Positions 1 through 64,000 of a stretch of DNA of 64,000 nucleotides are shown one piece after another. The notes beneath the pieces were generated by a model. It was not told where the DNA came from. It was given only the letters and a program-made list of their open reading frames with translations, and ran no database searches. A program made the translations under genes and the position numbers. The DNA is from Mytilus galloprovincialis. Lineage: Eukaryota; Mollusca; Bivalvia; Mytilida; Mytilidae. Positions within the stretch are counted from its first letter, which is position 1. Each line of letters opens with the position of its first letter. The stretch covers positions 60,970,181-61,034,180 of the forward strand of contig NC_134848.1 in assembly GCF_965363235.1 (NCBI RefSeq), read 5' to 3'.

Positions 1-534
1 ATGCCATAGTTAGTTTTCATCGCTATTTGTATTCTTATATTTATGCGTAGGGTGAAATTTATTTCCACACGGTCGTAGTCGCCGTACATAACTTTTTCGC
101 ATTAGCTCGTCTTGGTAGTGCACGATCCTTGGTAGTTTCACTTTTTGCTTTCTAGTGAAAAGTCAACCTTCTCAGCAGCTTCCTGTAGTGATGACGAGGT
201 CTTGATAATTCCATAACGGATTTTGAGAAATTTTGGGAAATGTTTTTTTTTATGCAAGATCGACATGTTGCCATTCAAGCATAATAACAAAATCAATAAT
301 AAGGTATAAAATGTGTAAAATCAGATGCGTGAAACTGTTTTTCTTTTTCTCTAGTTAATCTTTTTCTCATTATGATATAAAACAATGACCTTAATTGGTG
401 TCGTCTTCTTACTGACTTGACAACTAGAAGGTTCATACCTTATGAGGAGTTAAGTATTAACTGTAAACTTATTAATTATCCCGACCATGTGAGTATATAC
501 CCTTACGATCATGACCATACGCGTATGGTCTAAA

Positions 535-660
535 TACTCATATGGTCCGGAACATCTACACAAGACTCGCCAGTGATGCTCAGATAAGATAAAAAAAAGT
601 TAAACAGCCAAATAAAGTACGAAGTTAAAAAGAATCAAAGATCTAAACTTACAAAAGGTA
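535..660 (+). repeat. Relic of the 'GTTTCGTCTACATAAG' mussel repeat (family C)
   Basis: The stretch contains a diverged core of the form TCTACACAAGACTCGCCAGT followed by GATGCTCAG, then AGCCAAATAAAGTACGAAGTT. The same order of blocks is seen in the better copies at 12570 and 47160. It is decayed and has no clear ends. Confidence 0.5.
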
Positions 661-1458
661 CGAGTTACAAGTACTTGTGGTGTCCAACGACGAACAACTT
701 ACACATACGCATACACATACATGTATATGTGTAATCTTGTACAAACATTGAACGAAAAACCGTCGAAGGCAAATGAGGAATTGTCTGAGCTTTTTATTCA
801 GGTATAAACAATGGTTTGAAAATGTTTTAATAGTAAGTATAATTCATGTATCAGATCGCTTAATATTTTTCAACTGTTGCTGCACAATAGAGATTAGGAA
901 ACTATTCTAGTCTTTAAATGAAAAGAAAGTTCAAAGTCCGGAAAATCATTTCAAGATATATGAGTTAAGAACGTATAATTTTAGTATTTGCATAAATTTT
1001 ATTGTTAGTCGTAATATGTGTACATATTATTCTGTGTTTAATTGTTTTTTTTAGGATGTGTACATATTATTTTGTATGATATTCAACTTTTGCATCAGTA
1101 TATGGCACGCAGTTATAACCCGGTTTAAAGACAACTCGGACCAAGATTCAATGGACTTCTGGGCATTTATTATCTTTATAATTATATACAGCGTCTTCCA
1201 ATTGATATATTTTATGATAGTCGTCGGGAGTGTAAGTATACATAAAGGCAATTGTAATACTGGTATACAACTGTACAATAGTCATAATTAGATTAAGCAA
1301 AAACAAATACGATTACTAACAAAAACCAAGGGAAAAACATCAACTATAAGAGGAACACAACAGAACAACAGAAACATTGAACTGCAACAAAAACAAACAG
1401 CAACATACAGTGGAGATCACTTCTAACCTCTCATTAGAACTGTCAGAATAATCTGTCA

Positions 1459-1523
1459 TAGAACTGTTCTAACCTGTCCTAGAACAGTTCTAGCTAGAAC
1501 AGTTCTACCTTAGAACTGTTCTA
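1459..1523. repeat. Four perfect 13-bp palindromes in 65 bp
   Basis: TAGAACTGTTCTA or TAGAACAGTTCTA occurs at 1459-1471, 1480-1492, 1495-1507 and 1511-1523. The central base alternates between T-type and A-type versions, and flanking partial half sites extend the cluster to about 1434-1560. The half site AGAACA/TGTTCT is the form bound by steroid receptors of the glucocorticoid type, but the 3-bp spacer of those elements is absent here, so a regulatory role is only a guess. Confidence 0.6.
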
Positions 1524-3278
1524 AGTAGAACTGCCAGAATCATTTCTAGGTAGACTTCATGAAGTCTTGGAGTGCTTTCAATTCCCGGTTAACCATATTA
1601 TACAGTCATGAAGATGACGCTACAAAAATGGTTGTTCAGCGACAGTAGTAAGATATAAAAGACAAAACAAAAAACAAATGAATATATTCGTGTAGAATAT
1701 TTAGAATGGATCAAAATAGAATAATCTTTTGCAAAGAATATATTCAATCGTGGAACTTATCTTCTTCATATTGCTGTGCATTCTGAAATCTAACTACTAG
1801 TGGTTCTAAGAAAAGCATCAATATTAAAAAATTAAAATTACACATTATGTTTTTTTGTTGTTTTTTTTTTTTGATTGTGTCTGCCTTCTATGACTGAAGT
1901 AGTACATGTAATGTCATATCTTCTTGTAAACTACTTTCTACATTTTTCCTCAGTATATCTGGAGAAGAAGAAAAGTACAACAACAGGAAAAAGAATACCA
2001 GGTACATGTAATTATGAGAGGCATTATACATCAAACATATTTGGCAACACCAACAGTAAATCGAATATAGAGAAAACTAAATTACTATAACAATATTTTT
2101 TCGAAACAAAGCCGTTAATTAAACTTTTTCAAGACCAAGTAAACCTGATTTGATTCTGATAAACTGAAATTAATGCCAATCGTAACATAAACAGCTTTAC
2201 ACGAACTCCGACTATCTTTAACTAATTTGACTGGCTGTCTATTGTTTTGAAGGCACATTTTCTATATAAACATATGATAGTTTGGTATGATACCAAATGA
2301 GACAACTTTCCACCAGATACCGAATGTCGCACAAGTTTATTTTAATTATTTATTGAAACTGCCCTGTTTTTTTGTTTTTAGGAGAAAGCAGTTAAGCTGA
2401 TAGGAGAATCATGGAAAAGCAATAGAAAAATTACAAGTAGATCGAAAGTTAGAGATGGTCGAGCATCACTTTTCTTTGGATAAAACAATACCTGTAAAAC
2501 ACATGAAACAATACACCTTATCGCTATTTGTCCGCCATTGCTGGAAATCACACAGGTTCCCGTAAAATTTTGACGTCATGAAACAAAATATCTGACACCA
2601 CAATGGAAAAGTGATTGTTGTTGACGTCAAAAGTTCGAGCGGCCGGGTCAGCCGGGATTAGCAATAAGGTGTATTGCACAAGTTCAAACATTTAGAAAAA
2701 TCTTCAACTGTATTAAAGATTTCAAGTTTAAGAGACAGCAAATTTGCATGTTATTTGGAATATAAAATGACATATAAATCAAAATATTTTCAAAATTAAA
2801 AAAGACATTTTTTACGCACAACTTGTACTTACAAATGTTTTTAAATGCATCTAATCGGATACTCCAATTAAAAGAGAAAAAAAAGACCCAGACCTTTGAT
2901 ACAGAAAGAACAAATCATTGGAGTTTGTGTGTTATCAGATTTTTAGATTCAATATATACATCACATTGTAATTGACATTTCTTGTCCTTATTGCAACACT
3001 ATGCGATTTTTTTTTATTCAACAAAAATGCGCTTTGTAAAATTTGCTTGATTTGTTTGAGTTTGTGATTTTGTCTTTTGATTTAAAACTTTCTGTTTCGA
3101 ATCTTCCTTGAATTTCGGTTTTTTTATATAGATAGCAGTCCCGGCCTGTTTATATTGATATTATCGGCTGGGCAATACATGTACATGTGTCTTTATTTTT
3201 TGTATGTTTTGATTTAATCTTGCTCCATTAACATGTTTTGGAGTTTATTGTGACGTCCATTTTCACTGCATTTAAGAA

Positions 3279-3415
3279 TTGAATGCTTCTTTTTGTAACT
3301 TTATTGGGGGGTAAAATCGTTGACCGAAGTACATTTAGTAGAGCTTCATTCTAAAAATGTGCACACGGTCAACGCTTTTACAACCCTCTGAAGTTACAAA
3401 AAGAAGCATGCAATA
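3279..3415. repeat. Foldback element with ~50-bp arms
   Basis: The left arm (3279-3326) carries ATGCTTCTTTTTGTAACTT and ends in CGTTGACCG. The right arm (3366-3415) is its imperfect reverse complement, starting CGGTCAACG and containing AAGTTACAAAAAGAAGCAT. The loop is about 40 bp. No coding capacity; likely a small non-autonomous DNA element. Confidence 0.65.
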
Positions 3416-3651
3416 CTTATAATTATATTTTTTTAGCTAGAATCATGAAAACACGATTTACATCAAGTTTTTATTTAATTTACCTGTGCACTTTATTATG
3501 GGACCTCGTGTCATCATGAATGAAAACTTTTATTGTGTATGCAACTGCTTAAGAAATGACACGTGATGTGCAGTTAGCCAATCAGAATAACGTATTATAA
3601 TAAAACATACATCTAATGTAATTATTGATGTATATAAATATATATATGATA

Positions 3652-5356
3652 TACGAGTCTTAATTGAAAATATGATTGCGTTGGATAAAAACCTTTTTTT
3701 ATACGTGTGCATGTAAAACAAATTTCGTTGTAGAAGGGTCTAAATACAGCACAAACAACATTTTCCATAAGACCAAAAAAGTGAAAAAGTATATTTAAAC
3801 AAAACGCATTTGGCTAACAGGTCGAACAACTGATGTTCTTAAACTCTGCTGACTGCCATTGGCGATTGCCAAATAAAATTGATCACGAGATGTAACAAAA
3901 TGGATCTTAATATAAATTTAATACTTAACAGAAAGCGATAATCTTGTGGCCAAGATGTTATGCCACAAACACAAGGTGTCAATATTTTTTTTGTACACCA
4001 GATCTAGATTTCGACAATATATGTCTCTTCAGTGATGTTAGGGATCGAAACGGTATTTGGAAGGCCATATAATTTACCCTCAATTTCAGATAGACTCTTG
4101 AATTTTAAGAGCCAATGTAGGATGAACGGATCATATAAACCGGAGGGAAAATATGATACAAGCCCAAAACGAAAAAATAAACGAGTCTTAATTGAAAACT
4201 ACGTTCAAACCTATGATTGCGTTAGATAAAAACCGCAATTTTTATACGTGTGCATGTAAAACAAATTTCGTTGTAGAAGGGTCTAAATCATGTAAATACA
4301 GCACAAACAATATTTCCAAAAGACCAAAAAGTGAAAAAGTATATTTAAACAAAACGCATTTGACTAACAGGTCGAACAACTGATGTTCTTAAACCCTACT
4401 GACTGCTATTGGCGATTGCCAAATAAAATTGATCACGAGATGTAACAAAATGGATCTTAATATAAATTTAATACTTAACAGAAAACGATAAACTTGTGGC
4501 CAAGATGTTTTGCCACAAACACAAGGTGTCAATATTTTTTTTGTACACCAGATCTAGATTTCGACAATATAATTATATGTCTCTTCAGTGATGTTAGGGA
4601 TCGAAACGGTATTTGGAAGGCCCTATAATTTACCCTCAATTTCAGATAGACTCTTGAATTTTAAGAGTCAATGTAGGATGAACGGATCATATAAACCGGA
4701 GGGAAAATATGATACAAGCCCAAAACGAAAAAATAAACGAGTCTTAATTGAAAACTACGTTCAAACCTATGATTGCGTTAGATAAAAACCGCAATTTTTA
4801 TACGTGTGCATGTAAAACAAATTTCGTTGTAGAAGGGTCTAAATCATGTAAATACAGCACAAACAATATTTCCAAAAGACCAAAAAGTGAAAAAGTATAT
4901 TTAAACAAAACGCATTTGACTAACAGGTCGAACAACTGATGTTCTTAAACCCTACTGACTGCCATTGGCGATTGCCAAATAAAATTGATCACGAGATGTA
5001 ACAAAATGGATCTTAATATAAATTTAATACTTAACAGAAAACGATAAACTTGTGGCCAAGATGTTTTGCCACAAACACAAGGTGTCAATATTTTTTTTGT
5101 ACACCAGATCTAGATTTCGACAATATATGTCTCTTCAGTGATGTTAGGGATCGAAACGGTATTTGGAAGGCCCTATAATTTACCCTCAATTTCAGATAGA
5201 CTCTTGAATTTTAAGGGTCAATTTAGGATGAACGGATCATATAAACCGGAGGGAAAATATGATACAAGCCCAAAACGAAAAAATAAACGAGTCTTAATTG
5301 AAAACTACGTTCAAACCTATGATTGCGTTGGATAAAAACCGCAATTTTTATACGTG
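3652..5356 (+). repeat. Satellite array, ~556-bp unit, three units
   Basis: Three near-identical units lie head to tail. The phrase GATGTTAGGGATCGAAACGG recurs at about 4034, 4590 and 5140, giving steps of 556 and 550 bp. The array breaks off about 70 bp into a fourth unit. The first unit is the most diverged; the second and third differ by only a few bases, so at least one duplication is recent. Each full unit carries a 65-codon and an overlapping 63-codon open frame that are conserved only because the DNA is; I see no protein family in them. Each unit contains CACCAGATCTAGATTTCGAC followed by ATGTCTCTTCAGTGATG, which resembles the core of family C. Confidence 0.9.
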
Positions 5357-6387
5357 AAACTGAAATAACAATCTTAACCGTCATACAAAATATTTGTCAG
5401 CGAGTTTAAAATGTAGGTTAGCGAAAGATAATTTTTTAAAGAACTGATTGAATAAAAATAGCTTCCTTGTCGATATATTTAAACGATTTATTTGAAATAC
5501 TGTTGTATTTCCCGGAACCCTATACAATCGAATTAAATAAACACCTATAAATTATTTATTTACCATACTTATCTATACAATATTTGTCTTTTAAATTTAG
5601 GTAAAAATTGAAATCAGGTAAAAATAGTGGTTGTCAAACGAAATGCCTGTAGTTTTTAATCGACGGGTGCTACATTTAACACTACATGTTGGACATGTTT
5701 TTATGATAACATACACATGTTCATACTATTATGATTTTATTTAAAACGAATTTCTAATTATTGCGTTAAAAAAATAAGTTTCTCTCTCTGAAAATAAGAG
5801 ATGTATAATTGCACCAAACCATTCATTTTATTCGTATTTATTTGTCTTGGCATTGTCAGTTCATTTTCGTAGGGAGGAATGATACCAAAGCGACATTCCT
5901 ACTGGTAACCTAAACATTACCTGACCACGCCATAGATAAAAAATACAGTACACATGCCAATATAGAAAGCTAAGGACTGAGCAATTAGGTGATCGCAGGT
6001 GCCCCGGAAAGGTATGCAATTCATGCTTCATGTGTAGCGCCCATCGTATTTATCATGTAAGTACAAACCCGGTGGTAAGTTTAACTCGGTATGTACCATT
6101 CGACTTATTAGTTTTCAATATTTTCCGTTTGGTACCTTTTGCCTCTAGGCACGATATAATACATCGACAAGTTAGGTTATTTGAGCTTGCTAAGTTACTC
6201 CCCGAATGTATGAATTATATCACAATAAACGTCTTTTCATTTCAAGCGGATAACATTGCCACACATCTATCAAACAAGAGAAGGCGCAACAGTCTGAGAG
6301 AAAGAAATATTTTGATTTAGATACATGATAACACTTGATAGTTATAAAACGTACATAGACATTTTTAAGTCTATATCATTTATAAGT
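5357..6387. other. Intergenic, mostly unassigned
   Basis: No gene is recognised. An open stretch of 96 codons at 6030-6320 on the plus strand has no family resemblance that I can see. A retroelement tail relic lies at 5872-5985. Confidence 0.5.
5872..5985 (-). mobile_element. Decayed 3' tail of a mussel retroelement
   Basis: Phrases such as GATACCAAAGCGACATTC and GACCACGCCATAGATAAAAA match, in reverse, the tail found at 42010-42240. It is a short broken fossil with no coding part. Confidence 0.4.
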
Positions 6388-6924
6388 CTATTGAATAGCA
6401 CAACAATCCAAGGACTCGGATGTTGAAGAATAAATCCATTCATCATTGTTCTTTGTAGTATTATTAACAACCCTTGTGAGTCTGTACATAGGAGCTCTAT
6501 AATGTTCGTTCATCCAGCTATTTTTATAGACCATAAACTTTTTAACGGAAACCTGAACAGAACCAACGAAGACACTTTGAGAGGCAACAAATCCAGTCTC
6601 TGTAGAATCCACTCTAAAAAATCTGTTACCGAAGTTCCCAGCGTTACATATCTCTTCCGAATGAAAAATGCATTTACCTTCTAACTTATCTGGCGAAACA
6701 AGATGACATTGACGAATTAATTCCTTCTCTTCTTCACTGGTCAAAAGGTAATATTTTTTGTAATCTATAAGTCTTTGTATGTTGTAGTCACTAACTTCTA
6801 ACTGCAAAGCTTTACACATACAATTTAAATAATACATTAACATTGCTGTATCCTTTTCTGAAACAGTAACTTTTACAGTTGTATCAGTTATTTTTACCTC
6901 CTGTCGATTATAGGCGACGGCCAT
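6388..6924 (-). CDS. Uncharacterised 178-residue intronless protein with CaaX-like C-terminus
   Basis: I do not recognise a named domain. The frame is complete with an ATG start (ATGGCCGTCGCC context) and a stop. The N-terminal half (about 1-80) is acidic and helix-rich, with LMYYLNCMCKALQLEVSDY and a charged EEEKELIRQCH stretch. The C-terminal half (about 80-150) looks like a compact mixed fold with KLEGKCIFH, GNFGNRFFRV and VGSVQVSVKKFMVYKNSW. There is no signal peptide or membrane segment, so it is probably cytosolic. It ends in CCAIQ: Cys plus two aliphatic-type residues plus Gln fits a farnesylation (CaaX) signal, and the extra Cys could be acylated. The ATG is preceded by AT-rich sequence with no clear splice acceptor. 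It could be an intronless gene or a retrocopy. A similar conserved family of unknown function in other invertebrates seems likely to me but is unverified. Confidence 0.65.
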   Translation of the reverse strand: MAVAYNRQEVKITDTTVKVTVSEKDTAMLMYYLNCMCKALQLEVSDYNIQRLIDYKKYYLLTSEEEKELIRQCHLVSPDKLEGKCIFHSEEICNAGNFGNRFFRVDSTETGFVASQSVFVGSVQVSVKKFMVYKNSWMNEHYRAPMYRLTRVVNNTTKNNDEWIYSSTSESLDCCAIQ

Positions 6925-8768
6925 ATTTATGACATAAAGTCCTCAATCAAATGTCAATACATATATTAGTTTACAATAATTTCTTTTTTTGTGAAAAACC
7001 TTAAGTAATCCGTATATTAAAAGTTACACTGTTAATGAAATAAGAATCTGATAAATTGAGCTATTGACTATTAAATGAACAAGGAAGTGAACTATTCCAA
7101 GTAAATGATGAAAAAGGTTTGGCTTGGTTTCAACTTAGGTAACACTACTTCGTTGTCTTTTTCGTGCCAAGTGATTTGAGGTATTTTAGCGTAGTTTAAA
7201 CAGAAATGGCTATCTACTGATTACAAGGTATAATAGACCTGTTTCATAATACACTGTCATGTATAATACACATCAAAGAGACGAAATCCAGGCATAACAG
7301 ATCACTAGTATTTCAGACAAATTGGAAATAGCACCATACATGTTCATTGTAGATTAGGTTTCAGTTAGCCTGTCCAATCAAAGGAAAAGTTTTGACTTAC
7401 AAAATACTTTCAAGAAAAGACATACAATAGAAATTTGAACGTACTTAAAACTGACACTTTTGTTCAAAATGCAGTTCTGATATATAAACAACAAAAAAGC
7501 AGATGACTTGTTGTTGAAACCTCAGCATCAATATTAACATAATTGAGAACTCCAAAAATGTAATGGGCTGGTTTCAAATTCTTTCAAGCTAAATACAAAA
7601 GAATTGTCTCTATTGATCAGTAACCCGACTTCAGCATCCACTAAAGACACAATGTATATATTAAATAATTTCCATACGCTATAATAATGAGTAAGTGTTT
7701 GCACTGCATGACTGATGCAGCCGTAGTCATCTTTTATACCAGTAATGGTGAAGTGTGTTTTTATTGTAGACTGGAATATTGCCAAGGGAATTTCTAGGGA
7801 AAATAAGGTTGTTGTTTGCAGTCAATGATCAAACTATAAAATAAAAGCGTCTATTTTTTCACTGATAGTATACATTAAACTGATATCTGCTATATGTGTA
7901 ATTTTTACTTACTTTAGAAAACCTATCTTGTCATATCATCTTAGATGCATGCACGTAATGGGCTTGGAAAATGACAGATATATTGAAATTGCTTGAACAT
8001 CTAAATATATATTACACAAAGGCCTATCTATAAATAACATGTATGTTTGTTCATATCTAGAAGTGCCCCAGCACCTGTTAAGATAATGTGTATTCTACTC
8101 TTAAGTACAGTCGTTGATATTAGACTCGGATAAGGTCGTTTTAAGTAATCAGTTACTGCGAGTTTTATTTGATATTGCATTATTCTGTTTAGGTTTACTG
8201 TATTTGTGTTTTTGTTGTATATACATTAGACAGGGTTAAAACAATAGTTACGGGCTTTGTTTTACTTTACGATCTATCTTCATGATCTTACACATTTGCC
8301 ATTGAAGGAATTTGGGTTCATATTAAACTGTAATAATCTTTTGAATTGTATTCAAAACTTTTAGAGTTTTAGAATAGTATGTCTTATATTTTTGTTTTTC
8401 ACTATTTACCATAATTGCAATTCAATTTTTTTGGTAGCTCACATTCTACAAACGTGTGCATATTTTCCTCATCATAATACATAAATGATCCAATTGTAAT
8501 AACTACATTTTATTTTAAGCTGTAATTTAAAATTCGTAATATTTAACAAACCATTCAAATCAAAAGAATATAGTTCAAATGTCTGTCAAGGTAAGTTGTT
8601 TCCTTGATATGTTATTTAAATCGTTTGTAATGTGTGTAGTGTCAAATTTAAATGAAGATACTAATACATGTGTGTTCTGTTGATCAATAGTTACATAGCT
8701 ACACGTAAACAATACCACATGTGGAGTCTCTTTAAACAAAAACAGGAGCTATCCGGAGACAATATATT
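6925..8768. other. Intergenic stretch upstream of the selenoprotein gene
   Basis: I see no gene, long repeat or structural RNA here. It should hold the divergent promoters of the minus-strand 178-residue gene and of the plus-strand selenoprotein gene, but no convincing TATA or initiator sequence stands out. Confidence 0.4.
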
Positions 8769-11700
8769 ATGGCCATCACAGTGACTATAGAATACCAGTG
8801 AGTTTATTATTTTAGCTTTATTTTTAAAAGCAAACATTAGACTTACTAGATCAATTTTTGTATGTGTATATGTTTGGTCAATTCATGACTGAATTCATCA
8901 CTGAAACAAGGGAGATAAATCTAAAGGCTAACATGTAATATGCATATTGAATTGTCTTGAAAGATTTCATCTTCGCCAGCCAAGGGTTACGATCCACTTC
9001 CCGAGGATAGCTAGTGAAGATGGAAAGATTTATAATGTGACACCAACTTCAAAACATGCCATACTATTCCATTTATCGGCTTGGATTGGTACATGTGAGA
9101 TTTTGCTTTTTCCGACGTAGTCGGTATAGTTTCGGTTTGTGCCCTTTGAACTTAAGGACGCTTAACTATTGCAACAGAATACGCATGCTCGAAAATCCTT
9201 TCTGTGATTGGACAAAAATGCTGTCATGGTGGGTGATTTGGTTGTGTTTGCAAAAACGTCTCGTTAATTATATCGTGATGGAAAGCAAGTGAAAAACTAT
9301 AAATATTTGAACTAGATCTTACAAAGATTTATATTTTTATTAAAATAATTGTTTCTCCAATAGCTCTTTGCATCCGTGACAGCTGTTTATTCGGGACAAT
9401 TATATAATTTTTAATGTAAACTTTGTTGTAAGAACGAACATGACTTTTGGAACGCACCTACGCATGTGAGATTTCCGCGGGTTTTGGTGAATGTAAACAG
9501 AAAGATACGAGGACCGAAAATACTGAACACAAACAGAGAAAACGTTATTTAAATGGTATCTTTGTGTTTCTGAAGGTTATCGAAATGATAGTTTTAAACA
9601 TATACTCAAAATTAATTACGTCGGATATCTTTTTTAAAGATAGTTCTTGTTTCAATTCTGCTAAACACAAATTTTATCTCAGTAACTATTAGGTTGTTAC
9701 ATAAAGAAACAAGAAACTTTAGAACACGAATGTGAAGTATATTTAACCAGCATTCAGCATTGATTTTAACCTAGTAAACTCCTAAGCCTGAACTCATCCT
9801 TTTATATACATTGTGGTACATAAATCGGTTATTATTCATACACAATAAACCTTCTTTCAGTTTCCTATTTAAGTTTGCAGATCTATTGGTTAAATCATGT
9901 TCCCAAGGCTAGTCTGGAATAAAGGCGAAATGTATTTATTAATTTTACCTCTTTCTGCTTTAATTTGGATCTAAACAGTCACATTTATATAAATAACCTA
10001 ATCCTAATAAATTGCAGTTTGTATTTGAAAGACCAAAATTATGGTAAGTACTTAGCCATGTTAGCCAAGTATTCTGAGTAACCAAGGACGCACATATACA
10101 TGCGACACCATGTCTTTAAATGAAACTTGGAACTGAGTTTCATAAAACAAAAAACAGTGAGAAGTGAAGAATAAAACTATCCTTTAAATGATTTTTTCTT
10201 TACATTGCAGCGTGAGAATGAACATTTTCAGTCGACAAATGACCTGAAATTGTCTTTGGTTTATATTATTTGAGATTATTGCTTTTTTTTCAAATTTCCC
10301 ATAACAGATTAATATTTATAACCTCTGCCTCGTCTTAACTTATCATAAGAATTCAAAGATAACAATACAATACAATACAATACAATATGCTTTATTTCAA
10401 AAACACTTCGCCACATTGACATGTGAAACAAGAGGTAAATTACAAAATAACAAATGTACTGTTTTGCTTTATTTGTATCAGGACAGTCAAGAACAACGCT
10501 GATTTATATTTGTTATTTGTGATTCCTCTTATTTTATATAGGTATGGGTGATGTTCAGGTGGACGATTTGAGAGGTTGAAGGAGGAGATTCTTGTCGTGT
10601 ACCCGGACGCAGTCGTTATGAGCACCATGGGACCAGAATGTAAAACAATTATTATATATTATGGCATGCATCCGTAAATAAAAAAAATCCTTTTTATTGG
10701 TTGAACAATCTAATTTAAAAATTTGTCACGGAAATGAAGATTAATAAAATTTCCTAATTGCTTTAACAACCCCAAGAACCTGAATAAACTAAACGTTATT
10801 GCCATATTCCTAAAAGTGTCATATTTGCTCCTCGATGAAGAGAGAAGCATACCGTGTCAATTGTTGGATCTTAAATAAAGAAACACATTAAAACGGCGCT
10901 GCTTAATCAAAAGAAAAAAACAAAATCCTATTTTTTGTTCCTTGATATGGTGTTCACAGTCTTTAATGTTTAAGTGATCGAAGAAATAATGATGAACACA
11001 GTAATATATTCGATTTTTTTTTTTACTTTATACTACAATATCAGTGCTATGACGTTTTCTAACTTCTAATTTGAATTGTTTAACACTTGTCATTTCTTGA
11101 CCTTTTATAGCTTTCAATGCGGAATGGGTTTTGCTCATTGATGAAGGCCGTACGGTGATAATTAATGGTTACTTTTGTGCATGTCATTTGGTTTATCCTA
11201 GAGATTGTCTCATTTAATTTGGCAATATTACCACATCTGCTTGCTTTTATATACACAGTAGTATACTCTTCTGTTCCTGAATGGGCGTTAATCAATCCAT
11301 AATCAATTTACCAATAAGTTTATGAGTTGGTTTTTTTTTTTTTTTTTTTTTTTTTAGTTTTCTGACTTTGATTTATCTGACACCTGGTTTAAGTATTGGA
11401 TGCATGATTTTGTTTTTTTAATTTGTTACTGGCTTTGAACAAGCTGTCAGTAACTCTGTGAACTCTCAAATATGTTACAGTACTTAGCTATGATTTGTTG
11501 TCGGGATACATAAATACCCTGTCACATCCACTCTGTGTTTTTGTAATATGTATTTCTGTTTTGTATCAATATAATGAGATAAACTCTTTTCAGTGAATTT
11601 TTTAGTTAGTTCTTATGTTGAACTGTTACCCTTCTGTTCCTGGTTGGCGAAGAGTTACCGCGCCCCCCTTCTAACTAGTTTAGCCCCGCCAAATTCTGTA

Positions 11701-13308
11701 TGTACCTTTATTCCAGCGGTTGCTATTTGTTGCTGTATATGTTATTTGTTTTTCGGTCATTATTTTGTTCTGAAATTATACCGTTATTTTTCGTGTTTGA
11801 ATTGTTTTACACTCGTCATTTAGAGGCCTTTTCTAGCTGACTAATAGTCTATGCGGTTTGAGTTTTACGCATTGTTTGAAGGCCGTATGGTGACCTTTAC
11901 TTGTTAACTGATGTGTCATGTCATGTCTCGCGTTGAGATTTGCTCGTTGACGCACATCTACTTTGTTTGTAATGACCCAGTTACATGTTTAAATACATGT
12001 AGATCTCAATGTACATTTACGATACACAGACATAGAAAAACCTCTTATTCAAAATTGGCGATCAATAGATCAGTTATTGTGAAAGGTCTATATCGCCTCG
12101 CAAGCTTGACATTGTACCTAATCTGGACGAATTGTAAAATGGTTATTTAACTTTCATAAACTACGCATTATATAATTTTCACAAAAAACGAATACAAGTT
12201 ACTATAAATGGTCTTAGATCGAAGGACAAGCTTGCTTGTTTCTTTAATATATTATTACTAATTGTCCTGAAAATTGTTTATCATACACATGTAAGATGGG
12301 CTTTTTTATTGTAGCTTCATATGAAATTACAGTAGACGGTCATTTCGTTTTCTCAAAACTCAAACTCGGGGGTTATCCATATAATGATGACGTAAGTACC
12401 TTGTATGATATTGTCACGAAGTGTAAGTTACCTCATAATATAAGTTCCGAATGGAAAACGTATTCTTGCATATCCACTGGAATAAATACTACAGTACATG
12501 TATTTTTCTATCGAAATAGATGGTATAGAATATTTGTTCCAGCAGGAACAGATATTATGATAGTTATCAAAAGTACCAGGATTATAATTTAGTACGCCAG
12601 ACGCGCGTTTCGTCTACATAAGACTCATCAGTGACGCTCATATCAAATATTTATAAAGCAAAACAAGTACAAAGTTGAAGAGCATTGCGGACCCTTGTTT
12701 ATAAGAAAGTTTCCTGGGAAACGTCAGTTAGGTAGAACAAGTATACAATGTAGCGCAAGGACGACGTTTCAACTGTTTTAGAGTTTGGTATGCTATATTC
12801 TGACACAATATTATTTTCAGCCATGCATGGCATAACACGAATAAAACAACAGTATACAAATCATATTATAGAAAATCTAAGACCTAGCAACACGAACCCA
12901 AGCAAAAACCGGGGTAGTACGATAAACCAATGATAGGTCGAGGAACGTTTAAACAATTTTTTTAATCTTTTTTTTTTATTTGACGATAATTTAAACATTT
13001 CCTGAAATTCCATTGTTTTGCCATGAAAAGCCAGAATGTCTCTTATTCTTTTCGTGTACTTAATTATAGCGTACATGATAATATTAAATTAATAGTTTAT
13101 CGAAAGTACTCCATTCTTGATAAAAAAAAAAACTTCACATTGTTTTTATTGTATTATATTTTTAGTGGTAACTGATTATGTATTTTGAAATATAACAACA
13201 TATTTCAAGGTTGATTCATTACAGATAATGCAATGTGTACGGATAGTTCACACTGGTGGTACGCCGGAAGTTGTAAAGCGAGCTAAAAAGCCTACCTTTC
13301 TAAAATAG
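8769..13308 (+). CDS. Selenoprotein W-like (Rdx family) protein, four exons, in-frame TGA = selenocysteine
   Basis: Exons at 8769-8797, 10542-10639, 12315-12391 and 13225-13308 join with matching phases at GT..AG borders (donors GTGAGT, GTAAAA, GTAAGT; acceptors TATAG, TGTAG, ACAG). They give 95 residues starting MAITVTIEYQYGUCSGGRF and ending at TAG. Known family members (SELENOW, MIEN1) are small thioredoxin-fold redox proteins of about 85-115 residues with a CxxU or CxxC loop after the first strand. Here Tyr9 and the TGA at codon 13 (10549-10551) fall exactly where vertebrate SELENOW has Tyr9 and Sec13. Later segments also fit: RFERLKEEILVVYPDAVV (helix and strand), SSYEITVDGHFVFSKLKLGG (the typical 'FEVxVNGxLVFSKL' hairpin) and a C-terminal helix with GGTPEVV. 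A SECIS-like stem-loop lies in the 3' UTR at 13469-13566. Odd point: the partner Cys10 is Gln, and Cys14 directly follows Sec. Introns hold several repeats. No transcript evidence is available. Confidence 0.85.
10358..10450 (-). mobile_element. 3' end of a LINE with (TATTG)n tail
   Basis: Read on the minus strand, TTTGAAATAAAGCATATTGT is followed by four TATTG repeats. This is the same arrangement as the LINE ending at 63034 (GAAATAAAATG plus a short tandem tail), but with a different tail unit. Short 3' tandem tails are known for CR1/L2-type LINEs. Only the tail and a little 3' UTR survive, in intron 1 of the selenoprotein gene. Confidence 0.55.
11035..11310 (-). repeat. Dispersed mussel repeat, family B, decayed copy
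   Basis: It shares TTGAATTGTTTAACACTTGTC, GCTCATTGATGAAGGCCGTA and ACCACATCT blocks in the same order as copies at 40990 and 11785. Longer relatives in forward orientation are at 48745 and 55455. It lies in intron 2 of the selenoprotein gene. Confidence 0.65.
11600..11960 (-). repeat. Dispersed mussel repeat, family B, longer decayed copy
   Basis: The blocks TTTAGCCCCGCCAAATTCTG, GAATTGTTTTACACTCGTC, GGCCTTTTCTAGCTGACT and GAAGGCCGTATGGTGACC match, in reverse, the forward copy at 55455-55790. No protein-coding part is evident. Confidence 0.65.
12570..12770 (+). repeat. Dispersed mussel repeat, family C, 5' part
   Basis: It carries ACCAGGATTATAATTTAGTA then GCCAGACGCGCGTTTCGTCT and ACATAAGACTCATCAGTGAC, followed by AAGTACAAAGTTGAAGAGCA. 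It lies in intron 3 of the selenoprotein gene, and its first bases overlap the apparent open frame that runs on past exon 3. Confidence 0.75.
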
Positions 13309-13468
13309 AGAGGAAAAGAACTGTTGCGATAAGGAGATCAGATTAATCATTAATTCAGCATATAGTTCAATTTAAATCTCAGAAGTGCACAAACAATAGT
13401 AAAATTTAAGAAGCTCTCTGATGTATCGATAACGTTCAAGGACATCAACTCTGTAATTGTTTACAATC

Positions 13469-13566
13469 AGAAGACATGTATGTTCTTAAAAAATGACATC
13501 TAAACATAAAAATCTGAATCATAAGATGAGTTTAGATTGATGAATTATAAGAATGATCTGTCTTCT
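13469..13566 (+). promoter_or_regulatory. SECIS element (form 2-like) in the selenoprotein 3' UTR
   Basis: Helix I is formed by AGAAGACA (13469) with TGTCTTCT (13559) and by TTCTTA (13483) with TAAGAA (13548). The quartet strands are ATGA (13493-13496) and TGAT (13538-13541), giving the tandem G.A pairs needed for SBP2 binding. Helix II pairs ATCTAAAC with GTTTAGAT over 8 bp without mismatch. An A-run starts 10 nt after the quartet strand ATGAC, where the family has its conserved AA. ATCT and AGAT could form the extra mini-helix of a form 2 apex. The element lies about 160 nt after the stop codon, inside the 3' UTR, as known SECIS elements do. Confidence 0.85.
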
Positions 13567-13583
13567 AAATATAGCTCGTTTAT

Positions 13584-13589
13584 AATAAA
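13584..13589 (+). terminator. Polyadenylation signal AATAAA
   Basis: This is the first AATAAA after the selenoprotein stop codon, giving a 3' UTR of about 300 nt that includes the whole SECIS stem-loop. Confidence 0.5.
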
Positions 13590-13798
13590 ATTATTTCAAA
13601 GTTCTATCTTTTTCCATTTATAGATACCATTTTCAAATAACTAGTTACCAAAGACAAACAAGAAGCCATTTTAATTGGTGTGGGGGTCTTCCGTCATCTT
13701 GGATGCATAATGACAGAACAAAATTCGTTTAGATTTTTTTTTATACAATATGCAATTCTTTAGGTAGGATTGTAATTTATTGGCCAGACATTTATTTA

Positions 13799-14077
13799 AA
13801 GTGGTACCTAACACCTTGTCAGACTAAAATCAATTTGGCTCGTTTAATTTTCATTAAATTTTGACAAAATATTTACTTTCAATTGACCCTTTGACAAAAA
13901 AATGAAAATTTCAAAATAACTTTAACCTAACACTTTTTCATTGGATATTTTGCAGTTTGACAAACACTAATTTTGATCATCGAGAAGCTTAATATTTCCT
14001 TAACAAGACAACGTCATTAAAACGTTTAACTGATTTTACAGAGTTGCATGTATCTCTCTGTAGTGTTAGGTACCATA
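13799..14077. mobile_element. Short MITE with GTGGTACCTAACAC terminal inverted repeats
   Basis: The left end GTGGTACCTAACAC and the right end GTGTTAGGTACCAT are inverted copies. Both ends abut TTAA(A), consistent with a TTAA target duplication as used by piggyBac-type elements. The inside is AT-rich with no open frame. A decayed relative in reverse lies at 37835-37910 (TTGGTTCCACCTTAAG). Confidence 0.65.
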
Positions 14078-14165
14078 TTAAATGCAGAAATTGTATGATT
14101 TAAATTCGTTATTGGTGAACTTTAAGGTGATTTTGAAAAATAAAACAGCATATTTTCTGATAGAT

Positions 14166-14250
14166 TGGGGCCTTGGTAACCGAGTGATCTTGGCAGCGCG
14201 TCTTCACCGTCCAGTAGCATATCTGCACAGGTTGAGAGTTCTTACCAAGC
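14166..14250 (+). repeat. Decayed tRNA-like sequence (Leu-type head)
   Basis: GGTAACCGAGTGATCTTGGC resembles a tRNA-Leu/Ser A box and GGTTGAGAGTTC a degraded B box, with about 45 bp between them as expected for a long variable arm. No stems can be closed well, so it is a pseudogene or SINE head rather than a working tRNA. Confidence 0.35.
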
Positions 14251-15429
14251 TTATAATGTGCGTTAGACTTCAATCTGATAATTGAATAGAACTGCAAATT
14301 TCCTGTAGAAGATTTCTCCGGCTACCTCTAACAATAAATGATTGCCATGATAAAGACAAGAGTTAAATAAGTGGCATCAACAAGCACGTTTAATAAATCA
14401 ATTGATGTATTGATACAATTATTGTGTTTAGTGGTAGGTGAATAAATGGTCAATTCTAGCCCTGTTTTGACTGAACATCATTCTTATGTATGTTACAATG
14501 TGTTGTTAGAAGTGTGTTAAAATTGGCATTTAAGTTATACATTTTGATCTGAAGATCAGGTTGTTTAGAATTGCAAATGTTATCGGATTTGCTTTTATTC
14601 AGACTCATTTCTGTCAGACATTGACAAAAGGACACATATTTCTAAAAATGTTATCCTGGTCGTCAACGAAACAATTATATAAACATGATAAACGTAAAAG
14701 ATATTAGAAAATTTTATGATTGCCGCAGTTCAAATGTCTCTTGATACATGTATGACATGTTTGTGTATATTCATTGAATGACATTGGCAGGTAAGAAAAT
14801 ATACAAACAGCAAACTAGTCAATCATACGTTTGTGTTTCAGTTGTCCTATTGGTAAAAAGTTGTGTTACGTTAAGGACATAAAGTATACATAGAAAGACC
14901 TAGATTTTATTCAGAAATGTACATTTAAATTTTCTTTATTGTAGCATAGCAAGAAAACAAGTATAACAAAATTCTTTTGCTAATTGTCGAAGACCGTATA
15001 TTGACCTGTTCTTGCTTAAATCCGGCTTATTCGAATATGAATAGTACTTTGTTTCATTCGCACTCATACAAAACCACCGTATGATAGAAGGGCATTGTAC
15101 AGCACAGTCTATATGGTGTACCTTTATTGAATTCACATAAGTGGCCAATATATATAAAACAGGTATATATACAGAACCACAAGTTTAACTTTTCTAAAAA
15201 TATACGAAGTGCTTAATTACGCCAATATGAAACAATAAGTGTTGGTTTGTTCTTAAATACCAATTTCGTTAAATTGATTCCTTGACTTCCGTATTTCATC
15301 CTTTCTTCAATTTGGTACATTACCCAATTATATATCTCATTCTAGTATATTGCACTTTAGCCACATCATAAGCAACTAATCAGAACCGATATTTGTTATA
15401 AAATGTAAAGAATTTCTACCGCTCCCCTT

Positions 15430-15620
15430 ACCAAAGAGAGGGGTGAACGATAACAGCGTGCCATTCAAACTTATAAGTCGAAAATAAACTGACAACGCCA
15501 TTGCTAATAAAAGAAAAAACCAACAGACATTTTATTTCACAAAATACAACATCGACAACTAAAATAACAGCCAGCAGCACAGACCATAACAAAAACTAGG
15601 GATGAATATAGGTGCTCCAG
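15430..15620 (-). mobile_element. Decayed retroelement 3' tail
   Basis: CTGACAACGCCATTGCTAA and AAAAACTAGGGATGA match, in reverse, blocks of the tail at 42010-42240. Non-coding and broken. Confidence 0.4.
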
Positions 15621-16439
15621 AAGCAATGACATAGCAGTTTCGTGCTAAAAATCCCATGAGTGGTTTCAGGTCATATATTGTTTATTTGGTTTATACGGCA
15701 AATCATTGATTGTATTTTTTCATGCATTTATAATCTCTCGATAAATAAGATGATATTATATCATATTGACACATTTGACGACTTAATGTTGGCCTGTACA
15801 TGATTCTGGTTATTTTTTTTCATCGTTGTGTGACTGCCTAACTCATGTATGCTTACATCATAATGTAGAGATGGAAATATATAAGAGGGATTCATTTTCA
15901 ATTGACATTTTTGTGATAAAGATTAAGAATCTTACAATTATCTCCTTGCTTTAATTTGCTTTTAAAAAAATGTTAAAAGTCAGAATTAAGAAAAAACGCA
16001 ACCAAGTTGGACTGTAATAAGATATAAGAGGATGTGGTATGAGCGCCTTTGATATAACTGTCCACCCAAGTCCCAATTTATAAAAGTAAATCATAATGTC
16101 AATTTAGTGCAAAGAAAAATAAAATAAAAGTGTCCCTGCTTCACATTTCTGTATGGCAAGAGACATCTAATACAGATTTGTATTCGGTGCTGTTGAGAAC
16201 ATAAACATGAGTATTTAATGAAAAAGAAATTGAGGGCAACGACACAGCAATGATATCTGTATATATGGGACAAATTAAACATAATTTAAGGTAAAATCGG
16301 TAATGAAATATCCTTGCACAGAGAATAACATACGCAATATGCATAATGTATCATTCAAAGTAGTGTTGCTCCTTTCTCTATTTATAACGTTTAAAACAAT
16401 AATGGCCAAAACTTGCATTTTACCCCTATGTGCTCTATT

Positions 16440-17400
16440 TAACCAAGTCTGTCATGTTCAATCCACCATTTTCTACAATTGAAAATGCCTGTACAAAGTC
16501 AGGAATATGACAGTTGTTTTCCATTCGATTGATGTGTTTAATCATTTGATTGTGCCATTTGATAAGGACTTGCCGTTTCGAATTTTCCTCGAAGTTCAGT
16601 ATTTATGCGATTTTACTTTTAGATTGCTAGTCGAGGTCATTAGATCGTAATGATCGTGGCCAAGTTTGGTTAAATTTGTCTCTATAGTTTCAGAGCAAAT
16701 GACTGTACTAAGTCAGGAATATGTCTATTGTGATCCATTTGTTTGATGTGATTGAGCTTTCGATAATTCAATTTTATAAGGGACTTTTCTTTTGGAATTT
16801 TATTTGAATTTTATTATTTTTTGTGATTTTATTTTAGATTGATAGGCGGGGTCATCAGACACTTTTTTTTGTTAAAACTAGATACCCCAATAATGATCGT
16901 TGGCAAGTTTGGTTTATTTTGTCTCTGTAGTTTCAGAGCAAATGCCTGTACCAAGTCAAGAATATGTCTGTTGTGATCCATTCGTCTGACGTGTTTGAGC
17001 TTTTGATTTTGCCATTTTATAAAGGACTGTCCTTTTTAAATTTTCCTTTGAGTTCCATATTTTTGTGATTTTATTGTTTCAGAGGAGAAGCTTTTCGTAA
17101 AAGATTAAACAAAATTACCAAAAAATGTTAAAATTGAATATAAAAGTCACTTACTCCTCAAGGGGTCAATTGACCACTTTGGTCATGATGACTAATTAGT
17201 AGATCCTACTATGCTGAATATTATTGCTATTTACTGTTTATCTCTATCTATAATAATATCAAAGGTAATAACCGAATAATGCAAAATTTCCTTAAAATAA
17301 CTAATTCACGGATAGCAACACAACTATGAGTTATCTGAAATTACAGGGCTGATAGATCTTATCCTATTTTAACCAATGTCATTACGACCCAATATTTTAA
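16440..17400. repeat. Mosaic of repeat families D and F
   Basis: Three partial family D copies follow one another, each with the block GCCTGTACCAAGTCAGGAAT or a variant (near 16488, 16705 and 16945), then ATTCG and GATGTG and a TTGTGATTTTA end. Between and after them are reversed pieces of family F, recognisable by GGCCAAGTTTGGTTAAATTT and by GGGGTCAATTGACCAC. No gene is seen. Confidence 0.6.
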
Positions 17401-20400
17401 AATCGGAAGTGGACTGTTTAATTATGAATTTTTGACCAAAAACGAAATATAGAGAGCTCATCACGACAATACAACGTGGAGGCGGAATATACTAAAAATA
17501 TTGTAAAATAAAGGCAACTGTAGTACACCGCTGTTAAAGAAAACGAAGTCATGATGTCATGGGAAAAAACGAAAAACTACTGTTATAAATTAACAGTTTA
17601 TTTTAACACTACACAGTAACTAAAAGAACGCGCATCTCTAAACTAACAACAACCATTCAGATGCTCCGGAAGGGTACAAAATGTAAATGGATCCGGCTAT
17701 AAATCGCATTATTTCTTTCTTTGTTTTTTCCTCGAATATTTTATTCTTTTAATGACGTTTTTTTATATTTTTTTAAGATATATATCTGCTATACAATATT
17801 TCAGCTATATTGTTTTCCGGTAAAATTATTTGTGAGGGAAAATTTGAAAAAACGAAACATGGTAATATATAGGTTGCACTTTGTAAATACAGCTGTTTCT
17901 CAAACCACGCCTCTTTTAGAATAGTCATAGAAAATCAATTTTGTTTACATACTGGTTCCTAGTAATGCTCTCTGTGTTCAATCTCATAGAGACATAACTT
18001 AGAAATGTTACCAGTAACTATACTTGTGCATATTGTTTACATTGAAATTTGTGGTAGCCCTTCATGCGAGGTAGGGGTAGTTAAGAAAATTAGTGTTAGT
18101 TCAGGGCATATAAACGTTGAAAATATGCCGCACAGCCCTACATTTTGACCTTTGAAAAAAAAAGGTAGTGCATATGATCTTTCAATTATAGGATAAGATT
18201 TTTTTCAAAACTTCTAATAAAAAGTAAAAGTGGTACAGTTTTAGCCGTAAAAGGAGTTCCTATGGGAAATTACATTGTCAATATTTACAGAAATGCAACC
18301 TTTAATCATTTGGATTTAAAAAAAAAAAACGATTGCATCAAACAAGATAATTTCAAAATTAGTTCGATGATAACTATCACGGATGTTTAGTTTTCATTTC
18401 CTTAATGTAGACTTTTATAAATGTTATTTATTCCTGGTATCTATGATAAGTTTATTTAAATACTTAAGATAAGTGTTCATCACTTTGTTAAAATATGATC
18501 ATGATCTATGGTATTTTTCCCTGGACTGAAATATCATCAATTTTTTTCTAAAATGAAGTTTTAAGAAGTGGTGTGCTGACCAGAGAGTACAACTTTTAGT
18601 GAATCTTCCTGAAGAAAAGGTAAAGTTTATATCATAGCAGTATAAATTACTAGATATCAAATATATTTCGCAAATACAACTTTCTTTGCAAAGTCAGGAA
18701 TATAACATTTGGTTTTGAGTCGATAAGTTGGTTGATATAGACAATTTTTTGTTTGTTTTACTGACTTCCAATTTTTAGAATTTACATTGTAGTTCGATAA
18801 TGATTTTATAACATTTTTTGTCTTGTATAAAGGAGATATGTGGCAAGTGGGTTTTATCTTTGACATTTTTTTAACTACTGTAAACAATCATTTTCTATGA
18901 CGATAAGTATACCAGAGTCTATCTAGTGTTTCAACTGTTTCGACATTAGCCAGTTGTACATGGTACATGTAGTAGGTTTTTTTTTATTGAACTCTCATTT
19001 TGCTATTTGCTATTTACTGTTTGACTCTTTCCAGAGAAGCCGGAAGAACGTCGATAGCTAATTGAAGTTATGTAAAATATTGATAATTCTTACTTTTCAT
19101 TTAAATTGTTTCTGTTTTGAACTTCAGCCTTTTTAGAGCTTCAAAAATGTAAGCGAATAAAAAACTAAAACTGTAAATATATGCATATGAGATAACTGTA
19201 CAATTTCGGAACTTCTAGTTTATACGTTTTTATCAGTTTTTTTCACAGATTGTCTGCGAAATCATACACCACATGTTTTTTACTTTGCAACGTACATGTT
19301 GTTTTTAGTAGTTTTGTAATTTTCAAACAATAGACTGTTTTTTTCTTCTTAAAATACTACCGCTACTACCTCTACCATTAGATTCAATAGATGACACGAA
19401 ATCATGCATGCCATATAAAATCTAAACGGACACAGTAGGGAACGTGACGGCATTTAACCAATCACAACGGCTCAATGTATCCGAGGTGCGATTGTTATAA
19501 TCACAACTACAATACATTTCTATATTTGGAATTTATTTTATTTGTCTTAAAACAATCGAAAGAAATGTCTTTTGCCAAATCTTTTTATAAGCTTTCTATC
19601 ATCATGAACGACCAAAATCTATACATTTAAAAGCAAATGGTTTATATAGGAGATAAAGAGCATAATCAAAATGTATTCTATAATAAATCTCTGTTTAATA
19701 TACTACATATGGTGTTGATGGGCAAATGGTAGGAATACTTTCTATACTGATACTCCAACATCAGTGGAACATGTTATAAACATTGGAGACAAAACCAATC
19801 AAATAGATAGGGTAAAAACACTTTTCAAATTTTAATTTTGTAACTGTAAAACACTGTGACTTTCTTTTTTAGTCGTCTAAACCAATTGAACCTGCCATCT
19901 TGTGGTTGTCTTATGTTCTGGTATAATTATTTTTATCGTTCACTATTGTTGGTGTAAGACATTTTCTCATCGACAACTGCCTTAACGTTGTTCAAGTCGT
20001 TATATGTTAGTTTGCAAAGTGTCCTCATCGGTAACATGTCTCATCTGCTTGAAGGATTCGATTGCATCATTGACATAACCACTTTTATAAAACAAGTCTG
20101 ACATTAAGTTTTTTGAGCAGATAACATTTTAGATAAAAAAAAAAAAAAAAAAAAAACGTTCCTTGATGTACCTCACATTGATGTTTGATGGAATTTGAAG
20201 TGGTCAGTCTTTAGTTTTTCCTTGTTTGCCATGGCACTGCCAATTTTAAAGGAAAGGTATGTATCAAATGTTAGATTTTTAACTAACATCACAAACGTTG
20301 TATTACGATTTCCTTTAAGTACAGGTGTTTAACATTAATGATACGTTACTTCAAACTGCTAGTTTTAATACTAACAAAATTATATATTCTTGGTAAAATA

Positions 20401-22370
20401 CGTACTTAACACCCCTCGTATACGGAAGTTGTTCTGTCTTTGTTTCAGTTTCCATTTATTACTATTTCGAATAATTCTTGAATAGTGAACTAAACTAAAC
20501 CAATAACAATGTGAAATAGAACTGTCAAAACTCATCAAAGGTATCAAGGTTATTATTTAGAACGCCAGACGCACGTTTCGTCTACATAAGATAGAAGAAG
20601 GTCCTTCATTTCTCTATTTGTTAATTTTTTAGGCTAATTTTCTCCCTTCTTTTAACTGTTTGTTCGTTATACTATCTGCTTGTTATGTTTGAGCCCCTCT
20701 TTTGTCACTATCCTCTTTTTTGGTTCATTTGCTCTATTCTCTTTTTTATGTGGTCTTTTTTTTTTCTTTTTTATATGCCGTTATTCTCTATTCTACAAAC
20801 CCTTATCCACACCTTCACACAAGCCAGTGGTACATGATTCAAAACGACAAATATCTCTGAAATGTTTCTTTCTCTCAGTGAACACAATGTAGTGAATATG
20901 TACATTGATCGGATTTGTTTTGGAAATAAGGAAAAAAAAACAAATGGCAAATGTAAAAAAACATTTTTTTTATTTTTTTCTGAATTTGTGCCTTAAAATC
21001 ATTTCTTTTGTGTTAAACATTACAATTATTTATTAATGATATATGGTCAAGATTGGCTCATAAAAAATTATTTTAATTAATGTACTTTTTAACTTGATAT
21101 AAAACAAATGTTTTGCACTACATATGTATGTATAAAAAGTATAAATAACACTGATATAAGTTTCAATTTCCTTCAACGTGATTCAATATAAGTGTTTAAC
21201 ACTTTTGATGACGTTGGTTTTGATGTGACTACTATAAATTTAGATGAGGAAAAGTACTTTAAAAATAATTAACCAGAGGTTTTTTTCTCTGTCTTTGTTT
21301 CATTAGCTTTAAACGAATGCTTAATCAATTAAACTGATATGTATGTATAAAGTGAAAAATAAAAAAAAAATCAATGACATGATGTTACTGTCTTTAAGTA
21401 GAAAGTAAAGGTTACAAGTTAATTGTCAAATTCTTTTGTAGACGTTCATTATCCTGTACCAGTACTGTATTTACAACTTGCTTTTGCGATCATGTCCGTT
21501 GTAGCATTTTTGATTTAAATAAACGCAATTTATGTATAACTGATAATTTAGGTTTTTTTTGTTATCACAGATTAAATAAAACCTTTAAAAATTCCTTCAT
21601 AGATACAACTATTTGGTTATAAAGTTTGACTATACCTGTTCAGTTCTTATACAAACAACCGAATATCAAATTCACATTTTACAACACTGTTTTATGAATC
21701 ACGATAACTTAGGTACGATCCATGGAAACTTATTGTTCCCTTCAAAATCTTATCTTTAAAGCTTATCAATTAAACTCAGTAATTAAAATCTTAAACTATT
21801 GTCTTTATTGGTATTAACATTTATTTTGTTGTTGAGAAACTAACATTTAAACATAAACATGATAAATACTTTTATTTGTACAGTTGAGAAAATTAATCAT
21901 CCAACGTTCTGTTGATACTGTTTACTTACAGTTTGGCATGTCTGAAGGTCACGCGCCTCTCAGATAGCTCATAACTTTTATGACCGAGTAAAAATCGGAA
22001 AAGTCAAATTGAGTAAAGATTGATTGGAAGTAATTTCCAATAAATTCAGATTTATTTAAAATTGTCGAGTGAGAATCAGTACAGTCGAGTACAAATATTG
22101 GCTATTTCAGACGTTGACTGGTTTGTAGTACATGAAATTCCGCGTCGCTCAACAATATTTGCAATTTTACATACAGTCTAATATGTTTACCAGACTGTAC
22201 AAAAATATGTAATTATAGCTATGTCAGGTTTTTAAATTGACTGAAAAGTAAACAACAACACACGACATTAAATATCGTGATGTCAAACTTCAAATATAAT
22301 GCTTAATAACTTTATATCTTTTTAGTTTTATGTAATGATCAGTTATATAATAATTATAAACCTGCTTTAA
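17401..22370. other. Long gene-free stretch
   Basis: No coding exon is recognised over about 5 kb. It holds a short family C scrap at 20550-20595, a possible one at 18420-18470, a poly-A run of about 20 bases at 20137-20157, and otherwise unassigned AT-rich DNA. Confidence 0.5.
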
Positions 22371-22374
22371 AAGA

Positions 22375-22660
22375 GTGGGGTATACTGTTTTACCTCTGTT
22401 TGTCTGTCCATCCATTCAATCATTCATAAGTCCATCCGTTAGTCCGTCTGTCTGTCCGTCCGTCCAATAAATATCTTTTGTCGCATCTTTCTCAGGAACT
22501 ACATTACAATGATTTCTGAAATTTGGTTTCATGGTTTATATGAGTTGGCTATACAGTGTGATGCGTTCCAAATTCATCATTCAACAACTTCCTGACATTA
22601 TACTTTTAGCGCGGTGGGTTATCATTAATCAGCAGTATTAGACATATTCACTTGTTTCTG
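22375..22660 (+). repeat. Dispersed repeat with GTCCGTCC microsatellite (family J)
   Basis: GGGGTATACTGTTTTACCTC is followed by a run of GTCC/GTCTGTCC units and then TTTCTCAGGAACTACATTAC. It ends at AGCGCGGTGGGTTATCATTA just before the first exon of the cGAS-like gene, so it may form part of that gene's promoter or intron. Confidence 0.5.
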
Positions 22661-22674
22661 TTTTTAGACTCGTC

Positions 22675-25578
22675 ATGGACAGAGTTCACAATAACCAAAA
22701 AAATGACGAAGATGAAAATGTTTATGGAATGAGAAAAAATACTTTGTTGGAAAAATACGGGGTTAAACGATTTCCTTATCGTGGAAGGCGTAAATACACA
22801 CCATTAGTTTACCAATATTCAGACGGAGGGATAACAATCTCAAATGATGTTTTCGGCTTGACAATCAGGCAGTTTGAGCGAATGTTCAAAAAATGCTTAG
22901 ATAGACGGAAAACAAAAGAACAGTGGATACTGAACCTTAGATATCCTGACAAGTCTTCAAATGAATATCTGGAATACTTAGACAAATGTACAGACTGCGA
23001 TGAAGGTATTTTCTTTGATATATATGTATAATTTTAGATGATGACATGTGTCTACTAGGTTTCGATGTAAAAAGTAAACTATAAACAATACCATACTCTA
23101 ACATGGCATTCAAAAATTCAAAACATTAAGTTCCTTATTAAATGGCAAAATTAAAGTTTCAAACACATCACCCTTATCAAATAGTTATTGTAGATATATT
23201 ATAGATTTTGATGTTGCACAAATTAGTAAATCATCGAAAAAAGGGGTGGAAACCAAGATTGAAATCAAAAATAGAGTCATGAGCCTATACTTAAGTTCTT
23301 GTCATTTGCTTTTATAGAAAACTGAAGGATTAAACCTGGTTTTATAGCAAGCTAAACATGTCACTTATATGACAGTCGCATAAAATTCCATTTTATTGAC
23401 AATAGTAGTAATTAAAAAAAACACAATCTATACTTGGTTTTGAAAGCCTTCTCTTTCTGAAACGTTCATCATTTTATGACAATAAATACTTGGCTTACAT
23501 TTTACGACGCTGTACGATATTTTTTAATGCATGCAACAAATCTCTGAAATATACTTTGGCATGTACAAATTTCATTTTAACAGTTTTAAAATGTGTAAGT
23601 ATATAGATATATGTATATTTGTACATATTTGTAGGGTACTTAGCTTGGGCTGACAATTACTCAAAAGTAAAAGACTTGGTAAAACAACTTATATAAAAAA
23701 AATGTTACTGAAATAGACATACGTAACAGACAACGACTATTTATAATACTTGATATGATCCATAAAGTCCATACCCCAAATTTAAAAAAAATATCAAGTG
23801 GAAGTTTAGCAGAAGGGCTGGATTTACCAGGTAGTGACTTTGATGTGATGTATGTCACTTATGAAGTACATAGTGATATTGAGAATATACGGGATATCAA
23901 AGACCAAGCACAACGTAGTGAACTAGTTATGGAGAAATCTATTGATCATCCTGGATTTACTAGACTTAAATTCATTGCAAAAGGACAAACGGAATTGGAT
24001 TCTCATACAAGTACTGGAAAAGGCTCATATTTTTCAATCAACGATTTTTTTAATACAATGAAGCCAACATTTGGGAAGTTACCACTTTCTCTACATGGCC
24101 CTTGTCTTTCAGACCCCAGTCAGAATTTTGATCTAGCATTCTGCTTACGAAGTAAATATTTACCTACTTCTGTAATTCCATGGACAATACGTCATCGACA
24201 GCAATGGCCCCCTAATCTCGTAATTGACAAGATTAAAAAGGGTGGATGTTTGTTAGTACCCATAGGACCTAAGATCGGGTCAGGTTGCAATTTATTATGG
24301 CGAATATCGTTCTCCGTTGCAGAAAAACTACTTGTTCATTCGTTCAACTTCACTCAACTCTTATGTTATAGTCTTCTCAAAGTAACATTAAAGAGTATTG
24401 TTAACAAGAATGAAGATGTCAACGATTTACTGTGTTCTTACTTTTTGAAGACGGCTTTATTCTGGGTCTCAGAAGAGGTCAACTTAGAAATGTTTCAATT
24501 GCCCAAACTGTTTATTTGTTTTTCTCTCTGCCTTGATAAATTAATGTTATGGGTAAACAACTGTTATTGTCCGAATTTCTTTATACCTGAACATAACATG
24601 TTTCTAGGAAAGATTGATCAAAGTAATAATAGAAGACTGCTCAGTGTACTTGAAAGTATTAAATATGGTGGGATTTGTGGGTTGATGACAGATTTAGTTT
24701 CGTCTGACAATGGAAATAATAGTTTATTGAGAACAAAGGATGAAACTTCGTTCATCATGTTAGACTTTTTATTTTACAGGATGTGTGGATCGTATATGGC
24801 TCCAATATATTCACGTTTTTATGAAGTATTGTCATTTATTGAATCTTTACTCATGTATGAACAATCTGCATTTATTGTTGGTGTGTGTAATTATTGTAAG
24901 GCTAAAATCAGTCAATTTGCAGCACAAATACCGCCACTACAAACCACCTTAAATAAAGACTCCTACATGCACAAACGTTATCATAGACATTTACAATACG
25001 GTACCGAGACAGATGCCGTGTCAGGTTGGTTGTTATACGCGTCATATTATTATGTGACAGGTCAGTACAAAGCTACACTTGAAATAATAGATTATATTCT
25101 TCCACGATGTACACCAGAAATGATCCCAATTGGCTGTCATGACTATGATGATTGTGATGTGTATTACTACAGAAAAAATGCTCATCCCACATTCACATTA
25201 GTTGAAAGAATGAAAATGGCTATTAATTACGTGCAACACTCAGGATTAATACCTGAAGAACTAGTACTGGAGGTTCAAGACAGGGATATTGATATACCGG
25301 TCATTGTAATGTCTCACTGCCTTAGATTTCTATGCTTTTATCATCTAGGTGATATTTCCAGTAAAAAACGTGCATTACGAGATTTATATTTAACATTAAA
25401 AGATCCACATAATATGCAGTTAGGTAAATTATCAGACTCGATTACAATACTTGGTATATGTTATGAGATAGCTGGTGATAAAAACAGAGCATATCAGTGT
25501 TATGAAGAGGCTCTGAAATGCGTAGGCATATTACGTAGTACAGCAAAAATAAGGAAATCAAAACTTTTGGAGATTTAA
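22675..25578 (+). CDS. cGAS-like receptor (Mab-21 nucleotidyltransferase) with TPR-like C-terminus
   Basis: The large exon encodes 607 residues from its first ATG (23755). GSLAEGLDLPGSDFD (16-30) is the nucleotidyltransferase G-S motif with acidic residues Asp28 and Asp30, and Asp126 in NFDLAFCLRSK gives the third metal ligand, so the triad is intact. LWRISFSVAEKLL and LCSYFLKTALFWVSEE match the Mab-21/cGAS spine. From about residue 420 to 590 helices of TPR type follow (AVSGWLLYASYYY, LCFYHLGDISSKKRAL, LGICYEIAGDKNRAYQCYEE). Family members make cyclic dinucleotides on ligand binding and signal to STING; no zinc-ribbon cluster is seen. An upstream exon (22675-23005; acceptor TTTTTAG, donor GAAG|GTATTT) joins in phase to an acceptor at 23634 and reads YLAWADNYSKVKDLVKQLI, the expected N-terminal helix. 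It then meets TAA at 23694, beside an A8 run. The catalytic frame continues one base off. This is either a frameshift pseudogene, a sequence error, or use of ATG 23755. The first exon (110 residues, basic) has no known domain. Confidence 0.85.
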
Positions 25579-25791
25579 AACATATCTGTTTGAATGACGA
25601 ATGTGATGCGTATCTCTACAGAAAGTTTCAATCCGGATTGACAGTAATGAAGAGATTATTTTGCATTTCCTATTGTTAATTGTCCGTCTTTAGATAGTGA
25701 CTTTGCCTAAGCAGCATCATCATATGGGTTTTTTATATCTCAACTTATTCCATTTTCTTGTAAATGTAACAAACATAAGAAATGTTATTGA

Positions 25792-25797
25792 AATAAA
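25792..25797 (+). terminator. Polyadenylation signal AATAAA
   Basis: It lies 215 bp after the stop of the cGAS-like gene, at a plausible distance for its 3' end. Confidence 0.45.
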
Positions 25798-25849
25798 TAT
25801 ATCTATATCTAAAAATGTGTGTGTACACGACGGTTTTCAAATAGCAAAC

Positions 25850-26200
25850 TAGATAACAGCGAAGCTCGAATCCCCAAATGGAATTTACTAGTCCCATATA
25901 TACCGTTTTACGTCACTAGCAACACTATGCAACGAATTTATCTTACCGACTATCTTAACGTGTAAAATTTAGACTAGTGACCTATCAAAATGAGCAAGTC
26001 TGCAATACATTTAGCATTAACATGATTAAGAAATTACTTCCTTTGATCCTACAAAAACAGGTGCCAACACTGACAACTTGTTAGATTTGAATGTGTTTTA
26101 TGAATTTATTTCACATTATCATCACTTTCTCCGTCTGTTGAAACCTTTAAGATTTGTTCTCAGTACTGTTTTGTTTTTCCAAAGGGACGTAACATGTTCA
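25850..26200 (+). repeat. Partial copy of family K repeat
   Basis: AGCGAAGCTCGAATCCCCAA, then GGAATTTACTAGTCCCATAT, CAACGAATTTATCTTACCGA and GACCTATCAAAATGAGCAAG correspond block by block to 44920-45200. It lacks the tRNA-like insertion found there. Confidence 0.65.
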
Positions 26201-26342
26201 TCTGGTTTGTCATAGCTTTATCGTTGACAAGTTTAAGTTCTCAAAAAGTATTTAAGAATAACGCAGATTTTATAGAATTTTAACGATGGCTTCCAATTAC
26301 AAATGTAAAATATTTATAACTAAATGTGTCAAAGCGACACGA

Positions 26343-27050
26343 ATGGCCCCGTCCAAAAAGAGTTGAAAAATCTGCAATTTCAATAGAAACACATGTGGAC
26401 ACAAACATGATGGTAGTCTCACATATCAAAAATCAGCTCAAAATCTGGAGGGGAATAGAGAAAAAATCCGTATAACTTCGATTTTCAATAATTTATCATA
26501 GTCCAAAGCCCTCAATTTCAGCGAGAATAAGCAGAGCGGAAGAAACTTAAGCTTGTCCTATAACTCATCATGGTTAACTCACATACCAAAAATCAGCCCA
26601 AGATCTGAATGCGTTAAGAAAAAAAATCCGTATAACTGTGATTTTCAACAATTTCTCAAAGTCCCGTAATTTCGACAAAAACTAGTGGAGCGGAACGAAA
26701 CTTAAACTTGATCTGTAACTCATCATAGTTAACTCACATACCAAAATTCAGCTCAATATCTGAAGGCGTTTAGAAAAAAAGTTCGTATAACTGTGATTTT
26801 CAACAATTTTTCAAAGTCCAAAGCCCGTAATTTCGACAAAAAATAGTGAAGCGGAACGAAACTTAAACTTGATTTGTAATTCATCATGGTTAACTTACAT
26901 ACCAAAAATCAGCCCAATATCTGAAGGCGTTTAGAAAAAACTCCGTATAATGGTTTGTTGTGGAATGACGGAATTACGGAAAGACGGAATTTTGGAATTT
27001 CGAACAAGGGTAAAACTATATGGCACCGACAACTTCGTTGCGGGGCCATA
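26343..27050. mobile_element. Non-autonomous element with GGCCCCG ends and internal tandem units (family I)
   Basis: It begins AATGGCCCCGTCC and ends GTTGCGGGGCCATA, an inverted pair. Inside, a unit of about 150-180 bp is repeated four times, each with CATACCAAAAATCAGC-type and CGTATAACTGTGATTTTCAA phrases and GGAACGAAACTTAAACTTG. Open stretches at its 3' end (26909-27176) are by-products of the repeat. Confidence 0.7.
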
Positions 27051-27179
27051 AAAAGAAAAATGACCTCTAGGGGAAAATTTGTTGAACGCATTCAAATGGA
27101 TAAAGCCAGAGGATTCCAAAAATCTGACAAAAAATCAAAAACATTACAAGCGAACATCTTTTATCCTGGTATTTAGAAA

Positions 27180-27590
27180 GTACAACCCTATCTTGATCGT
27201 ATCCGCAATGTTCTTTTAGTTATTGCTTTCAATGTTAAATATGGCAATTTGTTAAGGCAACTTTTCTTGCCCTCTGGTGATTTGTTTTCCCTTTTTGCTT
27301 TTGTCAATTAATTATTCCCCCTACTTACCATTAATAAGCCTATATCACGTAACGATATTGTACCCTAAATACAAAGATGATTTATGTCATACAAGTAAGA
27401 GGTTTAGCGCTTTAAAACCAGGTTTAATCCACCATTTTCTACATTTGAAAATGCCTGTACCAAGTCAGGAATATGACAGTGTCCTTTCGTTTTTGATGTG
27501 TTTTGTCATTTGATTTTGCCATGGGATATATATGGACTTTCCTATTAGATTTTCCTCTGAGTTTAGATTTTGTGATTTTACTTTTTGTTT
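27180..27590 (+). repeat. Family D repeat, near full-length copy
   Basis: The order is CTTGATCG, AATTATTCCCCCTACTTACC, AAGAGGTTTAGCGCTTTAAA, CCAGGTTTAATCCACCATTT, GCCTGTACCAAGTCAGGAAT and a final TTTTGTGATTTTACTTTTTG. The copy at 38215-38625 has the same order from the AGAGGTTTAG block on; its left part is not clearly alignable. Confidence 0.65.
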
Positions 27591-27714
27591 TAAACACCTT
27601 GTTTCCCGTTATCACTCCGTTTCTTAGGAAAGTATTGCACTGTAGTTGGAATTGATAGTTATTTAATATCGCTTGTACGCATAAAAGCGTTATGCTATTG
27701 CTCAAGAAGCAACA

Positions 27715-27775
27715 AAGTGACTAGTTAACATGGTAGAGCGCTCGCATGCCAGGGTTGATGCCCGTCTCCAATAAG
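27715..27775 (+). repeat. Decayed tRNA-like head
   Basis: TAACATGGTAGAGCGCTCGC resembles a tRNA A box with its following stem, and AGGGTTGATGCCCG a degraded B box. The spacing fits a tRNA gene missing a few bases. Likely a SINE head or tRNA pseudogene. Confidence 0.3.
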
Positions 27776-28269
27776 GACTACATGTATATGTTTGGGTTTT
27801 TTCAGTTTAAAAAAAATGAACAAAAGACTTATACATAATCAATACAGCAACAGGATCTGCTTCAGTGTTTTTGTACCCAAGATGTCATAACAACTTGATA
27901 GTGGCGAATATACACATGTAGCAGAGTTTGAGTTGAAGGCATCGTAATACAAATAATTAAAAAAACAAAATGTACAATTTAATAATTCTATTTAAATCAT
28001 CACAAACACGACTGAATAAGGAAACAAACAATATTACTATCATATACTTATTTTTAGTGCACGTGTTGAAGACCGTACTTTGACTTATAATGGTTTATTT
28101 TATAAAATCTGACTTGGATGGAGAGTCATTGGCACTTATTCAACATCTTCTTAAATCTATTTTACATAAAATAGACCAAATATTCTATAGGGTGAAATTT
28201 ATTAAAAGAATTAAACATTTTATTCTTCAAAGAAATGAAAAGTAGTCATCAGATATGCATCTTCATTAT

Positions 28270-28545
28270 CAAAATTGAGAATGGAAATTGTGAATATGTC
28301 AAAAAAACAACAACCCAAACAATAAGTAGACAACCAACGACGGCCACCAATGGACCTTCAAAGCAGCGAGAAAATCGTGTTCCGGGAGTTGGGCCTTAGC
28401 TGGCCCTTAAATAAAACTGTGTCCTAGTTCAGTGAAAATGAGCGTCACACTAAACTCCAAAACATATAAATGAATTCAAATAAAAAAACATGCAAGACTA
28501 ACAAAGGCTAGAAGCTCCAGACTTGGGACAGGCGCAAAATGTTAG
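28270..28545 (-). repeat. Family A repeat, reverse copy
   Basis: AAATTGAGAATGGAAATTGT, TCAGTGAAAATGAGCGTCAC and GACTTGGGACAGGCGCAAA match, in the same order, the copies at 30405, 38805 and (reverse) 46125. Confidence 0.75.
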
Positions 28546-29339
28546 TATTTTGTCCATTTTGTATTCAGAGGTATCAACATGTGTTGGTCATAGACCCGTT
28601 TTATTCTTGATGATACTGAATGATTTTGGCGAAAATTGATTTTCACTGGCTATATTTTTTGCTGGTGACAATGCATGGTTTCTCAAACTCAATAATGAAG
28701 TTTGTAAGACAAAATGATATAAAAAAAATCAATGGTTTCTCTTAAAATGGGCGTATGCATGTTCGAAATTATACTGAAATTAATGGCAATCGATTTCGAC
28801 CATAAAGCTCGATGAATACTTTATATATTGACCATCGACAAACAAGTTTGCGTGTGAAGATATACATTCATTTCTGGTGTTACAGAAAGTCTATCGTCTA
28901 TTCCCAAGTATATCATAACAGTAGTCATACTAGAGTGATCGAAGTCAAGACTCTAGCCTCTATGGAATGCTCAACAACAAAACCAGACATGATGGCAGCG
29001 TTATTTGGTTTAATGGTGAAGGCTGATGAATTGGTATCCGAATTTACTGTTGCTATGACTTGGTAAAGTCCAGCATCCCTGGTTGTAAACCTCCTGAGGA
29101 ATTTAATTCGGTCGACTTTCAACTCCCAATGATGTGTTGATGTCTCCAAATTTGTTGGTATGTCCCCTTTGCACAGTTGCATCTGCACTTAAGCAAGCTG
29201 TAAATGCCACTTAAACGAAAGAATAGAAAACAACATACATGTATATTTATATCTATCATATTAAGCAAAAACACCATATAAATAGTCTCCATTACTTAAG
29301 ATTAAGATCATTATTTGTTAATTGAATATTATTAAGCAT

Positions 29340-29580
29340 AATCAGTATCATTTACAGGACTTATGAATTACATGTTATCAATAGCGATTAAAGGCATTTC
29401 CATTTACCTGCATTACCTGTAATCAGTAACGTTAAAGAAGGCTTTTAAATTTACCTGCTATTCAAGTAATTAGTTACTGTAGTGTTAGGGTGGCTTTTAG
29501 ATTAACCATCATTAAATGTAACCAGTAGCATTTAGAGGGCTCTTTGATGTATCTGCATTTACCTGCATTTAACTACATTA
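29340..29580. repeat. Short minisatellite in the C1q pseudogene intron
   Basis: About four degenerate units of roughly 60 bp contain ATAATCAGTAGCATTTACAG-like and GGCTTTTAGATTAACC-like phrases. They match the longer array at 37180-37800 in both sequence and position just upstream of the C1q exon. Confidence 0.65.
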
Positions 29581-30404
29581 TATATTTAAGTTAATCACGG
29601 AATACATTAAAAAAAAAATGAAATGTCCGACTTTTGTATATTAAATACATGCTGACTTTTATCAGCAATGGAGGATCTATTATATTTAAATACGATTGAT
29701 GAGATAGTGTGTTAAGGGTGTGGAACCGTTAAGCAGATTTAAAACATTAATAAATGATTTAGGTAGGATATTTTTTTTCTACACACATAAGCAGCATGTC
29801 AAGTTATCCAATCAACTTAATCAGTATGAAAATTGATATATATTTTTAATATAATTAACAAGAATTTTTAAAAAACTTAATTGTTAAGCAGCTGAAAGAG
29901 CTTTTTCAATACAGATTAACTTCTCATTATTCTTTATCATTCATCAAATTAAAAAAAAAATTGAAGTACTGAACGCATAGAGTTAAATTCTGTTGTGGTT
30001 ATATACAGTTTAATTGATTGATGTATTGTTGTTTTCTTAACGTCCTGTGTCAGATATAAAGTTTAATAAACGGAAGAGATGATACATGTATCAAGATAAA
30101 TAACGAGTTTCTGACATCCCCGCCGTATTGTGAGACAATGAAGTCAAAGTTGATGTCATCTGAAATCTTATGATTTATATAGATTGCCATGGCTGTGCAA
30201 TATGCAATATGTCAAACTGTATGGTATTTGAAAAAAATGTGGTAAATTATGCTCAAAATTTCAACATATCCTTATAAAAAGCATCATTTCTAATACCAAT
30301 TTCAAAAAAGCAACAACATGAAGGCATACATTTAATTTAAACCATGTAATGATACTACCTGGTTCGGCCTACGGTGTTTATTCCTCTGCCTTCATTTAAA
30401 TTTT

Positions 30405-30732
30405 ATAAAAAAAAAACAATATATAATAAAATTGAGAATGGAAATGGGGAATGTGTCAAAGAGACAACAACCTGACCATAGAATAGACAACAGCAGAAGG
30501 TCTCCAATAGGTCCTCAATGCAGCGAGAAATTTCCGCACCCGGAGGCCTCCTTTAGCTGGTCCCTAAACAAATATATATACTAGTTCAGTGATGATGAAC
30601 GCCATACTAAACTCCGAATTGTACACAAGAAACAAAACTAAAAATAATACAAGACTACCAAAGGCCAGATGTTCCTGACTTGGGACAGGCGCAAACATGC
30701 GGCGTGGTTAAACATGTTTATGAGATCCCAAT
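30405..30732 (-). mobile_element. Family A repeat inserted in a C1q stalk exon
   Basis: It begins near AAAATTGAGAATGGAAATGG and ends near TGAGATCCCAATGG. Exon sequence continues on both sides, so the insertion boundary can be placed within a few bases. It is a non-coding element of about 330 bp. Confidence 0.7.
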
Positions 30733-31669
30733 GGATAATTTGTTGATCCGCTGTTGTAGAGCTGTTTGATTGGGTTGGTTTACAGCACAGTTCTCCTTAA
30801 AAAGAACAAAAAAATGTGTTTGTCACGTTCCCTAAAATTACTTTAATGCTATATCCATAGCGTTATCATCGATATACGGAACAATTTATATCGGTTACAT
30901 ATTTTCCCGCTGTAAATATATAAAAAATATTCACGATATTTTGTGCAAAACTGTATATGCATTTACATGAACATTTAAAAAAGACGCATGGCATAGACAT
31001 TGATATTGATTACCAAGCACCAGCTATTTATCGTGAAAGTGAGATCTTTCTAAATCTCGAACAATTTGTAAATAAAACATTCATTTTATAATTAACCTGT
31101 CGTTTTATGCACAGATATAAATGTTGTAGAAGTTTACCAATCAAAATACAAAAAGAGATGTAGTATGATGGCAATGAAATAACTAACCAACAAAGTTCAT
31201 ATGAAGTGTATGTTAGCAATTATAGGCAACCGTGTGGCCTTAGACAATGTGAGAAAATGCCGTACCGTGTAGTCGACTATGTAAGTCCCGGACATGAAAA
31301 CTACTGATATACTACACGATGGACAATATTTCTACTAGTTTTCAATATAAAAAGTAAAACAAGGGCCAGGATTTAGTTTGCATAGAATATATTATGGATG
31401 CAACGTAGCCAGAACAGCAAAAAATATAGAAAAAGGTGGAATAGCAGCTTGGAGGCCTTATATGCAACTTCTGGCGCGGAGAAAGTTAAGGTTAAGGTAA
31501 GGTTAAGTGAGTTATTCAATTTAAAACTTTTACCACATAATGAATGTAATGTTGACTGGTATAAAAACTAAGTACATTTATATGTTAAGTACAGATAACC
31601 ATGATTATTTATTTACAAATTTTACTAATTTCAGTATATTGTTTGAATATGTTATTTGTTTAGTAAATT

Positions 31670-31990
31670 GGTGGCTAGTTGCTTATAGTAAAGGCAATTT
31701 TGTTTAATTTACTTTATGTTAAACACTGTCTTGATCCAGTATTAAACGCATCCGTAATGTCGTAATATTTTTGCTTTCATGTTAAGCAATATGTTTTAAT
31801 CGTAACCCATCCGTCATTCTACTTTTGTTTCTTATCTGTTTTTTTGCTGATATATTGCATTTTCTAAATGAATAATTCCCCTTACTTGTCCTTAAAAGTC
31901 TCTTATTCTATTTATATATTTCAAATCTTTTTATATATATACACGGATATACGTATAAATCATGAATTGTAACCAACAACAACATGTATT
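31670..31990 (+). repeat. Decayed family D-like left part
   Basis: CTTGATCCAGTATTAAACGC, CTAAATGAATAATTCCCCTT and ACTTGTCC correspond to 27190-27330, but the right part with the GCCTGTACCAAGTCAGG block is missing. Confidence 0.4.
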
Positions 31991-32020
31991 CTTCAGTATT
32001 GAGGCCTTGTTGACCTAAAG

Positions 32021-32043
32021 AAGAAGAAGAAGAAGAAGAAGAA
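32021..32043. repeat. (AGA)n microsatellite
   Basis: About seven AAG/AGA units lie next to the tRNA-like head that follows. Confidence 0.8.
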
Positions 32044-32049
32044 CCCTTA

Positions 32050-32115
32050 ACAAACAGATCCCGTGATAGCCCAGTTTGTAGAGCGGAAGACTGTTACTGT
32101 AGTGGAATCAGAAAA
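32050..32115 (+). repeat. Decayed tRNA-like sequence (Tyr-type head)
   Basis: GATAGCCCAGTTTGTAGAGC followed by GGAAGACTGT and CTGTAGTGGAATC resembles a tRNA-Tyr (GTA) gene. The T arm is not recognisable, so it is a relic. Confidence 0.35.
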
Positions 32116-32119
32116 AAAG

Positions 32120-34280
32120 ACGCCCTTATGTCGGTGGATAAAATCTGACAAGAAGGGTATTTTTACCAGTTTACCTCTCAATCTTTACGTTTTTTGATGG
32201 ATACTACAAGCGCATTCACAACTTAATAGTAATGAATAAATATATGAGTTTGGGTTGATTTCAACTAATTTAATGAAAAAATAAGTAAATGAAAACTGGG
32301 AAATTTTTGAATTTGTGTTATTATGAAACAGCATCCGTTATTACAATATGACCCTATTTTTATAACATCGCAAACAGGATTGTATAAAGAAGCTGACAAA
32401 ATTTTCCCGACTAGAAATCAATAATTTGAGACAAAAACTAAGATTTTATCAAAAATTCAATGAAAATAGGAAACCTGAAAATTATGCGATTTTTAACATA
32501 GCAAAAATGATTGTTTTTGGAAGCTCACAACATTTGAGAATTAACAGAAATAGATACTATACTAAGAATTTTATCATAAAATAATTAGAACATTTGTGAA
32601 ATGTAGGGCAATTTTAGATCTATTTTGACAATATCTTCCGAAATATGAAAAAAATAAGTTAAAAAATTGAACTTTTTTTCTCTTTCAATCAATATTAAGT
32701 GTTATTTACATCCTAGTTAACATTTTCAACTAAAAACAAAATCAAACAAAAAAGAAAACGTAAATAAAATGTATGTTGTGACCCTGTCTTCCTCTGTTGT
32801 CAAGATTTTTTAAGGGTATGACTGGATCATAAATTTGATATAGATATGGACAAGTTGTTTCAGATCTAGAGTCTAAGAGGTATTATAAAGAAAGGATTAT
32901 TGATACATATTACGTCGAAGTATAGGAACTTTATTAGTTTTGCTATTACGCAGATTATACATAGAGCTGGTGATTAATATAAAAGGGTTGATATAATATA
33001 TGTAAGATAATACGGCCGCAGTCTGACTTTTAAAGTGAATGTATATAAAAATAATTAGACTTGGCATGATTGCCAATGAGACAACTATCCACCAAGTATC
33101 TACCACCGAGACAAAAATGATGTGGGTGTAAGCATCAAAAAGCACCGTAAAAATATGAACAACTGGATAGTCAGATATAAAAAAGGCTACAACTTGACAA
33201 AAAGTGAAACAGCTTAAAAGAACAAACTATAACGGCCTGATTTATTACAAAAACATTAACGAAAAACAAGTATTACAGTTATTTCCCCTTCTGTATTTGA
33301 TATAAGTGAAAAACATAGTTTTTAACTGACAAACCATATGTGATAGAGACATAGGAATTTTATATTTGAAGTCCTGTGTCCGTCCTCCGAAAAAAAGAAT
33401 GAGGTCAAAAGTCAAGTTCATGTTCTAAATTTTGAATTTGGCTTATTATCGCCTATTCCGAGGAACCGTTAAAGATATCAACGAAGACCTTAAATGGCTT
33501 TGTAAATTTCGAATGAAACTAAACTGAAGTTTACAGATGCTTTGTGAGTTCTGAGTTCCCTAAAAGGAAATATAGTATATGATGTTAAGAAAATACGGAG
33601 AGTTATATAGTAAATATACTAATTACTTTTAAAAAAAAGACCTGAGCCAGATATAATCAGTCAGAAAAGGCTTCAAATAACACCCGAAAAAATCAGGTCA
33701 TAAACTTTGGTTTATTATATCTGTGGTCTATATTCGTCCTATCTTTGAGTATGCATATGATGCTGATGATGGATTGCGGCTTAACGTCCAGCGGTAATTG
33801 TGAATTAGTATGTATATATATTCAGGACGAGAACATGTTTATGTACTATGAATATTAACCATGTTTTGTTCAAGACCGACACGCTCAGCTGTATTTTTAA
33901 CGTGCTAGTTCACAAGGTGACAGTCCGCAGGAAGAGAGATGTCATCTAACCCGGACATGTTATTTGAATAATATTATGTGATTAAATTCCTCTACCTATA
34001 CAACGTACAACTGTTTATCCATAGCGTAATGGCAATAATTTAATCGTCCCCTTTTGTAGACTCTCCTTATACTAACAAATTCTTCGTGTATACCTTCATC
34101 AGGAGACAGGAACAAGCTTGATCAATCTATTCGTACCCTTGATATTCTATCTAAGTTCAAAGCTCTATGTTGAATTAAACAAACGAAATAAAAAAAAACA
34201 AAAAAAAACTGTACTTCGCATTTCATTAATGGTCCGTGGAAATTGAATACAACCTTAAAACAGCACAAAAATTATTAATA
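32120..34280. other. Intergenic with weak repeat relics
   Basis: No gene is seen. A family B-like scrap lies at about 33050-33250 (ATGATTGCCAATGAGACAAC). Around 33760-33970 is another dispersed mussel sequence (GGCTTAACGTCCAGCGG, ATATTCAGGACGAGAACATG), of which 43110-43170 is a shorter relative. Confidence 0.45.
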
Positions 34281-36113
34281 CAACTGATTAGCTCATCTGG
34301 CCAAATGGGCCAAGTGAACTTTTTTTATCACTTCGCGTCTGTCGTCCGTCGTCGTTGTCGTCGTCCGTTTACTTTAACACAAAAAAATTCCTGAAACTAC
34401 TGGGCCAAATTTAACCAAACTTAGCCACAATTATTATTGGCGTATCTAGTTAAATAAATGTGTCCGATGACCTAGCCCGCAAACAAAGATGGACGCCATG
34501 GCTAAAAATAGAACATGAGGATAAAATGCATATTTTGGCTTATATCTCTGAAACCAAAGCATTTAAAACAAATTTGACAGGTGATAAAGCTGGTCACCAA
34601 GTTAATATATATCTGCCAAGAAATGTTCAGACAAATCAGACAATCCGTTGTTTGATTGCTGCCCCTGAATAATAGTTTTAAGAATATTTTGCAGTTTTTG
34701 GTTATTATCTTCAATATCATTGAAGATAGAGATAAAATTAATGTAATTTAAACATTAATAATGTAGAGCAAAGTAATATCTACAAATAATTCAACATGAC
34801 CAACATGGTCAATTGACCCCTTAAGAAGTTATTGCCCTTTATAATCCATTTTTAACAATTTTGTGTCAATTTTTGTGATCGTTTACAAAAATATTCTCCC
34901 CTGAAACTATTGAGACAAATTTAACCAAACTTGGCCACAATCTTAATTAGGGTATGTAGTTCAAAAACTGTGTCCGATGATCCGGCCCGCCAACCAACAT
35001 GGCGGACATGGTTAAAATAGAACACCTAGGTAAAATGCATATCTTGGCTTATATCTCTGAAACAATAGCATTTAGAGCAAATCTGACAAAGGGATAACAT
35101 GTTCATCAGGGTAAGATCTATCTGCACGGAAATTTTCAGACAAATTAGACAACCCGTAGTTGGGTTGCTGTCCCTGAATTGGTAATTTTAAGGAAATTTT
35201 GCAGTTTTGGGTTATTATCTTGAATATTATTATAGATAGAGATAAACTGTAAGCAGCAAGAGTGTTCAGCAAAGTAATATCTACAAATAATTCAACATGA
35301 CCAAAATAATCAATTGACCCCTTAAGGAGTTGTTGCCCTTGATAGACAATTTTTAACATTTTTGTAATGGTTTACAAAAAAATCTCCTCTGAAACTACTG
35401 AGACAAATTTGACCATACTTGGCCACAATCATCATTAGGCTTTTTAGTTTTAAAAATGTGTCTAATGAGCCCACCTACCTACCAACATGGCGGACATGGC
35501 TAAAAATAAGACATAGGGGGTGAAATGCAAGTTTTGTTTATTATTGTTTGAAACGTTATAAATAGAGATAATCTGAACGCAGAAAGAATGTTCAGCATAA
35601 TGAGCTCTACCAATTTTCCTTATACGTCAAAACTGTAGGGCATATTCGTTTAGGAGTTATTGCCCATAAATGAAAAATTTCACCATTGTTTTTCATTTTT
35701 GCCTATTATTATGAAAACTATGATATTTAGAGAAAAACATTTTTTTTCTGTTATGCCTTATATGATATAATTATATTAGATAGATAAACATTTTAAATCA
35801 CAAAAATGACCAGCAAGGCCAGATCTATTAAAAAGTCAAATTTCGCCGATATTGTTAGTAGACTGTTACTCTCTATAGGAGTGATTGCCCTTAATCGAGG
35901 ATTTTTTTTACCCTCTTTTGTGTTTGAGCAAAAACTAAAGAAGATAGAGAGAAACTAAACAGATTAAAATATCAGTAGTACAAGTTCAACAAAATAGAGA
36001 TTTTTGTCATGAAGTCTATTCTCGACTTCAATTTTGGAGAGTGTCCTTTGTTTGATTTTCTTTCTTCACATAGACCAAGGTGAGCGACAACGGCTCTTTA
36101 GAGCTTCTAGTTG
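34281..36113. mobile_element. Non-autonomous element with CAACT..AGCTC ends and internal tandem units (family F)
   Basis: The left end CAACTGATTAGCTCATCTGG and the right end GAGCTTCTAGTTG are inverted, both next to TA, consistent with a TA target duplication. The inside holds about three units of 480-500 bp, each with CTGAAACTACTG-like, AATTTAACCAAACTTGGCCA and CCAACATGGCGGACATGG phrases, with divergence rising toward the right. No transposase is present. Similar sequence in bivalve genomes is familiar to me but unnamed here. Confidence 0.75.
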
Positions 36114-36664
36114 TAAATTTCAACTTATAGTTTTGTGTGTGCTTCACAATGCTTGTATATATAAAAATCTCTGAATTTGCAGTAGGTAATGTTATAGTAT
36201 GTCCATAAATCAAACGGGCAGTTGGTGTGTTCCAGAAATCCATCATGCATTTAAAAAGTTTTCGATAAAGATTAAGTCTTAAAAATGACATCTAATTAAC
36301 TTCACACCTACACCTACACTATATCTACAAAACGTTTTATTTAACACACTGGTCTGCTTTTATTTCATGTCAAAGATAATATGTTATATTTGGGAGGCAA
36401 ATTGGTAGGTGTCAATGAGTTAAATAAAAAACATGGAGTAAGCAGTTGCATGACTGTCATGAAAATTTATTTCAGCAACTTTGATAGAAAAAGAGCGGTT
36501 GATATCATTTTCTCATATTCAAAATAAGACTAACAAACAGATAAATCTTATAACAGCATTTACATTTTGTTTTTCATCTTCGTTGTCACATATGTCTTAT
36601 ATTGAATACATTGTCTTATATTATATCCTACACATGTACGGCGACCGATCCAAAGATAAATAGT
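36114..36664. other. 3' flank of the membrane C1q gene
   Basis: No further gene is seen; this should hold the 3' UTR of the minus-strand C1q gene. No perfect AATAAA stands out on the minus strand close to the stop codon. Confidence 0.35.
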
Positions 36665-39600
36665 TTATATCTTGACCATTGACAAACAGGTTTCTTTGTG
36701 CAGATATACCTCGATATCAGGTGTAATCGAAATCGTATCACCTTTATACAAGAATACCATAACAACAGCTATACCGATGTGATCGAAGTTTGTACCCACA
36801 CCTCTATCGGTATGCTGGGCAACATAACCAGCCATGATATTTGCTTTATTTCTGTTGACTGTAAAGGCCGCTGCATCGGTATGCGATTTTACGATAGCTA
36901 TGACTTGATAAAGCCCATAATCCCTGGTTGTAAATCTTCCTGAGGACTTTAATTCTGTCAAACTTCCAACTCTATATGATGTTTTGATGTCTCCAAATTG
37001 GATGTTATGTCCCCTTTGCACAGTTGCATCTGCACTTAAGCAAGCTGTAAATGCCACTTAAACGGAAAAAAAAAACAATCATGATATGAATATTTGTATT
37101 TATCATTTCACTTAGAACACTTATTAAAAATCATTTTCTAATCTATAATAAAATTATTATTGATAATAAAATACTATTAAGCATAATCAGCAGCTTTATA
37201 GGGCTTTGGGATTTATCTTGATTGTATGTTATCAGTAGCGTTTAGGGGCTTAAGCATTCACTTGCACTCCATATAATCAATACCGTTTAAAAGGAGGCGT
37301 TTGAATTTAACTGCATTTCATAAAATCAGAAGGCTTTTGGTTTTGCTATTATACATGTAACATGTAATAAGTAGCTTTTATAAGGCTTCTTGATTTACCT
37401 TCTTCACATATAATAAGTAATATCTAGACGGCTTTTGAATTTAACAACGTGATATATAATCAAAAGCGTTTAGAAGTCTTTTGGATTTACCTGCATTACA
37501 TATAATGAGTAACATTTATAGGGCTTTTTGATGTACCAGTATGACATACAATCAGTAGCGTTAAGAGGTTTTTTTATATTTACCTGCTTTTCATATGATA
37601 AGTAGCGTTTATAGGGCTTTTGGATTAACAAACATGACATATAATCGCTAACGTTTAGAGTGTTGTTTGATTAAACTGCATTACATATTATTAGTAGAGT
37701 TTAGAGGGCCTTTGAATATACCAGAATGACATATAAGCAGTAGCGTTAAGAGGGCTTTTGAATTAACTTGCTTTACATATAATCAGAGGGCTTCTCACTG
37801 ATATTTTTTTTTATATTTTTGTTAAAGGGCACAGTAAATACTTTGTCAAAATGAAATGAAAATTAAAACGAGCCAATTTAATTTTAGTCAAGGGGTTTGG
37901 TTCCACCTTAAGAATTGAAATACAAAAACGTTTTTGAGATCCTTTCTGTATTGTGAAACAATGATTTAAAACAGTTCCCCTATAAATAGCAAAATATCTG
38001 AAAGACATTTAAAAAAGTACAACATGAAGACAGACATTAGTTGTATCCCATGTAATGTCATTACCTAGTTTTGTCTTCATTGTTAACGTCTCTGTCTTCC
38101 GTTGAATAGTATCAACTTTATTTGATATGATTAATATCTGTTGATTCACGGTTGTAGAGCTGTCTGATTGGGTTGATTTACAGCATAATTCTCCTTAAAT
38201 AGAGTATCTTTTTTCTTTTATTTCTCGTCTTATTCTTGTCCTTAATTTTTGTTAATATGCTTGGTTCATATTTCATTTTTTGCTTCCTTGTTAATTTGTT
38301 TTAGTGATTAAGATTATAACACAATGTTGACTGCTGTATACGTGACATTTCTTCCTATCATGTCTATTTGTTTTGTTCACACATCGTTGTCAATATAATG
38401 GAATTGTATGCGACTGTCATACAAAAGAGAGGTTTAGATAGCTTTAAAACCAGGTTCAATCCACCATTTCTACATAAAAAAATGTCTGTACCAAGTCAGT
38501 AATATGACAGTTGTTATATATTCATTCGTTTGATGTGTTTTAGCTTTTGATTTTGCCATTTGATTAGGGACTTTCCGTTTTGAATTTTCCTCGGATTTCA
38601 GTATTTTTGTGATTTTATTTTCTTTCTCACGCGCAATGAACTTTCTTTACACAATGAGTCAAAAGCGTAAAGCTACCCGAATCATTCACATACGGAAAGA
38701 CATAATCATGCACACAGATCGAAAAATATTTTCCATCTATCAATATATAAAAAATATACGAGAGCGTTGATACAAAATTTGATATGCATCTAAATTTTTC
38801 ATTAATAAAAGACGAATGGCAATGGCATTAACTAGAACAGACAACAGCCGAAGGCCACCAATGGGTCTCCAATGCAACACGAACCTCCCGCACCCGGAGG
38901 AGTCCTTCAGCTGGCCCCTTAACAAATATATTACTAGTTCAGTGATAATGAACGTCATACAAAACTCCGAAATATACACAAGAAACCAAAATTAAAAAGC
39001 ATACAAGACTAACAAAGGTCAGAGGCTCCAGACTTGGGACAGGCGCAAGCATGCAGCGGGGTTAAACATGTTTTTTTTTAGATCTCAACCCTCCCCCTAT
39101 ACCTCTAGTCAATGTAGAAAAACAAACACACAACAATACGCATAGTAAAACTAAGTTTAAGAAAACTCCGAGTTCTATGTCAAAAGAGAGTCCTTCAGCT
39201 TTTAACTTTCAGGATATCTTCGATGTATATTGAGGAGCGCGAAAGATTTTTATTTGTTTGTTCTTGTTATGTATCTAATTAAATGTTAACCCTCATGACT
39301 ACCACGACTAAAAACCAAGTTAACAGAACATAGGAATTATATGAATTTAATTAGGCTAAAGCATATATCTAGGAAATCAAATAGATAGAGAAATAAATCA
39401 TACGCGTAAACAAATCCTCAGACAAAAAAAAATGTCCAGGATAAGAGTATTTCGGAAGAGTAAATTATCCCGGATAAGTGTATAGAAGACGCTAGTATAA
39501 AGTTGAAGAGCATTGAGGATCCATTATAACCTTCGATTGTGTAAGTTCCGTATTTGAATATCTTGTTGTATTCAACAGAATATATTTTAGCAAATAACAT

Positions 39601-42600
39601 GAATGCATATAGGACGATGAAAAGCAATGGTAGTAGACCGCTGTTCGAATGTCATAAATTGATTGAGACAAACATAGATCCGGGTTACAAACTGAAACCA
39701 AGGGAAACACTACAACTATAACAGGAAAACAACGAAACAACGTTAACAGAAACGCTGAAGTGCTAAGTCGCTTTTTACCTCTCATATTACGACTTATAGA
39801 TGGGAACGGGGCATTTTCAGCGACGTCACAACGTGTATTGAGACGTTATCAAGCTTGCTTTTGACATGATAAAAAAAATGTCCAAGGAAGGCAAAAAGAA
39901 ATTCATTTCAACAGATTATCGCGTTTTCTACATATATACATCGTTATATATCAATGTGAAAAACCCGATAATCTTAACACAACGACATCATTTGAAATCT
40001 GGTAGATGGTTACCATAATTATTGGAAATCCTACCACATCTTCTTTTTTATATATAGTTGCACATGTCTGCGCAACATTAAATATGTCAGTATATACCAA
40101 AAAAGTGGAAAATTTTGCTAAAAAAATCAAAAATGATTTGAAAATGTCTTAAAGAAATTAAAAACTAAGTGAAACACGGGAAAACATGAATTTTATTTAA
40201 ACATATACCATGTCCTTACCTAGTTTTCCCTGTTGTGTTAATTTCTCTGACTTTATTTGGATCATATCAAGTTTCTTTGACATGATTGATATCTGTTGGT
40301 CCACTGTTGCAGAACTGTTTGATGGGGTTTTTTTGCAGCATAATTCTCCTTAAATAAACAAGCAAATATAAGTGTTTCTCAAGCTCCCTAAAATTTTAAG
40401 TTATCATCCACATGCGGAATTCCTCAACTGATAGATATCGACAAAATATTATTCCGCGGTGAATATATTTCCCTATGTCGAACAATTATACATAATTATA
40501 CTTATGATTAACACATCGTTTTATCTACAGACAATCATAGTGTGGGCTGAAGGTCACCAAACTTATCTAACTCTTAAAATCAAACAAAGGCTTCATTTAC
40601 TTTCAATTAAGTGTGCTGACTATAAGTTATTTTTTAAACTTGCCAGTGGCTCTCATATTAAGTCAGTTGAAAAGCCGAATTAAATAAGAGGAAAGCCTTT
40701 ACTTTGAATATATTCTGATATACTCGCGGACTTCCAATTCCATTACATTATAACTTGCATATGAATACTAAACGTGGCTGCATTTGTTAAGGTGTCAGAC
40801 CACCAATACTTCCATCAATTTAGAACGTAAAAATAGCCCTACTCTGACACAAAATAGTGCTGTTGGTGTCATTGTTTACTTAACCAACTAATTTGCAGAA
40901 ATAAAACTTTTGGTTTTAAAATTTACTTGTCTATAAGTTTTCTTTAAAAACTCAGGATAAATGCGCCTCATAGTATACTAAGGCCGTAAGTTTTTTCCGT
41001 TTGAATTGTTTTACATTTCATTTCGGGGCCTTTTATAGCTGACTATGCGGAATGGACTTTGCTCATTGTTGAAGGCCGTACGAAGACCTATAATTGTTAA
41101 TTTCTGTGTTATTTTAGTCTCTTGTGGACAGTTGTCTCATTGGCAATCATACCACATCTTCTTTTTTATACTTAGGCCACAGCATTAAAAATATGATACA
41201 ATTCAATTTAAAAAAAACTTGCCTTATTTGTCACAAAACAATTATCGAAAAACAAATATGACAGACGTGAACTAATGACAATCACTGAACTACTGGCTTC
41301 TTACTTGGGTGAGGCACATAGAGAACGAGGTCTGGCGTATTTAATTAGTCCTGGTACCTTTGTTAACTATTTACACCACTGGGTCGATGCCTCTGCTGGT
41401 GGACGTTTCGTCCCTGATGGTATCACCAGCCCAGTAGTCAGAACTTCGGTGTTGACATGAATATCAATTATATGGTCATTTTTTTTAAATTTCCTGTTTA
41501 CAAAACTATGAATTTTTCGAAACTAAGGATTTTCATATTCAAGGCACAACGTTGTGGAATTTTGGGTTATCAATGCTCTTCCACTTTGTACTTGTTTGGC
41601 TTTATAACTATTTTGATCTGAGCGTCACTCATGGTCTTATGTAGACGAAACGCGCGGCTGGCGTATTAAATTAGTCCTGGTACCTTTGATAACTATTAAT
41701 TGCAAATTATGATACATAATCTTGTCGACAAAATAAAGTCAGTAATTTATAAGTACTACTGGATTCAAAACATTAAAATTATAGAACATCAAATAAATTC
41801 ACATAAGCAAGGTAAAAAAGTTAACTGTGAAACACGGCCTTGTCGTGCTGAATGGCTATATGGCTTGAAGCGCAGGAATACAAATAGCGGTCTATTGGCA
41901 GACAACTAGAAGATATAATTTTCAATCTAATTCAGTTCCTTCAAACGGTTGAAATTACATTTCTGTGCTCAATGCAAGCCTACGGTTAGTCAGAGTTTTA
42001 TAACATTTACAAAATATCACCCCTAGTTTTTGGTGGGGTTCGTGTTGTTTATTCTTAAGTTTTCTATGTTGTTTATTCTTAAGTTTTCTATGTTGTTTAT
42101 TCTTGAGTTTTTCTATGTTGTTTCATGTGTACTATTGTTTGTCTGTTTGTCTTTTTCATTTTTAGCCATGGCCTTGTCAGTTTATTTTAGATTTATGAGT
42201 TTGACTGTCCCTTTGGTATCTTTTGTCCCTCTTTTAAAAACATCACAACACTTTATGGTACCTTGATAGAAAATAAAAACCTAAAGGCACGACAATTTAA
42301 CTTCAAAGGGGGAATATGTGTTTTTCCTATAAACAAATATTCTGATCCCTAATTTGAGGGGGAAATATTGTGGTCAAGCAGATGGAAAAAAAGTATTCTG
42401 AATTTGGATTTTCTCCATATCTTATAGTGTTAAGTTTTGAAAATATTATTTGATTAATAGCTTCGAAACATTCAAAATAAAACAATTCTGACTAAGATGA
42501 TAAAAACATAACCCCGTCCCTTGAGGTTCAATAGTTGTCCCTAAGACCACCAAATTAAAGATTCTAATAAGGTGACTTACCTCGCATCAAAAGGTATGTG

Positions 42601-42767
42601 ATTGTCACTCCTAACACGGAACACACCAATGATACTGTCATTACTAGAATAACAATTTTGATCCATTGTTTACGTGAGGAGAAAGTCTCTTTGGTTATAT
42701 TACTCTTTGTATACACATTTTCATAATTATGATCGTATTTGACTTCACAATCCTCGTATTCCGCCAT
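36665..42767 (-). CDS. Membrane-anchored C1q domain protein, four exons
   Basis: Exons are 42767-42581, 40348-40220, 38193-38065 and 37056-36665. The first codes for 62 residues: an acidic cytosolic tail (MAEYEDCEVKYDHNYENVY) and a membrane helix (IKIVILVMTVSLVCSVLGV), then donor CGAG|GTAAGT. The next two are both 129 nt and encode related stalks (ELCCKKTPSNSSATVDQQI and ELCCKSTQSDSSTTVNQQI) with a Cys pair and short heptad-like stretches. The last encodes a gC1q domain of 130 residues (AFTACLSADATVQRGH, FTTRDYGLYQVIAIV, GIAVVMVFLYKGDTI). All junctions are phase 1. With both stalks the protein has about 278 residues and a type II topology with C1q outside. C1q heads usually form trimers and bind microbial ligands. 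TTTTCAG just before the ATG suggests an upstream non-coding exon. The stalks could be alternative or both used. Confidence 0.8.
37180..37800. repeat. Intronic minisatellite, ~60-bp unit, about ten copies
   Basis: Degenerate units contain ACATATAATCAGTAGCGTTT, then AGAGGGCTTTTGAATTTACC, then TGCATT. The array lies in the intron just upstream of the C1q exon of the membrane C1q gene. The pseudogene unit has a shorter version in the same place. Confidence 0.8.
37835..37910 (-). mobile_element. Relic of the TTAA-type MITE
   Basis: AACGAGCCAATTTAATTTTA and TTTGGTTCCACCTTAAG match, in reverse, the left half of the element at 13799. One end only. Confidence 0.45.
38215..38625 (+). repeat. Family D repeat
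   Basis: GAGAGGTTTAGATAGCTTTA, CCAGGTTCAATCCACCATTT, TGTACCAAGTCAGTAATATG and CGTTTTGAATTTTCCTCGG give the typical order. It sits just upstream of a stalk exon of the minus-strand C1q gene. Confidence 0.75.
38805..39085 (-). repeat. Family A repeat, reverse copy
   Basis: CAATGGGTCTCCAATGCAAC, TTAGTTCAGTGATAATGAACG-type and GACTTGGGACAGGCGCAAGC blocks match other A copies. The open frame across it (38740-38979, minus) is repeat-derived and not a gene. Confidence 0.75.
40990..41175 (-). repeat. Family B repeat, reverse copy
   Basis: TTTGAATTGTTTTACATTTC, GCTCATTGTTGAAGGCCGTA and CATTGGCAATCATACCACAT are the typical blocks, ending at CTTCTTTTTTATA. Confidence 0.75.
41345..41698 (-). repeat. 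Family C repeat, full-length reverse copy
   Basis: Both ends read AATTAGTCCTGGTACCTTTG followed by TAACTATT. Inside are TGGACGTTTCGTCCCTGATG and, at the other side, ATGTAGACGAAACGCGCGGC. The two related end sequences suggest terminal direct repeats of about 25 bp or tandem copies. It lies in intron 1 of the membrane C1q gene. Confidence 0.75.
42010..42240 (+). mobile_element. Retroelement 3' tail relic with local triplication
   Basis: TTTTGGTGGGGTTCGTGTTG is followed by three copies of a ~24-bp unit (TTATTCTTAAGTTTTCTATG), then ATTTTTAGCCATGGCCTTGT and ACTGTCCCTTTGGTATCTTT. The start matches the 3' side of the reverse transcriptase fossil at 51825-52400. Non-coding and incomplete. Confidence 0.55.
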
Positions 42768-43339
42768 TTCTGTTCCTGAAAATTTTATATTCTCTGTTAA
42801 TTACAACCAGTCATTCACGATGAGATAGACATTGGGAAGAAAAAGATATCTCTTTCAATCATCTACTAGATTAATTTTAACAAGGAAACAAAATGTCCTT
42901 TCCCACGGTAAACTGTTTCTGAATCGAAAGATGTCTGAGTATTTCATGTATTTCATACCCCACTTGATTTTTTTTTGTTCGGAATTTTTCACAAGGTAAT
43001 TACTGGTTAACGTTTTAACACATTTGATTACTACCAAAATGCAATGCTTCTTTAAAATTATGAATTATATTCATTTTGTAAAGAGTTTTAATTGCTTTTT
43101 GTTACTTAAAACGTCCAGTGGCGAATATATCATGCTTGTCTGAGACGAGAACAAGTAAATCAAAAACAAATATGATAAATATGTTCTGAAATAAAGATGA
43201 AATTTAAATTGCCACTGCAGAGTTAGACATTTGTCAGTTCAACAGGTCACCTACGGATATTGATACACTTCTTGTAAGTAGTTTTTTTCTTGTGTGTATA
43301 GAGCGTGTCGCTCTCTTTCAGACATTTGATTTAGAGTAA

Positions 43340-43460
43340 TCTTTTTAACCATATGTGCCTGCATACTTGTATGAAACTGGTGAGGCTTTTGTAGACGACA
43401 TGCGCTTCTGGGCCGAATACACACTTTCAATCCTGATATCTATGATGAGTTTATTTTTGG
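43340..43460 (-). repeat. Diverged relative of family C
   Basis: GGTGAGGCTTTTGTAGACGA then CATGCGCTTCTGG is the reverse of the family C core, with substitutions. It ends in TCTATGATGAGTTTATT. Confidence 0.5.
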
Positions 43461-43591
43461 ATTTTTTTTATTTACTGCAGTGGGGATTTTTAAATCAGAT
43501 AAAGAGAGACGGTATGCGATTGTCACATATTTTCATTTATGCATAGTTTACTCACTACATTCGAATATCTATTCGAGACGACTCAAAACGA

Positions 43592-43764
43592 TCAGTTATC
43601 ACTAAACTGTCCATTATGAGGCTGTAAACACGTGCAAACCTCGGCACGTGGTAAGGTGTGTTCGACACGGGTCTTGTTCGGCAAGCTTAATGATTGACAG
43701 CTTTCCTGTCGACAGTTCTCCCGGGGACACTGGCTACATTTACCTGCAACAATAGAAATTGTCT
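43592..43764 (-). other. Possible cysteine-rich terminal exon
   Basis: A good acceptor (TTTCTATTGTTGCAG) precedes a 57-codon frame, phase 1, that reads KCSQCPRENCRQESC and later VCTCLQPHNGQFSDN before TGA. The density of Cys and the splice site suggest a real last exon of a secreted or receptor protein whose other exons would lie above 43790. I could not find those exons, and no family is recognised. Confidence 0.3.
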
Positions 43765-43820
43765 TTATTATATAAGCATGTTTTGTCAATGTTAGATTAA
43801 TATTGTCTGAATAGTCATTA

Positions 43821-44484
43821 CATCCCAGCTCCTTTGTTCTAACAGGGGTGATCTTAGCCGGATCACCCTTACCAGATCACCCCAATTTAAGTTTCTTTGT
43901 TATGCATGCTTTCCTTTGTTCTGTAACATTTTGGCGGGAATGTCAAATCCAGTATAAAACTTATAATTAATTATACGGAGAAGACTTTCAAAATTCACGT
44001 AGAAAAAATCCAGTGTATATGCTGGGATTCGAACCCAAGACCTTTAGCATATCAAGCCATGACACATACCACTTCACCAGGACGACTGGCTACGAACGAT
44101 CAGAAATTTAACATACTTAAAAGAAGCAAGATAATTTTATAACTGGGGCGAGTTGGCAGACCTTTAATCAGTGGGGTTTAAACCCTTTTCGTTAAATAAA
44201 TGAGTTGTCAGACTGATTGTTCAATTTGATTTTACACTTTTTAAAGTTGGGCGAGTCGGTTACAAGAGTGGGGCGATTTTTTCATAAAGTGGCGATATAG
44301 TGTGGGCCGATTGGCCAGTGGGACGAGTTGACATTGTTTGATATCTACTCATCGTGTTAGGGGGTCATAAAGGGTATACATCATATAGTAATATATAAAG
44401 TATATAATAATGGTTGTGTGGCGTTCTAAGCTAGATTTTATGAATTGTAAATGGTTTTTCGTTCAATCTGAAACAGCTGGGATG
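43821..44484. mobile_element. MITE with CATCCCAGCT ends, 664 bp
   Basis: The left end CATCCCAGCT and the right end AGCTGGGATG are perfect 10-bp inverted repeats, each flanked by TA as for a TA target duplication. A second inverted motif (GGGGTGATCTTAGCCGGATC and repeats of GATCACCC) lies just inside the left end. It carries a tRNA-like segment at 44020-44088. No transposase. Confidence 0.75.
44020..44088 (-). repeat. tRNA-like segment inside a MITE
   Basis: On the minus strand TGGTGAAGTGGTA serves as an A box and TTGGGTTCGAATCCCA forms a perfect T arm with B box. The anticodon stem is poor, so isotype cannot be assigned. Either a tRNA pseudogene or a relic of a SINE head. Confidence 0.45.
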
Positions 44485-44487
44485 TAA

Positions 44488-44595
44488 AATAGTTATCCCA
44501 TTCGGACTGGGTGTGTCAGTGTAAGATCACCCTCTGGCCTCCGGCCATCGGAATGATCTTACTCTGACACACCGCGTCCTTATGGGATAACTATT
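44488..44595. repeat. Foldback with 42-bp arms
   Basis: The left arm (44488-44529: AATAGTTATCCCAT, GTGTGTCAGTGTAAGATCA) pairs with the right arm (44554-44595: TGATCTTACTCTGACACACC, ATGGGATAACTATT) with only a few mismatches, around a 24-bp loop that holds CTGGCCTCCGGCCATCGG. Confidence 0.85.
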
Positions 44596-44867
44596 AAAGA
44601 AGGCCTTAAAGCCATATGCAAGGCTCTTAGAAAATGTTCCTAGTAAGATAATGTAGGTTGAACATATGTATGTATGATTTAAGTTTTTGAAGATGGATAA
44701 CTTTCATTTTTTTATTTATGCCTTTTTCTGAATTGTTACAGCAATCGAAGAATTGGATGTCAATCGCAGATTTTGATTTTTGTTTCTGTAAGATTTAATC
44801 ACAAGATCGTTCAAATAAATAACAATATACATAGAAATGAAAACAGAGTATTATTTGTTACATGGTG

Positions 44868-45671
44868 TGTTAGTGACCTAATATGAGATATATGGGTCAG
44901 TAAATTCCATTTGGGGTGAAAGCGAAGCTTAAATCCCCATATGGAATTTACTGACCCCATATGTCTCGTATTATGTCACCAGCACACCGAGTAACGAATT
45001 TATCTTACCGACTATCTTCACATTTGGTATTTTGACTAGCGGCCTATCAAAGTGACCAAGTCTTCAATACTTAGTATTATTAAGATCATATTTCCATTTG
45101 TCTATACAGAAAACAAATGCCAACAAAAACACCTTTTTAGCTTTAAATTTGTTTTATGGATTTATTTCAATCGTTCATTGCATATATTGATTTCTACGTC
45201 TGTTAAATCCTTTCAGATTTCTTTTTTTGTGTAACCGGAGAGCACGAATTTCATTACAAAATTGCTTGTCTCCACCGGGACTCGAACCCGGGACCTCTGT
45301 GTTACAAGGCAGCGCGCTAACCGACTGAGCTAAAGAAGTACTTCCTTAGTTCAACCGCTTACGGCTGACTAAGTATCTACCAAATGTTCTAAGGGAAGCA
45401 ATCCCGTCACACTTCCCCCACCTCAAGAGTCATCATACCATTATGAAATGGAAGTAACTATGTTAGGCAAACAATAACAACTTGTTAGCTTTAAATATAC
45501 TTTATTAACTCATTTCAACCTTACATCATCAATGTTTTCGTCTGTTGAATCAGATTTTTCCTCAACACGTGTTTTTTATGTTATAAAGGGTTGTGGCATC
45601 TTCATTGTTTTGAAAGGGAAGTAACTTCTTACTAACCCCATATGATTGCTAACCCTATAAGGTAACTAACA
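44868..45671. mobile_element. Family K element with TGTTAGTGACCT ends
   Basis: The left end TGTTAGTGACCTAATA and the right end TATAAGGTAACTAACA are imperfect inverted repeats. Near the left end is a 37-bp-arm palindrome (44880-44916 with 44935-44973; GTCAGTAAATTCCAT in the arm, AGCGAAGCTT in the loop). A tRNA-like block (about 45235-45475) is inserted; the partial copy at 25850 lacks it. Confidence 0.65.
45270..45339 (-). repeat. tRNA-Thr-like sequence
   Basis: On the minus strand TTTAGCTCAGTCGGTTAGCG is a good A box, CTTGTAA an anticodon loop with TGT, and CCGGGTTCGAGTCCCGG a perfect T arm. The acceptor and anticodon stems have several mismatches, so I take it as a tRNA pseudogene or SINE head rather than a working tRNA-Thr. 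Confidence 0.5.
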
Positions 45672-46124
45672 ATGTATTTGTTAGGGCACCCTATACACAT
45701 TATACATTGTCACCACGTGTAGTCCGTTAACCAATCATATCTCTGTAAATCTATGGGATGTAAGATAAAAATACTTATACCATAGCTATCTATAACAATT
45801 ACGCTTTGAATGAGCTTTTGAACTGCCATAAACGGTGAAGATCTTTATAGATCACAGGTTTATGTATTAGATAAAATACAAAGGTAACAAAGAAACAGGC
45901 CGGTAACAACCGTTGCCGGATAGTTTTTCTGTACGAGTAGTCAGGTCAAGGTCCGAGGCATATACATGTACTTTAATTTTTTTTAAATTCATGCTCGTCT
46001 CCAGATCTGCAAGTGTTGATCGGGAATAAACACGTGTTACATTATGATCCAATCGCAGCTTGCCGCCCAAAATTGATGACATAAGTTGAATGATTTTCTT
46101 CTAGATGTGCTGGTTATTTAGATG

Positions 46125-46405
46125 CATTTTTGCGCCTGTCCCAAGTCAGGAGCCTCTGGCCTTTGTTAGTCTTGTATCATTTTAATTTTAGTTTCTTGTG
46201 TACAATTTGGAAATTAGTATGGCGTTCATTATCACTGAACTAGTATATATTTGTTTATGGGCCAGTTGAAGGACGCCTCCAGGTGCGGGAATTTCTCGCT
46301 ACATTGAAGACCTGTTGGTGACCTTCTGCTGTTGTTTTTTTTCTATGGTCGGGTTGTTGTCTCTTTGACACATTCCCCATTTCCATTCTCAATTTTATTA
46401 CATGA
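46125..46405 (+). repeat. Family A repeat, forward copy
   Basis: TTTTTGCGCCTGTCCCAAGT, CTGGCCTTTGTTAGTCTTGT, GGCGTTCATTATCACTGAAC and a final CATTCCCCATTTCCATTCTC show the least eroded A copy in the window. No coding part. Confidence 0.8.
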
Positions 46406-47139
46406 ACACTTTTTTTTTATATGATCAATCGTGCATTGGTGAGTTGATAGGGATTTTATCTTTTGATAAGATTTGATTTTAATTTACTTATTTCCTGTCT
46501 TATTTTTATTGAAATATACACGTCAGTATCATCATTTCTTTACTTTCAGCATTGTTCAAAATACTATTCATGTCCATATATTGAACAAAACATTTATTGA
46601 CCGCATATTTTGCTTCATAAAGGATGCGGTATGTTCTTTTTTGAGTATATTAGCTATATACTTTTCAACGCCATCACCCAAATGTTTTTGTTTAAATTAG
46701 CACTATTTACGGTATTCGGAAAATCAGGAATCATGCAAAACATTGATTTGTCATCTGCTTGACCATAATAATTTTTTTCTCATAAAATTTGTGATCAACA
46801 TATCTTTTTTAGGAGAACACCTCCCCCCCCCCCCTTTTTGAAGTTATATGTCTAATCTCTTAGTGTACTGATATGAATAGTATTTTACTAGAAATGTTTG
46901 AAAAAAGATATTGATGCTAACGTAAATATTTTGTTCAATACGAAAAGACAGGAAATAAGTTGGTGAACCAAAAAGTTCAAATCTAATTGAAAGTTGCCCA
47001 TGAACTCACTGATCATGCACGAGTGATTCTATTCATAAAAAGTGTCCGTGTAACAACTAAAAAGGGTCCGTGTATCATCTAAAAAGAGTCCGTGTAACAC
47101 CCGTTAATGTACTGTTTTTCTATAGCTCTGCGGGGGGCA
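46406..47139. other. Unassigned stretch
   Basis: No gene or recognisable repeat, apart from a poly-C run near 46827 and three short AAAAAGRGTCCGTGTAACA-like direct repeats at 47038-47100. Confidence 0.4.
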
Positions 47140-47660
47140 AAGTCGTACAAGATTTGATACGCCAGACGCGGCTTTCGTCTTCCTAAGATTCATCACTGAC
47201 GCTCTATTCAAAATAGTTTCGAAGTAAAGCAAATACAAAATTGATGAGCATTGAGGACTTAACATTCAAATAAAGTTGGTCAAATACGGCTTAGTTAATC
47301 TATGCCTGGGATAAGAAAATCCTGAGTATTTCGAATAATTCATTCTTTTGTAAACAGTTAATTGATATAAAAAAAATGACCATAAAAATGATATTCATGT
47401 CAACCTCAAAGTGCTGACAACTGGGCTGGTAATACACTTGGGGTCGAAACGTCAACCAGCAATGGCATCGATCAAGTGGTGTAAATAGTTATTAAATGTA
47501 CCAGGCTTATAATTTGATACGCAAAACGAGCGTTATGTCTTCATAAGACTCATTAGTGACGCGCAGATCAAAATACTAGTAGTTTCAAAGCCAAACAAGC
47601 ACACAGTTGAAGAGCATTGATGACTAAAATTTTCAAAAATATGTTGTCCCAAATAGGCTT
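47140..47660 (+). repeat. Family C repeat, full copy followed by a second 5' part
   Basis: The full copy runs from TTTGATACGCCAGACGCGGC to AGTGGTGTAAATAGTTATTA. It is followed at once by ACCAGGCTTATAATTTGATA and the start of a second copy (CTTCATAAGACTCATTAGTG). The two share about 85% of their bases by eye, so this is an old head-to-tail pair. Confidence 0.75.
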
Positions 47661-47952
47661 ATGTAACATGTTGTTTAGACACCTGTCCATTTGTGATCAC
47701 TGTTGTTGCTCTCTGTTGCTTTGGTGGATGTTGTCATTTGATTGCTGTCTTATTTTTATATATCACATCTACAGTGTTTGCAAATTGTAGTTTTAAATCG
47801 GCGTATAAAAAAATCATACATATTGGTTTATAATAATCGCTCTTTTTCCCACAAGAATATTCTCAGAGGAAAATAATTTATAGTGAAAGGTTAACAAACC
47901 AAATCAAGTTTCATTCAGCAGTCTGTTTTGGCACATACTTGACTTTAAACCT

Positions 47953-48425
47953 AATACCGGGGTCAAACATCAGCGTATAGCACCGATGTACGCCGGGCGT
48001 GGTAAACAAAACATGTATTCTGCCAATACGCTAGTAATTTTCGACGCATTCAACCTGTCAATTATATCTGTATCATATGTTGGCGTTTGTCTAACTTATC
48101 GATGGAATGCACTCTGTGAAGAAAAAAACTCTTGAACGTATTTGAGACGCGTCCCGGTCATATCTGGGACGATAATCCGTGCTTTCATCGTGTCTGGGAT
48201 GTTTTAATATATGGTGTTTGTTACAAATAAACCCGCATACGTTTTAGTGAAAGTCGAACGATCTTGAAACGTGTCTCAAACTAATCTGTAGCGTTTTTAA
48301 CGCACTTGTTTAACGATTGCCTAAAGTGTTCCTGTTGCGTCCAACTGACGTATACCGACTTTGTCTATTTTTTCTGTAAGTCTGGTGCACGCCGGTCTAT
48401 ACGTCAATGTGTGATGCCGACATAA
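47953..48425. mobile_element. MITE with ~40-bp imperfect inverted ends
   Basis: The left end ACCGGGGTCAAACATCAGCG then TATAGCACCG pairs with the right end CGGTCTATACGTCAATGTGT then GATGCCGACAT. The interior is less AT-rich than its surroundings and has no long open frame. Confidence 0.6.
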
Positions 48426-48744
48426 ACAAACTTGATTCAAAAGAGTCCCTTAATTAAAAGGAGATGATATTATTTGTAATAAATTCCATTGAGAACCAAA
48501 CTGCTTCAATATGCAAATCAGGTTTCAGCATTTTAACATTTTAAGAAATTAAAAGTGTATTTATAGTTTTTTTTTATCATTTATGCCCTAATTGCCAAGC
48601 CAATAATAACACGGCTAAGAGCAAAAAAAATCTTCCAATAAGATGATCTGGTAATTACACGGTGTCACTATCATAACACTTTGTTCGTACCCATGATGAA
48701 GAAAACATCAAAACAAGTTTCATTGTAAATGAAAGTAAGGACAC

Positions 48745-49060
48745 ACATATAAAAAAAGAAGATGTGGTATGATTGCCAATGAGAAAACTCTTTACATGAG
48801 ACCAATTGACACAGAAATTACCAATAACAGGTCATGAACGGCCTGCAACAATGAGAAAATCCCACGCCGCATAGTCAGCCATAAATGTCGTCGAAATAAC
48901 AATTCAAACGAGAAAACTAACGGTATAATTTATGCACAAAAATAAAAACAAAAAAACAAATATTTAACATTAAACATAAATATCAGGCTCCTGACTTAGG
49001 ACACTTGCATCTATACAGAAAGTGACGGGGTTAAACATGTTGGCGAGATCCCAAACATCT
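48745..49060 (+). repeat. Family B repeat, forward copy
   Basis: It starts AAAAAGAAGATGTGGTATGA, TTGCCAATGAGAAAACTC, and continues through GAACGGCCTGCAACAATGAG and GACGGGGTTAAACATGTTGG. Near full length. Confidence 0.8.
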
Positions 49061-49184
49061 CCTAATCTTGAACAATGATGTAACAGTACGGACTATAAAA
49101 ATCAGTTCAAAAAGGCTTACATAATTGAAAACAACACATTTGATTATTAATATAATGATTATTATCGTACAATTTAAGAAAGGT

Positions 49185-49620
49185 TTGTTAAAACATGTCG
49201 GTATCGAAGTACTGACTACTGAGCTGATGATACCCTTGAGGACTGATAGTCCACCAGCAGATCTAGAGGTATCGACCCAGTGATGTGAAACATTCAAACC
49301 AAAACGTTTATAACCAAAATGAATAACCAAATTTATCTAAGATCAACTTTGCCTGAGGGAGTTGAAACCTTAGTTTCTTAATAATTTCAAAATTTATAAA
49401 TGGACAATTTAAGAAGGGTTTGTTAAATCATGCTAGGACCGAAGTACTGACTACTGAGCTGATGATACGCCCAGGGACTGATAGTCCAGCAGCAGAGGTA
49501 TCGACCCAGTGATGTGAAAAATTGACAACAATAGTTTCAAGCATCCAAAGCGCTTTTCTGGATTAACCTTCATCAGGAACGCTCAAAGCCAAACAATTGA
49601 AGTCCAAGGATGTATAAGTA
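49185..49620 (-). repeat. Two family C-like 3' relics and a diverged core
   Basis: GAAGTACTGACTACTGAGCT followed by GATGATAC occurs twice (49205, 49442). After the second come AGCGCTTTTCTGGATTAACC and TTCATCAGGAACGCTCAAAG, a diverged form of the family C core. Confidence 0.55.
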
Positions 49621-49772
49621 CCGAAACCGTTGAAGAGCTACATGTATATGTCAAACATAGCCAAATTCATTTAATCATTAGATGGATAAAAACAAAGGTA
49701 AAATACAAAAAACACAAAGTGGACGTGGCCGGGTACTTATACATCTCAACAATATGTACTTTGTTTTAATAA

Positions 49773-52700
49773 TTATTTGATTTTAGTTATTGACAGACAC
49801 GAGTTCCAACTGCTTATACTCATAATCTTTCCAGCCTGCACGTACATTATGTCATTTACTTCAAGTCTTGCTGTAAAGATGATGGTTCCAGGATGTTCAA
49901 AATTTCCAATGTCGGTGTAATCCGTTGGAGAGTGTTTCGACACAAAACCATTGAATTCTTTCTTAGAGTTTATGTATACGTAATAATGTGCATTAAAGGT
50001 CCCAGACGTCACTGTAACAGTAATAAGATACAATCCTGCAGATGGACATCTAAATGTACCATTGGTTTTAAATGATGCTACATCGAATGTACCAATGATC
50101 GTTTTAATATCCGAAAACAAAATTACTGATTCCGCAGAATGTATCTTATCTGCATCAACACAGCCGGTCATGCTCACTGAAAGCAGAAACTAAGGTTATC
50201 TAAATAAGAACGCATAAGCTTATGAAATCATTTGTAACTCAATGCAAAAAAATCACACATTTTTGAAACTTCATAACAACGCACTGAACAAAGTAACTGA
50301 CACAATCCTTGACATTTTCGCATTACATTGGGTTTTTTAGGGTTTTTTTGTAGATCTTTGCAACTTACAATTTTTCTCTTTCCTTATTAGATTTTGCAAA
50401 ATATTTAGGCTTGTTTTGAGGTAAAACAAAGACCAAATATGTGAAAAAAGAATGTGTTCCAAGAATACTGATGTCCAGTCCGCATTATCGTTTTCTATGT
50501 TTAGCGAACCGTGAAAATGTGATAAAATCTCTAATTTGGCATTGGAATTAGAATGATCATATCAAAAGGAACATGTGTACTAAGTTTCCAGTTAATTGGA
50601 CTTCAACTTTATCAAAAACTATCTCGACCAAAATCTTTAACCTGAAGCGGGACAGACGGACGAACGGACGGACGCACATATATTTTGTAGCAGGAAAAAA
50701 AATGCCCCAAGATGGGACATAAAAACAAGTTCCAAAATTCGATCTAAAACATTTCATTAAATTGAATGTTATAAGGGAAAATAAGATACTGAAAATGTAT
50801 GTTCACAATACACTAGTCAAGACAAAGTAAATAGATATCTGTATTATTGCCTGGATTTCGTAGTCAGACCAGATTCAGATATTTCGCATGCATGTGCAAT
50901 CTCGGCTTATAGCAGATTTTTTTTAAACTGGTTAAAAAACAATTTTACGTTTATTTTCCCAATTAAGTTGTATCACATTTTTAATGTCCAATCTTTTAAA
51001 AGTCGACTGTGCGGCATTGGTTTTTGTCATTGTTGAAGGCCGTATGTTGCCTTTAATGGCTTACATCTACTTCATATGAAATTTTGAGGATAATTGTCTC
51101 ATAGGTATCATAACACATCTTCTTATTTCTATATTTATAGTTAAGTACATTTGTACAAAGCACTGTTTTAAAGATGTTGTCTTCCTGCGTATGTATGAAA
51201 TTAAGACATCACTAAGTCCATATGTTCAGCACCCTTTTTACAACACCATGTAATCTATATAAAACATACAACACTTACCTGCATTACTGACATTTGCAAT
51301 CTGTTGTTGATGCTTATCCAACTGTAACGACAAACCAGTTATACGATGTGCTACAATTTAGAAAGAAAACTATCAAAATACTTTGAAAGGTTAGATCTTT
51401 GTTCACAAATAAAATTGTTTTCGACTGTCAAATGAGAGGTTAAACTAAAGGTATAACACCATAGTTAATTCAACATTTTCTACAAAATGAAATGCCTGTA
51501 CCAAGTCAGCATTATGACATTTGTTTTCCATTCGTATGATGTGTTAAGCTTTTCATTTGGCGATTTGAAAAGGTTCTATCTCTTATGATTTTTCTTTAGA
51601 GTTCGGCATTTTGGTTATATGACTTTTTCTTACTAGTGCCAAAAATATTTAGAATATGAAAATATGTCAAAATGACTCTTTGCTCCTCTTACGCTATCGT
51701 ATTTTAATGTCGAGCGGTCTGAAAACCGTGTTTTGGCATATATTTTTAAAGTTCATAGGATAGTGTAGTTCAAAAAGTTATGACATCTTTGCAGCCTTTT
51801 TTTATTTTTGTTTTTAGTTTTGTTAACAGATTCAGTGATCACTTACATTTAATATATCCAAGTGAACTTGAAATTACAAATACTACCGACACAGATAAAT
51901 CTGCTTTATATTTAGACCTTTTTCTCGAAATGACTACTGATGGGAGGTTGAATACATAAATTTATGACAAACGCGATGATTTTAATGTTCCTATAGTCAA
52001 CTTTCCATTTCTGTGTAGCAACATCCCAGCGGCACCAGCATATGTGTCTTAATTGATACGTTACTCTAAGTTAGATCAAAGTACGTCGATTTTGTTGAAC
52101 GAGGAATACTGCTTTCTCAACAGTTGCTAAGATAGGGCTATGAATCAATCAAATTAAGGTCATCACTCAAGAAATTTTACGGTCGCCATCATGAGCTAAT
52201 TGGCCATTATGACACAAACGTGTTAGAAATCATATCTGATATTCTTCCTCAGTCATAATAACCTTCCATCATTACCGAACTGAACAAAGAAATAACACGA
52301 CGGGTGCCGTATACGGTGCAGGAATTGTTTACCCTTATGGAGCACCTGATTTCACTCCCGGTTTTAGTGGAGTTCGTGTTGTTTCTTATTTATTATTTAT
52401 AACTGTTGATGTAAATGTCCTTTTTTTTTTTAGTCTTTGTTTACTCCTTGATTTTGATTGTTATTGTCTTAATCTATAATTATGAAAGTAAATGTATCAA
52501 TGATAACTCAAGTCAACAAAGAAGTGCTGACTACTGGGCTGGTGATACTCTCGGGGAATTAAAACTCCACCAGCAGTGGCAAAATGGGCGCAGGACAATT
52601 GAGCGAAAAAATTAAAACTAATAAGGGACATTTGAGCGCCAACATTAGAGCCCATTTAAGCGCCGGATTAATCCGCTCACCTATATTTTCGATAGCCTAT

Positions 52701-54983
52701 TTTTTTCACCAAATTTACCTGGTTGAATAATGCTCACCTTACTTTATATACCATAAACAGTAATTAGGGCCCCGTCAAAGCCGGGTCGCCCTATAGTGAT
52801 CAGTCTGTCCGTCCGTCCGTTCGTCTGTCCGTCCGTCCGTAACACTTTGTGTCCGCTCCATATCTAGAGAACCATTATGATTTCATACTTTATACTTTAC
52901 ATGTTTATTAACCACCATCAGAGGGCGTGTCATGATGTATGTACAACTTCCTAGGTCAAAGGTCAAGGTAAAACAACTTTGGTTTCAGTTGACAACCCTG
53001 TGTCCTGTGGTGAAGATCGTGTCCGCTCTATATCTTGAGAACCGTTATGATTTCAAAGTTTATACTTGACATGTATATGAACCAACACCAGAGGGTGTGT
53101 CATAATTTATGAACGACTGCCTAGGGCAAAGTTCAAGGTCAAAAACTTTGGTTTCAGTTTACAACCCCATGTCCTATGGTAAAGATTGTGTCCGCTCTAT
53201 ATCTTGAGAACCGTTATCATTTTAAAGGTTATACCTGAAATGTATATAACCCAATATCAGAGGGTATCTCATAATTTATGTACAACTTCCAAGGTCAAAG
53301 GTCAAGGTCAAAAACTTTGGTTTCAGTAGAAAACCCCATGTCCTATGGTAAAGATCGTGTCCGCTCTATATCTTGAGAACCGTTATCATTTCAAAGTTTA
53401 TACTTGACATGTATATAAACCAACACCAAAGGGTGTGTCATAATTTATTTACAACTTCCTAGGTCAAAGGTCAAGGTCAAAAACTTTGATTTCAGTTGTC
53501 AAACCCATGTCCTATGGTAAAGATACAATTTTTTAATGCACATTATTCACAGCGGGGCCCACAGAGATGGCTTCCATCTCAATGATATCTAGTTTATATT
53601 GGTTTAATTTTTTAAGTTGTTTATATTTTCATCATGGAAATACAAGTTGTTGAAACGAACCAAGGAATAAAAAGTTTAATTTGTGATGGATTCCGATATA
53701 GGATAAACAAAAATAAAGATAAAGTATTGAAATACCAAGTATTGTACTTAGAGCCCATTTCGTACGTTCTCTAGGTTATAAATTCCAGGCTAGAACAGGC
53801 TTTTAACATTTGATTTAATTTTTTAGACTTTTAGTGCTGTATTTTAGTTGAAAAGTTTTATACTGTTTTATGTTGTGCTGTCTTGAGTCTATTAGTGCTG
53901 TATTTTAATGGACATGTTTTATATTGTTTTATATTGTGCTGTCTTGAGTCTATTTAACATTTTTTAAATTTATTATATATTATTTATTTATTTATTAAAA
54001 AGTGTTAAAAATATTTCGCTAAAATGGGCTTTGACAATTTTAATTTTGCTAAAATCGGTTAACAGTCTGGCGCTCAAATTGGTTCTACTATGGCGCTCAA
54101 ATGTCCACTTTTTTTTTCTCGCTAAAATGTCCTATCGCTCAAATGTCTTCCGCCGGGCAAAACCATCCCTCGAACCTGTTGGCCTTCTGGCTGATTTCAT
54201 GACCTAGGGCTGATAATGGGTCTGATATGAAAAATTCCAAATTATAATTTATATATAATATATATTAGGATATGCATTTGTATGTAGGACGCCAAAAGAC
54301 GTCCAAAAGTTCGTACGACGACGTTAAACATGTACAAATGTAGTCCATTAGATTTTAAAGATGCAAATTTTACATGCATCTACCCTCAACATACCTTGTG
54401 CTTCAGACAATGATCTTAGATATAACGTCATATTATAAAGGGCTAGGAAGTCTTGTCCTCTAGCTTGTTGAGTGATGTTCACTTGCAGTAAGCCTTGTTG
54501 GAGTGTTTTCATTACCGATTGTAAACTTGTCACATCTTTTAACTGGTTGACATTTTTCAACTGCGCCAAATCGTCAACCTCTTTTTGGAATTTTGACATA
54601 TTTGAAGTTAAATCCGAAACGTAACGCATTATTTGAGCTTGGAATATTTTTTCAATTGCTATATTTAGATTAATTTCATCTAATTTAATCTGTTGAAGCT
54701 CAGTCTCGTTTTTTAGACGTGAATACTCCTCAAAAATAGTTGAACAATTGTTTTCCAAATCCGAATAATTCTTATGTAAACTCTGAAAATCAGAGTGTAG
54801 TTGGGTAACAGCAAGTTCTAGTGTATGTCTTTGTTCTTTTTCTTCCACAAGAAGCTTCATTAAAGTGATAAAATGATTTTCTGTCAAACCACCGGAAGAG
54901 TCAGTTTGACCATCGAGTAAAAATCCCTCTGTTTTACATAGAAAACACAAAACGAGAACAACACATATGTACTTTCCAGTCAT
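49773..54983 (-). CDS. Secreted coiled-coil C1q domain protein, three exons
   Basis: Exons are 54983-54395, 51350-51279 and 50176-49773, all joined in phase 1 (donors CAAG|GTATG and CAG|GTAAG; acceptors TTGTAG and TTTCAG), giving about 354 residues. Exon 1 starts with a signal peptide (MTGKYICVVLVLCFLCKTEG), then a long helical region of coiled-coil character with several N-glycosylation sites (NYS, NCS, NET, NMS, NIT, NMT). Exon 2 adds a 24-residue linker (HRITGLSLQLDKHQQQIANV). Exon 3 is a gC1q domain with SMTGCVDADKIHSAES, GTFRCPSAGLYLITVTV and GTIIFTARLEVNDIMYVQA, ending in CLSITKIK. Such C1qDC proteins oligomerise through helix and head and act as soluble lectin-like immune factors. The reading frame is intact. 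The head is clearly diverged from that of the neighbouring membrane C1q gene. Confidence 0.88.
50520..50720 (-). repeat. Dispersed molluscan repeat with GACGGACGGACG
   Basis: GAACATGTGTACTAAGTTTC, GATTGG-like and AACCTGAAGCGGGACAGACG blocks are typical of an abundant repeat; it lies in intron 2 of the secreted C1q gene. An open frame over it is spurious. Confidence 0.6.
50985..51140 (-). repeat. Family B repeat, decayed reverse copy
   Basis: CATTGTTGAAGGCCGTATGT and GTATCATAACACATCTTCTT mark it. Confidence 0.6.
51470..51640 (+). repeat. Family D repeat, right part
   Basis: CAACATTTTCTACAAAATGA, GCCTGTACCAAGTCAGCATT and TTTTCCATTCGTATGATGTG; intron 1 of the secreted C1q gene. Confidence 0.65.
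51825..52400 (+). mobile_element. Broken reverse transcriptase fossil of a mussel retroelement
   Basis: The stretch encodes pieces with KSALYLDLFLEMTTDGRLNT, then DDFNVPIVNFPFLCSNIP, recognisable as the C-terminal part of a reverse transcriptase protein common in mussel genomes. It is an old partial copy with several breaks and no 5' part. Its 3' flank (TTTTAGTGGAGTTCGTGTTG) matches the tail at 42010. I cannot decide between a Penelope-like and another retroelement family. It lies in intron 1 of the secreted C1q gene. Confidence 0.6.
52515..54160. mobile_element. Nested elements: family G array inside a TIR element, next to family C
   Basis: A family C scrap (52520-52590: GTGCTGACTACTGGGCTGGT) is followed by a TIR element at 52593-54147. 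Its ends GGACAATTGAGCGA and TCGCTCAAATGTC are inverted and backed by further inverted blocks (GGGACATTTGAGCGCC and GGCGCTCAAATGTCC). Within it, 52768-53560 is a family G element: ends AGGGCCCCGTC and AGCGGGGCCCAC, a GTCC microsatellite, and four ~177-bp units each with CTATATCTTGAGAACCGTTA and AGGTCAAAGGTCAAGGTCAA. No coding capacity. Confidence 0.7.
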
Positions 54984-55245
54984 TTTGACAAATGTTATAG
55001 CGAAGTATAAAAGATAATACTGCGTTAGGAGGACTTGTATAGATTACATTTTTTAATCTCCTTGATATATGCCAAAATTCCTCAGCTGGCCGTTATATTA
55101 TTAAACTGCTTTATAAACATGTCACACTTAACACGATTTAGATAAAACTGTTTACATTAAAATGCATAACAGATTTACTATCCAGATACATGCACTCTGT
55201 GTCTAAATACCCCAAAAGTTGAATAGAAAGAAGACATGTAATCAT

Positions 55246-55440
55246 ATTGACATCTGCATTTCGAAAGTTGATGTCTGTATTTATAATGGAGAAATGTAAA
55301 TTCGGATGAAATTGTTCAGCTGTAAAATCCATGAAATGAAAAGAGTTATACTGTAGATATTTAACTACTATTGCAGATTTTAATTGAGTCCATTGATTCA
55401 ACGTTTGAATTAAGGGAAGCACAGCCCGGAGTATTTATAG
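55246..55440. repeat. Direct repeat upstream of the secreted C1q gene, copy 1
   Basis: About 190 bp (GACATCTGCATTTCGAAAGT to AGCACAGCCCGGAGTATTTA) recurs at 55805-55995 with roughly 95% identity by eye. The reverse frame stays open in both copies (LNQWTQLKSAIVVKYLQYNS-type), but no domain or splice site supports a protein. Confidence 0.85.
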
Positions 55441-55454
55441 TTGTTTTATATGCA

Positions 55455-55790
55455 TATAAAAAAAAAGATGTGGTTTGATTTCCAATGAGACGACTCTCCC
55501 TTGGCTAAGAGACCAAATGACACAGAAATTAACAGCAATATGTCACCGTACGGCCTTCAACAATGATCAAAGCCCATACCGCATTGTGAGCTTTAAAAGA
55601 CCCCGAAATGACATGTAAAACAATTCAAACGAGAAAACTAACGGCCTAATCTATGTACAAATAATGAACGCAAACATAAAATATGTAACACATCAACAAA
55701 CGACAACCACTGAATTACAGGCTCCTGAATTGTGAAGGGCACATACATACATATTGTGTCAGGGTTAAACATGTTAACCCTAAACCTAAC
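55455..55790 (+). repeat. Family B repeat, full forward copy between the two direct repeats
   Basis: AAAAAGATGTGGTTTGATTT, CGTACGGCCTTCAACAATGA, ACTAACGGCCTAATCTATGT and GTCAGGGTTAAACATGTTAA. It is the cleanest B copy here. Confidence 0.8.
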
Positions 55791-55804
55791 TTGGGACAGT
55801 AAGT

Positions 55805-55995
55805 GACATCTGCATTTCGAAAGTTGATGTCTGTATTTATAATGGAGAAATGTAAATTCGGATGAAATTGTTCAGCTGTAAAATCTATGAAATGAAAAGA
55901 GTTATACTGTAGATATTTAACTTCTATTGCAGAGTTTAATTGAGTCCATTGATTCAACGTTTGAATTACGGGACGCACAGCCCGGAGTATTTATG
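55805..55995. repeat. Direct repeat upstream of the secreted C1q gene, copy 2
   Basis: Same block as 55246-55440. The pair flanks a family B repeat, so a tandem duplication or an insertion with long duplicated flank took place. Confidence 0.85.
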
Positions 55996-56032
55996 GTTGT
56001 TTTATATGCATATAAAAAAAGAAGAAGAAAGC

Positions 56033-56390
56033 TTCTAACAACATGCAGTTTGTATAAAGTTTAAGTTGAATTTAAAATAGATAAAATAGCGAGTAAATAA
56101 AATAAAAAGATAAGATACAAAGTAAGTTAAAATAAACTGAGTAACTATTTTAAAATGTAATATGTCTTAGAAGTTAACTTTCAGGCGGTTCAAATTCATT
56201 TAACGTAAACGAGTTTGGATGTAGCTTCAAATATGTCTATAAGTACTGATCTGAGAGTACTTGCAGTAAATGACAGCTAGTTCAAAGCTTCTAACAACAT
56301 GCAGTTTGTATAAAGTTTAAGTTGAATTTAAAATAGATAAAATAGCGAGTAAATAAAATAAAAAGATAAGATACAAAGTAAGTTAAAATA
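56033..56390. repeat. 105-bp direct repeat pair
   Basis: The block CTTCTAACAACATGCAGTTT to GATACAAAGTAAGTTAAAAT occurs at about 56033-56137 and again at 56287-56391, almost identical. The sequence between them (AGAAGTTAACTTTCAGGCGG) has a relative near 59710. Confidence 0.85.
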
Positions 56391-56391
56391 A

Positions 56392-56984
56392 AAAGAATAT
56401 ATGTAAAATACGGTTAAATTAAAGATGGAGTCAATGATAAGGCTAAAAAGTAAAATCACAAAAATACTGAACTTAGAGGAAGATCAATTGGGAAAGTCCA
56501 TAATCACATAACAAAACGCATAAATCAAAGCGCTGTAAGCGCTGAAGGCAGTTAACCAAAAACCAAGGCAACCGTAATTATGAAAACTGTGGCAAAGTTG
56601 CCTCAACATTAAACATTCATATATAGTACATTTATGTTTATCTAATGATTTATTTATTAAGGAAAATAATATATATCTAATCAAGGTTTCAAAAGCAATG
56701 CATATAGCAATGTATATTTTTTATGGTGAGTCTGCAGTGGTACAAGTTCCCAATGATTGCAGTTGTTCTACTTGGTAGTTAACCTTGGTTTTATTTGAAT
56801 GCTAGAAGTTCAAGTTGACTTAGTATGAACATGTAATAGTATGAATGGACTGGTTTCCCTGGAAAGAAAACTGAATTTGTGTTCTATAGTACAAAAGTTA
56901 TGAGACACGAATCAGACAAATGTTCACTACAACAGGGATCAAAGGTGAGGTCTGACTGTAAAGGATTTGTTATTTTGTCCCATA
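56392..56984. other. Unassigned stretch
   Basis: A 66-codon minus-strand open stretch at 56484-56684 has no recognisable features. Nothing else stands out. Confidence 0.4.
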
Positions 56985-58090
56985 CATATGAATATATATA
57001 ATTTAGGGGTGGGGATCTCAACGGTTTTCGAGTTCTCAAACAGGTAGGGGTAGGCAGAGGATTTAGGGGAGGCGCCCCCCCCCTTTTTGGGAAAAAAAAT
57101 TGGTTGCTTATATAGGGAATCACTGAAGCGTATCTGGAGCGGGTCCCCTCTTAGGTCAGTCAGTGGGCCCCCACTGGGGGTAGGGTGACCCTAGGGACTT
57201 CCACTACATTTCATTTTATTTGTTATATTGTCCCATACATAAATATATATGGTTTAGGGGTGGTGATCTCATTGGTTTCCAAGTTCTCAAACAGGAGGGG
57301 TAGGGTGACCCCAGGGACTCACTCCCCCTATATTTCATTTAATTAGTTATATTGGCCCATATATGAATATATATTGTTTTGGTGTGGGGATCTCGACCGT
57401 TTCCAAGTTCTCAAACAGGAGGGTTGGGGTGACTACAGGGACTTCCCCTATATTTCATTTGATTTGTTATATTGTCCCATACATGAGTATATATGGTTTA
57501 GGGGTGAGGATCTTGACCATTTCCAAGTTCTCAAACAGGAGGGCGTACAGTGACCCAAGGGACTCCCCTATCTTTCGTTTGAATTGTTATATTGTCCCGT
57601 ACATGAATATATATGGTTAAAGGGTGGGGATCTCAACGGGTTTCAAATTCTCTAACAGGAGGGGGTTGGGGTGACCCCAGCGACTCTTCCTATATTTCGT
57701 TGATTTTTTACTGTAGTATTGTCATAAACATGAATATATATGGTTAAGGGGTGCGGATCTCGACCGTTTCCAAGTTCTCAAACAGGAGGGGTAGGGTAAC
57801 TCCAGGGACTCCCCCTATATTTAATTTTATTCATTATATTGTCCTATACTTGAATATATGCAGGGGCGGATTCAGTCGGAAAAGGGGGGGGGGGCGTGCA
57901 CCCCCTTAAATTTGCAAAGCATGGGTTGTTCTCAGCTTAATAAAGAATATTCCGATAATTTTACCTCAAATTTTTTTTAGCCTCGCCCTTTAAGTTTGTG
58001 CCCCTCCTAACCTAAAATCCTGGATCTGCCCCTCATATGGTTTAGGGGTGGGGAGCTCGACCTTTTCCAAGTTATTAAACAGGAGGGGGT
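56985..58090. repeat. Minisatellite, ~120-bp unit, about eight copies
   Basis: Each unit has TATTGTCCCATACATGAATA, TATATGGTTTAGGGGTGGGG, ATCTCGACCGTTTCCAAGTT and CTCAAACAGGAGGGGTAGGG. The first unit is enlarged by extra G/C-rich sequence, and a MITE interrupts the array at 57862-58035. Unit phase is kept at about 120 bp from 57230 to 57840. Open frames over it are by-products. Confidence 0.9.
57862..58035. mobile_element. MITE with CAGGGGCGGAT ends inside the minisatellite
   Basis: The left end CAGGGGCGGATTCAGTC and the right end CCTGGATCTGCCCCTC... reversed are inverted repeats. Flanking ATATATG and ATATGG of the array unit suggest a short target duplication. Ends of this type are known from hAT-like MITEs in many animals. 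Confidence 0.7.
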
Positions 58091-58419
58091 AGAGTGGCCC
58101 AAAGGATTGAGATAAAAAAAAAAAAAACAACCCTTCGAAATTGCAGTAATATGTTTACACTTTAAAAGCATCTCACATGCATTTTCATCATTTATCACTG
58201 ATAAAGAAAATTTATACTGTGACCATGAACATGTTTATTGTTAGATTATACTATTCCCAGCTATCACGTTGTATTGGATTTTTAAATTAAAATTTGTCAA
58301 AAAGAATTTTGAGTTTCTGTATAAAATATTTTTCTGCTTTTTCTTTCTTTTACATATATCTTTTGGTTTACAATTCTAGTGTTCATATTCATTTACCATG
58401 CACAGATGTATTTTTTCAC

Positions 58420-58521
58420 CTGCTTAGATTTATTTTGTAATCGATCGCCAAACCCGGAATTACCCTTATCCGCTTCCGGAATCGGATCCGATATTGTACA
58501 ATTTGTCTTCACGGCCGCCAT
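58420..58521 (-). CDS. Possible first coding exon (34 codons)
   Basis: On the minus strand an ATG in good context (ACAATGGCGGCC) opens 34 codons, starting MAAVKTNCTISDPIPEADKG and ending KSKQ before CAG|GTGAAA, a fair donor. The block is less AT-rich than its surroundings, as first exons often are. No matching second exon was found before the minisatellite, and no family is recognised. It may be a real first exon, a promoter fragment, or part of a repeat. Confidence 0.3.
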
Positions 58522-61487
58522 TGTTATGTGTTTACAATGTTGTTTTTGTCGATCAGATACGATTTTACTCGAATTTATACAATATTTTTCGGCGATTTTC
58601 TGTATAAAGCTGGCGGTTGGACAAAATGAACATCGCTGTCATGAATAATATTGATAAAAATAAGTTTTTATCTCGTTCAATTTGAGACTTTCGTGAACAT
58701 GGTGAAAAGCTTTGCAAAGTTAATTCTTATTTTCTTTCAGTGGAAGGTGACTACGTCGAGCGTAGCTAGAAACTAACTACTTTAATTGAAATTTCGCTTG
58801 CAAAAGTGGAAGGTCGCGGACCTCGGACCACCGCTAATTTGCACACCTGCCTCCAAATTGAAAAGATACGAAAAATTCTTTTTCTAATTTGAAATTGCCG
58901 CCAACAGCATGAACAGTTGAACTTATTATATAATAGACTACTGACGTAGTTGTACTACGTATTGATGACAAACAATATTCCTACGACTTTTGCCATTTGG
59001 GAAATCTAAACTACTTGTCTTAAGAGATTTTCGGCGATTAAATATTTCATACCATTGTTCTTTGACATCTTGGCCAAAAGCACAAGTCAGAACGAACTAC
59101 ACAAGGATTCTTAATAAGAACTACTTCCTATGTGTAACTTCAAAACTTTTGGATAAATCGACGATCATTTAAGGTTTTTCTGGTCATATTTTTTGTAATC
59201 CAGAATAAAAAGTATTAAAAAAGTGTTCAATTAGTTATATATAACCTAGAAGCAAGCTAGATAATAACAATGGCAAGTATTTCAGCATTTATTGGGTAGA
59301 ACACAAATCTAGGGTGCTCGCATAATGCAGCTTAACTGCATAAAAACGAATGGACAAGAACTGTCATATTCCTGACTTGGTACAGGCATTTTCAAATGTA
59401 GAAAATGGTGGATTAAACCTGGTTCTATAGCGCTAACCCTCTCACTTTATTTGAAAAGAAAAGTCTAAATTCAAATAAATGCAATATGAATTATTATATT
59501 TAAGTACCTAAATATCTTTATAAAAAAGTGTTGATAAAGAAAAATATTTAATTTGGAAGACTGTAAATGACAAATAAGATACTAAAATGATGATGACTGA
59601 TGTAAAAGAAAATAAAGAAATATGAGATGAGAAGTAAAATATTTATAGTTAAACTGAATAGAAAATACAAAAAGTAACTTAGATTACCTATTTTGAAATG
59701 TAATATCTAAGAAGTTAACGTTCAGGCGATTCAAATTCATTTAACGTTAAAGAGTAGAAAGAATTACCCTTGTTTATATGAGAGCCGTAAAATAATGCCT
59801 GAAACTTTAACCTTCAAAAGATAAAAGTACATAAAAAAATAAAATCTTAAGAAGAGGTTGGTTGTTTAAAGACTTAAAATTAAAAAAAAAAAAAAAAAGC
59901 AGAAAATGTCGAGGCATGGCACAGTGTACTATAATGAATAAATATAGATGAATAAATAAATAGTAATTCAAAGAGAAACGCACGTGTAAAAATAAACAAA
60001 TGTTGGTTGATTGTTCAAGTTTGTAAAGGTTCTATAGCGATACCGATAAAGTGTTGAGTGAAACATGTGTTTTAAGGTTCCCGTATATATGTAAGAATTT
60101 AATGTAAGTTTAATTGTAAGAATTAGAATGGTACCGACCTAATTTAGTGCTAAATGTGTTGACCTAGCTAGTCATCATGTAAAACCCTGATTATAGCAAA
60201 CATAATGTATTCTAGCATAAAATGATAAGCAAATTATTATTCATAATGTAAAATCTTAACTGTAATCAAATGTTTTAGAAAACTATCCATTGTAAAACAA
60301 ACAACAAATCCGACTAAAGAAAGATAATAGAAAATGAGGGTATGACTTGCGGTAGTTCTGGAGTCGGAGCAAAGTACATTTACCTAGAAAAATGAGCACA
60401 TACCCCAGAGAGAGGAAATGACTCGGGTATATTTGGAGTTCGAGCAGACTACCAAGAAAAGCAGGCTTACCACATATAAGAAATAGAGAAACGATAATAA
60501 TAATAATGATAATAAAAAGAAAAAAACACCAACGCTCTTACAATAAAAATGAAGAGATCGAAAACTGAAAATATTAAATAATGAAATTGTTTTATTAATA
60601 AGAAAAATTAGAATAAGAATATCTAAAACGCAATAAGTCATCTTGGTCATAACAACTTGTATAACCAAAACATCTAATATAAACTGATTATAAGCCACAA
60701 AGTCAAATAGTCAAATTCAGTTTTTAAAATTTAAACAAGTTTTAAAAGAAATAAATTCGAATGTAAAATTGCGCAGCAATTTCTTCTAAAAACAGGGATA
60801 TATAATGAAGGTAAATTGAGGTAAAATATTTAGAGAAATAAATTTTAATATTTCATATAAAACTAAGTGAATCTTCTATGTACTTGTAGAAAATAACTAA
60901 TTCTTGTATAAAGCTTTTTGTATAAAAAGATATAATTAGAAAGTCTATAATGTTATGTAACTTTTAATATATATAAGTATTAGATGTGAAATTCATTTTA
61001 TTTGACACTTAGCGACATACATAAGGTTTGACAGCTTAAACTCTTCGAAGTATTTCCTTTAGCAAATATATCTAATTCTTCTATTGTTCACTTAGAATTC
61101 TATCGAACCAAATAATCGGATTTCCCTAGTGGTCGTAAAAACAAAGTATTAAGTAATTGAAAATTATGCAAAAATGTGAATAAGGTAAAAGAGATCTAAC
61201 CAATTGAAACTGTCCTTATAAAAATAAGTATTCTAAAAGTCATTTTGATTGGTGAATAAAACAAGTCCAACTAGCACATGTTCTTGGGTTTTAAAATAGG
61301 AAACCCTAAGGAATCAAACATTAATTTACTCGTGTGATTGGACTCGAAATAAGCATATATAGACATCTTTGTTTTATTCACCAGGAGGCCTCGAAAGAAT
61401 GCGAACGACAGTCCCCAAAATTATTGTAGTTAAGAATAGTGAAAAGATATGTAAACAGCAGAGCGACAACAACACTAAAACCCTTTA
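58522..61487. other. Gene-free stretch
   Basis: No exon is recognised. It holds a reversed family D part at 59350-59450 (TCATATTCCTGACTTGGTAC), a relic near 59700-59760 of the sequence at 56150-56215, a poly-A run near 59882, and a pair of related blocks near 60345 and 60415 (TATGACTTGCGGTAGTTCTG and AATGACTCGGGTATATTTGG). Confidence 0.45.
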
Positions 61488-61537
61488 GCGGGAGAGGGGA
61501 GGCAACTGCCTTAGTCTGCGCTTTCCCCTCTTTCCCG
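61488..61537. repeat. GC-rich interrupted palindrome at the LINE 5' side
   Basis: GCGGGAGAGGGGA (61488-61500) faces CTTTCCCCTCTTTCCCGC (61520-61537) in inverted orientation, with two extra bases in the right arm. The loop contains GCAACTGCCTTAG. The block stands out against the AT-rich surroundings and lies within 25 bp of the start of recognisable LINE coding sequence. Confidence 0.7.
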
Positions 61538-61549
61538 CATCATATAATG

Positions 61550-63034
61550 GTTTAGTTGATATGAGTATTGCAGCACGTCTTCTTGATACTGATGAAGTCG
61601 CTGTATATTTTCGTTTATATTTGTTATTGTATGCAGATGATACTGTAATTTTAGCCGAATCGGCAGCAGAGTTACAAGCCTCATTAAATGCCATGTATTT
61701 ATATTGCCAAACTTGGAAAATGCAAGTAAACATATCTAAGACAAAAGCTGTAATATTTTCAAGATCTAGACTTAACACAGATAATATGAACTTTAAATAT
61801 AGTGGTGAAAGCCTTAATATTGTTACAAATTTTCAATACCTTGGTATTATATTTTCATGTAAGGGTTAATTTAATGACGCCAAAGCACATCTTGTACAGC
61901 AAGCAAGAAAAGCCATGTTTATAGTCTTAAGAAAGGCTAGGAAGTTGAATTTACCAATTGATATGCAATTAGAGCTATTTGATACAATGGTTGTACCTAT
62001 TTTGTTATATGGTGCAGAAGTATGGGGTTTTGAAAATTGTAATATTATAGAAAACTTGCATATGCAATTTTGTAAAATAATTTTGAAGGTTAAAAAAAGT
62101 ACTGCTCATTGTATGATTTATGGAGAATTGGGTAGAATACCATTACATATTTTTATTAAAGCTAGAGTGGTTGGTTTCTGGCAACGTATCATGTGTGGTA
62201 AAAGAGAAAAAATTTCATATACACTGTATTCTATATTGTATCAGCTTAGTAAAAGGGGTATCTACCACTCTAAATGGTTGTTAGAAATTAGAAATACTTT
62301 ATATGAATGTGGATTTAATTTGATTTGGGATGATCAAATAATTGCTAAATCTGATAATATTAGTAAGAATGTCAAGAAATGTTTAAGTGATAAATTTATG
62401 TTGAACTGGAGTAATAATGTTATGAATTCTGCAAAATGTCTTAATTACAGAATATACAAGTCTGATTTTTGTTTTGAGAAATATTTATCGGTGTTACCAT
62501 CTGATCTAAGAATGTATTTATGTAAATTCCGTTGCCTTAGTGATAAATTGCCCATTGAAACGGGCAGATTTTTTAATATTGATAGATCTGAAAGACATTG
62601 TAATCTTTGTAATGCTAATGAACTTGGTGATGAGTTGCATTACTTATTCAAATGTACCTTTTTCAACAATGTAAGAGCTAAATTTTTACCTTTAAATATA
62701 TGTAAAAACCCAAATGTTTTAAAATTTAAAGAATTGATGAATCAGATTTATTTACACTTACTGGAATAGCAAAATTTTCAATTTTGCTAAATTTTGCAAA
62801 AGTGTTATTAAAACCTTTTAATGCATGTGCTTAATCATGTTACTATAATTTGTACTTCCTGTCAAATATCTGTATTAATTATATATATACTATTATTGCA
62901 CCTTTGTTATTAAATCATGTTGTTCTAATGTATATATGTTCACACTTTTATTGTTTGTTAAAAAATGTTGTACTAACATACCCCATGTGGGGGCTTTAGT
63001 GAAATAAAATGTCTTATGTCTTATGTCTTATGTC
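61550..63034 (+). mobile_element. 5'-truncated LINE with reverse transcriptase C-terminal half and (GTCTTAT)3 tail
   Basis: One frame runs from about 61561 to 62769, interrupted by a single in-frame TAA at 61867. LLLYADDTVILAES is the catalytic YADD motif of the palm; WKMQVNISKTKAVIFS and FQYLGIIFSCKG are the following conserved motifs. After the stop the frame continues as DMQLELFDTMVVPILLYGAE (thumb). A zinc-knuckle-like CNLCNANELGDELHYLFKC lies near the end. The N-terminal endonuclease and fingers are missing. The 3' end (GGGGGCTTTAGTGAAATAAA) carries three GTCTTAT repeats. YADD, the C-terminal knuckle and the short tandem tail suggest a CR1/L2- or Jockey-like clade. It is dead but fairly young, with only one stop in about 400 codons. 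Confidence 0.85.
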
Positions 63035-64000
63035 GCATAACATTGCTGTCAGAATGATCTTCCCAATTTCATTAATACTGCATATTTTAGATTTTGTTCA
63101 TATACGTAATTCAGAGATCTTTAGATTATTCATGCTAATTTAATTGATAAAAAATATTTTCCAAGTATCTATCTAGAGCATTGAAGGATATTGAAAACGA
63201 CCCTTAAACAACACGTTATTCCCGTCTATACATATATTCTCAGTCATCCTTTGGTTGCCTCTTAAAGTAATCATCAACGACACAATTGTTGACCTTGTAG
63301 ATATTAAAGTTCTCCGTTAAATATGCGTAGATGTCTTGAGCCACAGAAGCTTGATGGTAAGCGAAACATTAAATTGTCTTTAATGCTCTATAATTTATTA
63401 ACATGTAATGGCTTTACCTAAAACAAAAGTATTTTTTAGAGTTTTTACGAAATATGCAAGAGAATCTATGCAGTGAATCGAATAAATTATCTAATATCTG
63501 TATATATTTCAGAGGCATGCTAAGGTTTTTTTTTAGCAAATCAAAATGTAATGTTCAGCGTATTTGCAGGCTTTTCATATATAAAATATCTAATAAACCA
63601 TTAAAAAACCTCACACCTGCGACTATGTAGATTATTTAGTGAAGGGCTCCTTTTAAAGCTGTGGTAGGAAAAATATCACAAAATAACACTATATGACATT
63701 TGATAGTCCTATATAATAATAATTGCCTTCGCATTATATATTTTCATTATTTAAATGTTTTCATGCTGATATTTTCATTTTTTTTTTCTCATACATTGAT
63801 GGTAAAAAAAAGATGAATAAAAAAAATATAGCAATCTAACTGAGAAAATATAAGAAATAAACAGAAATTTACAGAAAAAAACAGAAAAAAACAGAAATAA
63901 ACAGAAATAGAAAATAATGCCCTCAAGTTCATATTCTAGTATTATCACTGATGTTATTTTTGTCCGATGAGTCTCCGTTATAATTGAGTATTTATTTTAT
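63035..64000. other. AT-rich end of the window
   Basis: No gene or named repeat; an ACAGAAATAA-like run near 63860-63910 is a simple repeat. Confidence 0.45.

What the first reader, a model, noticed from the sequence alone, without database searches (positions are those of the whole stretch)
8769..13308. Selenoprotein W paralogue with a Sec-Cys dipeptide in place of Cys-x-x-Sec
Seen: four small exons with consistent phases give a 95-residue Rdx-type protein with an in-frame TGA at codon 13, the exact Sec position of vertebrate SELENOW, and a SECIS stem-loop downstream. Known: SELENOW uses CxxU (Cys10, Sec13). Here position 10 is Gln and position 14 is Cys (YQYGUCSGG). Inference: if real, the resolving thiol has moved next to Sec, so the protein would form a vicinal selenenylsulfide, a redox centre I do not know in this family. 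A gene finder would read TGA as stop and miss it.
Basis: partly seen in the sequence, partly recalled or inferred. Interest (0 to 1): 0.92.

Follow-up and report, generated by a model that had tools for sequence, protein, structure and literature searches.

The report
Selenoprotein gene with rewired active site
This stretch holds a believable, easily overlooked gene for a small selenium-containing redox protein of the SELENOW/MIEN1 family whose active site lacks the usual partner cysteine and carries one right beside the selenocysteine instead; it looks like a new variant of a known kind, and whether it is conserved and works is still untested.

Summary
Four exons (8769-8797, 10542-10639, 12315-12391, 13225-13308; GT-AG introns) join to 288 nt coding a 95-residue Rdx-family protein with in-frame TGA at codon 13 (Pfam Rdx E=1e-10). 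A SECIS candidate lies 3' (core 13493-13541): the only hit of a strict descriptor in the window, with a full-length but sub-threshold SECIS_1 match. Codon 10 is Gln and codon 14 Cys; exon 2 supplies a G as third base of codon 10, so Cys is impossible there with this acceptor.

The label changes: the nearest solved chain is MIEN1 (E=2.3e-11), not SELENOW (0.18). Of 285 prokaryotic Rdx loci read, 242 carry TGA at the Sec position; Cys10 is kept in 241 of 241 readable and Cys14 occurs in 0 of 242.

The vicinal selenenylsulfide is inference only. More likely, also by inference, Sec13 works as a lone selenol through mixed selenenylsulfides. No relative from a mussel or any other mollusc was available, so conservation is untested and a young pseudogene remains open.

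The parts
8769..8797 (+). coding exon 1 (MAITVTIEY + two bases of codon 10); A at -3 and G at +4 of the ATG; donor CA|GTGAGT
   Evidence: sequence, frame and phase; aligns with the first strand of MIEN1 and SELENOW
10542..10639 (+). coding exon 2 (third base of codon 10, then YGUCSGGRFERLKEEILVVYPDAVVMSTMGPE and one base of codon 43); acceptor TATAG|G, donor AAT|GTAAAA
   Evidence: Rdx profile match spans residues 4-74
10549..10551 (+). in-frame TGA, codon 13, proposed selenocysteine
   Evidence: aligns with Cys13 of the MIEN1 and mutant SELENOW pieces
10552..10554 (+). TGT, Cys14, next to the proposed Sec
   Evidence: 0 of 242 prokaryotic TGA-type loci have Cys here
12315..12391 (+). coding exon 3 (two bases of codon 43, then SYEITVDGHFVFSKLKLGGYPYNDD)
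   Evidence: within the Rdx match
13225..13308 (+). coding exon 4 and TAG stop (IMQCVRIVHTGGTPEVVKRAKKPTFLK)
   Evidence: MIEN1 alignment runs to residue 91-92
13483..13553 (+). SECIS candidate in the 3' UTR, form-2-like: ATGAC at 13493, 8-bp helix ATCTAAAC/GTTTAGAT, A-rich loop with minihelix ATCT/AGAT, TGAT ending at 13541, lower helix GTTCTTA/TAAGAAT
   Evidence: partial folds; descriptor; SECIS_1 full length, 19.2 bits, sub-threshold
13584..13589 (+). first AATAAA after the stop codon, 43 nt past the SECIS core: candidate poly(A) signal

Best explanation
The fold core is largely kept but the active-site loop is changed from C-x-x-U-G-aromatic to Q-x-x-U-C-S. Most likely mechanism (inferred): Sec13, at the column of the second Cys/Sec of the motif, works as a single selenol. 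It forms mixed selenenylsulfides with a partner protein thiol or glutathione that are undone by an outside thiol, much as monothiol glutaredoxins work, with no internal Cys10-Sec13 exchange. Cys14 may tune or at times resolve Sec13. Shown: gene architecture, family, SECIS-like element, residues. Inferred: Sec insertion, expression, chemistry.
For: Spliced frame and family. SECIS; AATAAA. Core: among the columns that one search lists as conserved, the window protein has the commonest residue at Ile7, Tyr9, Leu22, Glu46, Asp50, Gly51, Phe55, Ser56, Lys57 and Pro64, and the residue class or the animal residue at Tyr45, Ile47, Gly62, Tyr63 and Asp68. Codon 10 ends in exon 2's G, and the codon in frame just upstream in the intron is AGG, so Cys10 is absent in either reading. 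Lone-thiol precedent in the family: 14-3-3beta binds at Sec13 of SELENOW and needs its own Cys191, tested with SELENOW(U13C) (PMC8508763, passages); mouse SelW(C10S-U13C), without Cys10, was used for NMR of that interaction, and glutathionylated SELENOW was isolated from rat muscle (PMC5364654, passages).
Against: No transcript, no relative from a mollusc and no Ka/Ks were available. Cys10 is invariant where read in prokaryotic TGA-type loci, 241 of 241, so its loss, with residues 14 and 15 and also the Gly at column 43 (172 of 174; Ser here), could equally mark decay. Normal SELENOW does form an internal Se-S bond in CxxU (PMC5364654; PMC8508763), so a lone selenol is not the family's usual way. 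SECIS_1 is below Rfam's threshold and no fold tried shows the whole SECIS. Donor 1 lacks the usual G at -1. A real Sec13-Cys14 partnership is not ruled out.
Confidence: 0.55

Rival explanations
1. Functional selenoprotein whose Sec13 and Cys14 form a vicinal selenenylsulfide redox switch.
For: Cys14 stands where prokaryotic relatives have Asn, Gly, His, Ser or Asp in 237 of 242, and Cys10 is gone; a Cys next to Sec appears just where the usual partner thiol was lost. Vicinal Cys-Sec is known at the flexible tail of thioredoxin reductase (recalled).
Against: No evidence of a bond. Sec13 is at the start of helix 1, where neighbouring side chains diverge and an eight-membered ring would need local unwinding (general structural knowledge; no model was made here). 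No conservation test was possible.
Confidence: 0.17
2. Recently duplicated or relaxed gene on its way to a pseudogene: the active site is decaying and the TGA persists by inertia.
For: Positions 10, 14 and 15, and the Gly at column 43, all depart from the family. SelW genes without the first exon are reported in Lottia and Trichoplax, and a Schistosoma isoform that its authors say may be an error (PMC3828610, passages), so altered copies occur.
Against: All three introns have GT-AG ends, the 95-codon frame has no other defect, similarity to MIEN1 is gapless at 29% identity, and quartet, helix and A-rich loop of the SECIS are present.
Confidence: 0.18
3. An ordinary C-x-x-U gene misread: wrong exon 1, an alternative first exon, or an assembly or allelic error.
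For: Exon 1 is only 29 nt, too short to stand on its own as evidence, and its donor lacks G at -1.
Against: Any exon 1 spliced in this phase to this acceptor gives codon 10 = NNG, which cannot be Cys; read through, the codon is Arg. Exon 1 has the family pattern (VTIEY) in the right phase and spacing.
Confidence: 0.1

Closest known systems
MIEN1 / Rdx12 (C17orf37; PDB 2LJK; that Rdx12 is C17orf37 is recalled)
   Same: Rdx family; gapless alignment over 89 residues, 29% identity, including VFSKLxxGGxPY and the stretch after the Rdx domain
   Different: MIEN1 has Cys in place of Sec and a CxxC pair of -225 mV (PMC3527542, abstract and passages) and is prenylated near its C-terminus (same passages); here Q-x-x-U-C and an end (KPTFLK) without a Cys-based prenylation box
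SelW2 (fish, frog, elephant shark; also planarian, Schistosoma)
   Same: Sec-containing relative of Rdx12 (PMC3316567, PMC3828610; passages); probably the true orthologous group
   Different: CxxU is described as present in all vertebrate SelW, SelW2 and SelV, except pufferfish SelW2c with CxxR; no SelW2 sequence was held, so no direct comparison
SELENOW (SelW1; mouse, PDB 2NPB)
   Same: short Rdx protein, Sec at position 13
   Different: weaker similarity (E 0.18, below even a bacterial chain, 2FA8, at 0.081), Cys10 (Ser in the solved mutant chain), Gly14, Tyr15, 3 more residues before the second strand
UxxU SELENOW of amphioxus and Ostreococcus lucimarinus
   Same: another departure from CxxU at position 10
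   Different: the Cys became Sec rather than being lost (PMC7539508, passages)
Prokaryotic SelW-like proteins
   Same: Rdx domain with TGA at the same column
   Different: 241 of 241 readable have Cys10, 0 of 242 have Cys14

Membership tests
Rdx family (Pfam PF10262 / TIGR02174) | profile match above curated cut-off | tested here: met
   42.1 bits against 22.6; 44.7 against 34.2
Rdx family (Pfam PF10262 / TIGR02174) | C-x-x-C/U motif (usual, not required by the profile cut-off) | tested here: not met
   Q-Y-G-U-C; only the Sec/Cys13 half is present
Eukaryotic selenoprotein | in-frame TGA aligned with Sec/Cys of homologues | tested here: met
Eukaryotic selenoprotein | SECIS in the 3' UTR | tested here: met
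   descriptor hit unique in the window; weaker support: SECIS_1 full length but below gathering score, no single fold shows the whole element
Eukaryotic selenoprotein | Sec insertion shown | not testable with these tools
   needs 75Se label or mass spectrometry
SELENOW (SelW1) | closest similarity to SELENOW | tested here: not met
   2NPB E 0.18 against 2LJK 2.3e-11; 9e-07 against 3e-17 pairwise, pieces of unequal length
SELENOW (SelW1) | CxxU | tested here: not met
MIEN1/Rdx12/SelW2 branch | closest similarity to MIEN1 | tested here: met
   only two animal chains could be compared, so no tree
MIEN1 proper | C-terminal prenylation box | tested here: not met
   protein ends KPTFLK; prenylation of MIEN1 from passages of PMC3527542, the letters of its box recalled

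The most novel reading that the evidence does not exclude
A clade of mollusc Rdx selenoproteins has traded the otherwise near-universal Cys10-Sec13 pair for an adjacent Sec13-Cys14 pair, giving a vicinal selenenylsulfide (or two-pronged Se/S metal-binding) centre inside a thioredoxin-like fold, a redox centre I found no report of in this family.
Probability: 0.15. Interest if true: 0.75.

Novelty: new variant of a known kind. Interest (0 to 1): 0.45.

Why it matters
CxxU is taken as the signature of SELENOW-type proteins; every prokaryotic TGA-type locus read here in which residue 10 is visible keeps its Cys (241 of 241). A SECIS-bearing member without that Cys would show that Sec alone can be worth keeping in this fold, bearing on the open question of what SELENOW and MIEN1 do: internal thiol exchange, or docking to partners through one selenol. 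It also offers a precise natural experiment (Q10, C14) and one more gene that standard annotation would be expected to truncate.

Tried and rejected
Tried without result: Rfam at gathering threshold (0 matches) and at looser thresholds over larger stretches (no SECIS listed); own genome (none held); tblastn in phages and plasmids (two remote records each; one Thermomicrobium plasmid gene proved on reading to be a CTSU SelW); viral contigs (none confirmed). Second copy in the window: none (the strong tblastn matches there are the query finding its own exons and are not evidence). Considered and rejected: Cys10 restored by another splice choice (codon 10 is NNG with this acceptor; Arg when read through).

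About the prokaryote survey. The PF10262 searches count 702 genome searches (a few genomes twice): matches in 5 of 5, 42 of 297, 84 of 199 and 95 of 201 genomes. By my count searches list 249 match rows, all read (90 as returned loci, 159 fetched); two further loci come alone. A first count on 186 loci was replaced by the position-based count on 285, and one search checked that all 242 stops are TGA. The 285 include genes reached twice: 202 distinct 21-residue contexts and 233 distinct 150-nt contexts among the 242. The HMM used for reading was built from the 34 loci, 33 CxxU and one CxxC, which leans towards Cys-bearing loci, though all 285 loci were read. Four loci with neither TGA nor Cys at position 13 (L154, L158, L173, L226) stand outside the two tallies, and L163 is cut by its contig end before position 10. 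One search used 175 distinct sequences of 182, after dropping L154, L158, L163 and L173. The sample is three phyla plus that scan; no eukaryotic relative beyond the two solved chains could be compared.
Full report
The observation. The protein, Sec as U, is MAITVTIEYQYGUCSGGRFERLKEEILVVYPDAVVMSTMGPESSYEITVDGHFVFSKLKLGGYPYNDDIMQCVRIVHTGGTPEVVKRAKKPTFLK. With Cys for Sec it matches Pfam Rdx at 1e-10 and CXXU_selWTH at 1.2e-11. Chance does not give this, even with splice sites chosen by eye.

The SECIS. ATGAC at 13493, an 8-bp perfect helix (ATCTAAAC/GTTTAGAT), an A-rich loop with a 4-bp minihelix, and TGAT ending at 13541 give the UGAN/KGAW quartet that is also described for Mytilus coruscus deiodinase SECIS elements (PMC8481496, passages); GTTCTTA/TAAGAAT can close below it. 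A descriptor of these features finds this place alone on both strands of 64 kb. Markov sequence of the same dinucleotide make-up gives 0.27 hits per two strands (30 runs) or 0.19 per strand (150 runs), about 0.003 per kb. The descriptor was written after seeing the candidate, which weakens that figure; a looser form adds one place, on the minus strand at 37276-37321. Other witnesses are weaker. SECIS_1 is the best of the five families listed for the 106-base stretch, full length on the + strand, but at 19.2 bits against a gathering score of 35, and it is not listed when longer stretches are searched. Of four free folds, two show the upper helix and minihelix, one the lower helix, none both. 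AATAAA follows at 13584.

What family. Among solved chains three match at E up to 1: MIEN1 (2LJK) at 2.3e-11, the bacterial Atu0228 (2FA8) at 0.081 and mouse SELENOW (2NPB) at 0.18. Pairwise, the 90-residue MIEN1 piece aligns without a gap over 89 residues at 3e-17, the 68-residue SELENOW piece at 9e-07. MIEN1 is human Rdx12 (recalled), the Cys relative of the Sec protein SelW2 of fish and frog (PMC3316567, passages); SelW2 is also reported in planaria and Schistosoma (PMC3828610, passages). So this is best called a probable SelW2/MIEN1-type Rdx selenoprotein. No tree was built, as no SelW2 sequence was held.

The odd active site. Residue 10 is Gln, 14 Cys and 15 Ser where MIEN1 has Cys, Gly, Phe, and SELENOW has Cys (Ser in the solved mutant), Gly, Tyr. 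A fourth departure lies outside the loop: Ser43, where 172 of 174 prokaryotic sequences and both animal chains have Gly. Intron 1 splits codon 10 as CA|G. Exon 2 gives the third base, G, so no exon 1 spliced in this phase to this acceptor could make Cys; the codon in frame in the intron just before exon 2 is AGG, Arg. PMC3828610 marks a splice site between the first and second coding exons of the SelW family in a figure legend and reports SelW genes without the first exon in Lottia and Trichoplax, and a Schistosoma isoform that it says may be an error. So the exon 1/exon 2 join may have been a site of change before; that Gln10 arose through it is inference.

How unusual. TGA stands at position 13 in 242; Cys10 in 241 of 241 readable, one being cut by its contig end; Cys14 in 0 of 242 (Asn 141, Gly 60, His 14, Ser 13, Asp 9, others 5). 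Residue 15 is Tyr or Phe in 230 of 242 and Ser in 1. Cys stands at 13 in 39, all with Cys10. Four loci have neither at position 13, two of them without Cys10. Many loci are near kin (202 distinct 21-residue contexts among the 242), so these are not independent events. In print, the variants seen were UxxU in amphioxus and Ostreococcus (PMC7539508, passages) and CxxR in pufferfish; ocean surveys list CxxU for all 48 and 427 SelW-like sequences (PMC1088965, PMC2398784, table passages), and a 2026 review lists only CxxU for prokaryotic PF10262, with a GxUC motif in an unrelated CopZ-like family (PMC13188914, passages). I saw no Q-x-x-U-C member in ten paper searches (capped lists; the term QxxU occurs in none of the 15 papers listed). 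That library lacks most subscription papers, and no supplements could be read.

How it most likely works (inferred). Most of the core that holds the fold is kept while the active-site loop is rewritten, and TGA and SECIS are kept. The simplest working reading is a lone selenol: Sec13 makes mixed selenenylsulfides with a partner protein or glutathione, undone by outside thiols. The family allows it: 14-3-3beta binds at Sec13 of SELENOW and needs Cys191, tested with the U13C form (PMC8508763, passages), the mouse C10S-U13C protein served for NMR of that binding, and SELENOW is found glutathionylated (PMC5364654, passages). Against it, ordinary SELENOW does form the internal Se-S bond of CxxU (same two papers). 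Cys14 may help, but a vicinal Se-S ring at the start of a helix is strained (general knowledge, not modelled here). Cys72 is the only other Cys. Decay of a young copy is the main sober rival, since several conserved residues changed together.

Verdict. Observation confirmed, interpretation partly supported, new variant of a known kind. The claim of a new redox centre rests on one genome and one adjacent Cys and must wait for relatives and chemistry.

Noticed in passing
window 12594-12637 (-): Near-complete hammerhead ribozyme (Rfam Hammerhead_1, 33.0 bits against gathering 34, E 2.4e-4 over the whole window) inside intron 3 of this gene, on the opposite strand; the repeat finder (seed 14, at least 30 bases) found no repeat between 8000 and 16000.
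   Followed up: partly
window 23683-25575 (+): 631-codon open frame with a Mab-21_C domain (E 1.9e-10) and a sub-threshold Mab-21 nucleotidyltransferase match.
   Followed up: partly
window 49776-50189 (-): Open frame with a weak, sub-threshold C1q domain match (E 0.0038); C1q proteins are numerous in mussels (recalled).
   Followed up: no
window 61489-62766 (+): Reverse transcriptase fragment (RVT_1, E 2.8e-9) followed by a 299-codon frame without a Pfam match, probably a decayed retroelement.
   Followed up: no
window 26418-26950, 52849-53524, 57177-57859: Long-unit tandem repeats of 155, 169 and 120 bp.
   Followed up: no
window 45267-45339 (-): tRNA-like match below Rfam's gathering score (26.7 against 29 bits, E 0.26).
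   Followed up: no
L001 589-837 (Thermomicrobium roseum plasmid NC_011961.1): SelW-like gene with in-frame TGA (YCTSUGY); the listed CDS (WP_012642931.1) starts at 655, past the Sec codon, so the record shows a truncated Rdx protein.
   Followed up: yes
L154, L158, L173, L226: Prokaryotic Rdx matches with neither Sec nor Cys at position 13 (residues Ala, Asp, Gly, Gly); two of them also lack Cys10. L158 is a weak match (E 4.3e-4).
   Followed up: no
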